Shown here: positions 1 through 64,000 of the stretch, piece after piece
Position numbering within the stretch: position 1 is the stretch's first letter
Layout of the letters: each line of letters starts with the position of its first letter
Origin: Salinibaculum litoreum
GTDB taxonomy: Archaea > Halobacteriota > Halobacteria > Halobacteriales > Haloarculaceae
NCBI GenBank assembly: GCA_009789175.1
Contig: CP046866.1
Location: 1,116,001-1,180,000 of the forward strand
Direction: 5' to 3'
DNA length: 64,000 nucleotides
Translations under genes and position numbers: made by a program
Notes under the pieces: model-generated
Database searches by the model: none
The model's input: the letters and a program-made list of their open reading frames with translations, nothing else
Told to the model about the DNA's origin: nothing

Positions 1-681
1 CTGGGCCGTCGTCGACCGCTCGACGTTTGCCTCCATCTCCTCGAAGCTGGCCCACGTCGTCTTCTCGTCGCTCGGGATGTCGCTGTATGCATCCTCTATC
101 CAGGCCCGCGAGACGGGGATGTTCTCCCCGCGAGCCCACTCGAAGACTTTCGCGGGACCCCAACCGTCGATTTTCAGCGCCTCCCGGACGTAGTCGTCGT
201 CGAAGTCCATCGCCAGCTTGCGCTTGAGTCCCTCTTTGAACAGCCGCTCGAAATCAAGCGTCGAGGTGGGACCGGACCGCGTGATATCGGTGAAATCGCC
301 CTCCGTCTCTTCGATGACTTTCTTGCCCTTGGGTTCGAGGTCGAGCCCGAGTTCCTCGTCGAGTTCTTCGGCGAACTCCTCGGGGTCCATCTCGTAGTAC
401 TCGTGTTCCCCGCCTTCCTCACCGGGTTCGCCGTCCTCGTCGCCGTCGCCGGGTTCTGGTTGCGCGTCGACAGGCTCGCCCTCCTCGGCGTCGCCCTGGC
501 CAACGCCGCCCATATCTCGCTGGTCGTACTCGAAGCTCGGGAGGTCGACGATTTTGATGGGAATCCGCACCTCGTCGGGGCGGCTCTGGCCCAGGTCGCC
601 GTACTGGATGAATTCCGCGAGGTCCTCCCGGCGGTTCTCGCCGACCTCGCGGTACCGTTCAATATCGTCTTTCAGACCCAT
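1..681 (-). CDS. DUF444/YeaH family protein, C-terminus beyond window
   Basis: Partial gene: 227 codons from an ATG at 681, open to the window edge. The N-terminus begins [14 protein letters not shown], followed by a low-complexity acidic Gly/Glu/Pro stretch (about residues 55-85). The rest matches what I know of the YeaH/YhbH (UPF0229, DUF444) family, which travels with PrkA kinases in bacteria and archaea and has a VWA-like C-terminal part, not visible here. It lies 29 nt downstream of the second PrkA gene on the same strand, so it is almost surely the third gene of that operon. Its biochemical role is unknown; in E. coli the pair is linked to stationary-phase and nitrogen stress. Confidence 0.85.
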
Positions 682-709
682 GGCCACACCTCCGACGTGG
701 GTCCGGCGG

Positions 710-2989
710 TCAGTTCCATTTGTAGCTCACCTGGCTCATGACGTGCCGGCTGGTCAGCTCGGCAGAGGCCTCGGTGTAGTCGTACATCTCCTGCATGTTC
801 TCGATGGTGTCGGCTTTCAGCTCGGCCGTCTCCGTCCCGCTTGGGGGGTTGTCCCACTGGTCGGGGTCGAAGTCCTCGTAGGTCCGCCGGACATCATCCC
901 AGTCGTGTCGACCCAGTACCGTCTGGATGACCGGAATCTCCTTGGGGTTGACGTCGGCGACACGGAACTCCTCGTCCCGCTGATGCCAGGCGTGGCGATT
1001 CAGCGCCGTGATGATGCGGTCCGTCCGGAACTTCCGCACCTCCTCGTGGGGCTTGTCACCCGTGTAGTCGTCTTCGGTGAACTGGCCGAGATGCTCGACT
1101 TCGAACACCTTCATTTTCAGGAGGTCCGGGTCTTCCAGTTCGCCGCGCTCGTTCTCGATGCGCTCGCCTTCCGCCCACGCGTAGACGTGTTCGATGTACT
1201 CCTCGACGGTCTCCTCGTCGACGCGCTTGTCCCGCATGATTGCGTTGAGTACGTCTTCCTCCTGTTGCTCGAAGACGTGATTTTTCACGGCGACGACCCG
1301 TTCCTCGAACTCACCGGCTTCAGTGTTCGAGAACACCGGCGCGCCGGTGAGGTCGCCGGCCATCGCATCCAGCACGTCCCGGGGCATGATGACCCGCTCG
1401 ACGGGTAACTCCTCGTGGAACCGCTCGGACTCGACGTGAAGCAGGTCCGCGATGACGTCCCGCGTGTAGGTGACCGGGATGCCGTGGTCGCCGTCGGCGG
1501 CCCCGTCTGCAAAGTCGAACTCGTCGACATCGATTCGCTCGTTGCCCTCCTGCAGGTAGCCGCGGTCGAACAGCAGGGCCTTGTCCACGAGGTCGAGGTC
1601 GCCCGGCAGGTCGCTCACGTCCAGTCGGGTCACGACGTTGTACAGCGCCGCCGCTTCGATGGTATGGGGTGCGAGTTCGCGCTCGGTCACCTCGCCTGCG
1701 CTGTCGCGGACGCTGACCGACAGCGGCTCACGAATCCAGCCCTCCATCTGGTCCCACGAGACGGCGTCCCAGACGGGCGTCTCGTTTGTCAGTTCCCGGC
1801 GCAACAGCTGTGCTTCGAGCGAGAGGTTCGTCAGATAGCCGAACTCGTGTTTGTCCAGCCGGCGCTTGAACGCCTTGAGCGGGTCCTGTCCCTCGCGGTC
1901 GGAGTGCTGATTGAGCTGTGCCTCCAGGTCTGGGTTCGAGATGATGATGAGCTGGGTATCTATCTCCATCCCGATGCCCTTGTCCAGTTTCACGCGACCC
2001 TCATCGGGCACGTTCAGCAGTTTCTGGAGCAGGTCCGCGTGCTGGGCAGCGTCCTCGACGACGGTCAGCAGGCCATTGCCCTGCGAGAGGACGCCGTCGT
2101 AGGAAAACGCCTGCGGGTTCTTCCGACCGCGGGAGTCCAGTTCCCGTAGCATGCCGGCCATCCACGAGCCGACCAGTCGCTCCTTGGGCTGGCCCGAGTC
2201 CTCGGAGTGTAACACACCGATACCCCGGCCAACGTCGACCACGTAGTTTTTTACCCGGAGATGCTCCGGGGCCGTGATTGCCGAAAAGAGGTCCTCCCGA
2301 CCCTGCCGGCGGTACTGCTCTTCGAGGTGGTCGTAGGCTTCCTGGCAGAACGGGTCCAGCCCCCCGTCGACCCGAATCGGGATGTGGTCGTCCAGCCGGT
2401 CGTTCAACTCGGCGACGATGTCGTCGCGGACGCTCTCCGGGAAAACCGTGAGTGGGTGTGACTGGACCGGACTCTCGTACCAGTCGTCCTCGTCGGGGTT
2501 AGTCGCATCGCCGTAGGTCATGCCGCCGGACTCGGCGGCACCCGCGACGTTCCATTCCATCGTGTAGCGGCGACCCTCGTCGGTCTTTGAGTACTCGCGC
2601 AGCCCGTTGATGAGACACCGCTTCAGTTCGGATTTGCCAGTCGCTGTCGGGCCGTCGACCCAGACGATTTTCTCGTCTTTGCCTCGGCCGGCGGCAATCG
2701 AACGGAGGTCGTCGACCAGTCCGTTCAGCACCTCGGTGTTGCCCAGGATGGCGTGTTCGCCGTCGTTCCAGGGGTCATCGAAGAAGCGATAGCGCTCTTT
2801 CTGGTCGCCCTCCTCGATGACGGTTCGCGTGCCGGCGTGTTCGATGGCCGCTAGCAGGTACTTCGAAGCATGGGCCGCCCGCTCGGGATGCTCGAACAGC
2901 ATCTCGACGTAGCCGTCGAGGCTCATCGGCGACTCGTAGCTCGCTTCCAGCGCGCGGTCGGCCGCCCTGATGTAGTCCTCGCCGCTCAC
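710..2989 (-). CDS. PrkA-type AAA/serine protein kinase, paralogue 2
   Basis: 759 aa, GTG start at 2989, only 4 nt after the stop of the upstream PrkA paralogue, so translation is probably coupled. An N-terminal AAA-type NTPase part carries a Walker A motif GPTATGKS (residues about 113-120). The C-terminal third would be the PrkA kinase-like domain. Family knowledge: PrkA/YeaG proteins are reported as Ser/Thr kinases and, in some studies, as AAA+ protease-like enzymes; the substrate in archaea is unknown. The two PrkA proteins of this operon differ greatly in sequence, which suggests separate roles or a hetero-oligomer (inference). Family call is firm, activity is not. Confidence 0.9.
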
Positions 2990-2993
2990 GGCT

Positions 2994-5066
2994 CTACTCC
3001 TCCATCTCGCTCTTTGCGACCTCCGCGCCGGCGAACTCCAGCACTTCCTTGGCGCCCTCCTCGGAGTAGCCCTGCTCGATGAGCGCCTCTATCCACTCGT
3101 TGCGCTCGTCGTCGTCCATATCGCCGCTGGAGACCAGCGCCGAGAAGTTGATGTTGTGTTTCTTGTCCTCCCAGAGCTTGCGCTCCAGGGCGCGGCGCAG
3201 GCGGTCGTTGTCCTGTGGGTCAAAGGTCTCTCCCTCGCGGGCGCGACGGCTGACCCAGTTGGCGACTTCCTGCCGGAAGTCGTCCTTGCGGTCCTCGGGC
3301 AAGTCGAGTTTCTCCTCGACCGACCGGAGGAACTGCTCGTCGGGTTCCTGTTCGCGGCCCGTAATCTCGTCTTCGACGGTGTCGTCGTCGATGTAGGCCA
3401 TCACGTGGTCCATGTACTTCTCGCCCTGGCGCTGTATCTCGTCGATATCGTAGGCCAGTGCGTGGCGCACGTCCTCGATGGCACGCTCCTTGTACTCCTC
3501 GCGGACGGCTTCGAGATAGCGGTAGTACGTCTCGAAGTCCTCCTCGGCGATGGAGCCGTGGTTTTCGAGGTTCTCTTCTAAGTGGTTGAAGGTGGTCAGC
3601 GGCGAGAGGAACTGGCGGCTGCGGTGCATCGAGTCCATGATGGCCTCGGCGATTTCGTCGCCGATAAAGCGCGGCGAGACGCCGTCCATGCCCTCCCCGA
3701 TATCGGCCTTGTCCTCGGCCTCGTCGCGGAGTTTCTTCACGTCGACATCTTCGGCCTCGTCGATTTCGCCGTTGTAGGCCTTGGCCTTCTGGACCATGTC
3801 GACCGTCGTGTCGTCTGGCTCCTCGATGCGGGTCAACACGCCGAAGAGGCCTGCCATATCGAGCGTGTGTGGCTCGACCTGAATGTCCGGCAGGTCGGCG
3901 TTGCGCAGCATCTTCTCGTAGATGCGCGCTTCCTCGGTGTACTGGAGGACGTACGGGAAGTCGATGCGTTTCGTCCGGTCGTTGAACGCCTCCATCTTCT
4001 CGTCGCCCTTTTTGTCGCGGTACTCGGGCATGTTCGTCCGCCCGACGATGACCTGGTCGATGTCGATTCTGGGGTTGTTCTTCGGCTTGATTGTCTGTTC
4101 CTGCGTTGCGTGGAGGAAGTCGTACAGGAACTCCCGCTGGAGTTTGAGCAACTCCTCGCCGGAGAAGATACCCCGGTTGGCGTTACAGAACGCCCCCGAG
4201 TAGTCGAACGCGCGGGGGTCAGACTCCCCGTAGACCGCAATCTTCGAGTAGTTTACGTCGCCGGTCAGCTCGGTCTCGTCCTGGTTTTTCTTGTCTTTGG
4301 GTTCGAACGTCTCGATGGCCCGGCGCTGGTTCTCGTCGGCAACGAGTCGGACGATTTCGATGTGGTTCTCAAGTACCGCTTCGAGGTCGTCGTCGTAGTG
4401 GGCCAGCAAGCGGTCCATGTAGAACTCACTCGCCGGGTCCAGCGCCTGCTCGTTGCGGATGGTGTAGGGGGCCTCCAGGTTCTCGTTGATGTCTTCGAGA
4501 ATCTCCTGGCGCTGGGCCTCCGGAATCAGGACCAGCGGGTCCTGGTTCATCGGCGACCGGACGACATCGTCGGCGGGGTCCTGGTCGGGAATGATGTCAC
4601 AGAGGTTGGTCCACCGGAACGTGTACAGCCGACCTTCCTCGCGGGCGGTGTAGTCCTCGAAATACCGTCGCACCTGGCGGTCGAAGTCGGATTTGCCCGA
4701 CCCGACAGGGCCGAGCAGGAGTTTGATACGCTTCTCCGGCCCGAGGCCCCGTGCCCCGGATTTGACCTTGTTGACGAACTCGTGCATCGCCTCGTGGACG
4801 ACTCGACCATAGAAGGTGTTCTCCCCGTCCTCAAGCGGGTCTTCCGAGGCGAGTTTGTACTCCACGACACCTGCCTCCTCGTCGTACTCCGTCCCGTAGT
4901 AGTCGAACATGTCCGCGACCCGCTGGTGAGCGTTTCTGGCGACCTTCGGGTCGTCGTACAGCGTTTCCAGGTACCAGTCGAACGAGTGCGTCTGTCGCAA
5001 GTCCGCAGGAATCGCGTCCCGGTACTCCTGGCTCAACTCCTCGAGGGTCTGTTTGTTACCTGTCAT
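2994..5066 (-). CDS. prkA: PrkA-type AAA/serine protein kinase, paralogue 1
   Basis: 690 aa from the ATG at 5066 (MTGNKQTLEELSQEYRDAIP). An in-frame extension to 5177 is rejected because its residues (Cys/Arg/Pro-rich) do not look like haloarchaeal protein. Walker A GPVGSGKS lies at about 119-126, followed by the PrkA AAA part and a C-terminal kinase-like region. First gene of the PrkA-PrkA-DUF444 operon. The long region upstream (5067-5471) contains A/T-rich TATA-like stretches on this strand near 5232-5245, which would give a leader of over 100 nt. Family members respond to starvation and stress in bacteria; substrate here unknown. Confidence 0.92.
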   Translation of the reverse strand: MTGNKQTLEELSQEYRDAIPADLRQTHSFDWYLETLYDDPKVARNAHQRVADMFDYYGTEYDEEAGVVEYKLASEDPLEDGENTFYGRVVHEAMHEFVNKVKSGARGLGPEKRIKLLLGPVGSGKSDFDRQVRRYFEDYTAREEGRLYTFRWTNLCDIIPDQDPADDVVRSPMNQDPLVLIPEAQRQEILEDINENLEAPYTIRNEQALDPASEFYMDRLLAHYDDDLEAVLENHIEIVRLVADENQRRAIETFEPKDKKNQDETELTGDVNYSKIAVYGESDPRAFDYSGAFCNANRGIFSGEELLKLQREFLYDFLHATQEQTIKPKNNPRIDIDQVIVGRTNMPEYRDKKGDEKMEAFNDRTKRIDFPYVLQYTEEARIYEKMLRNADLPDIQVEPHTLDMAGLFGVLTRIEEPDDTTVDMVQKAKAYNGEIDEAEDVDVKKLRDEAEDKADIGEGMDGVSPRFIGDEIAEAIMDSMHRSRQFLSPLTTFNHLEENLENHGSIAEEDFETYYRYLEAVREEYKERAIEDVRHALAYDIDEIQRQGEKYMDHVMAYIDDDTVEDEITGREQEPDEQFLRSVEEKLDLPEDRKDDFRQEVANWVSRRAREGETFDPQDNDRLRRALERKLWEDKKHNINFSALVSSGDMDDDERNEWIEALIEQGYSEEGAKEVLEFAGAEVAKSEMEE

Positions 5067-5471
5067 TGTATCACGCGGCGTGTGTCGTGGGCACCGCCGG
5101 GGTGTGCCCCGCTCGCCGGCCATCGGTACCCTCCCGGCAATCGACCCGCAACAAACTGGCATGTGAATACATACCAATGTCGGGTCCGCGCACAGCCGTC
5201 GTCAGGGTGGGTCGTGCTCGGAGGAATCACCGATACTATTTATTATGTGAGTGCTGGACGTGTATAAGCTTTCCTCAGATATCCCTAAAAGCAGGAGCGA
5301 TCCCGATGTTTCCAGTCGTAAAATCCCCCCTACGGCACCCGGGATGACGCTTATGCCATAACTGGGCAATCGTCGGCCTTTATAAGAGTGGCAGTGACGC
5401 TGTGACCAATTTCCTCCGAATTGGTCGTTTGCCTTCGCGGGACTCATGGTCGGTGGCCCGGTAGGTAGCGT
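5067..5471. promoter_or_regulatory. Divergent intergenic region, prkA / DUF5820-like gene
   Basis: About 400 nt with no convincing gene (the reading frames here are short and compositionally odd). It holds TATA-like stretches on the minus strand near 5232-5245 and a plus-strand TTTATAAG at 5379-5386, about 88 nt before the next gene. Between that box and the start codon lies an 8-bp perfect inverted repeat, 5404-5426. Confidence 0.55.
5404..5426. repeat. Perfect 8-bp inverted repeat, 7-nt loop
   Basis: GACCAATT (5404-5411), a 7-nt loop, then AATTGGTC (5419-5426). It sits 45 nt before the DUF5820-like start codon and downstream of a TATA-like box, so it could form a 5' leader hairpin or be an operator. 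Function is inference. Confidence 0.6.
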
Positions 5472-5858
5472 ATGGGCTTCGACGGACTCGCCGACGGCTG
5501 GGATGTCTGGAGCGAAGAGGAGACGAAAGTCGTGCTGGCCTACAGGCCTGATGTCTTCGACAGCAGTGACCTCCCGGCCCCCTGTATGCCGACTATCTAT
5601 CTCACCAAGGGGCAACGGGACCGCCGACCCGGCCGCAACAGGCCAGCCCCCGAGGATTCCTGGTACGTGACCCTGTTCTTCGAACCCGAGGTCGATTACG
5701 GCCGGGAATCCTTCGAGAGCGAACCCAGCGCCCGTCAACGCGTCGTCGAACTGAGCGAGGCACTCGCGGCAGGGGACATCGACTATCGCTCGCTGTATCA
5801 GGTGCCCCGGCCGGACTACTTCGAGACTCTCGACGAACTGACCGGGCGAGAGACTTAA
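5472..5858 (+). CDS. DUF5820-like haloarchaeal protein
   Basis: 128 aa, ATG at 5472. Compact acidic soluble protein with no membrane segment; aromatic stretches such as WYVTLFFEPEVDYG near the middle are typical of a conserved haloarchaeal family I recall as DUF5820. No catalytic motif is visible and no function is known. The next gene starts 26 nt later and its probable TATA box overlaps this gene's stop codon, so the two are adjacent but may be separately transcribed. Confidence 0.75.
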   Translation: MGFDGLADGWDVWSEEETKVVLAYRPDVFDSSDLPAPCMPTIYLTKGQRDRRPGRNRPAPEDSWYVTLFFEPEVDYGRESFESEPSARQRVVELSEALAAGDIDYRSLYQVPRPDYFETLDELTGRET

Positions 5859-5860
5859 TC
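5855..5860 (+). promoter_or_regulatory. TATA-like box for UPF0179 gene
   Basis: TTAATC at 5855-5860 overlaps the TAA stop of the upstream gene (5856-5858) and is centred about 27 nt before the GTG at 5885, the spacing of a leaderless haloarchaeal transcript. Confidence 0.5.
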
Positions 5861-5884
5861 GGGAGCCCCGTCAACGTCCGGTTA

Positions 5885-6337
5885 GTGACCACCATTACGC
5901 TCGTCGGGACGCGCCTCGCCACCGAGGGGTCGGAGTTCGTCTACCACGGCGAATCGGAGGCCTGTGAGGGGTGTCCCTACCGCGACCAGTGCCTGAACCT
6001 CACCGAGAGCCGCCGCTACGAGGTCGTCGACATCCGTGACGGAGCCAGCACGCTCGAGTGTGCTGTTCATGACACCGGTGTGACGGCGGTCGAGGTCGAA
6101 CCGGCACCGATTGAAGCTAACGTCGCATCCTCGAGCGCTTTCGCGGGTAGCAAAGTCTCGCTTGAGGGCGCTTGTCCCCACACCGAGTGTCCGAGCCACG
6201 AATACTGCGAGCCGGATGGGGCCGAGTTCGACGCCGAGTACCGCATCGACGAAGTACTCGGCGACCCACCGCATGACTACTGTATGCTGGACCGTGACCT
6301 CACGCTGGTCCAGTTCGAGCCCCCAGAGGACGCCTGA
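5885..6337 (+). CDS. UPF0179 family cysteine-rich protein
   Basis: 150 aa, GTG start at 5885 chosen because it gives the family N-terminus TTITLVGTRLA and lies about 28 nt after a TATA-like box. Two cysteine clusters are visible: CEGCPYRDQC around residues 28-37, and CPHTEC plus later single cysteines in the C-terminal half. This pattern is typical of UPF0179, an archaeal family of unknown function; metal or Fe-S binding is a reasonable inference. No operon partner is evident, as the next gene is convergent. Confidence 0.85.
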   Translation: MTTITLVGTRLATEGSEFVYHGESEACEGCPYRDQCLNLTESRRYEVVDIRDGASTLECAVHDTGVTAVEVEPAPIEANVASSSAFAGSKVSLEGACPHTECPSHEYCEPDGAEFDAEYRIDEVLGDPPHDYCMLDRDLTLVQFEPPEDA

Positions 6338-6419
6338 GAGGGGGCCCTCAGTCGCGAATCTCGATACCGGTGTTCAGATGGCCCTCGAACGTCTGTCCGG
6401 ACGAGAGGTCGGGTGTGGG

Positions 6420-7208
6420 TCAGGGAATCGTCCCGATGCGGTCGGCAGCGTAGCCGAACACGTGCTCGTATCCTTCGGGCGACATCAACACGGGATAGAA
6501 GTCCTCGTCGGCGACGATGTCGATGCCGTCGGCGGCGGCAAACGGCGTCCCCGCAGCGACCGGTTCGAAGTTTGAGGCGTACACCTCGTACTCGTCGGCA
6601 CGGTCCTTCGGAACCTGCTTGGTCAGCCTGAAGACCGGGAGACCATCCTTCGCCGGTCGCTCCCAGTCGGGGACAGCACCGACGGCCCCGAGGAACTCCC
6701 GGGCGACGCGGACGGCGTTGGCGGCCGCCTGGTCTGACTGCTGGTAGCCACACTCGACTTCGATGGTGCGCGGGATGCCCTCGAAAAGGCGGCCGTCAGT
6801 GTGTTCGCCGGCATCCACGAGCGCGTCCACGCTCAGTCGCGGACAGACGTTCCGGGCGTAGTCGGTTACCTCGTCGACGATAGCGAACATCTCGTGGTAG
6901 GATTGCGTCGAGTGCAGGGACAGCGTCGTACAGTCGCCAAAGCGGTCAGTCAGTTCGGCCGCCAGCCGCCGTTCGTGTGTCTCGCCGCCCTTCTCGCCAG
7001 GAAATGCACGGTTCAGGTCTTCGTCGACGTAGCGTTCCCCGGCGTCGAGTGCTTTCTCGTTGGCGACGACGAGCGCCACGGGGCGGTCGACATCGGGTTC
7101 GGCCCCGGCCAGTTCTTCGACAGCCTGCACGCCGGCGGGTTCGTCGCCGTGAATCCCGCCGATGATGGCGATTTCGGGGTCGCCAGACCCCAGAGTCTCG
7201 ACGCGCAT
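6420..7208 (-). CDS. Succinylglutamate desuccinylase/aspartoacylase family amidohydrolase
   Basis: 262 aa, ATG at 7208. Zinc carboxypeptidase-like fold of the AstE/ASPA family: HGDE near residues 20-23 supplies the first zinc ligands, DLNRAFPG at about 64-71 carries the substrate arginine, and LHST around 97-100 supplies the third ligand. The family removes acyl groups from N-acylated amino acids; the substrate here cannot be told. Length fits archaeal members. Monocistronic by context: convergent with UPF0179 and 112 nt from the DUF309 gene, which is on the same strand upstream. Confidence 0.85.
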   Translation of the reverse strand: MRVETLGSGDPEIAIIGGIHGDEPAGVQAVEELAGAEPDVDRPVALVVANEKALDAGERYVDEDLNRAFPGEKGGETHERRLAAELTDRFGDCTTLSLHSTQSYHEMFAIVDEVTDYARNVCPRLSVDALVDAGEHTDGRLFEGIPRTIEVECGYQQSDQAAANAVRVAREFLGAVGAVPDWERPAKDGLPVFRLTKQVPKDRADEYEVYASNFEPVAAGTPFAAADGIDIVADEDFYPVLMSPEGYEHVFGYAADRIGTIP

Positions 7209-7320
7209 GTATCACAACGCTCGGTACTCCAAGCCTTGTGTGTATTCCGGTTCCCACGGATGTTACACGTCATCGAAGCGACTCGGCAGACACGTCGGGC
7301 AACCGACGTGACCCATTTCC

Positions 7321-7803
7321 TCACTCCAACTGCTCGGCGTATTCGAAATCCGCCGGTCCTGCTTCCGGGCGGTCCCCATCGAGGACGACCTGCCAGCCGT
7401 GTAGCACTGATGGGTCCTCCAGTGCGTTGGTCAGTGTTGTCCGCACACCCAGCAGGTCGACACCGTAGAAGTCGTTGGGGACGCCACGGAAGTACTGGAG
7501 TGCGGTCCGGAACAGCGAGCGCATCCCGTCGTCGTTCTCGAAATCGAAGTGCTTGTACGCACCAGCGGCGACCTGGACCATGCCGTGGAGGAACTGGCTC
7601 TCGGTGGTCCCGCGGCCGTAGTTATACCATTCGTCCTCGAAGCAATCGTGGCTCTCGTGGTACTCGCCGACGTTGTACAGCGCCACCCCGTGGACCGTCG
7701 CCCGACGCAGGGTTCCGTGTTCCCAGCGCTGTTCGTGCTCGTCCCACCCTGTCGGGGCCCCCCTCGGCGGGCCGACTGTCGGGTCACGGGTGTGCTCGTT
7801 CAT
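7321..7803 (-). CDS. DUF309 domain protein
   Basis: 160 aa, ATG at 7803. The core motif [17 protein letters not shown] (about residues 46-62) matches the DUF309 signature, an N-G-E-Y-x-E-A-H-E-x-x-E-x-W-like helix pair of unknown function that may bind metal. A second conserved stretch reads [16 protein letters not shown]. It is followed by the aspartoacylase-like gene on the same strand 112 nt away. No known pathway role. Confidence 0.8.
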
Positions 7804-7977
7804 GTGCAGTCATTGGCCGTCCGGTCGGGTAACTCCGTCGCCGACCGCCCGTGGTTCACCCACAGCCAGACAGAGCGCGCCCACAGTAGTGTCATCGGCA
7901 CATAGCAGCTGTGTCAGTAGGTAGCGGCGAGCAGATGCAGGATTACCACGGCGTCTGGCCAGTGGCCAAACAAACGA

Positions 7978-7983
7978 TTTATT
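7978..7983 (+). promoter_or_regulatory. TATA-like box of tyrS
   Basis: TTTATT at 7978-7983 is centred about 27 nt before the tyrS ATG, consistent with a leaderless mRNA; no Shine-Dalgarno sequence precedes the start. Confidence 0.6.
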
Positions 7984-8007
7984 CGACAGCACGCGCCACC
8001 GGTAGAT

Positions 8008-9048
8008 ATGGATACGGCCGACAGAGTCGACCTCGTCACCCGCCACACTGAAGAGGTCGTCACAGAGGAGGAACTCGCTGAGGAACTGGAAGGGGATTCG
8101 CCGTCGGCCTACATCGGCTACGCCCCTACTGGGGAGATGCACATCGGCCACTTCACCACGATGCGCAAACTGGCCGACTTCCTGCAGGCCGGTATCGAGG
8201 TGACCGTCCTCATCGCGGACCTGCACGCCCACCTCGACGACGAGAAAAGTCCCTTCGAGTTGCTCGATGCCCGGTCGGCCTACTACGAGGAGGCCATCCG
8301 CGGGATGATTGACGCGGCCGGTGCCGACCCTGACGAAGTCGAGTTCGTCCGCGGGATGGACTACCAACTCGACGAGGAGTACTCCCTGGAGATGTACCGC
8401 ATGGCTGCCGAGACGACTATCTCCCGCTCACAGCGTGCGGCCAGCGAGGTCGTCCGTGAGAGTGACAGCCCCAATCTCGGCGGGCTCCTCTACCCCCTGA
8501 TGCAGAATCTCGACGTGAAGTCCCTGGGCGCGGACATCGCCTACGGCGGCATCGACCAGCGTGGCATCTACATGCTTGGCCGCGAAATCCTGCCCGACCA
8601 CGGCGGCAAGTCCCCGGTCTGTCTGTTCGCACCACTCCTTTCGGGACTCACCGGCGGCAAGATGAGCGCGTCCGAAGAGGCCTCGAAGGTCAACCTCACT
8701 GACTCCCCCGAGGAGGTTGCCGAGAAGATTGACAACGCCTACTGTCCGATGGGCGAAGTCGAGGACAACGGCGTGCTGGAGTACACGAAGTACCTCGTCT
8801 TCCCGATTCTGGACCAGCGCGACGAAGACTTCGTCGTCGAGCGTCCCGAGGAGTACGGCGGCGACCTCGTCTACGAAACCTACGAGGACCTCGAAGCGGA
8901 CTTCGTCAGCGAGGAACTCCACCCCGCGGACTTCAAAAGCGCTGTCGGCGAGTACATCTCGGAGGTCATCGACCCGATTCGCGAGCGTCTGACCGACCAG
9001 TCGGACCTGCTTGCCGAGGCATACCCCGAGAAGTACGGGGACGAGTAG
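8008..9048 (+). CDS. tyrS: Tyrosine--tRNA ligase
   Basis: 346 aa class I aminoacyl-tRNA synthetase, cytosolic, charging tRNA-Tyr. HIGH signature in GEMHIGHFTT (about residues 46-55) and KMSAS signature in GGKMSASEEA (about 217-226). Length and the lack of an S4-like C-terminal domain are those of the archaeal form. ATG at 8008 follows a TATA box by 27 nt. The next gene begins at the base after its TAG stop, so the pair is co-transcribed. Confidence 0.96.
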   Translation: MDTADRVDLVTRHTEEVVTEEELAEELEGDSPSAYIGYAPTGEMHIGHFTTMRKLADFLQAGIEVTVLIADLHAHLDDEKSPFELLDARSAYYEEAIRGMIDAAGADPDEVEFVRGMDYQLDEEYSLEMYRMAAETTISRSQRAASEVVRESDSPNLGGLLYPLMQNLDVKSLGADIAYGGIDQRGIYMLGREILPDHGGKSPVCLFAPLLSGLTGGKMSASEEASKVNLTDSPEEVAEKIDNAYCPMGEVEDNGVLEYTKYLVFPILDQRDEDFVVERPEEYGGDLVYETYEDLEADFVSEELHPADFKSAVGEYISEVIDPIRERLTDQSDLLAEAYPEKYGDE

Positions 9049-9723
9049 ATGCCCGCGGGTGATGGCGACAGCGTTGACGACCATCGCTCGCAGGCCCGCG
9101 TCCGCGAAGTCTACGACGACATTGCCGACCACTTCGCACAGACCCGCGAATATCCCTGGCCCGAAGTCGAGGAGTTCCTCGATGATATCGACGGCACGCG
9201 CGGCCTCGATGTCGGCTGTGGAAACGGCCGCCATCTGGAAGCCATGGCCGACTGTGTCGACCATGTCATCGGTGTCGACGTGAGTCGGCAACTGCTGGGG
9301 ACTGCGACCGAGCGGATGGCCGAGCGTGGCTGGTCGGGTGCGCTTCTCCAATCAGATGCCGCTGCCTTACCCATCCAGAGTGGGACAATCGACGCCGCAG
9401 TCTACGTCGCAACCCTGCATCACTTGCCCACCACAGAGCAGCGACGGGCGAGCCTGACTGACCTCGCACGGGTACTCACCGAGGAGGGTCGCGCCCTCGT
9501 GAGCGCGTGGAGTACAGCCCACGATAGATTTGACGCTTCGGCCGATGCAGAGGAGGGATTCGATACGACGGTCGACTGGACACTACCGAGCGGAGAGACG
9601 GTCCCACGGTACTATCACATTTACGCGCCGGCCGAGTTCGAGGACGACCTCGCGGCGAGTGCGTTGACCGTCGAGAGTGTCCGGGTGTCAAGTGGGAACT
9701 GCTATGCCGAAGTCAGCGGCTGA
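9049..9723 (+). CDS. Class I SAM methyltransferase, Trm9/ABH8-like
   Basis: 224 aa, ATG immediately after the tyrS stop codon. Motif I LDVGCGNGRHL (about residues 51-61), followed by a conserved DAAALP-type acidic motif and VATLHHLPT. The N-terminal phrase VYDDIADHFAQTREYPWP closely recalls yeast Trm9 and human ALKBH8, which methylate the wobble carboxymethyluridine of tRNA. That resemblance and the operon with TyrRS suggest a tRNA-modifying enzyme (inference from remembered sequences); a generic methyltransferase remains possible. Confidence 0.8.
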   Translation: MPAGDGDSVDDHRSQARVREVYDDIADHFAQTREYPWPEVEEFLDDIDGTRGLDVGCGNGRHLEAMADCVDHVIGVDVSRQLLGTATERMAERGWSGALLQSDAAALPIQSGTIDAAVYVATLHHLPTTEQRRASLTDLARVLTEEGRALVSAWSTAHDRFDASADAEEGFDTTVDWTLPSGETVPRYYHIYAPAEFEDDLAASALTVESVRVSSGNCYAEVSG

Positions 9724-9831
9724 AAGGAAAACGGTATTAATCACCCTCCTGCAAATACGAGTGAGCGCCGGTGGTGAGCAGGGTGGAAGATCCTGCGAAC
9801 GACAGGGCGCGATTGAACGAAGTGAACGAGC

Positions 9832-9902
9832 GCGCCGGTGGTCTAGTGGTAGGACCTGAGCCTTCCAAGCTCATGGCCCGGGTTCAAATCCCGGCCGGCG
9901 CA
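9832..9902 (+). tRNA. tRNA-Gly (anticodon TCC)
   Basis: Complete cloverleaf: acceptor GCGCCGG (9832-9838) pairs with CCGGCGC (9895-9901), discriminator A at 9902; D-stem GTCT/GGAC; anticodon stem TGAGC/GCTCA with loop CTTCCAA, anticodon TCC at 9864-9866; T-arm CCGGG TTCAAAT CCCGG (9878-9894). CCA is not encoded. No intron. A T5 run at 9903-9907 follows directly and could end transcription. Parts of its 3' half are repeated downstream. Confidence 0.97.
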
Positions 9903-9908
9903 TTTTTG

Positions 9909-9930
9909 CCTGAGCTTTCCAAGCTCATGG
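9909..9930 (+). repeat. Partial tRNA-Gly copy: anticodon arm
   Basis: 22 nt matching 9855-9876 of the intact tRNA with one mismatch (C to T in the anticodon loop). The 5' half of the tRNA is absent. It is the left part of a 3'-half copy split by a 66-nt insertion at the variable loop. Confidence 0.85.
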
Positions 9931-9932
9931 GA

Positions 9933-9993
9933 GCAAAACTGAGCGAAGCGACGTTTTGCGACTTCGGAAGACCGAGTACCGCGAGGTCTTCCG
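9933..9993. repeat. Two hairpins inside the split tRNA copy
   Basis: GCAAAAC (9933-9939) pairs with GTTTTGC (9953-9959), and CGGAAGACC (9965-9973) pairs with GGTCTTCCG (9985-9993). Both lie in the 66 nt that separate the two pieces of the partial tRNA copy. Confidence 0.7.
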
Positions 9994-9996
9994 GTA

Positions 9997-10023
9997 GCCC
10001 GGGTTCAAATCCCGGCCGGCGCA
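9997..10023 (+). repeat. Partial tRNA-Gly copy: T-arm and 3' acceptor (att-like)
   Basis: 27 nt identical to 9876-9902 of the intact tRNA. A direct repeat of a tRNA 3' end is the usual footprint of integration by a tyrosine recombinase; no integrase is present in the window. Confidence 0.85.
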
Positions 10024-10053
10024 CTCCCTGCGGTCCTGCGCCACCCGACCCTC

Positions 10054-10119
10054 GCAGACTCTTCGAGTCTGCTCGGTCCCGGCCGGCGCATGCGAGGCGC
10101 GAACGATAGTGAGCGCCTC
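10054..10119. repeat. Further hairpins downstream of tRNA-Gly
   Basis: GCAGACTC TTC GAGTCTGC (10054-10072) is an 8-bp stem with a 3-nt loop; CGAGGCGC (10093-10100) pairs with GCGCCTCG (10113-10120). Similar GAGCG-AGCG motifs continue to about 10150. Typical of haloarchaeal non-coding repeats next to mobile-element sites. Confidence 0.6.
10077..10090 (+). repeat. Third tRNA-Gly 3'-end fragment
   Basis: 14 nt identical to 9889-9902 of tRNA-Gly, ending at the same discriminator base. Short, but the third copy in 190 nt. The rest of 10120-10392 holds no gene I can support. Confidence 0.65.
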
Positions 10120-10392
10120 GAAACGTGAACGGCGAGCGTAGCGAGCCGTGAACGCATTTTCTGCCGAACAACGTGAGGCGAAAATCGACAGAGAGTTGAA
10201 TCACGCGAGACGCGAAATGCAGGAGTTCCACAGGAGAGGGAAGGCTCTTCAGAGCGAGATTCCCGTTCATAGAATCCAGAGGGAGCCATCGCTGTCCGGT
10301 AATGTCACGTGGCGATAAGAAGGGCAAAACTGACAACTGACTGAATAGTGTTCGACGAGAGTCGGACAGGAGTACTGTATTGCTGCAACCGG

Positions 10393-10399
10393 TTTTATT
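10393..10399 (+). promoter_or_regulatory. TATA-like box of membrane protein gene
   Basis: TTTTATT, centred 29 nt before the ATG at 10425; supports that start and a leaderless transcript. Confidence 0.5.
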
Positions 10400-10424
10400 G
10401 GCAGGGGAGAGAATACTGCCGTAC

Positions 10425-10886
10425 ATGTGTCCGAGAGTCGGACAGTCTGATGGTGGTCAGAAGGAGACAGCGACGTTCGACACAGACGCTCCCCCACAGA
10501 CTGGGGCATCGCCTCAAGAACCCGTCGACAAACCCCCCACCAAGGTGGGTGCAGTCGTCGGTGGCATCTCGGGAGTCTGCGTCGGCCTGGGTTCGCATAT
10601 TCTCCTGCTCGATTCCGTAATCGTTAGCACTACTCTGAGCCTCCTGTATGGGATTGGCGTGACGCTTCTGGTCGACTATTTGCGACTTCTCCGGGAGACA
10701 CCGTCCGACGACGGAAGTTGGTGGACGATCGTCTTCGGTGGTATTGTCGGACTCGTCTTGATGGTGGTCCAGCAGTTTGTGCCTCGCGAACTCATGAACG
10801 TTACCTGGCTTCTCGTGTTCGGTGTGGCCTTGGCCTCACTCGTGTGCGGAATCGGTATGGCGGTCGGCGACCTTTCCGAATACTGA
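10425..10886 (+). CDS. Four-helix membrane protein, unknown function
   Basis: 153 aa from the ATG at 10425 (MCPRVGQSDGG). A 40-residue polar, Pro/Thr-rich cytoplasmic-type N-terminus precedes four clear hydrophobic segments (roughly residues 40-61, 65-86, 97-118, 124-146). No conserved motif or family recognised. Sits alone between the tRNA-Gly repeat cluster and a convergent histidine kinase gene. Part of a region that looks like an old integration site, so it may be accessory. Confidence 0.7.
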   Translation: MCPRVGQSDGGQKETATFDTDAPPQTGASPQEPVDKPPTKVGAVVGGISGVCVGLGSHILLLDSVIVSTTLSLLYGIGVTLLVDYLRLLRETPSDDGSWWTIVFGGIVGLVLMVVQQFVPRELMNVTWLLVFGVALASLVCGIGMAVGDLSEY

Positions 10887-10940
10887 CTTTGGCCGTCTCA
10901 ATCGGCGTGATAGTGGAGTACCCGTGGATGGGGCAGCGAG

Positions 10941-12677
10941 TTAGGCCTCATCGGCACGTGGTACTTCGACGGCGAAGACAGCACCTTCGGGGCTGTTGTC
11001 CTCAACCCAGACCTCACCGCCGTACTGCATGACAAGGTGTTGGACGAGGTAGAGGCCGAGACCGGTCCCGGAGCTGTCGAGACCCTTCTCACCTCTCCCG
11101 AAGATTTCTTCTTTCTGGTCGTCAGGCACTCCGGGGCCGTTATCTGCAATCCGGATGACAACTGTCTCGTCGCGGGTCGTCGCAGAGACCGAAACCTCCG
11201 GCACGTCCTTGTCGTTGTGCTGGATGGCGTTTGACAGGAGGTTCCTGAACACCGAATCGACCATCTGGTTGGCCCGAATCTGCACCGCCGGGAGTGACTC
11301 CTCCACTCTCACGCGTGCGTCAGGATACTCCGTTTCGATCTTGTCCAGTTCACGTTCGAGCGTTTTGCCGAGGTTGACCTCGTCCTGTTGCTGTGCATCT
11401 TCTCGTGACAGCATCACATCGGCCATCTCGCGTGCCGTCTTGGTCAACTCGACGGCGTGGTCGGCGCTCTCACGTAATGTCACGAGGTACTCGTCTCCAT
11501 CCCCGTCAACGTGGTCGGTCAGTAGTTCGCCATACGAGGTCACCAGTTGCAGGTCGTTCCGGACATCGTGCCGTAGAACCTGGTTCAGGATGTCGAGGTC
11601 GTTGCGTTGCTTCTCTAACTGCTGTGTGGCCTTCTTGCGTGTCGTAATATCGTGTACTACGAACAGGGTACCGAGCGTCTGACCGGCATCGGTGATAAGG
11701 TTCGAGATGACGACCTCAAGGGTCCGTGTTTCGTGACCAGTCTCGACAGTCGTCTCGAACGACTGGGCAGTCTTTCTTCCTCCCGACACCTGCTCAGCTA
11801 CGTCGGGAAACAGGTCCGAAATATGGCTGCCAGTGAGCGAGGTTTCGGCGTCAAGCAACGAGCAGGCACTCTGATTGGAGTCGATGACTTCCCCGCCGGT
11901 GTCGACGAGCAGATACCCCTCGCTCATGTTTTCAATCGTCCGGGAGCGGGCGAGCGCCTTCGTATCGAAGGTCTCGTAGCGGAACGCTGCGTAACCGATT
12001 CCTGCCATACCCACCGAAAACGATGTCGGTGTCAAAATCGTGCCTGGCGTCTCAAACGGGAGAAGTGAAAAGGTGTGTGCGACGGACAACAGCATCGGAG
12101 CGAAGATGGCGGGGACCAGAATCGCAGTTTGTCCCGGGCTGAGACTCGAGTCGGACCACGTCTGGTAGACGATGTAGGACAGTCCAACCGTCGCGATGAC
12201 GTAGAACGCGGTCAGGTACGAGACATAGAGGGGGCTGTTGCCGTGTTCGATGACCGAGAACGCTCCGAACGGGTGCAGACGTGGGTTTTCGAACAGAAAT
12301 GGCACAGGGTCGGTGAATAACAAGACGAAGACGGGCGATACTACCAGGACCAGCACAGCGCCGACCTTCCAGTTCACCCATCTCCGTGCGTCCCCCATCG
12401 AGAGTCCATACAAGAACACGGCAGGCGCGGTGGTGAACGATCCGAAGTGGAGCATCTTGTACGCCCAGTATGACTGTGCGTAGGTCGTCGCCGTTAACTG
12501 TAACAGCGCAAAAAACGTCCAGATAGTTATTGTTGTGGCCAGAACGGTAAACGTGACCACCTGTTTGGTCCGTTCGTACTTCTTGAGATAATACGCGGCA
12601 TAGACTGTCGTCAGTACTCCGACCGACGTTGCCAACGCAATCAGGATGAGAGGTAGATGCAGTTGATACCCGCTCAT
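10941..12677 (-). CDS. 7TM-PAS sensor histidine kinase
   Basis: 578 aa, ATG at 12677, 25 nt from a TATATA box. Order: seven hydrophobic helices (about residues 8-215; histidine kinase N-terminal 7TM type), a PAS domain (about 225-340, phrase SEGYLLVDTGGEVIDSN), a HisKA helix with LRHDVRND (phospho-acceptor His about 370), and a HATPase domain with NAIQHN, DNGPGVP and GTGLGLYLVQ. The H-box is the haloarchaeal form. Membrane sensor with unknown ligand; no response regulator adjoins it, as is common in haloarchaea. Confidence 0.93.
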   Translation of the reverse strand: MSGYQLHLPLILIALATSVGVLTTVYAAYYLKKYERTKQVVTFTVLATTITIWTFFALLQLTATTYAQSYWAYKMLHFGSFTTAPAVFLYGLSMGDARRWVNWKVGAVLVLVVSPVFVLLFTDPVPFLFENPRLHPFGAFSVIEHGNSPLYVSYLTAFYVIATVGLSYIVYQTWSDSSLSPGQTAILVPAIFAPMLLSVAHTFSLLPFETPGTILTPTSFSVGMAGIGYAAFRYETFDTKALARSRTIENMSEGYLLVDTGGEVIDSNQSACSLLDAETSLTGSHISDLFPDVAEQVSGGRKTAQSFETTVETGHETRTLEVVISNLITDAGQTLGTLFVVHDITTRKKATQQLEKQRNDLDILNQVLRHDVRNDLQLVTSYGELLTDHVDGDGDEYLVTLRESADHAVELTKTAREMADVMLSREDAQQQDEVNLGKTLERELDKIETEYPDARVRVEESLPAVQIRANQMVDSVFRNLLSNAIQHNDKDVPEVSVSATTRDETVVIRIADNGPGVPDDQKEEIFGRGEKGLDSSGTGLGLYLVQHLVMQYGGEVWVEDNSPEGAVFAVEVPRADEA

Positions 12678-12698
12678 GAACTAGTGCAAATGTTCTCC

Positions 12699-12706
12699 TT
12701 ATATAA
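12699..12706 (-). promoter_or_regulatory. TATA box of the 7TM histidine kinase
   Basis: TTATATAA (palindromic), centred about 25 nt upstream of the ATG at 12677; the transcript is probably leaderless. Confidence 0.65.
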
Positions 12707-12874
12707 TGTTACTCCTGGGTTTGTCCGCTATGTACACAACCACCTCGTATGGTCTTCCCCACTGTCCAATCTCGCTCCTTGAAAACGGGAAGCGAGTCTC
12801 CTGGTAGAGCGCATGCTTGTTCCGTTACGTCAAGTCTGTACTCGGAACCGTGGAAATACGTGCTGAAAGCGGTG

Positions 12875-13079
12875 CTAGTCGGTGATGACCCAGAGCTGTT
12901 CGAGCATGCGGAGCTTGTCGAAGACGCTGCGGTACTCCGTAATCTCGCTGTCCTCGTAGTGACCGATGGCTGCCCCCTTTTGCCTCCATCTCCTGTCGCG
13001 TGGGTCGAATCTCCTCACACTGCTCCTCGTGGGTTCCGGAGAGAGTATCGATGAGCGAAACGGTGCCGTCTTGTGACAT
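12875..13079 (-). pseudogene. Frameshifted small protein gene
   Basis: Starts MSQDGTVSLIDTLSG at 13079 and reads well for about 35 codons, then the frame breaks at a run of five G on the minus strand (forward C run at 12973-12977). Removing one G gives a continuous 67-aa acidic protein ending KLRMLEQLWVITD at 12875. Total length is 3n+1, so a single-base insertion explains it, either a real mutation or a sequencing error. No family recognised. Confidence 0.6.
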
Positions 13080-13097
13080 GCTGCGTCGGATGGTCGC

Positions 13098-13226
13098 TCA
13101 GAGGTCTGGGAACGCCGTATGGAACATCTCGATATCGTCGGCGAGCTCCTGCCTGCCACCGAGTTCGCCGGAGACGCGGTCGTAATCGAGGGTGTCGGCG
13201 AAGAACTCATCGATGGTGGTAACGTC
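13098..13226 (-). pseudogene. Coding remnant without start codon
   Basis: 42 codons in frame with haloarchaeal-like composition (ends DDIEMFHTAFPDL, stop at 13098-13100) but no usable start: the frame has no ATG or GTG before an upstream stop near 13250. It lies 19 nt upstream of the frameshifted gene on the same strand, and both look like one decayed operon. Family not recognised. Confidence 0.45.
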
Positions 13227-13306
13227 ACCTACCCCTCGTCTCCATGAAAGCCGTCACGACGAATCCTCGGTGTCCGACGTAGTGTTCGCTCCGATGGTTG
13301 GGTCAG

Positions 13307-13361
13307 AGCTAATCGACCGGTATAAAAGCTGTGGCGTTCGGATGGCCGATTAGCTTATACC
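13307..13361. promoter_or_regulatory. Promoter with nested inverted repeats
   Basis: AGCTAATCG (13307-13315) is inverted as CGATTAGCT (13347-13355), and GGTATAAAAGCT (13319-13330) is inverted, with a 2-nt gap, as AGCTTATACC (13352-13361). The left arm contains a strong TATA-like GGTATAAAAG. It lies 50-105 nt before the soluble histidine kinase and fits a dimeric-regulator site around a promoter (inference). Confidence 0.5.
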
Positions 13362-13411
13362 GAATCTCATCCAAGGTGACGTATCTCACACGAGAGGGAC
13401 GGCCACAACGT

Positions 13412-14884
13412 ATGAGCGTAGACAGAGAGCTGCATCACTTCATAACGGAGGCAGGTCGGTTCCGCATTCTCCAGACTATCCTCCAGCATACGGAGCAACT
13501 CCCGACCGCCTACGAGATAACGCAGTTCTGTTCCGACCTCTCCACAGAAGCAGTCGAGACGCGTCTAGCGGAACTCATCGAGCGGGATGTCGTCGAAGAG
13601 GTCCGTCTCCCACCTGCAAAGCGACAGGAGGAATATCCCGACACGTTCTATGGTGTGACCGACTATGGCTGGCGCTTTCTGATCAATCACAATCTGCTGG
13701 ACTCGGAAGCTCCCGTTCGCAGGAGGCGGGATATCGCAGTCGAGGACCCCGAGACGCTTGCTCGGCACGAATCTGCTCCGAGGCCAGATGACGTGGGGAC
13801 GTTCCAGCGCGACCCGGTTAGCAAGAGTCCGGCCCAGAGAGCGGAGGAGTACAAGATGATCGTCGAGCAGACCGAGGACGCGCTGTACATGCTCGATGCC
13901 GAGGGGCGGTACGTCCTCGTCAACGAGGCCTACGAGGAACTGACGGGTTACTCGCGCGAGGACCTCATCGGGTCGACTCCACAGAAAGTGTTAGGTCCCG
14001 AGGAGCGGGCCGAGCGTCGGGACCTCATCACGGACCTGCTGAGCCCCGAAGCCGACAGAGAGAGCTACGCGTGGCAGTCGACACTGCAGACGGCTGAGGA
14101 TGGCACTCTCCCCGTCGAAGTCAACTTCGGAGTCCTGGAGTACGACGACGAGTTCGTCGGCATCGTTGGTTCGGCCAGGGATATCTCCGACCGTAGACGC
14201 CGCGAACAGGAACTCTCCGTGCTGAGTCGCGTCCTCAGGCATAACCTCGGGAACAAGGTCAATATCATCCAGGGCTACGCCGAGGTCATCGAGGACGTGG
14301 TCGAAGACGAGCGCGCACTGGAGTACACCGAGCGCATCCGTCGGACATCGAACCGTCTCAGCCAGCAAAGCGAGAAGGCCCGTGACATCCACGAACTGCT
14401 CCGGGAGTGGCCGCCGGAGACGCGACCCAAGGACGTGACGACTATTGTCTGGGACGTTCTGACAGAAATGGAGATGACGTTTCCCGAGGCCAGGCTGACG
14501 ACAGAGATGCCCGACGCCGCGTGGGCGCGTCTCCCGGACGAGTTCCGGATGGCCATCGAGGAACTGATTCGCAACGCCATCGAACATGCGGATGCCGAGG
14601 AGCCGGAAGTTCACGTCCACATCTCCGACTCTGAAACGGACGAGGTCATCGCTATCACGGTCGAAGACGACGGTCCGGGAATACCGGCACACGAAATCAA
14701 CGTCCTCACCTCCGACGAGGAGACGCCGCTCGAACACAGCGAAGGTATCGGGCTCTGGATGGTTACCTGGATAGTCAATGCCGCAGACGGTGACATAACG
14801 TTCGAGGGAAGTGACCTCGGTGGCAGTCGCATCCGTCTGGAGTTCCCGGAGACGGAACCGCCAGCCCTGACGCTGCGTATGTGA
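13412..14884 (+). CDS. Cytoplasmic HTH-PAS histidine kinase
   Basis: 490 aa from ATG 13412 (MSVDRELHHFITEAGR); the longer frame to 13331 runs through the promoter repeats and is rejected. Residues about 1-90 resemble a winged-helix DNA-binding domain (ILQTILQHTEQLPTAYEITQF, then YGVTDYGWRFL), followed by a PAS domain (about 145-265, VNEAYEELTGYSREDL), HisKA with LRHNLGNK (His about 276) and HATPase (ELIRNAIEHAD, EDDGPGIP, GIGLWMV). No membrane helix. A DNA-binding domain on a kinase is unusual; it may link sensing directly to a promoter, perhaps its own. Confidence 0.88.
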   Translation: MSVDRELHHFITEAGRFRILQTILQHTEQLPTAYEITQFCSDLSTEAVETRLAELIERDVVEEVRLPPAKRQEEYPDTFYGVTDYGWRFLINHNLLDSEAPVRRRRDIAVEDPETLARHESAPRPDDVGTFQRDPVSKSPAQRAEEYKMIVEQTEDALYMLDAEGRYVLVNEAYEELTGYSREDLIGSTPQKVLGPEERAERRDLITDLLSPEADRESYAWQSTLQTAEDGTLPVEVNFGVLEYDDEFVGIVGSARDISDRRRREQELSVLSRVLRHNLGNKVNIIQGYAEVIEDVVEDERALEYTERIRRTSNRLSQQSEKARDIHELLREWPPETRPKDVTTIVWDVLTEMEMTFPEARLTTEMPDAAWARLPDEFRMAIEELIRNAIEHADAEEPEVHVHISDSETDEVIAITVEDDGPGIPAHEINVLTSDEETPLEHSEGIGLWMVTWIVNAADGDITFEGSDLGGSRIRLEFPETEPPALTLRM

Positions 14885-15084
14885 CTACCGCTCGATGCGC
14901 TGCCACGTATCCGAGCTGATGTACGCCCCGTTCCGGGCTGGGTCGTAGACGCGCAGTGCGTCCTTGTCGTGTTCGATACACACCTGTGGCCCGTCAGGGA
15001 GCGGCCTGGGCTGTTGGTCCCCGTCTGTCTTGCTTGCAGTGAGTCGGTTCCGGTCTCCGCCACTGCGCCGCGTGTGTCTGTCAT
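14885..15084 (-). pseudogene. Small haloarchaeal protein, apparent frameshift (DUF7331-like)
   Basis: A likely start MTDTRGAVAETGTDS (15084) is in one frame, and the conserved-looking end VCIEHDKDALRVYDPARNG...DTWQRIER (stop at 14885) is in another. Joined, they give about 66 aa resembling a small haloarchaeal family I recall as DUF7331. The 200-nt span is not a multiple of three, so a single indel near 15000-15050 is likely. Alternatively, a longer frame with an upstream start could be intact, but its N-terminal residues look non-coding. Stops convergently against the kinase gene. Confidence 0.5.
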
Positions 15085-15418
15085 CACTGGAGCGGTTGGG
15101 AACGGTGCCGTCTGAGCCAGGTATTCGCTGGTGGAGGAGTCGTCCAGTCTGCCTGATTTTTGTGAGCAAGGAGCCGACGACGCCACGCACACCCGACGAT
15201 GACCGGCCGCTCCCCGATTGGTCCCTTTCACGTCGGTCCGCGACCCCTTCAGTGGGTGTGTTTCTCATACACACAGTTGGCGATGAATTCACTAAACCAT
15301 TGTGACCGTAGGCAAAACATTGGGGAACACGCCGTGATTTCTGGGACGTGATAGGTGAGTTTCCGGACGCTATCTGCTGACGCCGGCAGACGGGGAACTC
15401 CCGACGTGACACCGACGA
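15085..15418. other. Intergenic stretch without supported gene
   Basis: About 330 nt between two damaged small genes. Open frames exist on both strands but have the Arg/Ser/Pro-rich composition of shadow frames. I see no RNA gene or clear repeat here. Confidence 0.5.
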
Positions 15419-15714
15419 GTGACCCGGTCGGGTTCGCTCCCGGACCCCCAGCCGTACGACCACGTTCGGCCACCCGACGATGCAGATGTACCGGATGGCA
15501 TCTATCGCGTTGTCGGAACCGGCGACTCTGTGGTGCTGCTGTACGTCGCCGACCCGACGGGCATCGACGGAGTTCGGGAGACATCCTCCGCGTCTCACGA
15601 CCAACGTTCGAGCAGTTTCATCCGGCCGAGAACCCGGCCTACGGACTTTCGCTCAGCCAGTTCCTCTCCGGTTGGGACCTGGGCGCGCGCACTCAGATAC
15701 GGGTTACCTCCTAG
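15419..15714 (+). pseudogene. Frameshifted haloarchaeal protein gene
   Basis: From GTG 15419 the frame reads PQPYDHVRPPDDADVPDGIYRVVG and LLYVADPTG, then the coding signal moves one frame at about 15565-15580 and continues GDILRVSRPTFEQFHPAENP to a stop at 15712-15714. The span is 3n+2, so one base is missing. The two halves together look like one small haloarchaeal protein of unknown function. Its stop overlaps the stop of the convergent HD-domain gene. Confidence 0.6.
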
Positions 15715-16535
15715 AGTTCGATTCGCTCGACGATGTCGTCGTCGTCCTCGTGGGCGTTGAGAGCCACAATCTCCAGCAGGTCCGCCAGGCCGGAGTCATG
15801 AACTTTCGATTTCAGGAGGTTATCGACCTGATAGACGCCGGCAGCGTTACGCATCTCGATTTCGATTTCCACAGGCACGTCGTCGCCGGGTTCGAGCACG
15901 ACTCGTTCGATAGCCTGGCTGGACACCGTATTGATGCCCCGCCCCCCGTGCTCGTATGGGATACGTGAGCGGCCACGCTCCATATCGAGTGCGTCGGCGA
16001 CGCGGACGACGCCTGCCTCGAGTGTTAGCGGCTCTTCCTCGGTATGGTGACAGAGAATCGCGTGGAGCACTTCCCCCTTGACGCGCACCCGGTCGGCCGT
16101 GTCGTAGAACTCGGGAAGGATGCGGTCGAGTTCGTCCGCGGCAAGCGGAATCGAGTAGTAGGGGTGGGCGTCGCGGTGGACGACGTGACCGATGTCGTGG
16201 AGGATGGCAGCCAACGCGATGATGACTGGCTCGTCGGCCTCTTCAAGCCCCTGGTCGGCCGCGCCGTTGAAAGCGACGCCACCGGCTTTGAGTAGGTCGT
16301 AAAGGCACAGCGCCCGGTTGCGGACGATGCTGATGTGTTTCGTGCCGTGGTCGTTGTAGCGCTTGCGCTTGACGGGGTTGACGTTTTGTGCCTCCAGATA
16401 TGCAGTAATCTCCTCGTCGTCGTCGACAAAGGCGAGAATCTCGTTGACGCGCTCGTCGGGGAACGCGTGGTCGGCCTCGGGGTCGTAGATACGGCCGTTG
16501 TTCTCGGCGTGACTGTCAGCTGGGTCCTCACTCAT
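15711..16535 (-). CDS. HD-domain metal-dependent phosphohydrolase
   Basis: 274 aa from ATG 16535 (MSEDPADSHAEN); the longer Arg-rich frame to 16670 is rejected. The HD signature ALAAILHDIGHVVH (around residue 120) has H-D, with an upstream histidine in HGTKHISIVRN and later HAILCHHTEE, the usual metal ligands. Family members hydrolyse phosphate esters of nucleotides or second messengers; the substrate is unknown. Lies 62 nt downstream of the peroxiredoxin gene on the same strand and may be co-transcribed with it. Confidence 0.88.
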   Translation of the reverse strand: MSEDPADSHAENNGRIYDPEADHAFPDERVNEILAFVDDDEEITAYLEAQNVNPVKRKRYNDHGTKHISIVRNRALCLYDLLKAGGVAFNGAADQGLEEADEPVIIALAAILHDIGHVVHRDAHPYYSIPLAADELDRILPEFYDTADRVRVKGEVLHAILCHHTEEEPLTLEAGVVRVADALDMERGRSRIPYEHGGRGINTVSSQAIERVVLEPGDDVPVEIEIEMRNAAGVYQVDNLLKSKVHDSGLADLLEIVALNAHEDDDDIVERIEL

Positions 16536-16597
16536 CGCATCGAACGTCGCGCGCGGCAGGTAAAAAGCCACGCCGCGGGCGACTCGACCAGGCCGGA

Positions 16598-17074
16598 TTA
16601 GGCGGCCTCTTCTGCGGCTGCCAGCACCTCGTCGTACTCCGGTTCGACGCCGGGGTCGTCGCTGACCCACGCGTAGGTAATCGTGCCGTCGCCGTCGACG
16701 ACGAACACCGACCGCTTGGCCACACCGGGGACCCCCAGACTCTCGAAGTCCATCGACACGTCGTAGGCCTCGATGATTTCTTTCCCGGAGTCGCTGATGA
16801 GGGCAAATTCCAGACCGAGCTGTTCGCGGAACTCGTTCTGTGCGAACGGCGAGTCGACGCTGACGCCGTAGACCGACACACCAGCGTCCTCGAAGGCCGC
16901 GAGGTCATCCTGGAAGGCGTTCATTTCGTGGGTGCACACGCTTGTGAACGCACCGGGGAAGAACGCGAGTACGAGCGGCCCTTCGTCGAGCTGTTCGGAG
17001 AGGGTGAACTCGCCGATATCGCCGTTTGCAAGCGGTGCCGTGAAGTCAGGGGCTTCGTCACCTTCGGATACCAT
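16598..17074 (-). CDS. Peroxiredoxin (AhpC/TSA, BCP-like)
   Basis: 158 aa, ATG 17074. Thioredoxin-fold peroxidase: PGAFTSVCTHEM (about residues 40-51) carries the peroxidatic Cys in the T-x-x-C-T motif, and the catalytic Arg is likely in GVAKRSVFVVD. No obvious second cysteine, so it would act as a 1-Cys type or use an outside thiol. Reduces peroxides in the cytosol. Followed on the same strand by the HD-domain gene. Confidence 0.93.
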   Translation of the reverse strand: MVSEGDEAPDFTAPLANGDIGEFTLSEQLDEGPLVLAFFPGAFTSVCTHEMNAFQDDLAAFEDAGVSVYGVSVDSPFAQNEFREQLGLEFALISDSGKEIIEAYDVSMDFESLGVPGVAKRSVFVVDGDGTITYAWVSDDPGVEPEYDEVLAAAEEAA

Positions 17075-17168
17075 ACCGACCTATTCAGGTGGCTGGGTCA
17101 AGTTCCTTGCGAAGGCTCAGCAACCCCACTGAACCTGTCATTCTGTCGGAGAGAGTAGCAAAAAGCCT

Positions 17169-17174
17169 ATAATC
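17169..17174 (+). promoter_or_regulatory. TATA box of tatA
   Basis: TATAAT centred 28 nt before the ATG at 17200; supports a leaderless transcript. Confidence 0.6.
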
Positions 17175-17199
17175 GGGAGTTGGCAACACGAAGGTAGCA

Positions 17200-17499
17200 A
17201 TGGTAGAAACACTAGTTCCCCTCTTCGGACCAGTGCCCGGGGGGATGGAGATGGTCGTCATCCTGCTGATAGCGGTGCTCCTGTTCGGTGCGAACAAGAT
17301 TCCGAAACTGGCGCGCTCGACCGGCGAGGCCATGGGCGAGTTCAAGAAAGGCCGTCAGGAAGTCGAGAAGGAACTGCAGGAAATCCAGGAAGGCGAGGAC
17401 ACCACCAGCACAAGCAGCGACACGGCTGCCTCGACCGGTAGTGAAGACGACGAGGGCATCGAGTACATGGACTCTGACTCCATCGAAGACGAAAAGTAA
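17200..17499 (+). CDS. tatA: Twin-arginine translocase subunit TatA/E
   Basis: 99 aa. Short N-terminus, one membrane helix (MEMVVILLIAVLLFGANKIP, about residues 16-35), the conserved hinge, and an amphipathic helix LARSTGEAMGEFKKGRQEVEKEL, then an acidic tail. This is the TatA pore-type component of the Tat pathway, the main protein export route in haloarchaea; the window itself encodes Tat substrates (30482, 63922). No tatC neighbour. Confidence 0.94.
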   Translation: MVETLVPLFGPVPGGMEMVVILLIAVLLFGANKIPKLARSTGEAMGEFKKGRQEVEKELQEIQEGEDTTSTSSDTAASTGSEDDEGIEYMDSDSIEDEK

Positions 17500-17627
17500 C
17501 CGACTCGGCACCGGGCACGCGGTCCCCCGCCCCCGGTTCTCACGGCTGATAGCATTCACCCGGACTTTATATTCTCGCTCCCGTAAACACACGATACTGC
17601 GACTGCTGGGACTGGTGAGGATATACT

Positions 17628-18263
17628 ATGCCACTACTCGTCGACGTCCGACAACTGGGTGTCATCAACGAGCTAATCAGAGATGCGGCCGAGAACGTCG
17701 CAGTGTCGTTCGGAACACTCGCGGGCGTCGATGCGACTATCGACATCAGGGCTCTCTCTTTCGTCGACCCTGCGGACCTGCCTGACGAAATCGGTCCGAA
17801 GGAAGTCTACACTGCAACGATAGACCTGACGGAACCGCCATACGGCTCCTTCATGCTCACCTTTTCGGATGCCACTGCCGAGGCCGTGGCGGAACTGGTC
17901 GTCGGGGAGCAAGTCGAGGGCGAACTGTCGGACATGCAGCGGAGTGCTCTCCAGGAGATGTGTAACATCTGTACCTCCGGGTTCATCGACGGCTTCGCCA
18001 ACACCCTGAACACGACGATAGACATGGGAGCGCCGAGCCTGAAACACACCGACGGCGAGGCTATCGTCGAAAACCAGCTCTCGCATATCCACGATGAAGC
18101 TATCGCTATCGTCCTGGATACGACGGTCAGCGTTCCCGAGGCCGGGACTGACCTCGAACTGCACGTCTACCTCGTGCCAGCCCCCGGAGCATTCGTCAAT
18201 CTACTGGACTCCATCGACCTCGATGCTGAAGATGTGACTGCTTCGGGTCATATTAGTAGCTGA
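17628..18263 (+). CDS. cheC: CheC-type CheY phosphatase, copy 1
   Basis: 211 aa. Contains the CheC phosphatase signature S-x3-E-x2-N in MQRSALQEMCNICTSGFIDG (about residues 103-122), and a second weaker repeat is expected in the C-terminal half. CheC removes phosphate from CheY-P and, in archaea, tunes archaellum switching. A TTTATATT box at 17566-17573 suggests a leader of about 30 nt. Followed 56 nt later by a paralogue with the same architecture. No other che gene adjoins. Confidence 0.9.
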   Translation: MPLLVDVRQLGVINELIRDAAENVAVSFGTLAGVDATIDIRALSFVDPADLPDEIGPKEVYTATIDLTEPPYGSFMLTFSDATAEAVAELVVGEQVEGELSDMQRSALQEMCNICTSGFIDGFANTLNTTIDMGAPSLKHTDGEAIVENQLSHIHDEAIAIVLDTTVSVPEAGTDLELHVYLVPAPGAFVNLLDSIDLDAEDVTASGHISS

Positions 18264-18319
18264 GATTTGATACGACCGCCCCGAAACTACTATCCCAGTC
18301 CCTCGAATAGCTGTCAGCA

Positions 18320-18976
18320 ATGCCGATACTCGTCGATATACGGAAGCTGACAATCATCGGGAAACTCATTCAGCATGGGGCGAAAAACGTCGCCTCATCG
18401 CTGTCGACGATGGCCGGTATCGAGGCCGACGTACAGATAAAGAGCCTCTCCTTCGTCGAACCGAGCGACATCGAAAACGAGATGGGGAGCGGGGAGATGT
18501 ACCACGCGAGCATCCGTCTCACGGAGCCACCCTACGGTGTGTTCGTGATGACGTTCGACGACCAGACGGCTGCAACCATCGCGGAGGAGATGACCGGCCA
18601 GCCCGTCGAGGATGGCGCATTGAACCAGATGCACCAGAGCGCGCTGCAGGAAATCTGTAACATCCTCACCTCGGGGTTCATCGACGGCATCGCCAACACG
18701 CTGGAAACGACTATCGATATGGAGACACCGACCGTCGAGCGCGAACACACGAGCGAAATCGCCGAGAGCACCCTCTCACACATCCGGATGGACTCCCTTT
18801 CTATCGTTCTGGATACGGTGGTCGACCTCGCTGAACAGGACACAGAGTTCCAGTTGCATATTTTCCTCGTCCCAGACCCGGGTTCGTTCGTCAATATCAT
18901 CGACAAACTCGACATCGAGGAAATCAAAAACAAAGACAGCCTGGCCGAATTCTACGAGGGAGAAAGTACATTTTGA
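18320..18976 (+). CDS. cheC: CheC-type CheY phosphatase, copy 2
   Basis: 218 aa. The N-terminus (MPILVDIRKLTIIGKLIQ) parallels copy 1 (MPLLVDVRQLGVINELIR), and the phosphatase signature is S-ALQ-E-IC-N in HQSALQEICNILTSGFIDGI. Clearly a tandem duplication followed by divergence. Both copies keep the catalytic Glu and Asn, so both may be active, perhaps towards different CheY or CheD partners. Likely one transcript with copy 1. Confidence 0.9.
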   Translation: MPILVDIRKLTIIGKLIQHGAKNVASSLSTMAGIEADVQIKSLSFVEPSDIENEMGSGEMYHASIRLTEPPYGVFVMTFDDQTAATIAEEMTGQPVEDGALNQMHQSALQEICNILTSGFIDGIANTLETTIDMETPTVEREHTSEIAESTLSHIRMDSLSIVLDTVVDLAEQDTEFQLHIFLVPDPGSFVNIIDKLDIEEIKNKDSLAEFYEGESTF

Positions 18977-19002
18977 AGGGGCTGTGGCCGTAGCTATCGG
19001 AT

Positions 19003-19479
19003 ATGTCGCTTGTCAATGCCGGTGTATACGTCGTACACCTGTTGTTTGCTGCACTGTGGTCTGGAACTGTACTCTTCGTCGCTTGGGCTGTGTTGCCACT
19101 GGCACGGAACGGTGAGTTGAACGCGGCTCCGCTCGATTCCCTCACCGGGAAGCTGCAACTCGTCTCCCGGTCGAGTGCCGCAGTACTCTTCATAACGGGT
19201 GGACACATGGCGGCCGCTGCCGCCGGCTACACTGTCGATTCGCTGTTTGGGTCGCCACGCGGGCATCTCGTCGTGACGATGATTGTCCTGTGGTTCCTGC
19301 TGGCTGGCCTCGTCGAGGTCGGTGCCAGCAAACTCACCGAGGGGACCAAACAGGACAAGGTCCGCGAGCCGGCACGCAACGCCACGCGCTTCCTCCAGGC
19401 CGGGGCCGTCGTCGCCCTGCTGTTGCTCGTCGACGCCGGTCTCATCATCTCGACTGGAATGGGGTATCTCACGCTGTAG
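19003..19479 (+). CDS. CopD-like four-helix membrane protein
   Basis: 158 aa. Four membrane segments (about residues 5-30, 58-75, 85-108, 130-152). A His in the first helix (VVHLLFAALWSGT) and one in the second (TGGHMAAAA) recall the CopD/DUF2269-type membrane family, where such residues bind copper or heme. Function here is uncertain: copper handling or a respiratory accessory role. Starts 26 nt after the second cheC but is unrelated by function. Confidence 0.75.
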   Translation: MSLVNAGVYVVHLLFAALWSGTVLFVAWAVLPLARNGELNAAPLDSLTGKLQLVSRSSAAVLFITGGHMAAAAAGYTVDSLFGSPRGHLVVTMIVLWFLLAGLVEVGASKLTEGTKQDKVREPARNATRFLQAGAVVALLLLVDAGLIISTGMGYLTL

Positions 19480-19507
19480 CGGCCAGTTTCTGCGGGACGG
19501 CCGTCGC

Positions 19508-21145
19508 TCAGAGGTCCTCGTCAACGTGGTCAGCAGCCTTCAGTGCGAGCGCGCCGATGGTCAGCGTGGGGTTCATCGCGCCGCTTGCGGGAAAGACACT
19601 GCTCGATGCGATTGTGAGATTGCCAACGTCGTGAGTCCGAAGCCGTGGATTGACCACGCTCTCTGCGGAGTCTGTCCCCATCCGTGTCGTCCCCATGTGG
19701 TGGTACGCCGGGCCAGTGTCTGCTGGCCCAACTGTCCAGGAGATGTCGGCTCCAAGTTCATCGAGTACCGCGCGTTGAATCTCGTTGGCCCGCTCGATTG
19801 TCCGCCGGGTCCGCTCGTCGAGTGCCCACTCGATGTCGGGGACTGGATTCCCGTGGTTGTCGGTCGTCGAGGGGTCCACCGTCACCCGGTTGTCGGGGTC
19901 GGGACGCTGGGCGACCAGCCCACCCATGGCGATGCTGTGGCCGTAGGCCCCGCGCAGCTCCGTGAGGAGTTCGTCACCCCAGGAGTCCCCCGTGAGTGCG
20001 AGTTCGACGGGGGACGGGCCGGCGTAATTGAAAAATTCGAGTTTCATCGGTGCCAGCGGTTTCTCGGTCGCAGGTACAAGCACGTTCCCGTCCCGGTCGG
20101 TGACTGCCTGCCCCGGGTCGTCGTAGAACTGGTGGGTCTCGCTGGTGAGAAAGCCCACGTGATTCTGTCTGGTCTCCTCGTCCAGGGTGCCGCCGACGCC
20201 TGCGAACAGATGGTCCATGAAGCATCTGCCGACCAGGCCGCTGCCGTTTGCCAGGCCGTCGGGGTGGTCCGGGTTCGCGGACAGGAGTAACAGTCGCGGT
20301 ATCTCTACACCCCCCGCAGCGAGGACGAACTGGCGTGCTCGCTGCTCGTAGGTCTCGCCGTCAGGCGTCGCGTAGACCGCCGCCCTGACTCGCTGGCCGC
20401 TGTCGTCAGTCAGGAGTCGCTGTACGGGCACGCGGTCTATCACGCGCGCCCCTCGCTGCTCGGCCCGTTCGATGTGTACGTCGGCGCTGTATTTCGCGCC
20501 GGATGGACAGACGGGCTGGCAGGTCCCGTAGCCGACGCACTCGCTGCGCCCGTCGTAGGGCTCGGAGTTGCGGGCGTTGGGGACCGAGTGCATCGCGATG
20601 CCGAGTTCCGAACACGCCGGGGCAAAGAGCGAATCGCTGTAACTCGGCGGGAACGCCGGCATCGGGAACGGAGTCTCCCGAGGCGGTGCAAAGGGGTTGT
20701 CGTCCGCGCCGGCGACGCCAAACGCCCGCTCTACGTCGGCGTAGTAGGGCCGTAACTCCTCGTAGTCGATGGGCCAGGCCGGGTCCTCACCGGTGCCCGC
20801 CGTTCCGTCGAAGTCCGACCGGTGGAGGCGCATCACCATCCCCTGCCAGTGCAGCGTCGACCCGCCGACCCCCTTCACACGGGCGATGTTGAGCGGGTAG
20901 TGACGCTCACCACTCGACTCGTATGCGTCCCGTGGGCCACCCATGTTCCACGTGTCCCGGTCGATACCGGGCCGAATCGCCCGCTCCATCCGCTCGGGCC
21001 GGTCGCTCCTGTCGAATCTCGGGCCCGCTTCGAGGACGACCACGTCGTGACCACGCCCGGCAAGCGTCGATGCGACCAGCGCACCAGCCGGTCCCGCACC
21101 GACGACACACACGTCTGCCTGCTTGCTCGGATTCCGGTCCGCCAC
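19508..21145 (-). CDS. GMC family FAD-dependent oxidoreductase
   Basis: 545 aa with GTG start at 21145, 26 nt from a TATA-like box (21166-21175). The FAD Rossmann motif is VVGAGPAGALVASTL (about residues 14-28), followed by an E in VVVLEAG. GGSTLHWQGM is a flavin-contact region, and the C-terminal YHHMGTTRMGTD and ASGAMNPTLTIGALALKAAD carry the GMC catalytic and closing signatures. Oxidises an alcohol, sugar or similar; substrate unknown. Cys-rich C-V-G-Y-G-T-C-Q-P-V-C in the middle resembles gluconate or choline dehydrogenase-type members with metal-like clusters. Confidence 0.92.
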   Translation of the reverse strand: MADRNPSKQADVCVVGAGPAGALVASTLAGRGHDVVVLEAGPRFDRSDRPERMERAIRPGIDRDTWNMGGPRDAYESSGERHYPLNIARVKGVGGSTLHWQGMVMRLHRSDFDGTAGTGEDPAWPIDYEELRPYYADVERAFGVAGADDNPFAPPRETPFPMPAFPPSYSDSLFAPACSELGIAMHSVPNARNSEPYDGRSECVGYGTCQPVCPSGAKYSADVHIERAEQRGARVIDRVPVQRLLTDDSGQRVRAAVYATPDGETYEQRARQFVLAAGGVEIPRLLLLSANPDHPDGLANGSGLVGRCFMDHLFAGVGGTLDEETRQNHVGFLTSETHQFYDDPGQAVTDRDGNVLVPATEKPLAPMKLEFFNYAGPSPVELALTGDSWGDELLTELRGAYGHSIAMGGLVAQRPDPDNRVTVDPSTTDNHGNPVPDIEWALDERTRRTIERANEIQRAVLDELGADISWTVGPADTGPAYHHMGTTRMGTDSAESVVNPRLRTHDVGNLTIASSSVFPASGAMNPTLTIGALALKAADHVDEDL

Positions 21146-21165
21146 GAACTCGTTTTAGGCAAGCC

Positions 21166-21175
21166 AAAATTTAAG
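21166..21175 (-). promoter_or_regulatory. TATA-like box of GMC oxidoreductase gene
   Basis: CTTAAATTTT on the minus strand, centred about 26 nt before the GTG at 21145, supporting that non-ATG start. Confidence 0.5.
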
Positions 21176-21233
21176 CGTTGCTTCTGAGTACCCGCCCACG
21201 AAGTTATTTCCAGCCACGGTCACACATACCGGT

Positions 21234-22175
21234 ATGGAACTGGTCTCGCACGACATCGAAGCGCGAGACGGCACGCGGTTGCGGGTGTGGGAGTGCGGTC
21301 CCAAGGATGCGGAGGAGGCGGTGTTGTTCTTCCACGGTGCGATTACGTCGTCGCGGGGGATGTTCGCGCCACCGACGGACGACGGCGCGTACTCGTGGCT
21401 GCAATATGCCGCCGAGCGGGGACAACGTGTCTTCGCACTCGACATCCGCGGGTACGGCCGGAGCGACCCGATTCCCGAGTACGACGACCAGCCATCGGCG
21501 AATGCGCCCGCCGTCCGAGCGCCCCAGGCGGCACGGGACGGGGCTGATGCCCTGTCGTTCGTCGCCGACCGGGCGGAGACGCTTCACCTGTGTACGCTCT
21601 CGTGGGGGACCATCTACACGATGCTGTTGTTGTCCGGAGACCTCCCCGATGTCGGCGCTGACATCGCACAGCAGGTGTCCTCGCTGGTCGCCGGTGCGCC
21701 GGTGTATGAGCCGACCTGGGACTTCGAGAGTATGGCGGACTCTATGGGGGTTCCGACGGACCTCGGCGGCTACTTCGTGCTGGAGGAGACCGATTCCGGG
21801 GAGGACACCCCGGGCCCGGAGCGACTGTCCGAGGATATCTCGGCGATACGCACCGACTCTGTCCAGGGTATCGATGAGACGAGCTATCGGGTACCTGCCG
21901 GTCCGCAGGCGGATACCCGAGATTGCACGAACGGTGACCCACCGTATGACCCCGGCGCGGTCGATATCCCGACGCTTCTGATTCGTGGCGAGAACGACAT
22001 CCTCTCCGAGCGCCTCGACACGCTGGCGCTCTATGATGACCTCGGCACCGACGGTCTCACGGAGTACATCGAGGTCTCGGACAGTTCGCATTACTTCAGC
22101 TACGAACCGTATCGCGAGGTGTTCTTCGAGGCCGCTTACGGGTTCCAGCAGCGTGTCCGTGGCCTGGAGAGCTAA
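21234..22175 (+). CDS. Alpha/beta hydrolase
   Basis: 313 aa. Oxyanion-hole region FFHGAITSSRG (about residues 32-42), nucleophile elbow LCTLSWGTIY (Ser about 123, with Thr in place of the first elbow Gly), late acid GENDIL, and histidine DSSHYFSYE. Alpha/beta hydrolase fold of the haloperoxidase/esterase type, probably cytosolic. Substrate unknown. Divergent from the GMC oxidoreductase with about 90 nt between starts, so regulation may be shared. Confidence 0.88.
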   Translation: MELVSHDIEARDGTRLRVWECGPKDAEEAVLFFHGAITSSRGMFAPPTDDGAYSWLQYAAERGQRVFALDIRGYGRSDPIPEYDDQPSANAPAVRAPQAARDGADALSFVADRAETLHLCTLSWGTIYTMLLLSGDLPDVGADIAQQVSSLVAGAPVYEPTWDFESMADSMGVPTDLGGYFVLEETDSGEDTPGPERLSEDISAIRTDSVQGIDETSYRVPAGPQADTRDCTNGDPPYDPGAVDIPTLLIRGENDILSERLDTLALYDDLGTDGLTEYIEVSDSSHYFSYEPYREVFFEAAYGFQQRVRGLES

Positions 22176-22289
22176 GGTCGATTTGCTCTTGTTCCGCTGG
22201 GGCCGGCAACGAGATACACTTCCAAAGTAGAGAGAGTATAACAATAGCCGGGGCTCGGGAGTCAGTCGGACGAGCATGGTGAGTGGCAG

Positions 22290-23309
22290 GTGACCGCGCC
22301 GGCAGGACACGACTCAGGGCATCAGGAGACACACTCGAACCCAGACCTCTCTGTCGTCGTCGTCACGTACAACGAGGCCGACCGTATCGAAGCGTGTCTG
22401 GACGCTCTCTTCGAGACGTGTGACGGGATATCGAGCTACGAGGTCGTTCTGGTGGACTCGCGGTCGACGGACGGCACTGTCGACATCGCCCGTTCGTACC
22501 CGGTCAGTATCTATCGACTGCCGCCGTCGGTCGAGACGACACCCGGTGCCGGGCGGTACGTCGGAACGGAACTGACCAGCGCCGACCGGATTCTCTTCGT
22601 CGACGGCGACATGGTTCTGGAACCCTCCTGGCTTGGGGAGGCGCTGGAGGTACTCGATTCGGCCCCTGCTATCGCGGGCGTCGATGGCCACCTCAACGGG
22701 AGCACTGCACGCGAATCCCGGACTGTCACGTCGCTCCGGGGCGTCGCACTCTACGACAGGGCCGCACTGACCGCTGTCGGTGGATTCGACCCACACCTCA
22801 GCGCGCTCGAGGACATCGAACTCGGCTTCCGGTTCGACGAGGCAGGGTATCGGCTCGTTCGCACGCCGACCGTGGCGGCGAATCACCCCTTCGAAAGCGG
22901 GTTCGGGGAACAACTCAGACGCTGGCAAAGCGGCTATTACCACGGGCTCGGCGAAGTGCTGCGCAAGTCGCTGGGGTCGCCATCGATTCTCGGGAAGGTA
23001 CTGTACCGGTATCGCCAGTACGGACTCGGCGGTATCTGGGCACTCTGTGGTCCCGTGTCCGTCGCAGTCGGCGCGGCTGGGATTGGGCTCTGGGTTCTCC
23101 TGACTGTGGTCGGACTGGTTGGGCTCGTTGCACTGCTTGGCATCGAGGGAACTGCCCGGAAGGTAGTCTCCTTTCTCCCGGTCTATCTGGGTGCGTGTCT
23201 CGGCTTTCTCGGTGCCCATCCCTCCCCTTCGGCGTTCCCCGTCGACGATGTCGAACTCGTGCACCGCGGTTCGCAGGCGATAGTCACTGACCCCACCAGT
23301 GGGCTGTAG
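22290..23309 (+). CDS. Family 2 glycosyltransferase with C-terminal membrane helices
   Basis: 339 aa from GTG 22290; an ATG at 22276 opens another frame and stops at once. GT-A fold: LSVVVVTYNEADRI (about residues 19-32), DSRSTDGT, and the metal-binding D-x-D in FVDGDMVLEP (about 108-117), then ALEDIELGFRF, an ED-type acceptor motif. Two hydrophobic segments near 245-285 anchor it to the membrane. Transfers a sugar from a nucleotide donor to an envelope glycan or lipid; acceptor unknown. Ends 22 nt from the convergent asparagine-synthetase-like gene. Confidence 0.88.
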   Translation: MTAPAGHDSGHQETHSNPDLSVVVVTYNEADRIEACLDALFETCDGISSYEVVLVDSRSTDGTVDIARSYPVSIYRLPPSVETTPGAGRYVGTELTSADRILFVDGDMVLEPSWLGEALEVLDSAPAIAGVDGHLNGSTARESRTVTSLRGVALYDRAALTAVGGFDPHLSALEDIELGFRFDEAGYRLVRTPTVAANHPFESGFGEQLRRWQSGYYHGLGEVLRKSLGSPSILGKVLYRYRQYGLGGIWALCGPVSVAVGAAGIGLWVLLTVVGLVGLVALLGIEGTARKVVSFLPVYLGACLGFLGAHPSPSAFPVDDVELVHRGSQAIVTDPTSGL

Positions 23310-23331
23310 GGCCTGCCGTGGCGCGAACGCG

Positions 23332-25032
23332 TTACGGCGAGATATCGAGCATTCGCGTGTGTGGGACAGGTCTGAGGTCATCGTTTTGAAGCACGCGGTC
23401 ACGCCAGATTGCCCACGACAGCAGAATCCATCCCATTCCGGGGGAGCGCTCGACGACGTCGTCCCACGACGAGACGGGGGCAAACGCGGGCACCTCGTAC
23501 CGTTCCTGTGCCGAGACGAGCGGCCCCGACCGGAGAAATCTCCCTTCGGGAAGGTTGCCGTTGCCTTTCGGTTTCGAAGTCTCGTAGCCCGGAAGTCGCT
23601 GGGCGAGCAGCCGCTTGGGGATGTGTTTGCTCTCCCGACCGGAGACGTACCGCTGCGGGACTGACACCGACAGCGCCGCCTCGGTGACGGCTCTCGACGC
23701 GAAGGGTGCCCGCAGTGCCTTCCCCCGCGCCTGTGCAATCTGACGGTAGGCGGTCAGCGTGTTCTCACAGAAGCGGCCAATCCAGTGCCCCCAGTCCAGG
23801 TGGGCACGGAACCGGTCGGTGTCCTCGACCAGTGGCACCCGTGCGCTCGCGTACGCGAGTCGCTTTCGCTGCAGGCGTTCGACCAGTCGTTCGTCGACGA
23901 ACTCGCTCACGTAGTCCTGATCGAGATACTGGGAGGACTGCTGTGCCAGTCCTCGCGGGTCCCACGGCGACCGCACCAGTTCCCTGGCACGGTTTCGATG
24001 GCTTTCCAGCAGCGGATGAACGGCAGGCAGGTGTCTGAGAAAGCGGGTCTGCCAGACCGTCTGTGCTGTCCCGGCCCCCATCCCGTAGAGGCTATCGGCG
24101 GCCTCACCACAGACGTAGGCCCCCCAGTCCGTCTCGTTCAAACCCATATCGATGGTCGGCGCTTGCAGTTGCTGGGGCGGCATTCCGATGGCGTCGATGA
24201 CCGACTCCAGCCGCGCGGTGAAACTCGTCTCGGGCGCGGTGACAAAGTCGTGGTCGGTGCCGAGCAGCGAACTCGCGGTCCGGGCGTAGTCCACCTCGAA
24301 ATCGAACTCTGGCGTCTCGAACGCGCCACTCGTGCTCGGGGCGTTCTCGGGGAGGTACGTATGCACAAGCGTCGAGTCGACACCTCCGGACAGCATCGAC
24401 GCCACGCTGTCGGCCGACTCGTATGCCATCGACCGACGGAGCGCGTCATCGAGCGCACGTGTGCCGTCGGTACACGTCGGTGGCGAGGTGAGCGTCTCGG
24501 TCAGGTCACGCTCCGGCGGACCGCTGGCTGGCTCCCACGAGAGTGACTCGCCGTGTTCCAGTCGGCCGACCTCTGCGACGTAGGTCCCAGTTGGGACGGC
24601 CCGATACAGTAGATGGCTGGCCACAATCTCGTCCGTCACAGTTCGTTCGTCGACAGAAAGCTGGGCGAGAGCGTTCCGAAAGAGGTCGGTCACGACCACC
24701 GTACCGTCTGACCCACGAAGGAAAAACACCTCGTAGCTCGACGTGACACCGCGGTGTGCTCTGACCGTCAGTTCATCGCCAGCCGACACCTGGACGACGG
24801 TGTATTCGCCGGGGCTGGCACGGAGCTGTCGACGTACGTCCTCGAAGGAGCCCCCGGCCTCGACTGTCGCCCGAACACCGGGGTCGGGGACGGCGGTGAC
24901 AAGCCACACTGACGACCCGTCGTCGATGAGTTCGGTGTCCGGGTTGGTCACCAACACACGAGCCGTTTGGGTCCGTCCGTGACCGTTCTGGGACCAGAAG
25001 CGAGGGCCGTGGTACCCGTCACTGAGTCGCAT
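23332..25032 (-). CDS. Asparagine synthetase-like amidotransferase without glutaminase Cys
   Basis: 566 aa from ATG 25032 (MRLSDGYHG). The ATP-pyrophosphatase signature MLSGGVDSTLVH (about residues 214-225) marks the synthetase domain, which continues to the C-terminus. The N-terminal ~190 residues resemble the amidotransferase fold only weakly and lack the essential Cys2 of class II glutaminases, so it cannot use glutamine as normal AsnB does. Such proteins occur in envelope glycan clusters or as beta-lactam-synthetase-like enzymes. Substrate unknown; the convergent glycosyltransferase hints at envelope work. Confidence 0.85.
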   Translation of the reverse strand: MRLSDGYHGPRFWSQNGHGRTQTARVLVTNPDTELIDDGSSVWLVTAVPDPGVRATVEAGGSFEDVRRQLRASPGEYTVVQVSAGDELTVRAHRGVTSSYEVFFLRGSDGTVVVTDLFRNALAQLSVDERTVTDEIVASHLLYRAVPTGTYVAEVGRLEHGESLSWEPASGPPERDLTETLTSPPTCTDGTRALDDALRRSMAYESADSVASMLSGGVDSTLVHTYLPENAPSTSGAFETPEFDFEVDYARTASSLLGTDHDFVTAPETSFTARLESVIDAIGMPPQQLQAPTIDMGLNETDWGAYVCGEAADSLYGMGAGTAQTVWQTRFLRHLPAVHPLLESHRNRARELVRSPWDPRGLAQQSSQYLDQDYVSEFVDERLVERLQRKRLAYASARVPLVEDTDRFRAHLDWGHWIGRFCENTLTAYRQIAQARGKALRAPFASRAVTEAALSVSVPQRYVSGRESKHIPKRLLAQRLPGYETSKPKGNGNLPEGRFLRSGPLVSAQERYEVPAFAPVSSWDDVVERSPGMGWILLSWAIWRDRVLQNDDLRPVPHTRMLDISP

Positions 25033-25142
25033 CAATGCAGCCAGTTACCTGCGACCGGACCAAAGTTATAGAGCGTCTACACTGTCGGAATCGACGTTAC
25101 TTTTCGTGTAATCCTTGCACAAAGCCGCCGTGTCCCGGCACG

Positions 25143-25916
25143 TCACTCGCGGGTGACGGAGTGGGTTAGCTGTCCGACGCCCTCGATTTCGACGGTCACC
25201 TCGTCACCGTCCGAGAGGGGGCCGACACCCTCGGGTGTCCCGGTCGCTATCACATCCCCAGGTTCGAGCGTCATGTAGGTCGTAATCTCCGCAATCAGTT
25301 CCGGCACGGAGAAAATGAAATGCTCACGCGAGGAGGACTGGCGGAGTTCTCCGTTACACCGGAGTTCGATGGATGCATCGTCCGGCACGTGGTCGGGCGT
25401 TGCGACCACCGGACCCAGTGGCGCGGCACTGTCGAAGGCCTTCCCGCGAACCCAGTTCTGTTCGCGGTCCTGGTCGTCGCGGTTCGACACGTCGACCAGA
25501 CACGTAAAGCCCGCGACCTTCTCCATCGCCTCGCTTTCGGGCACGTGGCGGCACTGCTCGCCGATGACGACGGCGATTTCGGCCTCGTAGTCGACCCGCT
25601 CTTTCCCGGCGGGCAGCGGGACCGTACTCCCGTGGCTCGCCACCGTATTCGGCGGCTTCAGGAACAGCAGTGGGCGCTCGGGCGGTTCCTTGTCCCGCTC
25701 GGCGGCGTGGTCGGCGTAGTTCAGGCCGACACAGACGATTTTCGACGGGTCGACGGGTGCCAGTACGTCCACCTCCTCGGGGTCGTAGGTCTGGTCACCA
25801 AAGCGAATCTGCCCCCCTGTCCCTGCTGTGGTCGTATCCGCGGGGTCGCCATCGGCGTCCACCCACTCGCCTGTGCGCACGCTTCCAGCCGGGTCGCGAA
25901 ACCGGACCTGTTTCAT
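25143..25916 (-). CDS. Fumarylacetoacetate hydrolase family protein
   Basis: 257 aa from ATG 25916 (MKQVRFRDPAGSVRTGEW). The FAH fold metal ligands are visible as DYEAEIAVVIGE (about residues 118-129) and DVSNRDDQDRE, with the C-terminal LEPGDVIATGTPEGVG signature. The family includes acylpyruvases, 2-hydroxyhepta-2,4-diene-1,7-dioate isomerases and oxaloacetate decarboxylases acting on aromatic breakdown products or oxo-acids. Which one is not resolvable. Divergent from the HAD hydrolase gene. Confidence 0.9.
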   Translation of the reverse strand: MKQVRFRDPAGSVRTGEWVDADGDPADTTTAGTGGQIRFGDQTYDPEEVDVLAPVDPSKIVCVGLNYADHAAERDKEPPERPLLFLKPPNTVASHGSTVPLPAGKERVDYEAEIAVVIGEQCRHVPESEAMEKVAGFTCLVDVSNRDDQDREQNWVRGKAFDSAAPLGPVVATPDHVPDDASIELRCNGELRQSSSREHFIFSVPELIAEITTYMTLEPGDVIATGTPEGVGPLSDGDEVTVEIEGVGQLTHSVTRE

Positions 25917-25999
25917 GACTCGCAACTCTCGGGCGGGAAAATAAGGGTTTGTGGAATCCCGGTCAGTGGCGTTTTGGGACTCCACTGGTATGTGTTCGC

Positions 26000-26680
26000 A
26001 TGGCTTTCGACCCCGATGCAGTCTCGACGCTGACCTTCGACTCCTACAGTACGCTGGTCGACGTGGACGCGGCCGAGAAGGCGCTTGCGGCCAGGGTCGA
26101 GGACCCGGAACCTATCTCCCGGCTCTGGCGCTCCCGGTCTATCGAGTACACGCTCGTCAGCAACCACATCGACGCCTACCAGACGTTCTACGAGATGAAC
26201 CGTGATGCGTTGACCTATGCACTTGACACACACGGCGTCGACCTGCCGGATACCGAACGGGACGAGATTCTCTCTGTCTATCACGAACTCGATGTCTTCG
26301 CGGACGTACGCGAGGGTCTGGAGCGACTTCGGGAGCAGGGCTATGACCTCTATGTCGTCTCGAATGGCAACCCCGAGATGCTCGCGTCGATGGTCGCCCA
26401 CGCCGGCATCGGTGACCTGCTCGAAGACACCATCAGCGCCGACGAGGTGGCGACGTTCAAGCCCGACGAGGAACTCTATCGCCACGCCGCTGACCGGACC
26501 GAGACGCCTATCGAGGAGATGGCACACGCCTCGGCGCTGTGGTTCGACGTACTCGGGGCACAGCATGCCGGTCTGCAGGGCATCTGGATGGACCGGAAGG
26601 GAGCGCCCTGGGAACCGTTCGATGGCACTCCCGACCTGACAGTGGAGACGATTCACGACATCGCCGAGGAACTCGCCTGA
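26000..26680 (+). CDS. Haloacid dehalogenase type II-like HAD hydrolase
   Basis: 226 aa from ATG 26000 (MAFDPDAVSTLTFDSYST). HAD motif I is TFDSYSTLVD (nucleophile Asp about 14), with Ser replacing the second phosphatase Asp, as in L-2-haloacid dehalogenases. Motif II is VVSNGNPEM, motif III the Lys in ATFKPDEELY, and motif IV lies near HASALWFDVLGA, a dehalogenase-like context. Either a dehalogenase or a phosphatase of that subfamily. Extension to 25949 is rejected: it reads into the divergent promoter. Confidence 0.85.
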   Translation: MAFDPDAVSTLTFDSYSTLVDVDAAEKALAARVEDPEPISRLWRSRSIEYTLVSNHIDAYQTFYEMNRDALTYALDTHGVDLPDTERDEILSVYHELDVFADVREGLERLREQGYDLYVVSNGNPEMLASMVAHAGIGDLLEDTISADEVATFKPDEELYRHAADRTETPIEEMAHASALWFDVLGAQHAGLQGIWMDRKGAPWEPFDGTPDLTVETIHDIAEELA

Positions 26681-26687
26681 GGCCGGC

Positions 26688-26948
26688 CTAGAGGATTCGA
26701 AGCAGCCACCGTCCAGAGTGGGCGACGAGCAATCCGGCCCCCAGAACCAGTACGGCCCCGCGAAGGAGGTTCTCCCGCCACGTCCGTTCGGCCGTGTTCC
26801 CAGCCGTTTCGGGACGCTCGCCGTCCAGTCCCGTCGAGTACTGGAGATAGGCACGCAGACAGAGCCGCGACCCGCGGGCGACGCCGAGAACGCCAAGCGC
26901 CAGTGGGATGCCAAAGAACGTAAACGCCGTCCAGAAGCCCGCTTCCAT
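26688..26948 (-). CDS. Small two-helix membrane protein
   Basis: 86 aa from ATG 26948 (MEAGFWTAFTFFGIPLAL). Two hydrophobic segments (about residues 5-25 and 62-82) flank a polar loop. No family recognised. Convergent with the HAD gene and divergent from the ASCH gene. Confidence 0.6.
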   Translation of the reverse strand: MEAGFWTAFTFFGIPLALGVLGVARGSRLCLRAYLQYSTGLDGERPETAGNTAERTWRENLLRGAVLVLGAGLLVAHSGRWLLRIL

Positions 26949-27019
26949 GGTGGTCTCTCGGGAGTCCGCAGGTTTCTCTCTGTCGGACGATTTTTGCGCG
27001 TGCAGGCCAACGTGTTGGT

Positions 27020-27331
27020 ATGGCAGCGATTGACCCTGGTACCCTGCTTCCGAACGAGCGGATGCAATCACAGGCGGCAGACGGCGAGGTGACACAGATT
27101 CACCGCGGCCAGCAGTACGCCGAGGAGGGTGACACCTTCGAGATAGACGGAACCACCTTCGAAGTCGTCGAGGTTGCCGAGCGGACGCTGGGCGATATGA
27201 CCGACGAGGACGCTCGCCGGGAGGGGGCGAAAGACCTCGACCAGTACAAGGAGATGCTGGCACGCGCCCACGAGAACTTCGAGTGGGACGACGACTCGGA
27301 TATCGTCATGCACCGCTTCGAGGCCCAGTAA
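27020..27331 (+). CDS. ASCH/PUA-like domain protein
   Basis: 103 aa. The fold signature is seen in the beta-rich start (EGDTFEIDGTTFEVVEVAERTLGDMTDEDARREG), typical of ASCH domains, which are PUA relatives thought to bind RNA. Soluble and acidic. Possibly a translation or RNA-modification accessory; function unknown. Confidence 0.75.
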   Translation: MAAIDPGTLLPNERMQSQAADGEVTQIHRGQQYAEEGDTFEIDGTTFEVVEVAERTLGDMTDEDARREGAKDLDQYKEMLARAHENFEWDDDSDIVMHRFEAQ

Positions 27332-27401
27332 CGCGAGCCGTCGCGGTCCACACTTCCGGGGACCGAACTGCTTTTGCCGGGCGGATGGCAAGTGAGCGCC
27401 G

Positions 27402-28148
27402 ATGAAGATTCTCGTCGTCGGTGCTGGTGACATGGGCCGGTGGCTGGGCGGGTCACTTCGGGCCGACGCACCCGCCTCCATCGACCTCGCCTTCGCGGAC
27501 AGAGACGGGACTGTCGCGAGCGAAGCCGCCGACGCCGTCGACGGCCGAGCGGTCGAGACCGATACCGACGAGCACTTTGACGGCGTCTGTATCGCCGTTC
27601 CGATTCCAGTCGTGAGCGAGACGATAGCAGCCTACGCCGACCGCGCCGACCGCGCCATGTTCGACATCACCGGGACGATGGCGGTTCCGGTCGAGGCGAT
27701 GCGCGAGCACGTCCCGGAGCGTGAACGGGCGAGCTTTCACCCGCTGTTTTCACCGGCCAACGAACCGGGTAACGTGCCGCTGGTCGTCGACGAGGGCGGT
27801 CCCGTGGTCGATACCGTTCGTCAGGCGCTTTCGGCCCGCGGGAACGACTGCTTCGAGACGACACCGACCGAACACGACGAGGCGATGGAGACCGTACAGG
27901 CACGGACACACGCGGCTGTCCTCGCGTACGCGCTGGCGGCCGAGGAAGTCGACTCACGCTTTCATACCCCTATCTCCTCGGAACTCGACGACCTCGCACG
28001 GCATACTACAGCGGGAGAGTCCCGGGTCTACGGGGACATCCAGGCGACCTTCGACGGTGCCGAGGACGTTGCTGAGGCGGCGCGGCGTATCGCCGAGGCA
28101 GACACCGAGACGTTCGAGCGACTGTACGCCGAGGCAGGTGACCGATGA
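27402..28148 (+). CDS. tyrA: Prephenate/arogenate dehydrogenase
   Basis: 248 aa. The NAD-binding Rossmann motif is VGAGDMGRWLG (about residues 6-16), then the TyrA-type phrases CIAVPIPVVSETI, DITGTMAVPVEAM and SFHPLFSP. Oxidative decarboxylation of prephenate or arogenate in tyrosine synthesis. The AroQ mutase that supplies prephenate is encoded at 34566. Its stop overlaps the start of the next gene by 4 nt, so the two are co-translated. No fused mutase or ACT domain. Confidence 0.92.
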   Translation: MKILVVGAGDMGRWLGGSLRADAPASIDLAFADRDGTVASEAADAVDGRAVETDTDEHFDGVCIAVPIPVVSETIAAYADRADRAMFDITGTMAVPVEAMREHVPERERASFHPLFSPANEPGNVPLVVDEGGPVVDTVRQALSARGNDCFETTPTEHDEAMETVQARTHAAVLAYALAAEEVDSRFHTPISSELDDLARHTTAGESRVYGDIQATFDGAEDVAEAARRIAEADTETFERLYAEAGDR

Positions 28149-29575
28149 ACGGGGACCAACGCGAGCAGGTGCTTGACAACGCGAAGTACCTGCGAAACGT
28201 CCGCCCGGTCGACCCCGAGGAGATCTGTGAGTACGTCAGCGGCCAGCCCCATCCCGCAGCGGTCCGGCAGGTCCTCCGGGAGGAGGCCCTGTCGCTGTCC
28301 GTCATCGAACAGGAAGATGGCACGTTCGTTCCGGCTCCCGACAAAGCGGCCTCGGCGACGTTCCACGGTGTCGACTCCTTTCCCGAATCCTACGCACACG
28401 TCCTCGAAGACCGCCTCGTCGCCGAGTACGGCCCCGGCTGGCCCGACGGGGAAAGCGGTGACCGTCTGCGCGCTCGCATTCGCGAACTCAAGGACAGTTA
28501 CCTCCACCGACGGGACGTGACCTACGACGAACAGACCGCACTCTGTTATGGGCTCTACCACCTGCCGGCGTACTACGCCGCAGTGCAGTACGTCCTCTCG
28601 GACCTCGTCGCCGACGGGCTGGTCCCCTCCCAGGCGCGCATTCTCGATGTCGGCGCGGGCGTCGGCGGGCCGGCGCTGGGGATACACGACCTCCTGCCCG
28701 ATGACGCGCTGGTCACCTACGACGCCGTCGAGCCCAGCGCGAACGCCGACCTGCTGGAACAGATGCTGGGGGAGACCGGTCGGAACTTCCATCCGAGCGT
28801 CCACCGGAGGACTGCCGAATCCTTCGACCCCGACGGCCCGTACGACATCGTGCTGTTCGCGAACGTACTCAACGAGCTCTCGGAGCCAGCAACTGTCGTT
28901 GCGCGCTACGCCGACGCGCTGGCTGCAGACGGGACTATCATCGCTCTCGAACCCGCAGACAGGAACACAGCGATGGGGCTGCGCGACATCGAGCGGACTG
29001 TCGAGCGGGAGACCGGCCTCGGTGTCTACGCCCCGACAGTCAGGCTGTGGCCCGGTCGGACACCCAGCAGTGATTCGTGGTCCTTCGTCACCCGCCCGGA
29101 TATGGAGGTGCCGTACTTCCAGCGGCGTCTCGACGAGGGAAAGCGCGGCGACGGTGCGACGACCGCCGAGGAGTCCCCCGGTGGCGGCGAGTTCGTCAAC
29201 GTGGACGTGCAGTACGCCGTCGGCGTCTGGCGACTGGACGACCGGACGGCAGTCGAGTACCGCCCGGACCCCGGTCAGACCGCACGCATGGACACTGCCG
29301 GGGACTACGTCACCGAGCGGGTCAACCTCGCGGGCATCAAACTCAGCGGCAACCTCGCCGAGGACGGTCACCCGCTGTACCTGCTGGGCGATGGGAGCCA
29401 GGCAACCGACCACTTCGCGGTCCACGCCGAGGAGTCGGCGCTGAACGCGACACTCGGCCGGGCCGACTACGGTGAGCCGCTCCGACTCGAAAACGCGCTG
29501 GTGCTGTGGAACGACGACGAAGAAGCGTACAACGTCGTCGTCGATGGCGAGACAGTCGTCGACCGGCAGCGATAG
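28145..29575 (+). CDS. Rsm22-like SAM-dependent methyltransferase
   Basis: 476 aa, overlapping the tyrA stop by 4 nt. SAM motif I ILDVGAGVGGPALG (about residues 166-179), post-motif YDAVEPS, and LFANVLNELSEP in motif IV. This arrangement matches the Rsm22/mitochondrial small ribosomal subunit methyltransferase family, but I see no clear C-terminal cysteine cluster. Archaeal members are uncharacterised; a role in ribosome assembly is inference from family. The N-terminal ~100 residues are specific to haloarchaea as far as I can tell. Confidence 0.75.
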   Translation: MNGDQREQVLDNAKYLRNVRPVDPEEICEYVSGQPHPAAVRQVLREEALSLSVIEQEDGTFVPAPDKAASATFHGVDSFPESYAHVLEDRLVAEYGPGWPDGESGDRLRARIRELKDSYLHRRDVTYDEQTALCYGLYHLPAYYAAVQYVLSDLVADGLVPSQARILDVGAGVGGPALGIHDLLPDDALVTYDAVEPSANADLLEQMLGETGRNFHPSVHRRTAESFDPDGPYDIVLFANVLNELSEPATVVARYADALAADGTIIALEPADRNTAMGLRDIERTVERETGLGVYAPTVRLWPGRTPSSDSWSFVTRPDMEVPYFQRRLDEGKRGDGATTAEESPGGGEFVNVDVQYAVGVWRLDDRTAVEYRPDPGQTARMDTAGDYVTERVNLAGIKLSGNLAEDGHPLYLLGDGSQATDHFAVHAEESALNATLGRADYGEPLRLENALVLWNDDEEAYNVVVDGETVVDRQR

Positions 29576-29645
29576 CCCGCACCGACGACCGTTGCCTATT
29601 CGCCGGGAACACCATCCTTTTGCTGGCTCCGGCCGGACTGCAACT

Positions 29646-30434
29646 ATGTCAGAGCCGGCAATCCTGCTGACCAACGACGACGGCATCGACGCCACAGGCC
29701 TGCGGGCGACCGCAAAGGCCCTGTCGGAGGTCGGCGAGGTGACCGTCGTCGCACCCGCCGACGACCAGAGTGCGGTCGGGCGAGCCCTTTCCAGGACGGT
29801 CACCGTCGAGGAGCGCGGCCTCGGCTACGCCATCGATGGGACTCCGGCAGACTGCGTCATCGCGGGGCTGGAATCGCTGGCCCCGGAGACGGACCTCGTC
29901 GTCGCCGGCTGTAACCGCGGCGCGAACCTCGGTGCATACAACCTCGGGCGCTCGGGCACCGTCTCCGCCGCTGTCGAAGCCACGTTTTTCGACGTGCCAG
30001 CCATCGCCCTCTCGCTGTACGTCCCCGTCGCCGAGGATACCGCCTACGAGAGCGTCGACGTCCCACTGGAGGCATACGACGAGGCGACGCGAGCCGTCGA
30101 GTTCCTGGCCGACCACGCCCACGGAGCCGGTGTCTTCGAACAGGCCGATTACGTGAACGTCAACGCACCCGTCCCCGAGCAGGCGACTGGCGAGATGGTT
30201 GTCACCCGTCCTTCACGGGTCCACGAGATGACCGCAGTCCGTGACGGCGAGCGCGTTCAGCTCCAGGAGGGTATCTGGGAACTGATGGCAAGCGGCGACA
30301 TCCCGGACCCGGAGGGAACGGACCGCCACGCCGTCGTCGAGGGCCAGGTCAGCATCTCGCCGCTGACGGCACCGCATACCACCGAACACCACGAAGCCCT
30401 GGATGGCCTCGTCGAGACGTATCCGACCACGTAA
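29646..30434 (+). CDS. surE: 5'/3'-nucleotidase SurE
   Basis: 262 aa from ATG 29646. The SurE metal site is plain: LLTNDDGIDATGL (Asp-Asp about residues 10-11), then SAVGRALS and AGCNRGANLG (Asn near 90). Survival-protein phosphatases dephosphorylate nucleoside 5' and 3' monophosphates using Mg or Mn. Length is normal. An upstream in-frame extension to 29472 lies inside the previous gene and is rejected. Confidence 0.95.
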   Translation: MSEPAILLTNDDGIDATGLRATAKALSEVGEVTVVAPADDQSAVGRALSRTVTVEERGLGYAIDGTPADCVIAGLESLAPETDLVVAGCNRGANLGAYNLGRSGTVSAAVEATFFDVPAIALSLYVPVAEDTAYESVDVPLEAYDEATRAVEFLADHAHGAGVFEQADYVNVNAPVPEQATGEMVVTRPSRVHEMTAVRDGERVQLQEGIWELMASGDIPDPEGTDRHAVVEGQVSISPLTAPHTTEHHEALDGLVETYPTT

Positions 30435-30450
30435 GCCGCAGTCCCGAAAC

Positions 30451-30456
30451 TATTAA
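30451..30456 (+). promoter_or_regulatory. TATA-like box of PQQ-repeat lipoprotein gene
   Basis: TATTAA centred about 28 nt before the ATG at 30482. Confidence 0.5.
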
Positions 30457-30481
30457 CCTGTGAGTGACCCGCCACTGGTGT

Positions 30482-31690
30482 ATGAATACGGGGGCTGGGA
30501 CCCGGAGAGAAACGCTCCGACTGCTTGGCATCTCAGGTGTGGCTGCACTGGCAGGCTGTACCGGATTCCTCGGCGACGAGAGCGGCGACGCTACCGACGA
30601 AACAGAAGACGAAGACGAGAACGATTCGAACGACAGCGGAGATCTCTCGATAGACGGAGACTGGCCGACCTTCCAGTACAACGACCGCAACCACGGCTCC
30701 AGGGAGCCGGGCGCTGTTCCCGAGGCCCCGGTCACAGAACAGTGGCGCGTGAACATCGAGGACAGCGTCGGGGAGGGGCTGGTCGCTGCGGATGGCCTCG
30801 TGTTCGCGCCGGCAGGTGACGAAAACGACTCGCTCCATGCCATCTCGCTTGCCGACGGGACAGTCGAGTGGACTGTCGATGTCGGTGGACCGTCGTGGGG
30901 GACCATCCCTGCAGTCGTCGACGACACTGTGTTCGTCGGCGACGCGAACGGCAACGTCCACGCCATCGATTCCGCCGACGGCTCGAAATACTGGAGCTAC
31001 GAGAAAGACTCCAGTTACATCAGGAGCGGCCTGAGCGTCGCCGACGGCCGCGTGTACGTCGGTACCGGCGACGACTACCTGATGGCCCTCGATGCCGAGA
31101 GCGGCTCCGAACTGTGGCGCTTCGAGGCCGCCGGCCCCTTCGAGTCACATCCCGCCTACTGGGACGGCGTCGTCTACGCCGAGTCCCACGACAACCACAT
31201 CTACGCGGTCGATGCGATGACCGGCGACGGGGTCTGGAAATACCCGGCAGGGCGAACCATCAGCTCCTCACCGACCGTGCGCGATGGCCGACTCTACATC
31301 AACGACTCCGGCGGTGGCATCCAGGCCATCGACGCTGTTGAAGGAACTGAACTGTGGACCGCACCCTTTGGTCATCTCGGTGAAGCCCCACCGGTCGTAG
31401 ACGGTGTGGTGTACGCTCCGGAGAACGGGCTCTCAGCCATCGACGCCGAAAGCGGCGAAGTACTCCAGCGCTACGATGTCAACTACCCGGGGACCTCCGG
31501 GATGATATACCGGGACAACGCGATCATCTACAAGAACGTCCAGGCACCCGCCGTCGAGTTGTTGGACCTCGATACCGGTGAGATTCGCTGGTCCTACGAG
31601 ACCGGGTACGACATCTGGACCAACATGGCACTCGTGGACGGAACACTCGTTTACGGCGACGAGTTCGGCAACGTCGTCGGGCTCGCGTGA
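30482..31690 (+). CDS. Tat lipoprotein with PQQ-like beta-propeller
   Basis: 402 aa from ATG 30482. Tat signal RRETLRLLGISG (about residues 8-19) ends in lipobox LAGC, so it is exported folded and lipid-anchored. A Ser/Asp/Glu-rich linker (about 40-65) precedes a propeller with repeated blades marked by DG-x-V-x-A, AIDA-x-G and LW-type motifs. PQQ-binding is possible, but such haloarchaeal propellers may be protein-binding only. No dehydrogenase partner adjacent. Confidence 0.87.
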   Translation: MNTGAGTRRETLRLLGISGVAALAGCTGFLGDESGDATDETEDEDENDSNDSGDLSIDGDWPTFQYNDRNHGSREPGAVPEAPVTEQWRVNIEDSVGEGLVAADGLVFAPAGDENDSLHAISLADGTVEWTVDVGGPSWGTIPAVVDDTVFVGDANGNVHAIDSADGSKYWSYEKDSSYIRSGLSVADGRVYVGTGDDYLMALDAESGSELWRFEAAGPFESHPAYWDGVVYAESHDNHIYAVDAMTGDGVWKYPAGRTISSSPTVRDGRLYINDSGGGIQAIDAVEGTELWTAPFGHLGEAPPVVDGVVYAPENGLSAIDAESGEVLQRYDVNYPGTSGMIYRDNAIIYKNVQAPAVELLDLDTGEIRWSYETGYDIWTNMALVDGTLVYGDEFGNVVGLA

Positions 31691-31820
31691 CCGGCCCGGG
31701 GCCATCGTTGCCCCCACTCAGACCGGTCACCCGTCGCTGACGGTGAGCCTGGCCCACTGGCTGGAACGGGCCGACGCGGTTGTGTTAAGACATTTCACGA
31801 CCGGTGTTGTCCACAGACGT

Positions 31821-32501
31821 ATGAACCAGACGTTCGTCGAACTGCTGGAAGACAACGCCGACCACGCTGCCGCTTTCGACGGCAAGTTCGACGACGTGCA
31901 GGACGCCCAACAGCCGGCTGCTGTGACGGTCTGCTGTTCCGATTCCCGCGTGTTGCAGGACCACATCTGGAACACCGACCAGCCCGGGTCCGTGTTCACC
32001 TGTAGTAACATCGGCAACCGCGTCCTGCAGCGGACGGACTCGGGAACGGCTGTCTCCGGCGACGTGCTCTATCCCATCGAACACACTGGAACGGAAACGG
32101 CAATCGTTATCGGTCACACCGGCTGTGGTGCCGTCACAGCGACCTACGACGCTCTCAGGGACGGGATATCCGAGCCGGCGGGTATCGAGCACTGTCTCGC
32201 TCTGTTGAAACCCCACCTCGCACCCGGTGTGCAGGTGCTTCCAGAAGATATCGGCCGCGCCGAGGCCATCAACCGTCTCGTCGAATTCAACGTCGACCGG
32301 CAGGTCGAGGCGCTCCTGGAGAGTCCAGACATCCCACAGTCCGTGTCCGTTGCGGGCGTGGTCTACGATTTCCAGGATGTCTATGGCGGGAAACGCGGCG
32401 AGGTGCACGTCATCAACATCGACGGCCAGCGCCGCTGTGACGTGTTGCAGGCGGACTATCCCGACATCGCATCCCGGGTGAACCGCCTCTGGGAATACTA
32501 A
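31821..32501 (+). CDS. Beta-class carbonic anhydrase
   Basis: 226 aa from ATG 31821 (MNQTFVELLEDNADHAAAF), 24 nt after a TTAAGA box. The zinc ligands are visible: CCSDSR (Cys about 41, Asp-Arg dyad) and HTGCG (His and Cys near 100-103). Hydrates CO2 to bicarbonate in the cytosol. The 31578 extension is rejected because it lies inside the preceding gene. Monocistronic by context. Confidence 0.93.
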   Translation: MNQTFVELLEDNADHAAAFDGKFDDVQDAQQPAAVTVCCSDSRVLQDHIWNTDQPGSVFTCSNIGNRVLQRTDSGTAVSGDVLYPIEHTGTETAIVIGHTGCGAVTATYDALRDGISEPAGIEHCLALLKPHLAPGVQVLPEDIGRAEAINRLVEFNVDRQVEALLESPDIPQSVSVAGVVYDFQDVYGGKRGEVHVINIDGQRRCDVLQADYPDIASRVNRLWEY

Positions 32502-32648
32502 GGTACGGTACTGGCAATGTGTCGTCTCGACTGGTATCGGATTGTATATCGCGTCTGACGCTCTGTCAGGTCCACAGCCTGGCGATTACAATACCGACAA
32601 ACGCGTCCGCGCACAGTCGTTCTCACGATTGAGTGAAGATGTCGTAAT

Positions 32649-32999
32649 TTAGACTAACAGCTCGCTTGGACCAACTGCTCCGTTGTCGAGTAGCTCCTTG
32701 TCGAACGTCGTGAGCGTGGCTCCGATGTCATCTGCGAGCGCGAGAAGGACGCAGTCTGTCGTATAAAGGAGGGTGTCTCGCTGGAGATGGTAGGCTTCGA
32801 TCTGGTCGCTGATCTCGGGGCCATATACATCGACCTCATCGTAGATATCTTCTAACACGGCCTCGACTCGGTCTTGTTCAGCCTGCTTCTTTTTCCTCAT
32901 CACCGAACGGATCTCCATCAGATCCAGAATAGACGTACAGAAGTCGTGATCTTGTTCCAGAAGTCGGGTCGCCACGGGCCGGTTCTTCGGTAGATACAA
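32649..32999 (-). pseudogene. N-terminally truncated PIN-domain (VapC-like) toxin
   Basis: 116 aa readable from a TTG at 32999; the frame continues as coding-like sequence back to a stop near 33040 (phrase TVYRIGETILSLYLPKNRP), with no ATG. The C-terminal PIN residues are present (TTDCVLLALADDIGATLTTFD), but the first strand with the catalytic Asp is missing. No VapB-like antitoxin adjoins. I read it as a decayed toxin, probably inactive as a nuclease; an active non-canonical start is possible but less likely. Confidence 0.65.
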
Positions 33000-33046
33000 C
33001 GATAAAATGGTTTCTCCGATTCTGTAGACCGTCTGCCTCTATCGGC

Positions 33047-33187
33047 ATGGTCACCAGAATCTGTGTTCGTGGGTGCATCGTAATCGACAGCGATCAACGT
33101 CTGCTGCTGTTGGAACTGCGCCCCTACGAGAGAAACGACAGCGCTGCCGAACTGGCTGTGCCAACCCCCACGAACAGCCGGGTCTGA
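33047..33187 (+). pseudogene. NUDIX-like N-terminal fragment
   Basis: 46 codons, ATG 33047 to TGA 33185-33187. Reads MVTRICVRGCIVIDSDQRLLLLELR, which resembles the first strands of a NUDIX hydrolase, but ends before any Nudix box. Lies head to head with the truncated PIN gene. Probable remnant; call is weak. Confidence 0.35.
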
Positions 33188-33271
33188 ACAGAAATTCCTA
33201 AATCTATCCTGTGTCGTACTCCCTTCCGTGAAAAGGTCCCGTCATATTCTACTGGTCACCGATACGCGCCC

Positions 33272-33559
33272 ATGAGTGTGTCTCGAAACGGGATGCTGTT
33301 TTCCCTCCTGTCAGCACTCTGGAGTGTGGCATTCGTGACCACAGATACTTTGCTGTGTCACGGTTTCAGTACTGCGTTGCCGTCGGACTCGCTCGTGCCC
33401 CAGGAACTGACAGCGGAAGCCGTGTTCACGGACATACCACTCGCGGCATTGGCCACTGCTGTCGGCTACCTCACCTCCGTCGACAGGCTCGGCGGGTCGG
33501 TGCTATCGCAACCACCCTCACACACATCTCTCGGGACAGCACAATGCTATCCACGGTAA
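33272..33559 (+). pseudogene. Internally deleted EamA/DMT transporter remnant
   Basis: 95 aa. The start (LFSLLSALWSVAFVTT) mirrors the first helix of the EamA transporter just downstream (LFTALAVAWGSAFTAI), and the later part (PLAALATAVGYLTSVDRLGG) mirrors its helix near the C-terminal half (VVIASALGFLIYFDLLNRLG). The roughly 200 residues between are gone, so it is a collapsed paralogue. Confidence 0.6.
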
Positions 33560-33623
33560 AACCGACTGACTCGCTCCAGCAGAATCGAACTGCGGAAGAT
33601 ATATTCACGGGAATAGAGAGCCA

Positions 33624-34532
33624 ATGAGACTCAGAAATCCACTTCTGTTCACCGCACTCGCGGTTGCGTGGGGGAGTGCCTTCACCGCCATCAAGGCGGG
33701 ATTGGAGTTTTTCCCGCCTGTTCTCTTTGCGGCATTCAGGTACGACCTGGCGGGCGTCCTGATGCTTGGATATGCGGTGTATGCCACCGACCGCTGGATA
33801 CCCCGAGACCGGAGTGAGTGGGTCCTCGTCGGAATCGGGGGCACGTTTCTGATAGCTGCCTATCACGCCTTGCTCTTCATCGGGGAACAGGGAACGTCGA
33901 GCGCCGCCGCTGCCATCATCGTGAGCCTCTCCCCAATCCTTACCACGGGATTCGCACGCGCCTTCCTCCCTGATGAGCGACTCACCGCAGTTGGAACCGT
34001 CGGCCTTCTCATCGGGTTCGTCGGGGTAGGTGTCCTGAGTAATCCCGACCCGAACAATCTCCTCGACACTCGGACAGTCTCGATGTTTCTGGTCTTCCTG
34101 GCCACCGCTTCGTTCGCTTTCGGGAGCGTTCTCACCCGTCGTGTAGACGGGGAACTCCCCATCGAAACGATGGAAGCGTGGTCGATGCTTCTCGGCGCGG
34201 TGTTGATGCACGGAGCGAGTATTGCCCTATCCGAGTCCCTGAGCGACGTTCAATGGACAGGGGAGGCGATCCTGTCGCTTCTCTACCTCGTCGTTATAGC
34301 GAGCGCACTGGGTTTCCTGATTTACTTCGACCTTCTGAACCGCCTCGGCCCGATAGAAATCAATCTGGTGTCCTATGCCGCTCCTGTCGTGGCGGCTGTT
34401 ACAGGGCTAGTATTCCTCAGTGAAACACCGACTGCGTACACCGTGGTCGGATTCACGCTAATCCTTCTCGGGTTCAGCCTTCTGAAGCGGGATGCGCTTC
34501 GGTCCGAGTTCCGTCGATTCACCAGGACCTGA
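33624..34532 (+). CDS. EamA (DMT) family transporter
   Basis: 302 aa, ATG 33624. Ten hydrophobic helices in two EamA repeats; repeat signatures are WGSAFTAIKAGLEFFPPVLF early and SALGFLIYFDLLNRLGPIEINLVSYAAPVVAA late. Family exports or imports small metabolites such as amino acids and nucleotide sugars; substrate unknown. An internally deleted copy lies just upstream. No operon partner. Confidence 0.9.
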   Translation: MRLRNPLLFTALAVAWGSAFTAIKAGLEFFPPVLFAAFRYDLAGVLMLGYAVYATDRWIPRDRSEWVLVGIGGTFLIAAYHALLFIGEQGTSSAAAAIIVSLSPILTTGFARAFLPDERLTAVGTVGLLIGFVGVGVLSNPDPNNLLDTRTVSMFLVFLATASFAFGSVLTRRVDGELPIETMEAWSMLLGAVLMHGASIALSESLSDVQWTGEAILSLLYLVVIASALGFLIYFDLLNRLGPIEINLVSYAAPVVAAVTGLVFLSETPTAYTVVGFTLILLGFSLLKRDALRSEFRRFTRT

Positions 34533-34565
34533 CTGTCCGGTCCGAGACCGGCACAGGCGCGCTTC

Positions 34566-34877
34566 TTACCGCTTTTCGCGCTGTTCGACCTTGTTCAACT
34601 CGATGAGCAGGCGGAAGATAGCCTTCACGAGATTGGCATCGACATCGAACTGCTCGGCGTTTTTGCCGGCGCGTTCCATCACGGCCTGCTCCTGTGATTC
34701 GTCGGTCGTCGGCAGGTCCTGTTGTTCTTTGACCTCCGCGATGGTGTCGGCGACGTAGGTACGCCGGGCGATGAGTTCGACGATGTCGCGGTCGATACCG
34801 CTTATTTCCTCGCGCAATTCCTCCAGTGACATGTCTTCGGGGTTCAACTGGCCCCCGTCGAAGCTTTCGTCTGTCAT
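34566..34877 (-). CDS. aroQ: Chorismate mutase (AroQ)
   Basis: 103 aa from ATG 34877 (MTDESFDGGQLNPEDM); an upstream frame to 34916 lies inside the kinase gene. Helical AroQ fold: LEELREEISGIDRDIVELIARRTYVADTIAEVK carries the active-site Arg-Lys residues (about 25-55). Converts chorismate to prephenate for Phe and Tyr. Start overlaps the stop of the shikimate kinase by 4 nt, so the pair is one operon. TyrA at 27402 acts next. Confidence 0.94.
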   Translation of the reverse strand: MTDESFDGGQLNPEDMSLEELREEISGIDRDIVELIARRTYVADTIAEVKEQQDLPTTDESQEQAVMERAGKNAEQFDVDANLVKAIFRLLIELNKVEQREKR

Positions 34878-35725
34878 AGTATCTGAGTCCCTCCTGTCTG
34901 GGTCGTGGTCACCCACGTCTCGCCGTCGCGCTCGCTCCAGCGGTCCTGGACCGACTGCAGTGTCTCGCGGTTACCGACCGCAGTGAAACTCGGGCCGGTG
35001 CCGGACAGCGAGACGCCCGCGACGGCATCCATCACGTCGACGATGGGGTCGGACGAAAAGCCCAGAGCTGCACAGAACGCCAGCCCGTTGACCGTCATCG
35101 CCCGTGTGAACTCGCCATCCAGCGCGAGGTCCGCCACGAGGTCCGCCATCGGCGCAATCTGGCGACAGCGACCGACATCGGCCTCGGCGCTGAAGGCTCG
35201 CTCCGGTGGCGTGTACACCAGCACTGCCCAGTCGCGTTCCTCCCGGGCCAACAACTCGTCGGTGGTGTTGTCGGTGACGGTGACACCGCCGAGCATGCTC
35301 GCGCTCGCGTCGTCGAACGCACCGGTGACGGTGACGCCCACGTCACGAGCCACGTCCACGCCGATTCGACAGGCCTCTTCCCGCGAGATGTCATCGGCGA
35401 CACCGAGCGCATCGAGCGTCGCCAGCACTGTCGCGTTCGCGGCTGCACTCGATGATTTCAGCCCCGAGGCCATCGGCACGTCGCTCTCGGTGTGGACGGT
35501 GCCACCCTCGCCGTCGCCGAACTCGGAGACGACGCGCTCGACACAGCCCTCGATGAGGCTGGTGTCCGCATCGGGTTCGTCGGCGACGCTCCCGGTCACG
35601 CTGTCGGACCCGTCGAGTTCGACCGTGGCGGTGGTGTACTCGTCGATGGCGAAGGCAGCCCCGGTCCCGTTTGCGAGTGCATTGAGGACCGTCCCGGCCG
35701 CCGGCGCGCGCGCCTGCCCGTCCAT
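34874..35725 (-). CDS. aroK: Archaeal shikimate kinase (GHMP type)
   Basis: 283 aa from ATG 35725 (MDGQARAPAAGTVLNAL). GHMP kinase signatures: PAAGTVLNA early, MASGLKSSSAAANAT (ATP loop, about residues 92-106), and SLSGTGPSFTAVG near the C-terminus. Unlike bacterial shikimate kinase, archaea use this family for ATP-dependent phosphorylation of shikimate. The longer frame to 35971 is rejected: its start lies inside the divergent gene. Overlaps aroQ by 4 nt. Confidence 0.93.
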   Translation of the reverse strand: MDGQARAPAAGTVLNALANGTGAAFAIDEYTTATVELDGSDSVTGSVADEPDADTSLIEGCVERVVSEFGDGEGGTVHTESDVPMASGLKSSSAAANATVLATLDALGVADDISREEACRIGVDVARDVGVTVTGAFDDASASMLGGVTVTDNTTDELLAREERDWAVLVYTPPERAFSAEADVGRCRQIAPMADLVADLALDGEFTRAMTVNGLAFCAALGFSSDPIVDVMDAVAGVSLSGTGPSFTAVGNRETLQSVQDRWSERDGETWVTTTQTGGTQIL

Positions 35726-35851
35726 TCGTGTTTGAGTGTGCCACACGACTGTATTTACCTGTGGTGGTTCCGGGACGAGAGTGACCCCCGGCGTCGGCAC
35801 TCCGTGACGGACCGCAAGCAATTTTCCCGGCGGTTCCCAACCCCCGCCGAG

Positions 35852-36148
35852 ATGGGTGACGGAGAGACGGAACCGGCTGACGGTCCGGCGGAGAGTGCCG
35901 ATGACGGGCAAGACGGGAATACCAATGAGCCGGAACCGACCGCGCAGCCCGCGGCGTTGCGTCGCCAGCAACTGTACGTCGGGAGCGGCGTCGCTGCGCT
36001 CGCTGGTATCGCCGCTGTCGTTGCTGGCGCACAGCGGTATCCCGACATACCGATATACGTGTTCGTTCTGGTCGGCATGGCCACGACGGCGTTGCTGTTC
36101 GTGCTCCTGTACGTGGCCATCTTCCCCGGCACTGAAGAGGAGTCCTGA
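35852..36148 (+). CDS. Small two-helix membrane protein
   Basis: 98 aa from ATG 35852 (MGDGETEPADGP). An acidic N-terminal tail of about 40 residues is followed by two helices (about 46-62 and 70-92). Upstream in-frame sequence lies in the aroK promoter region and is less protein-like. No family recognised; divergent from aroK. Confidence 0.6.
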   Translation: MGDGETEPADGPAESADDGQDGNTNEPEPTAQPAALRRQQLYVGSGVAALAGIAAVVAGAQRYPDIPIYVFVLVGMATTALLFVLLYVAIFPGTEEES

Positions 36149-36187
36149 TGGGGTGGCATAACTGGGCTGGTGTCTCCGAAAGGACGA

Positions 36188-36195
36188 CTTTTACC
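36188..36195 (+). promoter_or_regulatory. TATA-like box of DUF5796-like gene
   Basis: CTTTTACC centred about 26 nt before the ATG at 36218; supports the shorter start. Confidence 0.45.
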
Positions 36196-36217
36196 CGTCG
36201 CTAGCCAATCGTTCTGT

Positions 36218-36661
36218 ATGCACCAGCGTTCTGACGTTGCGCCGGATACACTCCCCATCGAACTCACGGACGACGGCATCGAGGTCGAATATCTCGACGG
36301 CCGACGCGTCTTCTACCGTGGCGTTCCGACGGCAGTCGAGGAGTCTGTCACCACTGCACCCGGCAAGGACACACACGTCCTCGTCACCGATGCCGGTGAC
36401 AACCAGGGCGTGCTCGTCTACGTCAACGAACTGAACACGGAGAACGAAATCCTCGAAGACACCGGCGTGGGCAGAGTCATGCTCGAAGATAGTGAAGAGA
36501 CCACGGTGTTCCCCGGCGTCACCGTCAGGGAATCCGCCATGCGTATCGAAGTCGAAGCCGACACCGACGCTGTCGACGGACGGGTCTTCGTCTTCGAGGA
36601 AGACGAGATGGGCGAGCGCTCGTTCGAACTGGTCCCCCCGGGGACGACCGACGACGAGTGA
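36218..36661 (+). CDS. DUF5796-like haloarchaeal protein
   Basis: 147 aa from ATG 36218 (MHQRSDVAPDTLPIELT), confirmed by a TATA-like box 26 nt before it. Beta-rich, very acidic soluble protein, which I recall as the haloarchaeal DUF5796 family. No catalytic motif. Function unknown; convergent with the zinc-finger gene at 36686. Confidence 0.75.
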   Translation: MHQRSDVAPDTLPIELTDDGIEVEYLDGRRVFYRGVPTAVEESVTTAPGKDTHVLVTDAGDNQGVLVYVNELNTENEILEDTGVGRVMLEDSEETTVFPGVTVRESAMRIEVEADTDAVDGRVFVFEEDEMGERSFELVPPGTTDDE

Positions 36662-36685
36662 GCCAACGTTGAGTTCGGGGCAGGG

Positions 36686-36820
36686 CTACTGGATGTACGA
36701 CGGGTCTTCGTCGTCGCAGTTCTGTTCGTGTTGACGGGCATCCTCCTGTGAGTCGAAAAGCAGGCCACAGGAGTCACACTCGTACCACGTCATGTCGTCC
36801 CGTGTGGTCTCAGACACCAT
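36686..36820 (-). CDS. Small C2HC zinc-finger protein (DUF7128-like)
   Basis: 44 aa from ATG 36820. YECDSCGLLFDSQEDARQHEQNC holds C-x2-C ... H-x3-C, a single zinc finger. Tiny zinc-finger proteins of this kind are abundant in haloarchaea and several affect biofilm or stress regulation; this one is uncharacterised. Confidence 0.7.
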   Translation of the reverse strand: MVSETTRDDMTWYECDSCGLLFDSQEDARQHEQNCDDEDPSYIQ

Positions 36821-36921
36821 ACCATTACTTGCACCGGCGGTCGGTAAATGCGTTTCTCCGCAACAGAGTGACCAGATAGGGTCGATTGCCTCCCGACGGG
36901 CAGTCCGGTCGTCGACTGTCG

Positions 36922-36927
36922 TTTTAT
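36922..36927 (+). promoter_or_regulatory. TATA-like box of cdc48-type gene
   Basis: TTTTAT centred 28 nt before the ATG at 36953. Confidence 0.5.
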
Positions 36928-36952
36928 GTCGGTCCCTCACCTAGGGTGGAGC

Positions 36953-39061
36953 ATGAACGACGACGCGATGGAGTTGCGCGTCGAGGGGGCGCGAAAGCCC
37001 GACGCCGGACGGGGTATCGCACGCCTGCCCGGCCACGTCCAGAGCGCACTGAGCGTCCTCAGCGGTGACCCAATCCTCATCGAGGGGGAGACACTCACGG
37101 TCGCGAAAGTCTGGCCCGGTGACGACGAGGAGGATGTGGTCCGTATCGACGCGGATACGCGAGCAAGCGCCGGTGTCAACATCGGAGACTCCGTCATAAT
37201 CCGGAAAGCCAGCGTCGAGGATGCGACCAGCATCGTCCTCCACCCTGCCGACGAACATGCAGACGATACGGCCACGACGCAGGGATTGCGTCGCCGCCTC
37301 GTCGACCGTATCGTCCGTCCGGGCAAGCGTCTCAGGATTCAGGGCTATGGCGCGTACGTCGTCACCGAGACCAGCCCGACCAGTTCCGTCCGCGTCACGC
37401 AGAACACTCACGTGACGCTTGACCCCGACATCGCCGACGCCGAGGACGCACAGGTGGAGGCGGAGACGGGCGACGAACCGGTCAACCCGCCACAATCTGC
37501 GTCGGGTGCGACCTACGAAGACATCGGTGGCCTCGACGACGAACTCGACCGGATTCGGGAGATGATAGAGCTCCCGCTCTCGGAGCCGGAACTGTTCACC
37601 CGCCTGGGTATCGACCCGCCGAAAGGCGTCCTGCTGTATGGTCCGCCAGGGACCGGGAAGACGCTGATCGCCCGTGCGGTCGCCAACGAGGTCGATGCCT
37701 ACTTCGATACCATCTCCGGCCCAGAAATCGTCTCGAAGTACAAGGGTGAATCCGAGGAACGCCTGCGCGAGGCGTTCGAGGAAGCGGAAGCGAACGCTCC
37801 GGCAATCCTCTTCGTTGATGAAATCGACTCCATCGCGGGTACTCGTGACGACGATTCCGATATGGAGAACCGCGTCGTCGCCCAGTTGCTGACGCTGATG
37901 GACGGGCTCGAATCCCGCGAGGAAGTTGTCGTCATCGGCGCGACAAACCGCGTCGACGCCGTCGACCCTGCACTTCGTCGGGGCGGCCGGTTCGACCGCG
38001 AGATAGAGGTCGGTGTACCCGACGAGGTCGGACGCCGTGAGATTCTGGAGGTCCACACCCGTGAGATGCCCTTTGCCGAGGATGTGCACCTCGACCGCAT
38101 CGCCAGCCAGACCCATGGCTTCGTCGGCGCTGACATCGCCTCGCTCGTCCGGGAGGCCGGGATGTCTGCGCTGCGACGGGACCCCGAGGAGTTGTCGGTC
38201 GCCGCCGGCGATTTCGAGACGGCGCTGTCCGCGGTCGAACCCTCGGCGATGCGGGAGTACGTCGCCGAGTCCCCGACCGAGACGTTCGACGACGTGGGTG
38301 GACTGGACGACGCAAAACGCGCACTCAGGGAGGCCGTCGAGTGGCCCCTGGAGTACGGCCCGCTGTTCGAGGCCGCGGCGACGGACCCGCCCTCGGGCGT
38401 CTTGCTGTATGGCCCGCCTGGCACGGGAAAGACCCTGCTGGCTCGGGCTGTTGCCGGCGAGAGCGGCGTCAACTTTCTGCGCGTCGCTGGCCCCGAGGTG
38501 CTCGACCGGTACGTCGGCGAGAGCGAGGAGTCGATTCGTGAACTGTTCGAGCGGGCACGCCAGACGGCCCCGGCTATCGTCTTCTTCGACGAAATCGACG
38601 CCATCGCGGGCCGGCGCGGGAGCGGAAACGAGGTGACCGAGCGGGTCGTCTCCCAGTTGCTCGCGGAGATGGACGCCGCCGCGAGCCACCCGTCGCTGGT
38701 CGTGCTGGCCGCGACGAACCGGAAAGACGCCCTAGACCCGGCGCTGTTGCGCCCCGGTCGCCTGGAAACCCATATCGAAGTTCCCGACCCGGACGAAGCC
38801 GCACGCCGGGAGATTCTGACCGTCCACACTGCTGACCGCCCGCTCTCGGCGGATGTCGACCTCGACGCACTCGCTGCCGAGACTGTCGACTGTTCGGGCG
38901 CAGACCTGGAATCGCTCGTGCGAGCGGCATCGATGCGGGCCATCCGCGAAGTCGCCGCCGAGGTCGACCCCGTGGATGCCACCGCGCATACCGACGAGGT
39001 GAGCATTACTGCCGACCATTTCGAGACGGCGCGGATGGAACGCCTCGACCAGCAGGAGTGA
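36953..39061 (+). CDS. Cdc48/VCP-type double AAA+ ATPase
   Basis: 702 aa from ATG 36953. N-terminal double-psi barrel region (about residues 1-180), D1 AAA with Walker A GPPGTGKT at 230-237 and Walker B ILFVDEIDS, and D2 AAA with Walker A at 487-494, Walker B IVFFDEIDA and arginine-finger type RPGR. Unfolds ubiquitin-like (SAMP) tagged or other proteins, feeding the proteasome. Haloarchaea encode several paralogues; this one has a normal domain set. Not in an operon. Confidence 0.95.
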   Translation: MNDDAMELRVEGARKPDAGRGIARLPGHVQSALSVLSGDPILIEGETLTVAKVWPGDDEEDVVRIDADTRASAGVNIGDSVIIRKASVEDATSIVLHPADEHADDTATTQGLRRRLVDRIVRPGKRLRIQGYGAYVVTETSPTSSVRVTQNTHVTLDPDIADAEDAQVEAETGDEPVNPPQSASGATYEDIGGLDDELDRIREMIELPLSEPELFTRLGIDPPKGVLLYGPPGTGKTLIARAVANEVDAYFDTISGPEIVSKYKGESEERLREAFEEAEANAPAILFVDEIDSIAGTRDDDSDMENRVVAQLLTLMDGLESREEVVVIGATNRVDAVDPALRRGGRFDREIEVGVPDEVGRREILEVHTREMPFAEDVHLDRIASQTHGFVGADIASLVREAGMSALRRDPEELSVAAGDFETALSAVEPSAMREYVAESPTETFDDVGGLDDAKRALREAVEWPLEYGPLFEAAATDPPSGVLLYGPPGTGKTLLARAVAGESGVNFLRVAGPEVLDRYVGESEESIRELFERARQTAPAIVFFDEIDAIAGRRGSGNEVTERVVSQLLAEMDAAASHPSLVVLAATNRKDALDPALLRPGRLETHIEVPDPDEAARREILTVHTADRPLSADVDLDALAAETVDCSGADLESLVRAASMRAIREVAAEVDPVDATAHTDEVSITADHFETARMERLDQQE

Positions 39062-39156
39062 CGACACCACTCGACACGTGAATTCCGCCGGGCGGTTATC
39101 CGGTGTGATAATGACGGAGTCATCTTTTTGCGCGGGAGAGTCCATTGTCCGCCAAG

Positions 39157-40788
39157 ATGCTTTTCGACCGGTTCAGGAAGGTCGCCCGCTCGCTCCGGGG
39201 TCGGTCCGCACCCGTCGCTCCGGTCCCCGACGGTGGGACACAGATGAACGAAGACGCGGCCAGCGAGGAAACCGAAGGTCAAACTGGACAGGGAACTGGT
39301 CCCGGCGAACAGGAGGACTCCGACGGTGGGACAGACGAATCGGACACCGAGACCACCGTAACGGACACAGAGGGGTCGACGGACCCTGACGCCGTCGCTG
39401 CGGACATCGCGGACCGGTACGACCCCGACCTCGACAGGCTGGAATGGATATACGAGGATGTTGCCATCGACGAGGTGGACACGGCCCACCTGACGAGCGT
39501 GGAGACGGACCCGTCGAGCGTCCGTGACGGCATTGACATACGCACCAACGGTGACATCGGGCCGACGACGTTCGTCCAGTCACACGAAATCGCCATCGAC
39601 GCGCTCGTCGAAGCCACCTTCGAGCACCTCGGCGAGGAAGTCGACGCCGACGAGGAACTCGATGCGACGGCGGACGCACTGCGCTCTGGTCTCCACGAGA
39701 TGCTCACCTCCGTCCGGACCGGTGTCAGCGAGTACGAACAGCAGACGGCCGCCGACCGCGACGACCACCACGAGCGCCACGAGGAGACGGTCGCGCTGGT
39801 CGAGGAACTCCAGGATACGATGGCCGCCTTACAGGACGGCAACCTCGATGCCCGCGCCGAGTTCGACTCTGACGGTGATGTCGACGAGACGCTGCTGGCC
39901 GTGGTCGACTCGCTCAACGACCTCGCCTCGCAGTTCGAAGACGCCGCCAGCCGGGTCAGCGACCAGACGACCGAGCTGGCCTCCTCTATCGACCAGGCTT
40001 CCGTCGCCGCCGGACAAGTGGAACAACGCGTCACCAAGCAGACCGAACTGCTGGGCGAGGCCTCCCGCGAGATTCAGGGGGTCAGTGCGAGCATGGAGCA
40101 GATAGCGGCTACCTCCGATGAGGTTGCCTCCGCCGCACAGCAGGCACTCGACTCCGCCGACGAGGGACTGGCCGCGAGCGAGGAGGTCAAAGACGTGACC
40201 GATGACATGGCAGAACGCAGTGATGACCTCGTCGAGAGCGTCAGCAGTCTCGAAGAACGGATGGACGACATCGAGGAAATCGTCGAAGTGATTTCGGACG
40301 TGGCCGAGCAGACCAACCTGCTCGCGCTCAACGCCAATATCGAGGCCGCTCGCGCTGGCGAGGCCGGGGCCGGCTTTTCGGTCGTCGCAGACGAAGTCAA
40401 GAGCCTCGCCGAGGAGACCAGCGGCTACACCGAAGAGATCTCCGAGAACATCGAACAGATTCAGCAACAGGCTGCCGAAACGGTCACCGCCGTCGATGAC
40501 TCCCACGAACAGATTTCCCACGCCGAGGAGCGCGTCAGCGAGTCACTGACAGCGTTACAGGACATCGCCGAGAACGTCGAGGAGGCTGCCGACGGTATCC
40601 AGGAAGTTGCCCACGCAAACGACGACCAGGCAGCCACCATCGAGGAAATCACGACCTCAATCGAGGAGGTCCACGACCACGCCCGCGAGGCCGAAGACGC
40701 CGCTGGCAACATCGTCGGTGCCACTGAGCGCCAGACCCAGGCTGTCAACGAACTGTACGACAGCGTCAACGACCTCGTGAACCGGTGA
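39157..40788 (+). CDS. Cytoplasmic methyl-accepting chemotaxis transducer
   Basis: 543 aa from ATG 39157; a TTG at 39145 or ATG at 39244 are alternatives. No membrane helix, so it is a soluble transducer. An acidic N-terminal tail and an uncharacterised input region (about 95-210) precede a coiled-coil signalling domain whose hairpin tip reads NLLALNANIEAARAGEAGAGFSVVADEVK-type sequence (about 388-420), the CheA/CheW contact. Glu pairs suitable for methylation flank it. Input signal unknown. Confidence 0.9.
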   Translation: MLFDRFRKVARSLRGRSAPVAPVPDGGTQMNEDAASEETEGQTGQGTGPGEQEDSDGGTDESDTETTVTDTEGSTDPDAVAADIADRYDPDLDRLEWIYEDVAIDEVDTAHLTSVETDPSSVRDGIDIRTNGDIGPTTFVQSHEIAIDALVEATFEHLGEEVDADEELDATADALRSGLHEMLTSVRTGVSEYEQQTAADRDDHHERHEETVALVEELQDTMAALQDGNLDARAEFDSDGDVDETLLAVVDSLNDLASQFEDAASRVSDQTTELASSIDQASVAAGQVEQRVTKQTELLGEASREIQGVSASMEQIAATSDEVASAAQQALDSADEGLAASEEVKDVTDDMAERSDDLVESVSSLEERMDDIEEIVEVISDVAEQTNLLALNANIEAARAGEAGAGFSVVADEVKSLAEETSGYTEEISENIEQIQQQAAETVTAVDDSHEQISHAEERVSESLTALQDIAENVEEAADGIQEVAHANDDQAATIEEITTSIEEVHDHAREAEDAAGNIVGATERQTQAVNELYDSVNDLVNR

Positions 40789-40840
40789 CTCGGGACCGCT
40801 AACCGGCAGGCATTTTCACGCCCTCTCCGTTCTGACCGCC

Positions 40841-41287
40841 ATGAGCAGCGACAGTAACGAGTCCCGTGGTGCCACCGCTGAGTCCGATGCGTCCGGGGAG
40901 AGTACGGACGCACCCCTGCCCGCGACTGGCCTCGCTGTTGGCCTGATTTTCGGGGCCGCGATGGGGTCGGTTCTAGGTGTCTTCGTCGGGGACTCCGCAC
41001 CGACGCTTGCGTACGGTGCCGGGGGTGGGCTCCTCGTGGGGACGCTGGTCGGTCGACTCATCGATGCTAACCTCGGCGAGGAGCGCCTGCGTGTGCGAGT
41101 CGTCGGTGGTAGCGGGGTCGTCGGCCTGTGTCTGGGAGCGGTCGTCGGCGCGGTTGCGGCGTGGTCAGTCGACACCGGTGTCGCAGTCGGTGCCGGTGTC
41201 GGCGCTGGCGTCGGTTTCGTCCACGCGTCGCTCGTCGGCGCAGCCCTGCTGTCTTCGATAGATGACCTCACAGACGACTCGGAGTGA
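40841..41287 (+). CDS. Glycine-zipper membrane protein
   Basis: 148 aa, ATG 40841. Acidic tail of about 35 residues, then about four Gly-rich hydrophobic helices with GxxxG repeats (VGLIFGAAMGSVLGVFVG; GAGGGLLVGTLVGRL; VGLCLGAVVGAVAAW; GVGAGVGFVHASLVG). Helix-packing type membrane protein, function unknown. It follows the transducer by about 50 nt and may share its transcript. Confidence 0.7.
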   Translation: MSSDSNESRGATAESDASGESTDAPLPATGLAVGLIFGAAMGSVLGVFVGDSAPTLAYGAGGGLLVGTLVGRLIDANLGEERLRVRVVGGSGVVGLCLGAVVGAVAAWSVDTGVAVGAGVGAGVGFVHASLVGAALLSSIDDLTDDSE

Positions 41288-41384
41288 CGCGTCTGTCCGG
41301 GATAGCTGACGCCGACGGCGAAGCCATGCCGTTTGGTACCACTCACCATACATTTTTGCCCGTGCCGACCGAATGTGGAGGGGA

Positions 41385-42902
41385 ATGACGTACGAACACT
41401 ACATCGACGGCACCTGGACTGCCGGACACGGCGAGGAGACTTTCACCAGCGAGGACCCCGCTACCCGGGAGCCCCTGGGGACGTTCCACCGCGGGACGGC
41501 CGAGGACGTTCGCGAGGCCACCGCCGCCGCTGCCGAGGCGTTCGAAGCGTGGCGCGCCCTCTCTTACATCGACCGCGCGGAGTACCTCTGGGACATCTTC
41601 CACGAACTGCGGGACAGACACGAGGAACTGGGCGAGATAGTCACCAAGGAGTGTGGCAAGGAGATTAGCGAGGGCAAAGCGGACGTGACCGAGGCCTGGC
41701 ACATGGTGGAGTGGGCCGCGGGCAACGCTCGTCACCCCCACGGCGACGTGGTCCCCTCCGAGATTCCCGCGAAAGACGCCTACATGCGCCGGAAACCGCG
41801 AGGAGTCGTCGGCTGTATCACGCCGTGGAACTTCCCCGTCGCGATTCCGTTCTGGCATATGGCTGTCTCGCTGGTCGAGGGCAACACCGTCGTCTGGAAA
41901 CCCGCCGAGCAGACGCCGTGGTGCGGGCAGACTATCGCCGAGATGTTCGAGGCGAGCGGCATCCCCGACGGCGTGTTCAATCTCGTGCAAGGCTTCGGTG
42001 ATGCCGGTGGGGCTATCGTCGAGGACTACCGCGTGGACACTGTTCTCTTTACTGGCTCCGCCGAAGTCGGCCACGAGGTCGCTGGCGAAGTCGGTCCCGA
42101 ACCCGGCAAGACCGTCTCCTGTGAGATGGGCGGGAAAAATGCCGTCGTCATTACAGCGAACGCGGACATGGACACGGCCCTGCACTCGGCGGTGATGTCC
42201 TCGTTCAAGACGACCGGCCAGCGGTGTGTGTCCGCGGAGCGACTCATCGTCCACGAAGATGTCTACGAGGAGTTCAAAAGCGAGTTCGTCGACCTCGCAA
42301 TGCAGGTCGCCGTGGGTGACCCACTTGAGGAAGACACGTTCATGGGGCCAGTCGTCGACGGGAGGCAGGTCGAGAAGTTTCACGAGTACAACGACCTCGC
42401 GCGCACGGAGGGCGCAAACGTCCTCGTCGACCGCACCGAACTCACAGACGAGGAGATTCCCGCGGGATTCGAGGACGGCTTCTGGGTGGGGCCGTTCGTC
42501 TACGAAATCGACTACGACTCTGACCTGCGCTGTCTCCAGGAGGAAGTGTTTGGCCCCCACGTCGCCTTGCTTTCGTACTCCGGTGGGATAGAGCGCGCTG
42601 TCGAGATACACAACGATGTCCCCTACGGACTGACGGGAGCCGTTATCAGCGAGGACTACCGGGAAATCAACTACTTCCGAGACCACGCCGATGTCGGCCT
42701 GGGCTATGCCAACCTGCCCTGTATCGGGGCCGAGGTCCATCTCCCCTTCGGCGGGGTGAAAAAGTCCGGGAAAGGCTCGCCACACGCCCGCGAGGTCATC
42801 GAAGCCGTCACCGAGCGGACGGCGTGGACGCTCAACAACGCCAGAGACATCGAGATGGCACAGGGGTTGTCGGCGGAGATTACAACCAAAGACGAGGAGT
42901 GA
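41385..42902 (+). CDS. NAD(P)-dependent aldehyde dehydrogenase
   Basis: 505 aa from ATG 41385. TPWNFP-type cofactor loop (GCITPWNFPVAI, about residue 147), KPAEQTP, catalytic Cys in FKTTGQRCVSAERL (about 285), general base in CEMGGKNAVVI. The C-terminus contains EVFGPHV. Resembles semialdehyde or piperideine-6-carboxylate dehydrogenases. Oxidises an aldehyde to the acid; substrate not determined. A strong purine tract (GGAGGGGA) touches the ATG. Confidence 0.92.
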   Translation: MTYEHYIDGTWTAGHGEETFTSEDPATREPLGTFHRGTAEDVREATAAAAEAFEAWRALSYIDRAEYLWDIFHELRDRHEELGEIVTKECGKEISEGKADVTEAWHMVEWAAGNARHPHGDVVPSEIPAKDAYMRRKPRGVVGCITPWNFPVAIPFWHMAVSLVEGNTVVWKPAEQTPWCGQTIAEMFEASGIPDGVFNLVQGFGDAGGAIVEDYRVDTVLFTGSAEVGHEVAGEVGPEPGKTVSCEMGGKNAVVITANADMDTALHSAVMSSFKTTGQRCVSAERLIVHEDVYEEFKSEFVDLAMQVAVGDPLEEDTFMGPVVDGRQVEKFHEYNDLARTEGANVLVDRTELTDEEIPAGFEDGFWVGPFVYEIDYDSDLRCLQEEVFGPHVALLSYSGGIERAVEIHNDVPYGLTGAVISEDYREINYFRDHADVGLGYANLPCIGAEVHLPFGGVKKSGKGSPHAREVIEAVTERTAWTLNNARDIEMAQGLSAEITTKDEE

Positions 42903-43109
42903 AGACGGGGAGCCGAGGAGTCGGCCGTGGGGCCGTCCGGACGACCCTGGCCGACGTGACGACGTCCGAGTGTGGCCGGGAGCCCGCGAGGTCGCGTGGT
43001 TTCGCCGGCGACGTGAAAAGCGTCTGCCGGCGATGGGTACTGTGGCCCGATTGCAGATAAAACCCCCGGCGTCCTGACGAGGGGCGATTGCCGGAAGCGG
43101 TGGTAACTG

Positions 43110-43919
43110 TCACTCGCGCCTGTCTGCAAGCGCCGGGAATTCCTCGCGCCGCGTTGCGACGGTCTCCGGCGAGAGGTCCGCAGAAACGAGCGCCGGGTCG
43201 TCGTTCGCGCTGGCAAGCGTCGTTCCCCACGGGTCATAGATAGTCGACCGACCCAGCAGTTCGGCGTCGCTGAACTGGCCGACGCCGTTGACAGCACCGA
43301 CGTACATCAGGTTCTCGACGGCGCGTGCCCGCCCGAAGAGTTCCCAGTGTTCGACCCGAGGATAGGGCCAGGCACTCGGCACCACCGTCAGCGTCGCTCC
43401 GGCGTCGACAAGCGACCGGTACAGTTCCGGGAACCGCAAATCGTAGCAGGTGGTCATTCCGAGTGTAAAGCCCTCGAAGGAGACGGTCGGCAGGGATTCA
43501 CCGGCCACGAGCAACTCCTGTTCGGCCGAGCCGTAGCCAAAGAGGTGGTGCTTACGGTAGACTGCCTGCCGTGTGCCGTCCCTGTCGAGAAAGACGGCCG
43601 TGTTGGCCAGCCCTTCCTCAGCAGGCGTCTCAAAGCCCCGTTCTGTCGACGCCGCGAGGTCCTCGACGATACTGCCCGCGACGACGGCGACGCCCTCCGT
43701 GGCGGCGGTCTCGGCAAGCCCGGTCAGCGTTTCTCCGTCCAGTGGCTCTGCCTCCCGACTGTACCTGTCGAACGCGAAGTAGCCAACTGTGAACAGCTCC
43801 GGCAGGACGACGAGGTCAGCGCCGTCGGCGGCAGCACGCCGTATGGCCTCGTGGGCACGCTTGCGGTTCGCATCGGGGTCGCCACTGGCCACGTCCAGTT
43901 GTGCGAGTGCCAGTCGCAT
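43110..43919 (-). CDS. Carbon-nitrogen hydrolase (nitrilase superfamily amidase)
   Basis: 269 aa. The Glu-Lys-Cys triad is visible: PELFTVGYFAF (Glu about 41), YRKHHLFGYG (Lys about 122) and MTTCYDLRFPELYR (Cys about 155). Closest in pattern to Nit2/omega-amidase and YafV-type enzymes that hydrolyse amide groups such as 2-oxoglutaramate. Its ATG overlaps by one base the stop of the SRPBCC gene upstream. Confidence 0.9.
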   Translation of the reverse strand: MRLALAQLDVASGDPDANRKRAHEAIRRAAADGADLVVLPELFTVGYFAFDRYSREAEPLDGETLTGLAETAATEGVAVVAGSIVEDLAASTERGFETPAEEGLANTAVFLDRDGTRQAVYRKHHLFGYGSAEQELLVAGESLPTVSFEGFTLGMTTCYDLRFPELYRSLVDAGATLTVVPSAWPYPRVEHWELFGRARAVENLMYVGAVNGVGQFSDAELLGRSTIYDPWGTTLASANDDPALVSADLSPETVATRREEFPALADRRE

Positions 43920-44344
43920 CAGGACAGCCCCAGTTCCTCCAGCAACGCGTCTTCGAGGTTGTCGAACTCCGCTTCCATGTTTCGCTTGAAAAAGCGCTCG
44001 ACGCCAGGGACCTTGCCGTCGACGACGAACCGGTTCGTGAGACGGGTTCCGTCGTCTGTCGCTTCGAGTTCGTGCTCGCCGAGAACGCGCATCACTTTCG
44101 ACCGGCCGACGAATTCGACGTATGATGGTGGGTCCCGCGTCTTCTCCTCGGTCTCGACCCGGATAGTTCGGTTCACGACTGGAATCGGGAGCCGGAGATG
44201 CCAGACTGCCTGGCCGGTGTCCAGTAACTCGAAGTCTTCGACGACGCTTATCGGTCTGGCCCGCTTTTCCGGGTCGGAAATAAATTCCCAGACTGCCTCA
44301 CGAGGGACCGGCACATCGATAACTCGTTCGACCCGGACTGTCAT
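43919..44344 (-). CDS. SRPBCC (START-like) family protein
   Basis: 141 aa, ATG 44344. START/Bet v 1 fold: begins VERVIDVPVPREAVWEFISDPEKR, typical of small lipid- or polyketide-binding SRPBCC proteins, ending in an amphipathic helix. Ligand unknown. Its TGA overlaps the nitrilase ATG (TCAT on the plus strand at 43917-43920), so the two are translationally coupled. Confidence 0.82.
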   Translation of the reverse strand: MTVRVERVIDVPVPREAVWEFISDPEKRARPISVVEDFELLDTGQAVWHLRLPIPVVNRTIRVETEEKTRDPPSYVEFVGRSKVMRVLGEHELEATDDGTRLTNRFVVDGKVPGVERFFKRNMEAEFDNLEDALLEELGLS

Positions 44345-44381
44345 GCACGGGGTTTTGGAGAGTGGCCTGAAAAACCTCGCG

Positions 44382-44606
44382 CTAACTCCGCGTCACTCGC
44401 CATGTCGTCGAGCGAGCGCGACCCCACTTCTCGATTTCGACCTCTTCGGACTCCTCTGCCAGCTTGGGGAGGCGCGCGCCGACCTGCTTCGACGAGAGGC
44501 CGAGTTGCTCCGCGATGTTTTTCGAGCGGAAATAGCTCTCCCCGCGCGAGACGCTATCACGGAGATATTCGAGGATGCGCCGGTCCTCCTGGCTGAGGTC
44601 TGTCAT
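44382..44606 (-). CDS. Small winged-helix protein (DUF7123-like)
   Basis: 74 aa, ATG 44606. SQEDRRILEYLRDSVSRGESYFRSKNIAEQLGLSSKQVGARL shows an HTH with recognition helix LSSKQVGARL, in a family I recall as haloarchaeal DUF7123. Likely a DNA-binding regulator (inference). Stop lies 37 nt before the SRPBCC start. Confidence 0.78.
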   Translation of the reverse strand: MTDLSQEDRRILEYLRDSVSRGESYFRSKNIAEQLGLSSKQVGARLPKLAEESEEVEIEKWGRARSTTWRVTRS

Positions 44607-44664
44607 CGCACATCCCTAGGGCTTCGTTCCTCTTAACAATTTTCGGACTGGGCGACAGTACCGC

Positions 44665-44877
44665 TCACTCGAACATGTGCAACGCTGCCACCGCGAGCGA
44701 CCCCGCACCGACCGCGACGGCAAACGCGATGCCGGAGTAGAGTTGCATCTGTCCGTCACCGTCCAGTGCGTAGAGATACGACGTACCAAGCATCGCCAGC
44801 GCTCCCACCAACGCGACGACGCTGAACGTGATAGACAGTCCGAGTCCCTTGTCCGACGCCTGCAACGTATCTGCCAT
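44665..44877 (-). CDS. Small two-helix membrane protein (DUF7525-like)
   Basis: 70 aa, ATG 44877. Two hydrophobic helices (about residues 15-38 and 48-67) around a short loop; resembles a haloarchaeal small membrane family I recall as DUF7525. No function known. Confidence 0.68.
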   Translation of the reverse strand: MADTLQASDKGLGLSITFSVVALVGALAMLGTSYLYALDGDGQMQLYSGIAFAVAVGAGSLAVAALHMFE

Positions 44878-44980
44878 GTGAACCCCTTTTCCCGGTCAGT
44901 ACTTAGGTCATACGACTCCTGTCGGCAGGAACGGCCGACAGTGATACGGTCTGTTTGCCGTGGTCGAACAAACGCCCCAC

Positions 44981-46015
44981 TCAGGTGATGGTGATGTGGT
45001 CGGACTGCTCGTCCAGTGCGAGATTCGTCGCGATTTCTGCGTTTCGAACGGCGTACTGGGCGGTCTGCTGGAGACTGACGAGCACTTCGCGGACCTGGAG
45101 GAGCTGTTGGTTGTTCATCTCCGGGAGGTCCGAGAGTATCTCCTGTTCCCGGTCGCCAATCTCCGCGAACTTCGTCCGCACCTCGATGGCTCGGTCGTAA
45201 TCGCGCTCGACGACTGCCTCGACGGCGAGTTCGGTAATCTCGTTGACTTGGTCGGTGAACTCACGGATGCGCCGCATCGTCCCGGACTCGACGTTGAGTG
45301 CGTGGTTCTCGGCTTCGAGTGCGATGTCGGCGATGTCTTCGGCGTTGTCCGCCGTCAACTCGAGGTTTTTCGCCATCGAGCGATACCCGATGAGCGGGAA
45401 CCCGTCGTCTAGCCCCACCGAGCGCGCGAGGTTGGGGTTCTGGTAAGCGGTAAAGATGAGCCGCAGCAGGAGGACGAATATCTTGTTTGCCTGCCGCTCC
45501 CGGTTGAGCGCGCGCTGTGCGAGGTCGGGGTTGTTGTGAGCCAGCGCCTTCACGGCCTCGTTGCGCATCGTACTCCCCGTCGACTCCAGCCGTTCGAGCA
45601 AATTGTCGAGCGTGAAGTCCTCGGGGTCGACCGAACACCGGATAGCGATGCTTTCGGGCGTTTCTTCGATGACGCCCAGTCCCATCAACTGTGTCTCGGC
45701 GTTGTAGACGGCATTGATGTGTGAACTCTTCAGACTCTCGCCTTCGGCCGCGTCGACGTGGATGATACGACGGCCGAGGACGTACTGCGCGACGATGGCA
45801 CGCTCGACTGCGTCGGCGTCCAGCCCCGTCGCACTGATGACGGCCTCCGACTCCTCGGAGGTGACCGACTCGGGCATCACTGTCAGCGTTCCCTTCCCGC
45901 CGATACGGATAGACACCTCGTCACCCTTATCGACGTTTTGCGCCTGTGCCCACTCCGCTGGAAGCGTCATCGCCAGCGTCGAGGGACCGAGCCGCTGGAC
46001 CTTTCTCGTTTCCAT
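44981..46015 (-). CDS. phoU: AbrB-PhoU phosphate uptake regulator
   Basis: 344 aa, ATG 46015. Residues about 1-50 form a SpoVT-AbrB DNA-binding domain (METRKVQRLGPSTLAMTLPAEWAQ), followed by two PhoU three-helix repeats (about 110-330; SMAKNLELTADNAEDIADIALEAENHAL). This fused form is common in archaea and is thought to control phosphate transport genes; no pst genes are in the window. An inverted repeat lies 70-100 nt upstream. Confidence 0.92.
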   Translation of the reverse strand: METRKVQRLGPSTLAMTLPAEWAQAQNVDKGDEVSIRIGGKGTLTVMPESVTSEESEAVISATGLDADAVERAIVAQYVLGRRIIHVDAAEGESLKSSHINAVYNAETQLMGLGVIEETPESIAIRCSVDPEDFTLDNLLERLESTGSTMRNEAVKALAHNNPDLAQRALNRERQANKIFVLLLRLIFTAYQNPNLARSVGLDDGFPLIGYRSMAKNLELTADNAEDIADIALEAENHALNVESGTMRRIREFTDQVNEITELAVEAVVERDYDRAIEVRTKFAEIGDREQEILSDLPEMNNQQLLQVREVLVSLQQTAQYAVRNAEIATNLALDEQSDHITIT

Positions 46016-46083
46016 ATCTGATGGGAGGTAGCCAGCCTACCTTAGTCTTATCATTATTCCCTTATTTGTACAGGCCGAACTAC

Positions 46084-46115
46084 GGTAGTCTTCGGTAGAC
46101 TGGTCTTCGACTACC
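46084..46115. repeat. Inverted repeat upstream of phoU
   Basis: GGTAGTC (46084-46090) and GACTACC (46109-46115), with further GGTAG copies between and at 46123. Lies upstream of the AbrB-domain regulator and may be an operator (inference). Confidence 0.5.
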
Positions 46116-46205
46116 CCATACAATGGTAGTGGTTAATGCCCACGCCAGTGACTCTTCGCGACGGGGTGCGTTCGCCCATCTGTGATGGCGACGACCAGCA
46201 TGCTA

Positions 46206-47279
46206 TCAGACGAGTTCGATGAGTCTCCGCTCGAAGCGGCCGACGCGGACTTTATGCCAGCCACGGAGTTGTTCGTCTAGCTCGCTGTCGCCGGTATCGG
46301 CCCGGAGGACCCCAACGGAGTCCAGTTTCTGACGGGAAGCGACGATTTCGACCTCCGACTGACGGATAACTGCCGGCGAAATCTGTTGGTTTCCTCGTCC
46401 GAAGACGAATCCCTGACCACCGATAGGGGAGACGACGACCACGTTCCGGTCACCCAGCGCGTCGAGGATATCGGATTCAGCCCCGTCTCGGACGAGTACC
46501 TCGCCGTCACGGTACACGTCGACACCCAGGGCCGTGCCGTCGAAGCCCAGTCCCTCCTTGATGCGTCCGACGGTGCTGCCGGGGCCCAGGACATATGTGA
46601 CGCCGTTTTCAATATCGTCCAGAAAACCCTCTGCGACGCCTTCGGTAGTTCCCCCCGAGAGCTGTTTGCTTGACTGGCGCTGGTCGGTGACCGGGACGGT
46701 GGCCACTGCACGGAGTTCGGTCCGGACCTCTCCCTCGCGGTAGTCATCCTCGTCGATATCGTTGACTTCTGCGCGCTCGGTCCGGTCGAAGGTCGCTACT
46801 GCCTCGCCTGCCGCCTCGGGCGAGACACCGAACACGGCTGAATACACCTTGACACCTGCTGGAACGCCCAGAATAGGCGTTTCGTCATCGTGGTCGGCCA
46901 GGGTCTCGGCCACGTCGACGGCCGTCCCGTCTCCGCCGACGAAGAGGATGACATCGACCGAATGGTCGAGAAACGCCTGCACTGCCGAGCGGGTGTCCTC
47001 GGCGGTCGTGTCTCCGGACCCGCCGCTGGGAACGGAGACGACCGTCGGCTCGAACCCGACGGCTCTGGCTTCCCGTTCGCCCATCGAGCCGGGCGCAACG
47101 ACCAGTTCTACGCTGGCATCGTGCTCGCGGAGTGCCGTCAGTGCCTCGCGGGCCCGTCCGGGAGCGCGTGGCTCGGCTCCGCGCTCGCGGGCTTGCTCTA
47201 CTTTCCCGTCGGTTCCCTTCAGGCCGACACGCCCACCCATGCCGGCAATCGGGTTGACGACGACCCCAACACGGCGCAT
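46206..47279 (-). CDS. ATP-NAD kinase family protein
   Basis: 357 aa, ATG 47279. The NAD-kinase/diacylglycerol-kinase fold signature GGDGT is present in LFVGGDGTAVDVAETL (about residues 117-132), with VNPIAGMGGRVGLKGTDG at the start and PIGGQGFVFGRG near the C-terminus. The insert rich in charged residues (about 25-45) and lack of bacterial NadK spacing place it in the separate archaeal COG3199-type group. May phosphorylate NAD or a related compound; not proven. Confidence 0.82.
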   Translation of the reverse strand: MRRVGVVVNPIAGMGGRVGLKGTDGKVEQARERGAEPRAPGRAREALTALREHDASVELVVAPGSMGEREARAVGFEPTVVSVPSGGSGDTTAEDTRSAVQAFLDHSVDVILFVGGDGTAVDVAETLADHDDETPILGVPAGVKVYSAVFGVSPEAAGEAVATFDRTERAEVNDIDEDDYREGEVRTELRAVATVPVTDQRQSSKQLSGGTTEGVAEGFLDDIENGVTYVLGPGSTVGRIKEGLGFDGTALGVDVYRDGEVLVRDGAESDILDALGDRNVVVVSPIGGQGFVFGRGNQQISPAVIRQSEVEIVASRQKLDSVGVLRADTGDSELDEQLRGWHKVRVGRFERRLIELV

Positions 47280-47351
47280 ACAGTCGCTTGGGCGACAGCG
47301 GTCAAAAGCAAACCGGAACCTCTTAACATCTCCCGGGTCGAACGCTCAGAT

Positions 47352-47480
47352 ATGACAATTCCACTCTCACAGGCCAACGAGACGGCCGTCAACAGTACTG
47401 CAATCGATGCCTCCGGCTGGGTGATTCTTCTGGGCGGTGTCTTTCTGACTGCGGTCTGGCTGTACCTGCTCGCCAGATAA
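47352..47480 (+). CDS. Single-helix small membrane protein
   Basis: 42 aa, ATG 47352. A polar start (MTIPLSQANETAVNSTAID) and one membrane helix (WVILLGGVFLTAVWLYLL). The upstream CTTAACATC is a plausible promoter. Too small for family assignment, but frame and composition are convincing. Confidence 0.55.
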   Translation: MTIPLSQANETAVNSTAIDASGWVILLGGVFLTAVWLYLLAR

Positions 47481-47558
47481 TCGCTGGCTGCCTGTGTTTC
47501 CCTGGGATAGCATCCGACTATCCTGCCGTTTGATGTGCTGTGTTTCCGGCAGTGACGC

Positions 47559-48248
47559 TCACTCGGGCTGGTCGACTCGCCCGGCCAGCCACCCTCGTGC
47601 GTTCTCGACGGCGCTTTCGCTCTCGCCGCTGATTTTCAGCGTGACGGTCTCTCCCGGGTAGCTCCCGACAGTGACATCGAATTCCTCCTGAACGTCGATG
47701 AGGCGGTCGATGAGCGCACTCTCGGGTTCGTCGGCCTCCACCGTGGACACGTGGGTCTCCGTCCCGCTGAACTCGTCGGCTATCACCCCGAACATCCCTT
47801 TCATCTCCTCGGGCACGCCCGGAAGCACGTAGACATTGCCGATGGTACAGCCCGGGGCGACCCCGTTCGGGTTGCGGATGAACTCCCCGCCAGCAGGGAT
47901 GTCGGCGGTCCCGTCGGTGAGGTCCTCGCGGGCGTAGCCGCCCTCCTCTTCGAGCCAGCGGAGCGCTGCTTCGCTCCGTTCCAGGTCGCGACCGAAGGCG
48001 GCGGCGACGCCGTCCATCGTCACGTCGTCGTGGGTCGGTCCGACGCCGCCGGTCACGATGACGGCATCGAACTCCGCGCGGTACTCGTTGACCACCTGTG
48101 CGATGTCGCCGGTGCGGTCGGGCAACACTGTGACACGCTCGACATCGACCCCACGGTCGGCGAGCTGTTGGCCCAGCCAGGCGGCGTTCGTGTTGACGGT
48201 ATCGCCGGCGAGAAGTTCGTCACCGACGGTAACCAGCGCAACGCGCAT
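47559..48248 (-). CDS. CinA-like molybdopterin-binding domain protein
   Basis: 229 aa, ATG 48248. MoCF-like domain: GDELLAGDTVNTNAAWLG (about residues 8-25), ITGGVGPTHDD-type motif VTGGVGPTHDDVTMDGVA, and NPNGVAPGC. Corresponds to the N-terminal part of CinA, without the C-terminal deamidase. Family members act in NAD repair (pyrophosphatase) or cofactor binding; exact role uncertain. Confidence 0.9.
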   Translation of the reverse strand: MRVALVTVGDELLAGDTVNTNAAWLGQQLADRGVDVERVTVLPDRTGDIAQVVNEYRAEFDAVIVTGGVGPTHDDVTMDGVAAAFGRDLERSEAALRWLEEEGGYAREDLTDGTADIPAGGEFIRNPNGVAPGCTIGNVYVLPGVPEEMKGMFGVIADEFSGTETHVSTVEADEPESALIDRLIDVQEEFDVTVGSYPGETVTLKISGESESAVENARGWLAGRVDQPE

Positions 48249-48308
48249 ATCGACACCTCGTGTTCGAGCCTCAAAGCCCCTCCGGCAGCGGTTCGTTGGC
48301 TGGGCCTG

Positions 48309-49067
48309 TTACCGCATTCCCGGCGGTGGCCCGTCGTCGAACTCGTCGTCGTCGTAGTCCACGTCGAGCCCGATTTCCTCGCGTTGCTGTTCGAGGGTCC
48401 GTATCTGTCGCAGGTAGTAGATGCTCCCACCGATTGCCAGCAGGAGGCCAATCGCACCAAGCCCACCAAACAGCAACAGGTCACGCTGCAGGTAGTACCG
48501 GACCGAGACGGTTTCGTCGGTCAACCCCTCCCAGCGTAACGTCTGGCGGTTGTCCGACACGGAGGACTCCATGTCGCCAGGGTTCGTCTGAGAGAGCAGC
48601 GGAATGCCGACTCTCGTACCGGGGGGCAGGATGACCTCGTGGGTGCCGTTGACGACGACGGGCGTGCTGAAGGACTTCCCACTCCGGGAGGCCGTGTATG
48701 CGACCTGTCCCTCGTCGGTCGGCATCTCGATTGTCGTCCTGTCGCCGTCGCTGGATGCCGAGAGGTTGTCGTGGCTCGCGTTCACGACAGTGCCGTTCGG
48801 ATATCTGAATTTGAGCGCCCGAAGCTGGATCGGGGTATCACCCTCGATAGCGTCCTCTCCCCAGACTTCCATGCTCTCGTTGGGAACAGACACGACGACG
48901 GTGTACGAGGAACGCGAGAGATTGAACGTCGCGTTCGCGGAGGTGTTCCAGTCGTAGCTCGCTTCCTCGTTCAGGTCGTCCTCGGGGAGTTCCGAGGAGC
49001 CGAAACAGCCGGCTAGCGCAGCGAGAACGAGGAGCGCACCGAGTGCGAATACGTGGCGTCGATTCAT
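48309..49067 (-). CDS. Membrane-anchored lipoprotein (DUF5803-like)
   Basis: 252 aa, ATG 49067. Signal peptide with lipobox LAALAGC (Cys about 21), a beta-rich extracellular domain, a membrane helix near 198-218 (LLLFGGLGAIGLLLAIGGSI) and a highly acidic cytoplasmic tail rich in Asp. Resembles haloarchaeal DUF5803. Topology: lipid-anchored outside with a C-terminal helix. Lies on the same strand, 42 nt downstream of the DUF2110 gene. Confidence 0.75.
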   Translation of the reverse strand: MNRRHVFALGALLVLAALAGCFGSSELPEDDLNEEASYDWNTSANATFNLSRSSYTVVVSVPNESMEVWGEDAIEGDTPIQLRALKFRYPNGTVVNASHDNLSASSDGDRTTIEMPTDEGQVAYTASRSGKSFSTPVVVNGTHEVILPPGTRVGIPLLSQTNPGDMESSVSDNRQTLRWEGLTDETVSVRYYLQRDLLLFGGLGAIGLLLAIGGSIYYLRQIRTLEQQREEIGLDVDYDDDEFDDGPPPGMR

Positions 49068-49109
49068 TGGTACAGTGGTCGGTCCTCGACCGGGTCGGAT
49101 GTACTCATA

Positions 49110-49775
49110 TCAGGGCACGACACAGAGCAGTTCCGCGGGGAGATACTCTCCGACGCTTGCCAGCAGCCCCGGCGGGTCGGTTCCGTCCTTGCAGACGACA
49201 CTCTGTTCGAGCAGACCCAGGCGTTCGACAGTGACGATGTCGTTTGCGTGGCCCGCTCTGTTGACAGTCGCCCGCACCTCCGAGCGCGTCGCACTGTTGA
49301 TGTTCAGTCGCCCGGTCCCGCGGGTCCAGTCGTACAGCCGGTCGCGCTCGTCGTCGGCCAGCCGCGGCGGGTCACCGGCGACGAAGCGAAGCGGGACGTG
49401 CTGGACCAGTCCGAAACGGTTGCGAATCTGCTCGGGTGTCCCTTGCCCGAGTCCGAGCTCCTCGGTCGGGATGCGTACGTCCTGCCCGGCGTCGAGGATG
49501 ATGCCGTCCTCGTCCCACGACCTGAGCGTTCCCACATGAACCTCGCCGTCGGTCAGATGCGGCGTGATTTCGCCCCACTGCTCGGCGAGCAGGTTTCGGG
49601 CCGCGACGGCGTCCGGGCCGTCTATCGTTACCGACGGGAAGTCGTCGTTTCGGAGTCCAACGTCGAAGGACACATCGAGGTCGCCGAGACGGTCTGCGAC
49701 CATCGATTCGAGTCCATCAAGCGCGCGGTCGCGGGCCTCGCCCGAGACGTAGACCTTGGTTGCGAGTACGACCAT
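49110..49775 (-). CDS. DUF2110 family protein
   Basis: 221 aa. Matches my memory of archaeal DUF2110; a central stretch reads VGTLRSWDEDGIILDAG. Its ATG (49775) overlaps the stop of TFE, so it is co-translated with a basal transcription factor. Function unknown; the overlap suggests a transcription-related role (inference). Confidence 0.8.
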   Translation of the reverse strand: MVVLATKVYVSGEARDRALDGLESMVADRLGDLDVSFDVGLRNDDFPSVTIDGPDAVAARNLLAEQWGEITPHLTDGEVHVGTLRSWDEDGIILDAGQDVRIPTEELGLGQGTPEQIRNRFGLVQHVPLRFVAGDPPRLADDERDRLYDWTRGTGRLNINSATRSEVRATVNRAGHANDIVTVERLGLLEQSVVCKDGTDPPGLLASVGEYLPAELLCVVP

Positions 49776-50308
49776 CAGACCTCGACTTCCGCGGATTCGA
49801 CGTTGAGTTCGTCACGCAGCGCGTCGATACGCCCTTCCATCGACTCGACGAGACGGGTGTTCTCCAGGGACTGCAACTCCGAGCCACACTGTGGACACTC
49901 GAATCCGAAGTCCATCGCCTCTGCAAACTCGAAGCGGATGCCGTCGGTCTCACAGAGATAGAACTCGTGGTTGCGTTCGTACTGCCGGCGCTCCTCCAGT
50001 GCGGCCAGCAGGCGGTGCATCTCCTCTTCGAGTTGCTCCGGAATCTTGTCGTACTCGAACGTCCAGAGATAGGTGAGCCAGCCGGAATCCTCGTCGCGCA
50101 GCCGGCGGTAGCTCGCCAGGTCGTTCTCGTAGAGAATGAACAGTGCCCGGCGGACATCGTTAAGCTCGAGTCCGAGCTCCTCGGCGAGTTCCTCGTCGGT
50201 CACTTCTCCGTCCGGCGGTGCCGCTGCCACTGGCATGCCCTTCGGGCCGACGAGTTCGTGGAGGTACTTCTGTATCACAGGGTCCTCCAAGAGTTCCTCA
50301 AAAGCCAT
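49775..50308 (-). CDS. tfe: Transcription initiation factor TFE (alpha)
   Basis: 177 aa from ATG 50308 (MAFEELLEDPVIQKYLHELVG). Extended winged helix (TDEELAEELGLELNDVRRALFILYENDLASY, about residues 40-70) and a C-terminal zinc ribbon with FECPQCGSELQ; the second cysteine pair is not evident, and C-x2-C at about 136-139 may be partnered by an upstream Cys. Stabilises the open promoter complex of RNA polymerase. Start of the tfe-DUF2110-lipoprotein operon. Confidence 0.94.
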   Translation of the reverse strand: MAFEELLEDPVIQKYLHELVGPKGMPVAAAPPDGEVTDEELAEELGLELNDVRRALFILYENDLASYRRLRDEDSGWLTYLWTFEYDKIPEQLEEEMHRLLAALEERRQYERNHEFYLCETDGIRFEFAEAMDFGFECPQCGSELQSLENTRLVESMEGRIDALRDELNVESAEVEV

Positions 50309-50373
50309 TACTCGAACCACGGCGCGTCAGGTGGTTAAAACCATCGGGACGAACCGGCTGTCCCCCGATAGCC

Positions 50374-50910
50374 TCACTGTTCCTCGACCTGTTTGCCCTC
50401 GGCCTGTGGAATCACGCGCTTCTGTGCGTCCTCCCACTGCCGGTCGAGTTCTGTGCCCTCGAAGAGGTGGTCGAGAAAGACCGCAAGCGAGGCCACCTCC
50501 GAGTGTGGCTGATTGGTGACGCCGACGTTGTACTCGGCGGCGTCGTACACATCCCACGGAACCTTCTCAGCGCCGACGACGACCAGCAGCGGGTCGCCGT
50601 CGCGGTGGCGCTCGCGAATCTCGCTCTCGACATCCTGCACCGGGAGCCCGTACATCGTCAGGTGGACGATAGTGCCTTCCCAGCGTTTCAGTCGGGCCAT
50701 GGGCTGGTTGGTGGTCTCGACATCGAAGGGGCCGCCGAAGGTGTCGGTGATGTCGACGACGGTCTCCGCGCGGCTGGCAGCGTCGTTGGCGAGAACGAGC
50801 CGGTCAGCGCCGAGGGCGCGCGCGGTCAGGCCGACGTGGGTCGTCATCCGCTCGTCCCGGCCGGGCCGGTGGCCCAGACGGAGGACGACGACCTGTGGAG
50901 TGTCCTGCAT
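50374..50910 (-). CDS. trm56: tRNA (cytidine(56)-2'-O)-methyltransferase aTrm56
   Basis: 178 aa, ATG 50910. SPOUT-class knot enzyme; LRLGHRPGRDERMTTHVGLTARALGA (about residues 11-36) is the aTrm56 N-terminal signature, and VVVGAEKVPWDVY lies in the SAM-binding knot. Methylates ribose of C56 in the T-loop of archaeal tRNAs. Runs towards tfe, 65 nt away, same strand. Confidence 0.93.
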   Translation of the reverse strand: MQDTPQVVVLRLGHRPGRDERMTTHVGLTARALGADRLVLANDAASRAETVVDITDTFGGPFDVETTNQPMARLKRWEGTIVHLTMYGLPVQDVESEIRERHRDGDPLLVVVGAEKVPWDVYDAAEYNVGVTNQPHSEVASLAVFLDHLFEGTELDRQWEDAQKRVIPQAEGKQVEEQ

Positions 50911-50987
50911 ACTGGGGGAGTTGGGGTCGCAGGGTTAGCCGCTTTCGGACGCCCCCCGTCTCAGTGTCGGTTTGCGGTCGCCCACTC

Positions 50988-51067
50988 ATACTGTTGGCTA
51001 TAACTTCGTGAAGGTATTCGACACCCCGGAGTGCCGAAATCCGTCATGGGCTTATAGCCGACAGTAT
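50988..51067. repeat. 80-bp element with 16-bp inverted ends
   Basis: ATACTGTTGGCTATAA (50988-51003) and TTATAGCCGACAGTAT (51052-51067) are inverted with 15 of 16 matches, separated by 48 nt. Each arm contains a CTATAA/TTATAG core. The right arm ends at the first base of the convergent-side gene's stop codon. Could be a small MITE-like element, a terminator-like structure or a symmetric promoter/operator. Confidence 0.65.
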
Positions 51068-51543
51068 CAGCCGTTCCCCTCGCGCTGGCGCTTACGCGGG
51101 TCCTCGACGAACTTCCGGCCGTTGAGCCGCTTTTTCTCACCGTCGGCTGTCATGATGAGCAACTCTGGCCCCTTGTGGCGCATCTCCCTGATGTCAAGCA
51201 CCGTCTCGAACTGCCAGCCTTTCACGCGGGCCATTCCCTCGGCGTCGATTTCGACGAAGGTCCAGGGCGTTTTCTGGTCACCCAGCGACCACTCCTCGTC
51301 GCCGAATTCGATGGTCTCGTCGCTGACTTTGCCCCATTTGAACACACATCTGTACTGCATACGGGGCTCTTCGGCCCGGTCGTGGTCCACGCGCGTTGTA
51401 GTATCAAAATTGAAACCACAGTGCTTGGTCCACTTCTCGAAGTGCTCGTGGTCGAAGCGCTTGTTCGTGGCCCCGTTGCGCGTTTCCCGCGTCCAGATGA
51501 TGTGTGACTTGGATGGCTTCCCTCTGAACGAACCGCTTGTCAC
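51067..51543 (-). CDS. Uncharacterised protein divergent from the RPA operon
   Basis: 158 aa from GTG 51543. The longer ATG at 51585 is rejected because a TATA-like GCTTATATC (51566-51574) sits inside it, 27 nt before this GTG. Contents: RFDHEHFEKWTKHCGFNFD, then FKWGKVSDETIEFGDEEWSLGDQKTPWTFVEID and a basic end EKKRLNGRKFVEDPRKRQ. Less acidic and richer in Trp, Lys and His than neighbours. No family recognised; the basic tail would allow nucleic acid binding. A shorter start at ATG 51360 is possible. Confidence 0.6.
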   Translation of the reverse strand: MTSGSFRGKPSKSHIIWTRETRNGATNKRFDHEHFEKWTKHCGFNFDTTTRVDHDRAEEPRMQYRCVFKWGKVSDETIEFGDEEWSLGDQKTPWTFVEIDAEGMARVKGWQFETVLDIREMRHKGPELLIMTADGEKKRLNGRKFVEDPRKRQREGNG

Positions 51544-51565
51544 AACTGATACTGGGATAGCCCGT

Positions 51566-51574
51566 GATATAAGC
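51566..51574 (-). promoter_or_regulatory. TATA-like box setting the start of the 51067 gene
   Basis: GCTTATATC on the minus strand, centred 27 nt before GTG 51543. It decides between two start codons. Confidence 0.5.
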
Positions 51575-51633
51575 ATAATTGCCATGAGATGACATGGATA
51601 CCGCCAAAATCCGCTCGTTGTCCGACGGGACGA

Positions 51634-51640
51634 TTTTTAG
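51634..51640 (+). promoter_or_regulatory. TATA-like box of the RPA operon
   Basis: TTTTTAG centred about 28 nt before the ATG at 51665. Confidence 0.5.
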
Positions 51641-51664
51641 TGATGGCGGGGCGAAGGTAGCGTG

Positions 51665-52942
51665 ATGACTCTCGAAGACCATGCCGAGGAACTCGCCTCC
51701 GACCTCGGCGTTGACAAAGCGGAGGTCAAAGCGGACCTGGAAAACCTCGTCTCGTATAGCGTCCCGATGGACGAGGCAAAGCAGAGCCTGCGCCGGAAAT
51801 ACGGCGACGGCAGCGACTCGAGTGGTGGAGGAGCCCCACCGAGCAAGCATCTCGCCGACGTGACCACCGACGACGGCAGCGTCTCCGTGACGGCCGTCGT
51901 TCTCACAGTCGGTAAACGGTCGATTCGCTATCAGGGTGAAGACCAGGTTATCCTCGAAGGCGAACTGGCCGACGAGACCGGAAAGCTCTCCTATACCTCC
52001 TGGGAGCAGTTCGATATCTCGCCGGGCGACACCGTCCACATCGGCAACGCGAACGTCCGCGAGTGGGACGGCAACCCCGAACTCAACCTCGGGGAGAGCA
52101 CGTCCGTCGAGCAGGCCGAGGAAGCGCTGGATGTAGCCCACGACATCGGCGGCGACACTCGACTCGCCGCCCTCGAACCCGGCGACCGCGGAATCAACGT
52201 CGAAGTGCAGGTGCTCGAATCCGAATCCAAGACCATCGACGGCCGCGACGGGGAGACGGACATCCTAAGCGGCGTGTTCGGCGACGAGTCGACCCGGCTT
52301 CCGTTCACGGACTGGGACCCCCATCCAGACCTGTCCGAAGGTGCGTCGGTACGAATCGAGGACACCTTCATCCGGGAGTTCCGCGGTGTCCCATCAGTGA
52401 ACGTCTCCGAGTTCTCGACGGTCACACCACTCGACCGAACCGTCGATGTGAGCGATTCCGCCCAGCAACTCTCCATCCGGGAGGCCGTCGACGCCGGTGG
52501 CCTCTTCGACGTGGAACTGGTCGGAAACATCATCGCACTCCGGGATGGCTCCGGCCTCATCGAGCGCTGTCCCCAGTGTGGCCGGGTCGTCCAGAACGGC
52601 CAGTGTCGCACACACGGCGAGGTCGACGGTGAGGACGACCTCCGGACGAAGGCCATCCTCGACGACGGCACCGGTACCGTGACAGTCGTTCTCGACGAGG
52701 AACTGACCGAGGAAGTCTACGGCGGCGACATCGAGGACGCCAAAGCCCACGCTCGCGAGGAGATGGACAAGGAGGCCGTCGCCGACACCATCGCAGAGCG
52801 CATCGTGGGCCACGAATACACTGTCCGTGGCTCGCTCAGCGTCGACGAGTACGGTGCGAACCTCGAAGCCAGCGAGTTCGCTGAAAGCGACGAGGACCCG
52901 GCAACGCGTGCCCGGGAACTCCTGCAGGAGGTGCGCGCATGA
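51665..52942 (+). CDS. rpa1: Replication factor A (RPA, single-stranded DNA-binding protein)
   Basis: 425 aa from ATG 51665 (a GTG directly precedes it). Several OB folds: about residues 65-155, 170-265 and a C-terminal one; a zinc finger CPQCGRVVQNGQC with later His (about 300-315) sits in the last. Coats single-stranded DNA in replication and repair. First gene of the rpa-rpap-rpe operon known from Haloferax; its stop overlaps the next start by 4 nt. Confidence 0.95.
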   Translation: MTLEDHAEELASDLGVDKAEVKADLENLVSYSVPMDEAKQSLRRKYGDGSDSSGGGAPPSKHLADVTTDDGSVSVTAVVLTVGKRSIRYQGEDQVILEGELADETGKLSYTSWEQFDISPGDTVHIGNANVREWDGNPELNLGESTSVEQAEEALDVAHDIGGDTRLAALEPGDRGINVEVQVLESESKTIDGRDGETDILSGVFGDESTRLPFTDWDPHPDLSEGASVRIEDTFIREFRGVPSVNVSEFSTVTPLDRTVDVSDSAQQLSIREAVDAGGLFDVELVGNIIALRDGSGLIERCPQCGRVVQNGQCRTHGEVDGEDDLRTKAILDDGTGTVTVVLDEELTEEVYGGDIEDAKAHAREEMDKEAVADTIAERIVGHEYTVRGSLSVDEYGANLEASEFAESDEDPATRARELLQEVRA

Positions 52943-54693
52943 GCGAGAGCGACCAGGGTGGTGCCGGCCGGCGTGAGGTTGCATATCGTCTCTTTGCTGC
53001 CGAGTTCGACGACGCTGACTTCTCTCACTCCGAAAGCGACGAAGAGCGTGCCCCCAACTACGTCATCACGCCGACGGGCGCACGGGTCAACCGCCTGTTC
53101 GTGGTCGGCGTCCTGACCGAAGTCGAATCGGTCAGCGAGGACGTTCTGCGCGCTCGCGTTGTCGACCCGACCGGTGCATTCGTTCTCTACGCCGGCCAGT
53201 ATCAGCCCGACGAACAGGCCTTCCTCGACGGCGCACAAACCCCGATGTTCGTCGCTGTCACCGGGAAGGCACGGACCTTCCAGCCCGATGACTCCGAGCA
53301 GATCTACACGTCCGTCCGGCCCGAAAGCATCAGCGAGGTCGATGCGGCGACGCGTGACCGCTGGACGGTCCAGACCGCAGAGCAGACACTCGACCGGGTG
53401 GCGGAGATGGCAACCGCGCGTGACAGCGACCGTCGGGGAGACGAGCTAGAGACCGCGCTCGAAGAGCATGGCGTCGACGAGGGATTGGCCGCTGGCATCC
53501 CGATGGCAATCGAACACTACGGGACGACCGCGGACTATCTCGCCGAACTGCGGTCGTTGGCGCTTGATGCTGCCCGTCTCGTCGCCGGTGACATCGACGA
53601 AGTCGAGGGGGTCTCTGTCGCCCCCGGCGACGGGACCGACACAGCACTCGACGAACTCGCGACGGCCGAGTTCGACCTGGAGGCTCCAACCGGGACAGCT
53701 ACACCTACCGATTCGGAGACAGGGGCACAACCGGAGACCACCACTCCGGCTCCGTCGGCAACCGATGAGGACGCCACGGCTGTCGAGTCTGAAACCGCCA
53801 CAGCCGAGTCGGAACCAACGACGACGGGGTCCGACGCCACGGGAGCATCCGATGCCGGGATAGCAGCCGCGGAGTCCACGACGGCAGAGACAGACACTGT
53901 GAATACCACGACGAGTGTCGAGGCGACCGAGACTGACCGCGACTCTGCGACCGCGGCAACCGACGCGTCCGGGTCGACCCAGCAGACCGAGGATGTCGAG
54001 GCAAACCAGTCACTGGCTGCCGACTCCGAGGACTCGCCAGCGACCGACCTGGGCGACGCCTCCCAGACGGCTGTCTCCGCAGACGCAGAAAGCGAGCCAC
54101 AGTCGACAGGGAGCACTGACGACGCGGCCGAGGACATCGGCGATTTCGAACCGGGCGAGTTCGAACTCGATGCCGAAGAGCGCGAGGAAATCGAGGAGGA
54201 GTTCGGTACCGAGTTCCAGTCCGGAACCGAGGTGTCGGAACCGGGCGAAGCCGATATCGAGACGCCGGACCCCGAGGAGTTGGCGGCCGAGGCAGACGCC
54301 GAAGCGGCAGACGACGCTGCGACTGCCGCAGCGACGGACCCAACTGAGACTGACTCACCCACTGAACCCACCGACGAGATTGAAACGGCGACAGCAACTA
54401 CCGAACAGGGTGACGAGGAGTCGGCTCCGACCACCGAAGACGCGGATACGAATACCGAAAGCGGCGACGAAGAAGCCGTGGCCCCCGACACCGAGGATGT
54501 GAACCTCGAAGACGCTGCCGTCGACCTGATGGGCGAACTCGATGAAGGTGGTGGCGCTGACCGGACTGCGGTCGTCGATGCGCTCGTCGAGCGCCACGGT
54601 GCGTCGGAAGCCGACGCCGAGGCTGCGATTCAGGACGCACTGATGGATGGCCGCTGTTACGAGCCCGACGACGACACGCTCACGCCAATCTGA
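52939..54693 (+). CDS. rpap1: RPA-associated protein (RPAP)
   Basis: 584 aa, overlapping rpa by 4 nt. Conserved N-terminal OB-like domain (about residues 10-215: REVAYRLFAAEFDDADF, NYVITPTGARVNRLFVVGVL), then a long acidic disordered linker of Thr/Ala/Ser/Glu (about 230-520) and a C-terminal helical module (AAVDLMGELDEGG to the end, about 525-580). Family proteins bind RPA in haloarchaea. The linker is unusually long and contains a short ordered island (DFEPGEFELDAEEREEIEEE). It overlaps the phosphoesterase start by one base. Confidence 0.9.
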   Translation: MSESDQGGAGRREVAYRLFAAEFDDADFSHSESDEERAPNYVITPTGARVNRLFVVGVLTEVESVSEDVLRARVVDPTGAFVLYAGQYQPDEQAFLDGAQTPMFVAVTGKARTFQPDDSEQIYTSVRPESISEVDAATRDRWTVQTAEQTLDRVAEMATARDSDRRGDELETALEEHGVDEGLAAGIPMAIEHYGTTADYLAELRSLALDAARLVAGDIDEVEGVSVAPGDGTDTALDELATAEFDLEAPTGTATPTDSETGAQPETTTPAPSATDEDATAVESETATAESEPTTTGSDATGASDAGIAAAESTTAETDTVNTTTSVEATETDRDSATAATDASGSTQQTEDVEANQSLAADSEDSPATDLGDASQTAVSADAESEPQSTGSTDDAAEDIGDFEPGEFELDAEEREEIEEEFGTEFQSGTEVSEPGEADIETPDPEELAAEADAEAADDAATAAATDPTETDSPTEPTDEIETATATTEQGDEESAPTTEDADTNTESGDEEAVAPDTEDVNLEDAAVDLMGELDEGGGADRTAVVDALVERHGASEADAEAAIQDALMDGRCYEPDDDTLTPI

Positions 54694-55448
54694 TGTCCGT
54701 CGAACCGGTTCCGGGCTCACCTGCCGCCGTCGCCGACACCGGCGAGGACCGCCTCCTCGTGGTCGGCGACTATCACGCTGGCATCGAGGTCGGCCTGCGC
54801 CGAGAGGGGGTCGAACTCGACAGCCGGGGCGAGCAGCGCCGCACTCGGTTGCTCACCCTGCTCGACCGAACGACACCTGACGGACTGGTCGTGCTCGGTG
54901 ACCTCGGTCACACAATCGGCGGCGCACGCGGTGACGAACGTGAGGAAATCGAGGCCCTCCTCTCTGCGGTCAGCGAGCGTATCCCGGTCACCATCGTGAA
55001 AGGCAACCACGATGGTGCAATCGAGGACCGTATCGCCGAGTTCGACCGCGTCACTCTCACGCCTGGACACGGGACACGGCGTGGCAACATCGGGTTTGCA
55101 CACGGCCACACCTGGCCCAGTCCAGACGTACTCGACGCCCAAATACTCTGTACGGCCCACGAACATCCGGTCGTCCGACTCGAAGACGATGTCGGCGGCC
55201 GCCGTGTCGAGCGCGTCTGGCTCCGTGGCGACTGTCTGCCGGCTTCCTTCCGAGAATTCCACGGTGACGAGGAACTCCACGTTCCCGACGGACTGGTTGT
55301 CTTCCCCGCGTTCAACGACCTCTCCGGTGGCACTTGGGTCAACGTCGAGGGCCAGGAGTTTCTCTCCCCGTTTCTCCCCGACGGCCTCGGTGACGGGGAG
55401 GCCTACCTCCTCGACGGGACGCGACTCGGTGACTATCGGCGCGTCTGA
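54693..55448 (+). CDS. rpe: Calcineurin-like metallophosphoesterase of RPA operon
   Basis: 251 aa, ATG 54693. Metal motifs: GDYHAGIEVG (about residues 25-34), GDLGHTI, KGNHDG (about 106-111), and HGHTWPSP plus AHEHPV near the C-terminal half. Third gene of the RPA operon in haloarchaea. The substrate is unknown; a role in DNA repair intermediates is inferred from position. Confidence 0.9.
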   Translation: MSVEPVPGSPAAVADTGEDRLLVVGDYHAGIEVGLRREGVELDSRGEQRRTRLLTLLDRTTPDGLVVLGDLGHTIGGARGDEREEIEALLSAVSERIPVTIVKGNHDGAIEDRIAEFDRVTLTPGHGTRRGNIGFAHGHTWPSPDVLDAQILCTAHEHPVVRLEDDVGGRRVERVWLRGDCLPASFREFHGDEELHVPDGLVVFPAFNDLSGGTWVNVEGQEFLSPFLPDGLGDGEAYLLDGTRLGDYRRV

Positions 55449-55616
55449 CCGCGAGGGTAGGCCCACTTTTATATCCGAAGCCGGGACCAGCCCGGACCAT
55501 GCGCTGACGAGCGACCCTGACTGGGCAGCGGTAGCGTGGTCCGCCAGTCAGGGCCTGTTCGGAAGAAGGGCCACCTGTTCGCCCCATTCCGTCGAGCAAC
55601 TGCGGTAGCGACGGGC

Positions 55617-55621
55617 TTAAT
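55617..55621 (+). promoter_or_regulatory. TATA-like box of the Lhr helicase gene
   Basis: TTAAT centred 27 nt before ATG 55646, favouring ATG over the GTG at 55643. Confidence 0.45.
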
Positions 55622-55645
55622 CGGCTCAATCGCCAATACCGGGTG

Positions 55646-58486
55646 ATGACTGACGGAGCGGCCGCACAGGGGAAAGCGGCTTTCGCTGCACTCGGTGAGC
55701 GCGTCAGGGCGGCGCTCTCCGAGCGAGGCTTCGAGACGCCGACAGCCCCACAACGAGCCGCGATTCCGCCGCTCGCTGCCGGCGACGATGCACTCGTCAT
55801 CGCGCCAACTGGGAGTGGCAAGACCGAGACGGCGATGCTTCCCGTCTTCGATGCGCTCGCCGGCGAGGAGCGGTTCGGCATCGGCGCGCTGTACGTGACG
55901 CCGCTGCGCGCACTCAACCGGGATATGCGCGAGCGGCTTGACTGGTGGGCCGAGACGCTCGACCTGGAGGTCGACGTTCGCCACGGCGACACGACTGACT
56001 ACCAGCGTCAGAAACAGGCCAACGACCCGCCGGACGTACTGGTAACGACACCGGAGACGCTGCAGGCGATGCTCACCGGCGAGAAACTGCGGCGGGCACT
56101 GGAGTCTGTCGAGCACGTCGTGGTCGACGAAGTCCACGAACTCGCTGTCTCGAAGCGCGGCGCGCAACTGACGATCGGCCTCGAACGGCTGCGCGAACTC
56201 GCAGGACCGCTCCAGCGCATCGGCCTCTCGGCGACGGTCGGTGACCCTGCTGAAGTCGGTCGCTTCCTTACCGGTGACCGCGGGTGTGAAATCGTCGAAG
56301 TAGATGTGGGTAGCGCACTCGATGTTGCTGTTCGCTGTCCGGAAATCACCGAAGAAGACGAGCAACTGGCCAGTGAACTGGTGACGGATGCGGAGGTGGC
56401 AAGCCACGTCCGCGTCATCGACGAACTCGTCACGGAACACGAGTCGACACTCGTATTCGTCAACACGCGACAGACGGCCGAAGCGTTGGGCTCCCGGTTG
56501 AAACAGCTGGGCACCGACATCGGCATCCACCACGGCTCGCTCGCCAAAGAGACGCGCATCGATATCGAGTCGCGGTTCAAAAACGGCGAGGTTGACGGGC
56601 TGATGTGTACCTCCTCGATGGAGCTCGGTATCGACGTTGGCCACGTCGACCACGTGGTCCAGTACAACAGCCCACGGCAGGTGGCACGGTTACTACAGCG
56701 GGTCGGCCGGGCCGGCCACCGACGCGATGCAGTCTCGTCCGGGACCATCGTGACGAGCCATCCTGACGATGTCGTGGAGTCGCTCGTCATCACCAGGCGA
56801 GCACTCGACGGTGCAGTCGAGTCGGCGGACATCCACTACGGCAGCCTCGACACCGTCGCAAATCAGATAGCCGGCTTGGTGATGGACTTCGGGGAGATTC
56901 GTGCGATGCGGGCCTACGACATTGTCACGCGGGCCTATCCCTTCGAGGATATCACCGAGAAACGCTTCAAGGAGGTCGTCAGGGAACTCGCCGGCAATCG
57001 GGTCGTCTGGCTCGCTGAAGAGACCGACACCATCGAGAAACGCAGCGGGTCGTGGCAGTACTTCTATCAGAACCTCTCGATGATTCCCGACGAGGCGACT
57101 TACGACGTGGAAGATGTCGCCAGTGGCCGGCAGGTCGGAACGCTGGACGAGCGTTTCGTCGTCAACTTTGCCGAACCGGGTGAGGTGTTCATCCAGCGTG
57201 GCGAGATGTGGCGCATCACGAACATCGACGAGGACGAGGAGGTGGTGACCGTCTCTCCAATCGAGGACCCCGCCGGTGAAGTGCCGTCCTGGACAGGACA
57301 AGAGATTCCGGTCCCGGAGGCAGTCGCCCAGGAAGTCGGCGAGTTCCGAGGGGTCGCTGGTGACCAACTGGTCGCGGCGTCGCCGACAGCCGTCGCCCGT
57401 GACATCCAGCGTCGCTACGATGCCCCGGTTTCGACCATCGAGTCCGGTCTCGGCCCGCTGGCCGACCACGTCGAGACGGGTTCGCCCGTGCCGACTGACG
57501 GTCGCATCCTCGTGGGATTCAACGGTGAGTCCATTGTCGTGAACCTCTGTCACGGCCACAAGGTCAACGAGACGCTGGGTCGGATACTTTCGGCACTGCT
57601 GGGCCAGCAGGCGGGCTCGTCGGTCGGCATGGAAGTCGACCCCTACCGCATCGAACTCGACGTGCCGCGGGGCATTACGGCGAGCGATGTCGTCGGATTG
57701 CTGGAGGGGACTGACCCCGACCACGTCGAGCACGTCATCGAACTGAGCCTGAAAAACGCCGACGCGCTGAAGTTCAAACTCGCACAGGTCGCAGCTAAAT
57801 TCGGCGCGCTCAAACGCTGGCGCGGCACCGGTCAGGCACACTTCGGCCGTGACCGATTGCTCGATGCACTGGAGGATACGCCGGTCTATGACGAAGCAGT
57901 CAGGGAACTCCTCCACGAGGAATTAGCTGTCGACGCCACTGCCCGACTGTTAGAGCGCATCCAGTCCGGCGAGGTGGCCGTCGAGACGGTCGGTGAGTTG
58001 ACTCCGCTGGGCACTGGCGGCCGCGGCTCGGGACAGGAACTTCTGACGCCGGAAAACGCCGATGCAAGTGTCATCCGGACCGTCAAGGAGCGTATCCAGA
58101 ACGACCGGGTCATCCTGTTTTGCCTGCATTGCCAGAACTGGCGGACCAAGCGGACTGTCAGCCGGGTTCGTGATCAGCCGCGGTGTCCACAGTGTGAATC
58201 GACTCAGATTGCCACCCTCAACCCGTGGGACGACGAGACGGTCGCTGCGGTGAAAGCCGACGAGAAAGACGAGGACCAACAGAAGGCGACCGAACGAGCA
58301 TACCGCACAGCGAGTCTCGTACAGAGCCACGGTAAGCAGGCGGTCATCGCACTCGCTGCCCGGGGTGTTGGCCCTCATAACGCAGCCCGCATCATCAACA
58401 AACTCCGCGAGGACGAACAGGACTTCTACCGGGATATCCTCGCCCGCGAGCGGGAGTACGCGCGGACGCGGTCGTTCTGGGAATAG
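55646..58486 (+). CDS. lhr: Lhr-type superfamily 2 helicase
   Basis: 946 aa. Walker A APTGSGKTET (residues 53-62), DEVH box VVDEVHELA, SATVGD, and motif VI QRVGRAGHRRDA; then a long accessory region and a C-terminal Zn-like part CLHCQNWRTK...CPQCES. The Lhr/Lhr-core family is a 3'-5' DNA/RNA helicase active in repair. The extended C-terminus with two C-x2-C pairs agrees with archaeal members. Monocistronic, downstream of the RPA operon. Confidence 0.92.
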   Translation: MTDGAAAQGKAAFAALGERVRAALSERGFETPTAPQRAAIPPLAAGDDALVIAPTGSGKTETAMLPVFDALAGEERFGIGALYVTPLRALNRDMRERLDWWAETLDLEVDVRHGDTTDYQRQKQANDPPDVLVTTPETLQAMLTGEKLRRALESVEHVVVDEVHELAVSKRGAQLTIGLERLRELAGPLQRIGLSATVGDPAEVGRFLTGDRGCEIVEVDVGSALDVAVRCPEITEEDEQLASELVTDAEVASHVRVIDELVTEHESTLVFVNTRQTAEALGSRLKQLGTDIGIHHGSLAKETRIDIESRFKNGEVDGLMCTSSMELGIDVGHVDHVVQYNSPRQVARLLQRVGRAGHRRDAVSSGTIVTSHPDDVVESLVITRRALDGAVESADIHYGSLDTVANQIAGLVMDFGEIRAMRAYDIVTRAYPFEDITEKRFKEVVRELAGNRVVWLAEETDTIEKRSGSWQYFYQNLSMIPDEATYDVEDVASGRQVGTLDERFVVNFAEPGEVFIQRGEMWRITNIDEDEEVVTVSPIEDPAGEVPSWTGQEIPVPEAVAQEVGEFRGVAGDQLVAASPTAVARDIQRRYDAPVSTIESGLGPLADHVETGSPVPTDGRILVGFNGESIVVNLCHGHKVNETLGRILSALLGQQAGSSVGMEVDPYRIELDVPRGITASDVVGLLEGTDPDHVEHVIELSLKNADALKFKLAQVAAKFGALKRWRGTGQAHFGRDRLLDALEDTPVYDEAVRELLHEELAVDATARLLERIQSGEVAVETVGELTPLGTGGRGSGQELLTPENADASVIRTVKERIQNDRVILFCLHCQNWRTKRTVSRVRDQPRCPQCESTQIATLNPWDDETVAAVKADEKDEDQQKATERAYRTASLVQSHGKQAVIALAARGVGPHNAARIINKLREDEQDFYRDILAREREYARTRSFWE

Positions 58487-58513
58487 CGTCGGTTTCTACC
58501 TGAACCCAGTAGT

Positions 58514-59314
58514 TCAGGTGCTACTCGACCCGACTGACTGCTCGGTCGCACTATCCAGTTTCGACCGTGCGTAGCGGTTGCCCACGTACCCCAACACGAG
58601 AAACAAGACTGCCGGAACCATCACGAGAAAGAGCGCGAGGACGGCAAAGACACCCGTCATCTCCAAAGAGAGGTCCGCGCCAGCGGCCATCCGGACGAGC
58701 CTATTGAGCAGGACCGCGACAGGTATCGTCAACAGCATGAGTGCGATGCCGTAGCAGGTGTCGCCGACGATATCACTTGGCAGTGGTTTTCGGACGAGCC
58801 ACACCATGATACCGGCGAAACCGACGAGTAACAGCCATCCATCACCGGGCAGTGAGATGTCGTTGAGCAAGACGGTGAACAGAATCACGAAGACGACGAA
58901 CGCGACCAATCCGCAGATGATGGCGACGGGGACACGCATCCACAGCGGCGCCGTAACTGAGTCCCGAGAAACACCCTCGGACTCCGGCACGTCCGTCCAG
59001 AGCATCGAGGCGACGTGTCCAGCGAGTCCATCAAGGCTGTGTGGGTTGGGTACTGCCCCGAACAATCCGCTTTCGTCTCCGCTCTCACCGGTCGGAGAGT
59101 CGCCTGTGGAGAGGCCGTTTCCGGAGTCCTCACCGTAGATGTCCGACCGGTCCACCGTCGGTTCCGAGGTGTCGATATCGTCCGCTGGCGACACGTCAGC
59201 GCCGGTGTCGCCTGTTGGTAAATCGGCATAGCAGTGCATGCAGTAGCTCGCAGTTGCCGATATTTCCTCACCACACTCCGGACACCGCGGGTTCGCCGCG
59301 TCCCGCCAGGACAT
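58514..59314 (-). CDS. Zinc-ribbon membrane protein
   Basis: 266 aa from ATG 59314 (MSWRDAANPRCPECGEEI), 25 nt from a shared TATATA box (59334-59343). N-terminal zinc ribbon CPECG...CMHC (about residues 11-31), an acidic linker, then about four membrane helices in the second half (about 125-250). Haloarchaeal zinc-ribbon/membrane proteins of this kind are uncharacterised. Upstream frame to 59590 is rejected as it lies inside the divergent gene. Confidence 0.75.
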   Translation of the reverse strand: MSWRDAANPRCPECGEEISATASYCMHCYADLPTGDTGADVSPADDIDTSEPTVDRSDIYGEDSGNGLSTGDSPTGESGDESGLFGAVPNPHSLDGLAGHVASMLWTDVPESEGVSRDSVTAPLWMRVPVAIICGLVAFVVFVILFTVLLNDISLPGDGWLLLVGFAGIMVWLVRKPLPSDIVGDTCYGIALMLLTIPVAVLLNRLVRMAAGADLSLEMTGVFAVLALFLVMVPAVLFLVLGYVGNRYARSKLDSATEQSVGSSST

Positions 59315-59333
59315 ATCGCTCAGTTCACACCAG

Positions 59334-59343
59334 TGGTATATAA
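59334..59343. promoter_or_regulatory. Divergent TATA box, zinc-ribbon / MutS-like genes
   Basis: GTATATAACT: on the minus strand it lies 25 nt before ATG 59314; on the plus strand 57 nt before ATG 59395. Confidence 0.45.
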
Positions 59344-59394
59344 CTCTGGAGGGACTGCGAAACCACTTTGTGCCGCGGCACGGCCCTTGAGAAC

Positions 59395-61152
59395 ATGCGA
59401 CTGGAGGAGTACTGGGGAATCGGGCCGAAGACCCGAGACCTGCTGGCCGAGGAGTTGGGTGTCGACGGGGCCATCGATGCCGTCGAATCGGCGGACGTAC
59501 GGGCCCTGACTGACGCGGGCATCCCTCGCGGCCGAGCCACCCGTATCCTGCGTCATGCCCACGGCGGTGAAGCCATGGACTTGCTCGCAACGCGTGACGC
59601 CCGCAACGTGTACAAAGACCTGCTCGACCTGGTCGGCGAGTTCGCCCTCACGGAGCAGGCGCGGGACCGCATCCGGATTCTCACCCCGCTTGATGGCGTC
59701 GAAGCGATGCAAGCCCGACTGGACGAGATATTCGAGGCGCACAAATCCTGGGAAGCACTCGCCGAAGACGAGCGAGAAGCAGTCCGCGAGGCCTTCGAGA
59801 GCTACGACAGCGTCGCGACGGGAGACGTTGCTGCCGTCCGTACTGCCATGGCGTTGCAGGATACAGGCGTCGAGGACGGCATCTTCGAGCCGCTTACCGC
59901 TCTCGACGAGGAGACACTGACAGATGCTGAGGCAGCACTCGCCGGGCTGGAGTCCGGCGGGGACCGCATCGGAGCCGGGGCCGATGACCGACTCGATGCC
60001 CTGCGCGACCAGTTAGCTGCCGTCGAAGACCTCGCCGCGACGCCGACTGAAGTGCTCGAAGCCGTCAAATCCGGCGCTCGCGGGACCGACGAACTACAGG
60101 ATTCCTTCGCCCGTCACGTCGCAGACGAGAGCGGCGTCGACATCGCTCGCGTCCGCGACGCGATGGCTCAGGAGGCCGCTGATGCCTCGGCATTCGTCGG
60201 TGAGACGTTGCGGACACTGACCGACGACCTGCGAAGCGCCGTCGAGGAACGCGAGCAAGTGGTCACCGCCGAACTGGAGGGCGTCCTCGACGAGGCGAGT
60301 GAGGAAATCGACCGCGCTGTGGAACTGGTCGATGACATCGCGTTCGCCCTCTCGCTGGCCCGTTTCGCCCTCGCCTACGACCTGACTCAGCCACGGTTTG
60401 TCGACCGCGAAGTCTCGGGTGTCGTCGATGCCCGCAACCTCTTTCTGGTCGACGCCGACGAAGAGGTCCAGCCGATTACCTACGCTGTTGGCGACCACGA
60501 CCTGTCGGTCGCGAGTGCGAGTGCCCCACCAGCTGGGGACCGGGTCGCCGTTCTGACGGGGGCCAACAGCGGCGGGAAAACGACACTCCTTGAGACACTG
60601 TGTCAGGTCCAGGTGCTAGCCCAGATGGGACTGCCGGTGCCCGCAAGCGACGCGGGGGTAAGCGTCTTCGATACGGTGGTCTTCCACCGCCGGCACGCGA
60701 GCTTCAACGCAGGGGTTCTGGAATCGACGTTGCGGTCGGTCGTCCCGCCGGTGACCGACGACGGGCGGGCGCTGATGCTCGTCGACGAATTCGAGGCCAT
60801 CACCGAACCTGGCAGCGCCGCGGACTTGCTCCACGGGCTGGTGACACTGACTGTCGAGAAGGCTGCGCTTGGCGTGTTCGTCACCCACCTCGCCGATGAC
60901 CTAGAACCGCTGCCCGACGAGGCACGGACCGACGGCATCTTCGCGGAAGGACTGACGACCGACCTCGAACTCGAAGTCGACTACCAGCCACGCTTCGAGA
61001 CGGTCGGACGGTCGACACCGGAGTTTATCGTCTCCCGACTGGTCGCAAACGCGGGCGACCACGCCGAACGAGCCGGATACGAGACACTCGCAGAGGCCGT
61101 CGGCGAGAGCGCAGTCCAGCGCACACTCGCGGACGCTCGTTGGTCGGGTTGA
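59395..61152 (+). CDS. HhH-MutS-like ATPase
   Basis: 585 aa from ATG 59395. The N-terminal helix-hairpin-helix region (EEYWGIGPKTRDLLAEELGV, about residues 5-60) is followed by long helical lever-type segments, then the MutS ATPase with Walker A TGANSGGKTTLLE (about 387-399), Walker B LMLVDEFEAI and GVFVTHLADD. MutS2-like, but without a Smr endonuclease domain. Likely acts on DNA junctions or mismatches. Next to Lhr and RPA genes. Confidence 0.85.
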   Translation: MRLEEYWGIGPKTRDLLAEELGVDGAIDAVESADVRALTDAGIPRGRATRILRHAHGGEAMDLLATRDARNVYKDLLDLVGEFALTEQARDRIRILTPLDGVEAMQARLDEIFEAHKSWEALAEDEREAVREAFESYDSVATGDVAAVRTAMALQDTGVEDGIFEPLTALDEETLTDAEAALAGLESGGDRIGAGADDRLDALRDQLAAVEDLAATPTEVLEAVKSGARGTDELQDSFARHVADESGVDIARVRDAMAQEAADASAFVGETLRTLTDDLRSAVEEREQVVTAELEGVLDEASEEIDRAVELVDDIAFALSLARFALAYDLTQPRFVDREVSGVVDARNLFLVDADEEVQPITYAVGDHDLSVASASAPPAGDRVAVLTGANSGGKTTLLETLCQVQVLAQMGLPVPASDAGVSVFDTVVFHRRHASFNAGVLESTLRSVVPPVTDDGRALMLVDEFEAITEPGSAADLLHGLVTLTVEKAALGVFVTHLADDLEPLPDEARTDGIFAEGLTTDLELEVDYQPRFETVGRSTPEFIVSRLVANAGDHAERAGYETLAEAVGESAVQRTLADARWSG

Positions 61153-61214
61153 TATCTGGCCACCCGCGCTACTAAGGGGTACTTTTGAGGTGCGTGGAGA
61201 ACAAACGGGTTCGT

Positions 61215-61574
61215 ATGGGACTCAAATCGATGTTCCGCGTCGGCTATCTCCTCATGATTGGACAGGGTTTGCTCAGTGTCTTCGCCCCGAAGAAGGCGAT
61301 TCGGGCTGCGACCCTGTCCTGGCAACTGGGCTTCGAGAACGTGGACGAACTCGAACCCCGCGAGTGGTACGTCGAACAGACGCGGATACTGGGTGTTGGG
61401 ATGCTTGCCGCCGGGTTGACCGGACTGCTCGTCTCTGATGCAGAAACGGCCGAGCGCGAGCGAGCGGCCGCGGAGGCTGATACTACAGCAGCCGCCGAAG
61501 ATGCTGCGGAAACTGACGCGAGCGTCACGGATGACGACGATGACGACGATGGTCCGGTGACCATCGACGTGTAG
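61215..61574 (+). CDS. Small membrane protein with acidic tail
   Basis: 119 aa from ATG 61215 (MGLKSMFRVGYLLMIGQGLL). Two hydrophobic segments (about residues 7-24 and 55-75) and a C-terminal tail of Ala, Glu and Asp ending in a run of Asp. Function unknown. Starts 62 nt after the MutS-like gene. Confidence 0.65.
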   Translation: MGLKSMFRVGYLLMIGQGLLSVFAPKKAIRAATLSWQLGFENVDELEPREWYVEQTRILGVGMLAAGLTGLLVSDAETAERERAAAEADTTAAAEDAAETDASVTDDDDDDDGPVTIDV

Positions 61575-61588
61575 GGGAATTCTCCCCG

Positions 61589-62872
61589 TCAGGTCGCGCT
61601 GTCGATGGCCTGTTCGAGGTCTTCGATGATGGCCTCGGTCGATTCGAGGCCGACCGAGAGGCGAATCAGGTCTGGCGTGACGCCGGAGGCTTCCTGTTCT
61701 TCCTCGGTGAGTTGCTGGTGTGTGGTGCTCGCAGGGTGGATGATGAGCGTCTTCGCGTCCCCGACGTTCGCGAGCAGACTGGCTAGCTCGGTGTTCTCGA
61801 CGGTGGCCTGTGCGGCCTCGTAGCCGCCGTCAAGCCCGAACGTTATCATACCGCCGTACCCGCCATCGAGGTACTCGCTCGCGGCGTCGTGGGTTTCATG
61901 CGAGTCTAGCCCGGGGTAGGTGACCCAGTCCACGTCCGGGTGGTCTTCGAGGTACTCAGCGACGGCCATCGCATTCTCGCAGTGGCGTTCCATCCGCATG
62001 GGGAGGGATTCGATGCCCTGGATGGTCTGCCAGGCGTCGAAGGGTGACTGCTGGTTGCCCATGTCACGCAGACCGCGAGCGATGCCAGCGTAGGTAAACG
62101 CAGCCTCGCCGAAGGTCTCCGCGAAGTTGACGCCGTGGTATGCGGGGTTGTCAGCGCCGATCTCGGGGAACTTCTCGGCGTGGTCGCCCCACGGGAACGA
62201 GCCGCCGTCGATGACCGCGCCGCCGATAGTCGTCCCCGAGCCGTGAATCCACTTGGTCGTGGAGTTCCAGACGAGGTCCGCGCCGTGGTCGAGCGGATTG
62301 CAGAGATACGGGGTGGCGAAGGTGTTGTCGACAAAGACCGGAACATCGTGTTCGTGAGCGATGTCGGCGATGCGCTCCATATCCGGGGTGACGAGCGCGG
62401 GGTTGCCGATGGTCTCGTAGTGGACATAGGCGGTGTCCTCGTCGATGGCCTCCTCGTAGGCCTCGTAGTCGAGCGTGTCGACAAAGCGGGCTTCGACACC
62501 CTGTCGCGGGGCCGAATGTGTGAAGTAGGTATAGGTACCGCCATACAGCGAAGAGGAGGTGACGACGTTGTCGCCGGCGTCGGCCAGCAGGAACGTGACG
62601 AGGTTGAGCGCGGCCATCCCCGAGGATGTGGCGACGGCACCGACACCGCCTTCGAGGGCCGCGAGACGTTCCTGTAGCGTCTCCACGGTCGGGTTCATCA
62701 GCCGGGAGTAGATGTATCCGGGCTTTTCCAGTGCGAACTGCGAGGCCGCGTCGTCGGAGTCCTCGAAGACGTACGAGGTTGTCTGATAGAGCGGTGGCGC
62801 GCGGGCGCGTGCCTCCGCGTCGGGTTCCTGTCCTGCGTGTAGGCTGTCCGTGTAGATATCGTCGTCTGGCAT
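61589..62872 (-). CDS. O-acetylhomoserine sulfhydrylase-type PLP enzyme
   Basis: 427 aa from ATG 62872 (MPDDDIYTDSLHAG). Cys/Met metabolism PLP fold: SSSLYGGTYTYFT (phosphate loop), VFVDNTFATPYLCNP, and Lys in NSTTKWIHGSGTTIGG (about 209), with the typical C-terminal LIRLSVGLES. Makes homocysteine from O-acetylhomoserine and sulfide, or a related gamma-replacement. MetX is not in the window. Confidence 0.93.
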   Translation of the reverse strand: MPDDDIYTDSLHAGQEPDAEARARAPPLYQTTSYVFEDSDDAASQFALEKPGYIYSRLMNPTVETLQERLAALEGGVGAVATSSGMAALNLVTFLLADAGDNVVTSSSLYGGTYTYFTHSAPRQGVEARFVDTLDYEAYEEAIDEDTAYVHYETIGNPALVTPDMERIADIAHEHDVPVFVDNTFATPYLCNPLDHGADLVWNSTTKWIHGSGTTIGGAVIDGGSFPWGDHAEKFPEIGADNPAYHGVNFAETFGEAAFTYAGIARGLRDMGNQQSPFDAWQTIQGIESLPMRMERHCENAMAVAEYLEDHPDVDWVTYPGLDSHETHDAASEYLDGGYGGMITFGLDGGYEAAQATVENTELASLLANVGDAKTLIIHPASTTHQQLTEEEQEASGVTPDLIRLSVGLESTEAIIEDLEQAIDSAT

Positions 62873-62980
62873 GCGTTCGCCTTCAATACACTCAATCACA
62901 AAGAATCCGCGCACCGACCACGAATATCCCCGGCATCTATGACACGTCTTGAACCGTCGCGTCCTGCCAGACTCACCGGT

Positions 62981-63613
62981 TCAGGTCTCTAAAAGCTCAT
63001 CCAGCAGTTTTCCCTGTGCCGCAGAGAGGTGTTCGGCGAACGTCGACGGCTGAATATCGAGTGCGTCAGCCACCTCGGTGGCGTTGGAGGTTCGTGGATA
63101 TTCGAAATAGCCCATCTCGTGGGCAGTCTCCAGGACTTCGCGTTGACGGCCAGTGAGCTGCCGTAAATCGACCGGTACGAGGTCGTCTTCCTCCACTTTG
63201 TCGGCGCTTCGGACGAGATACTCCACGCTGACTGAGCCAAAGTCCTCGCGAAGGTCCCCGATGAGGTCACGCAGTCCATCCACACTCGAAGCGTGCAGTG
63301 TCACGTGGAGGTCACCGTCGGCAGCATAGACATCCGTGATGGGACCGAGGTTCATCTGGATGTGTTCACAGATACAGGGCTCGGTCTCGGTGCGCTCGAA
63401 CTCGTAGACAGCCTGCTCACCGTAGTCGAACACTTCGTCGAACTCATCGACCTCGGCATCGCTGTCGACTGTCACCTGCTCGGTGACCGTATCGTCACCG
63501 CCACCCCAGTTGATATCGGTCACCTGCCCGGGTATCTCGGCCGACGCGCCCGCCACTGGGCACCCAGCTGCACGCTCGAAGACGAGTTCCGTCCTGACGC
63601 CTGTCATATCCAT
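62981..63613 (-). CDS. Bat-like HTH-10 transcription regulator
   Basis: 210 aa from ATG 63613, 23-27 nt from a TATTAT-type box (63631-63640). The N-terminal ~140 residues are a sensor-like region with paired cysteines (PCICEHIQMN), and the C-terminal HTH reads LTGRQREVLETAHEMGYFEYPRTSNATEVADALDIQPSTFAEHL. This is the haloarchaeal bacterio-opsin activator-type HTH-10 class. Targets unknown. Confidence 0.85.
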   Translation of the reverse strand: MDMTGVRTELVFERAAGCPVAGASAEIPGQVTDINWGGGDDTVTEQVTVDSDAEVDEFDEVFDYGEQAVYEFERTETEPCICEHIQMNLGPITDVYAADGDLHVTLHASSVDGLRDLIGDLREDFGSVSVEYLVRSADKVEEDDLVPVDLRQLTGRQREVLETAHEMGYFEYPRTSNATEVADALDIQPSTFAEHLSAAQGKLLDELLET

Positions 63614-63921
63614 GTGTGTGCGAGACTCCCCCAATAATACGGGAGGGGATTCCCAAACAGTGAAAACAGCGGGCTCTCCGGACACACAGACACATCTCTT
63701 CTGCTGAGACGAACAGGGTGGACCCTGTCCCTGACGATGCGATAGCACCGGTCAGTTCCAGATGGTTCCGTATCCTCTCACCGATACTACCAGCAATCAA
63801 TCATGAATGAGAGCATAAAAGTTGGCCGAACGTGTTGGGGGAGATGCGCGGGTATTGTGGCTATTCTCAGCCGGTAAGAATGCAAATGAAGCCTTTTATG
63901 CGGTGGTTCCTAAGCCCTAGC
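63614..63921. promoter_or_regulatory. Divergent intergenic region with palindrome
   Basis: Holds the HTH gene's TATTAT box (63631-63640), a palindrome ACAGGGT GG ACCCTGT (63713-63728) and a CTTTTATG box at 63893-63900, 26 nt before ATG 63922. No gene in it. Confidence 0.6.
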
Positions 63922-64000
63922 ATGCCGATGAACAAGATGACGGATGGCGTTAATGTCGACAGGCGTACAGTTCTTCGCGGTGTGGGTGCTCTCGCAGTTA
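63922..64000 (+). CDS. Start of a probable Tat-exported protein (cut by window end)
   Basis: 26 codons visible from ATG 63922 (a second ATG at 63928). VDRRTVLRGVGALAV carries the twin-arginine signal and the start of its hydrophobic core. A TATA-like box is 26 nt upstream. Product beyond the signal cannot be told. Confidence 0.6.
   Translation, partial: MPMNKMTDGVNVDRRTVLRGVGALAV

Follow-up and report, generated by a model that had tools for sequence, protein, structure and literature searches.

Hairpin inserts bearing copies of tRNA ends around a tRNA-Gly(UCC) gene of Salinibaculum litoreum and other Halobacteriales

Why an intact tRNA gene stands beside broken pieces of itself is the question raised by the tRNA-Gly(UCC) locus of Salinibaculum litoreum. 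The window analyzed here is a stretch of 64,000 nucleotides of this genome (GenBank assembly GCA_009789175.1, contig CP046866.1, positions 1,116,001 to 1,180,000), and the coordinates of the locus are window positions on the plus strand. The intact tRNA-Gly(UCC) occupies positions 9832–9902 and was identified using ARAGORN and Rfam (RF00005, 71 bits). The original prediction described three partial copies downstream of this gene and read them as possible scars of repeated integration and excision at a tRNA used as an integrase target. All three copies were found where they had been placed. The first (9909–9930, 22 nt) was identified by repeat comparison as tRNA positions 24–45, the anticodon arm, with a single mismatch that is a C to T change in the anticodon loop. 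The second (9997–10023, 27 nt) is identical to tRNA positions 45–71, the T arm and the 3′ strand of the acceptor, and the third (10077–10090, 14 nt) is identical to the 3′ end, tRNA positions 58–71. The gaps between the tRNA and the successive pieces are 6, 66, and 53 nt. The 66-nt gap does interrupt a copy at the variable loop; the split point is tRNA position 45, with one G common to both halves. A variable-loop intron or a split tRNA was rejected for this interrupted copy because tRNA positions 1–23 are missing; only one tRNA is called at the locus by ARAGORN and Rfam.

The sequences around the copies are structured. The 66-nt insert (9931–9996) folds as a double hairpin (−26.7 kcal/mol) with the stems GCAAAAC/GTTTTGC and CGGAAGACC/GGTCTTCCG. 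The two loops contain gagcgaagcga and gagtaccgcga and are near a recurrent loop, GARCGNNGYGA. The second spacer (10024–10076) was folded into an inverted copy of the acceptor (10037–10047), which pairs with the 14-nt copy, and a hairpin at 10054–10072. A third palindromic unit (10091–10160) folds as two hairpins (10093–10120 and about 10130–10148) with the same loop motif. On the 5′ side, an exact 11-nt copy of tRNA positions 1–11, GCGCCGGTGGT, is found at 9765–9775, where it pairs with its own inverse as the outer stem of a leader hairpin (9765–9810) supported by folding and covariation. A match to the loop motif, GAACGAAGTGA, lies between this hairpin and the tRNA (9815–9825). The TATA-like element TATTAAT (9735–9741), a putative promoter element, is located 23 nt ahead of the 5′-end copy. 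The 5′-end copy, the double hairpin, and the inverted acceptor copy are additional to the features noted in the original prediction.

Similar copies adjoin other tRNAs. The flanks of the tRNAs in this genome and in a sister species (taken as Salinibaculum sp. KK48) were compared using at least 18 of 22 matches to the tRNA's own 3′ end within 40–260 nt downstream, with mismatched tRNA/flank pairs as the control. An own 3′-end copy was detected at 13 of the 41 tRNAs of this genome versus 19 of 1542 mismatched pairs (1.2%), and at 10 of the 37 tRNAs of the sister species versus 2 of 1212 mismatched pairs (0.17%). When the threshold was lowered to 17, 13 and 11 copies were observed in this genome and the sister species, versus permutation maxima of 7 and 5, respectively. 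Since equally good own-end copies are rare in the mismatched pairs, chance is excluded for the copies in the window. This comparison of own with other 3′ ends replaced an earlier background test (any match with a score of at least 11) that was uninformative because the T-arm consensus is common to all tRNAs. Each copy spans the T loop through the 3′ end of the tRNA that it follows, and the copies lie mostly 70–135 nt downstream of diverse tRNAs (Lys, Arg, Met, Val, Ser, Leu, Glu, Asn, Ile, Thr, and others). The results point to about one-third of haloarchaeal tRNA genes, this one included, being adjoined by hairpin inserts that carry an end of the tRNA itself.

The set of copy-bearing tRNAs differs between the two species at syntenic positions. 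Copies are present in this genome only at, for example, Lys(CUU), Lys(UUU), Ser(GGA), and Leu(UAG), and in the sister species only at, for example, Ile, Thr(GGU), and Arg(UCU). In the filled/empty pair at tRNA-Ile, the flank past the distal copy of the filled locus aligns with the flank directly after the tRNA of the empty locus; the pairs at Lys(CUU), Lys(UUU), and Leu(UAG) provide shorter matches of this kind, mostly inside the copied end. Some arrays (Val(UAC), Arg(GCG), and Glu(UUC)) repeat trailer sequence as well, which favors a tandem duplication of the tRNA gene followed by decay, with the pieces at tRNA-Gly as the remains of full tRNA copies. This explanation is nevertheless highly improbable. 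The boundaries of the copies recur (tRNA 1–11, 50/51 to the end, and 58 to the end) and are not those of random decay, most of what is retained is identical to the tRNA, and the spacers, which are conserved hairpins, show no relation to tRNA 5′ halves. At tRNA-Val(UAC) of both species (L066 and L091), the trailer is repeated after the displaced copy; the tRNA part of the repeat is identical and the trailer is slightly diverged, as if only the tRNA part were kept in step.

The gene just upstream of tRNA-Gly(UCC) encodes a class I methyltransferase, which we take to be Trm9-type; its best match in the PDB is the tRNA methyltransferase 5cm2. Genes for a tyrosine–tRNA ligase and this methyltransferase are adjacent to tRNA-Gly(UCC) in the window (8008–9902). 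The methyltransferase was used as bait to collect 80 named haloarchaeal loci, and because the neighborhood is kept in the 57 of these that contain tRNA-Gly, the tRNA may be a substrate of the neighboring enzyme. A downstream copy of the tRNA's own 3′ end (at least 18/20), starting at +76 to +131, is present at 27 of the 56 orthologous Gly(UCC) loci with enough flank, a count taken over related genomes and not over independent events. The original prediction had named an identical arrangement at every haloarchaeal tRNA-Gly(UCC), with no islands, as the finding that would speak against it; the arrangement varies by genome, and islands exist. Where a local tRNA differs from the most frequent sequence, its copy has the local form at 32 of 33 sites and the frequent form at a single site; presumably, the copies were made from the local tRNA or kept identical to it by conversion. 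Upstream copies of the 5′ end, found at 42 of 58 Gly(UCC) loci including that of the window, also follow local variants of the tRNA (e.g., GCGGCGG and GCGCCGA). The distance from the TATA element to the tRNA is mostly 23–49 nt in loci without a 5′ copy and 71–260 nt in nearly all loci with one. The commonest distance from the TATA element to the outermost 5′ copy is 24 nt. These spacings suggest that the insert may have entered between the former transcription start and the tRNA.

The individual spacers of the window have relatives elsewhere. The architecture of the 66-nt insert is shared with an insert inside a Leu(CAA) copy (L048), and double hairpins of this type are also found inside the acceptor copies of two relatives (L006 and L126). 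Spacers related to 10024–10076 occur in the sister species at tRNA-Gly(CCC), Gly(UCC), Ala(CGC), and Arg(CCT), and the copy of tRNA 58–71 recurs in many relatives. Units similar to 10091–10160 are found downstream of tRNA-Gly(CCC) and at scattered sites in other genomes. A hairpin repeat dispersed genome-wide and independent of tRNAs was rejected, with 11 matches to the loop motif across the window versus 7.55 expected; 3 of the 11 fall at the tRNA-Gly locus.

The spacers examined in detail fold as hairpins, most of them with the loop GARCGNNGYGA or a close variant. Many other modules contain an inverted T arm that forms a helix with the T-arm copy. This inverted arm is clearly locus-specific in some modules only (e.g., Ser(GGA), Arg(UCU), Arg(GCG), Thr(GGU), and Arg(CCU)), and neither the Gly copy of the window nor any of the Leu(CAA), Tyr, and Gln modules has one. 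Loop positions 3 and 9 form Watson–Crick pairs in most sense-strand matches in tRNA flanks. Mini-hairpins with a GCGAAGC-like loop and flanking G-A pairs are unusually stable. Hairpins of this kind could stall DNA synthesis, and template switching could then duplicate and invert neighboring tRNA sequence and keep the arms identical, with no mobile element involved. A constant loop on variable and often target-derived stems, Watson–Crick covariation within the loop, and the adjacency of inverted and direct local copies are all consistent with such a replication effect. It is somewhat unlikely as the explanation of the class, since the loop shows a strong preference for the sense strand of the tRNA and spacers at different tRNAs are homologous (shared GAGTCGCAGC...GACCGTCTC), which local switching would not supply. 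At the Gly loci the loop was found 48 times in sense and 0 times in antisense orientation upstream of the tRNA, and 36 and 8 times, respectively, downstream, unlike in distant DNA.

The helices are preserved by compensatory base changes. In an alignment of 29 orthologous leaders, 92.7% of the cells are paired and 77 are doubly changed, versus 24.4 after shuffling; the double changes include C4-G to G4-C, which follows the acceptor stem. The RNAalifold consensus energy of the leader is −11.7 kcal/mol for the sense strand versus −6.5 kcal/mol for the antisense strand, a comparison that favors the strand aligned as sense. Downstream of the tRNA, compensatory changes are found at 11 of 18 pairs. 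Since covariation and folding favor the sense strand, the spacers probably give the tRNA transcript a structured leader and trailer. A different functional account would treat the copies as a conserved element, either an alternative 3′ half or a tRNA-like signal for RNase P or tRNase Z, that is held by sequence selection and not gained by recurrent insertion. The compensatory changes, the termination of the copies at the tRNA 3′ end or close to it, and the way in which the copies track the local tRNA would all agree with this proposal. It appears unlikely, given that the copies are missing from half of the orthologues and from two-thirds of the tRNAs, and that species of a single genus differ by their gain or loss.

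That tRNA-Gly genes serve as integrase targets in haloarchaea is supported by five relatives in which islands of 1.2–8.1 kb follow tRNA-Gly(UCC) (L114, L073, and L116) or tRNA-Gly(CCC) (L115 and L117). Four of the five islands have an integrase-like frame whose start directly follows the tRNA. Three of these frames match the Pfam family Phage_integrase; the fourth (L073) is truncated, has no Pfam match, and was named integrase-like by its likeness to the other three. The displaced copies start at tRNA position 15, 23, 27, 29, or 30 and run to position 71. Archaeal integrases are known to use the anticodon loop, the T loop, or the 3′ end of tRNAs as sites, including a 14-nt site for the SNJ2 integrase (PMC8371274), and Haloquadratum prophages are bounded by partial tRNA duplications (PMC3119063). 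These islands and precedents support the explanation that all of the copies in the window are attachment-site remnants of tyrosine-integrase elements whose islands were later deleted. As an account of all of the copies it is decidedly unlikely. Short copies occur at about one-third of the tRNAs, mostly at a distance of 70–135 nt, where the spacers are homologous hairpins and integrases are absent; copies on the 5′ side are at least as common, and excision leaves no scar. A short T-arm or acceptor copy is also found beyond the displaced copy in five of five islands, and the short copies are therefore independent of the islands. The 8.1-kb island in tRNA-Gly(UCC) (L114:408–8556) has its integrase split into two overlapping frames and carries a large DNA methyltransferase-like gene.

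For the window itself, the original prediction was correct that no integrase remains: no match to Phage_integrase was detected within the window, and the closest one elsewhere in the genome is separated from the tRNA by about 76 kb. No integrase or kilobase-scale element lies between the copies. A tyrosine recombinase that excises an element precisely leaves one restored site, so that integration and excision alone would yield no extra copies; a deletion inside the island is needed. A search of this genome for islands bounded by the 27-nt repeat, as had been proposed, gave no further site, the other matches being tRNA-Gly(CCC), its flank, and an intergenic unit (L004). A displaced 3′ part that begins in the crossover region was found for 9909–10023 only. 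This copy starts at tRNA position 24, within the range of 15–30 seen in the islands, and to this extent the proposed scars stand. The T-arm and 14-nt copies do not fit as scars, since copies of this class are not confined to loci with an island history and are found at 13 of 41 tRNAs as well as beyond the displaced copies of the five islands. For the anticodon-start copy, the most probable origin is an integrase island that lost its interior and left this displaced half behind; the copy may later have been split at the variable loop by the double-hairpin insert.

The favored explanation, to which a probability of roughly 60% is assigned, is that small structured inserts form an array around this one tRNA gene and that the locus is an instance of a Halobacteriales-wide class gained by duplication of tRNA ends. 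The sequences show the copies themselves, their specificity to each locus, their uneven presence among species, the covarying structure, and the taxonomic limits; gain through end duplication, a role at the RNA level, and the past of the anticodon-start copy are inferred. Each insert would consist of one or two hairpins, with one outer arm copying a terminus of the tRNA (positions 1 to about 11 on the 5′ side and about 50–71 or 58–71 on the 3′ side) and the other outer arm often the inverse of that copy. Gain would leave an intact tRNA beside the insert and push the displaced terminus and the old flank outward. Copies could later be lost via recombination between the direct repeats. Possible routes of gain are an integrase-like reaction, an end-duplicating insertion, and template switching at stable hairpins. 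A more specific proposal, offered tentatively and at less than even odds, is that a dedicated process repeatedly inserts tiny elements at both ends of tRNAs, copying the terminus directly and often also inverted, with the tRNA left intact and the insert becoming a structured part of the precursor.

The class is restricted in its taxonomic range. A strict pattern of inverted and direct T loops was detected in 29 of 53 Halobacteriales genomes versus 0 of 242 other Halobacteriota, and the reversed-pattern control gave 0 matches in this genome scan. A unit similar to 10010–10089 of the window, with tRNA-Gly-like ends on both sides, is located in an intergenic region that has no tRNA (L004:1500–1577), and therefore the class is not strictly bound to tRNAs. 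This unit lies directly upstream of an apparent peptidyl-tRNA hydrolase gene. When phage and plasmid sequences were searched with the locus, the matches covered the tRNA itself only. The inverted/direct T-loop hairpin pattern appears in seven viral contigs (L214–L220), in some near the contig ends, and these sites are possibly provirus borders. Elsewhere in the window, ARAGORN calls a tRNA-Lys(CTT) at 16577–16662, within reading frames; this call is probably false because Rfam gives it no support.

Few loci are as strongly conserved as tRNA genes, and yet the borders of these genes are remodeled within a single genus, with the copies staying exactly in step with the tRNA. The modules are a readable record of sequence addition at tRNA ends and bear on why tRNA genes attract insertions. 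They also advise caution, since a partial tRNA copy in haloarchaea is not always the scar of a prophage or island, and they offer a testable class of RNA structure in genetically tractable hosts such as Haloferax and Haloarcula. No description of hairpin modules that copy tRNA ends was found in the open literature searched, a coverage that excludes most subscription journals and preprints; the rebuilding of tRNA surroundings by such inserts is apparently frequent and undescribed.

Several known systems resemble these modules in part. The attL/attR duplications of integrases (PMC8371274; PMC3119063) also place an intact tRNA beside an insert with a displaced 3′ part further out, and the start point of the window's anticodon-start copy fits them. 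The inserts described here differ in being mostly 50–130 nt long, in having no integrase, in adjoining many tRNAs with homologous hairpins, and in including 5′-end copies. Small repeats with no transposase are known in haloarchaea as MITEs, PATEs, and SMRs (PMC3119063). Like these, the modules are short, noncoding, and palindromic, have some dispersed copies (L004 and the relatives of the third unit), and differ in presence or absence between close genomes. Unlike them, the modules have no fixed terminal sequence; their ends copy, and vary with, the neighboring tRNA, and they are concentrated at tRNA flanks. REP elements are likewise intergenic palindromes with hairpin loops, whereas here the loop is conserved, the stems are variable, and the units are tied to tRNA ends. 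Split and intron-containing tRNA genes share the interruption of a tRNA sequence in the variable loop, but the interrupted copy of the window cannot make a tRNA and an intact gene is present. In Caldiarchaeum, fragments of tRNA-Thr are linked to a 1.8-kb mobile element with a recombinase (PMC3293823). There too, a fragment lies next to an intact tRNA and is ascribed to the integration of a mobile element; here, the inserts are the size of hairpins and recur across an order.
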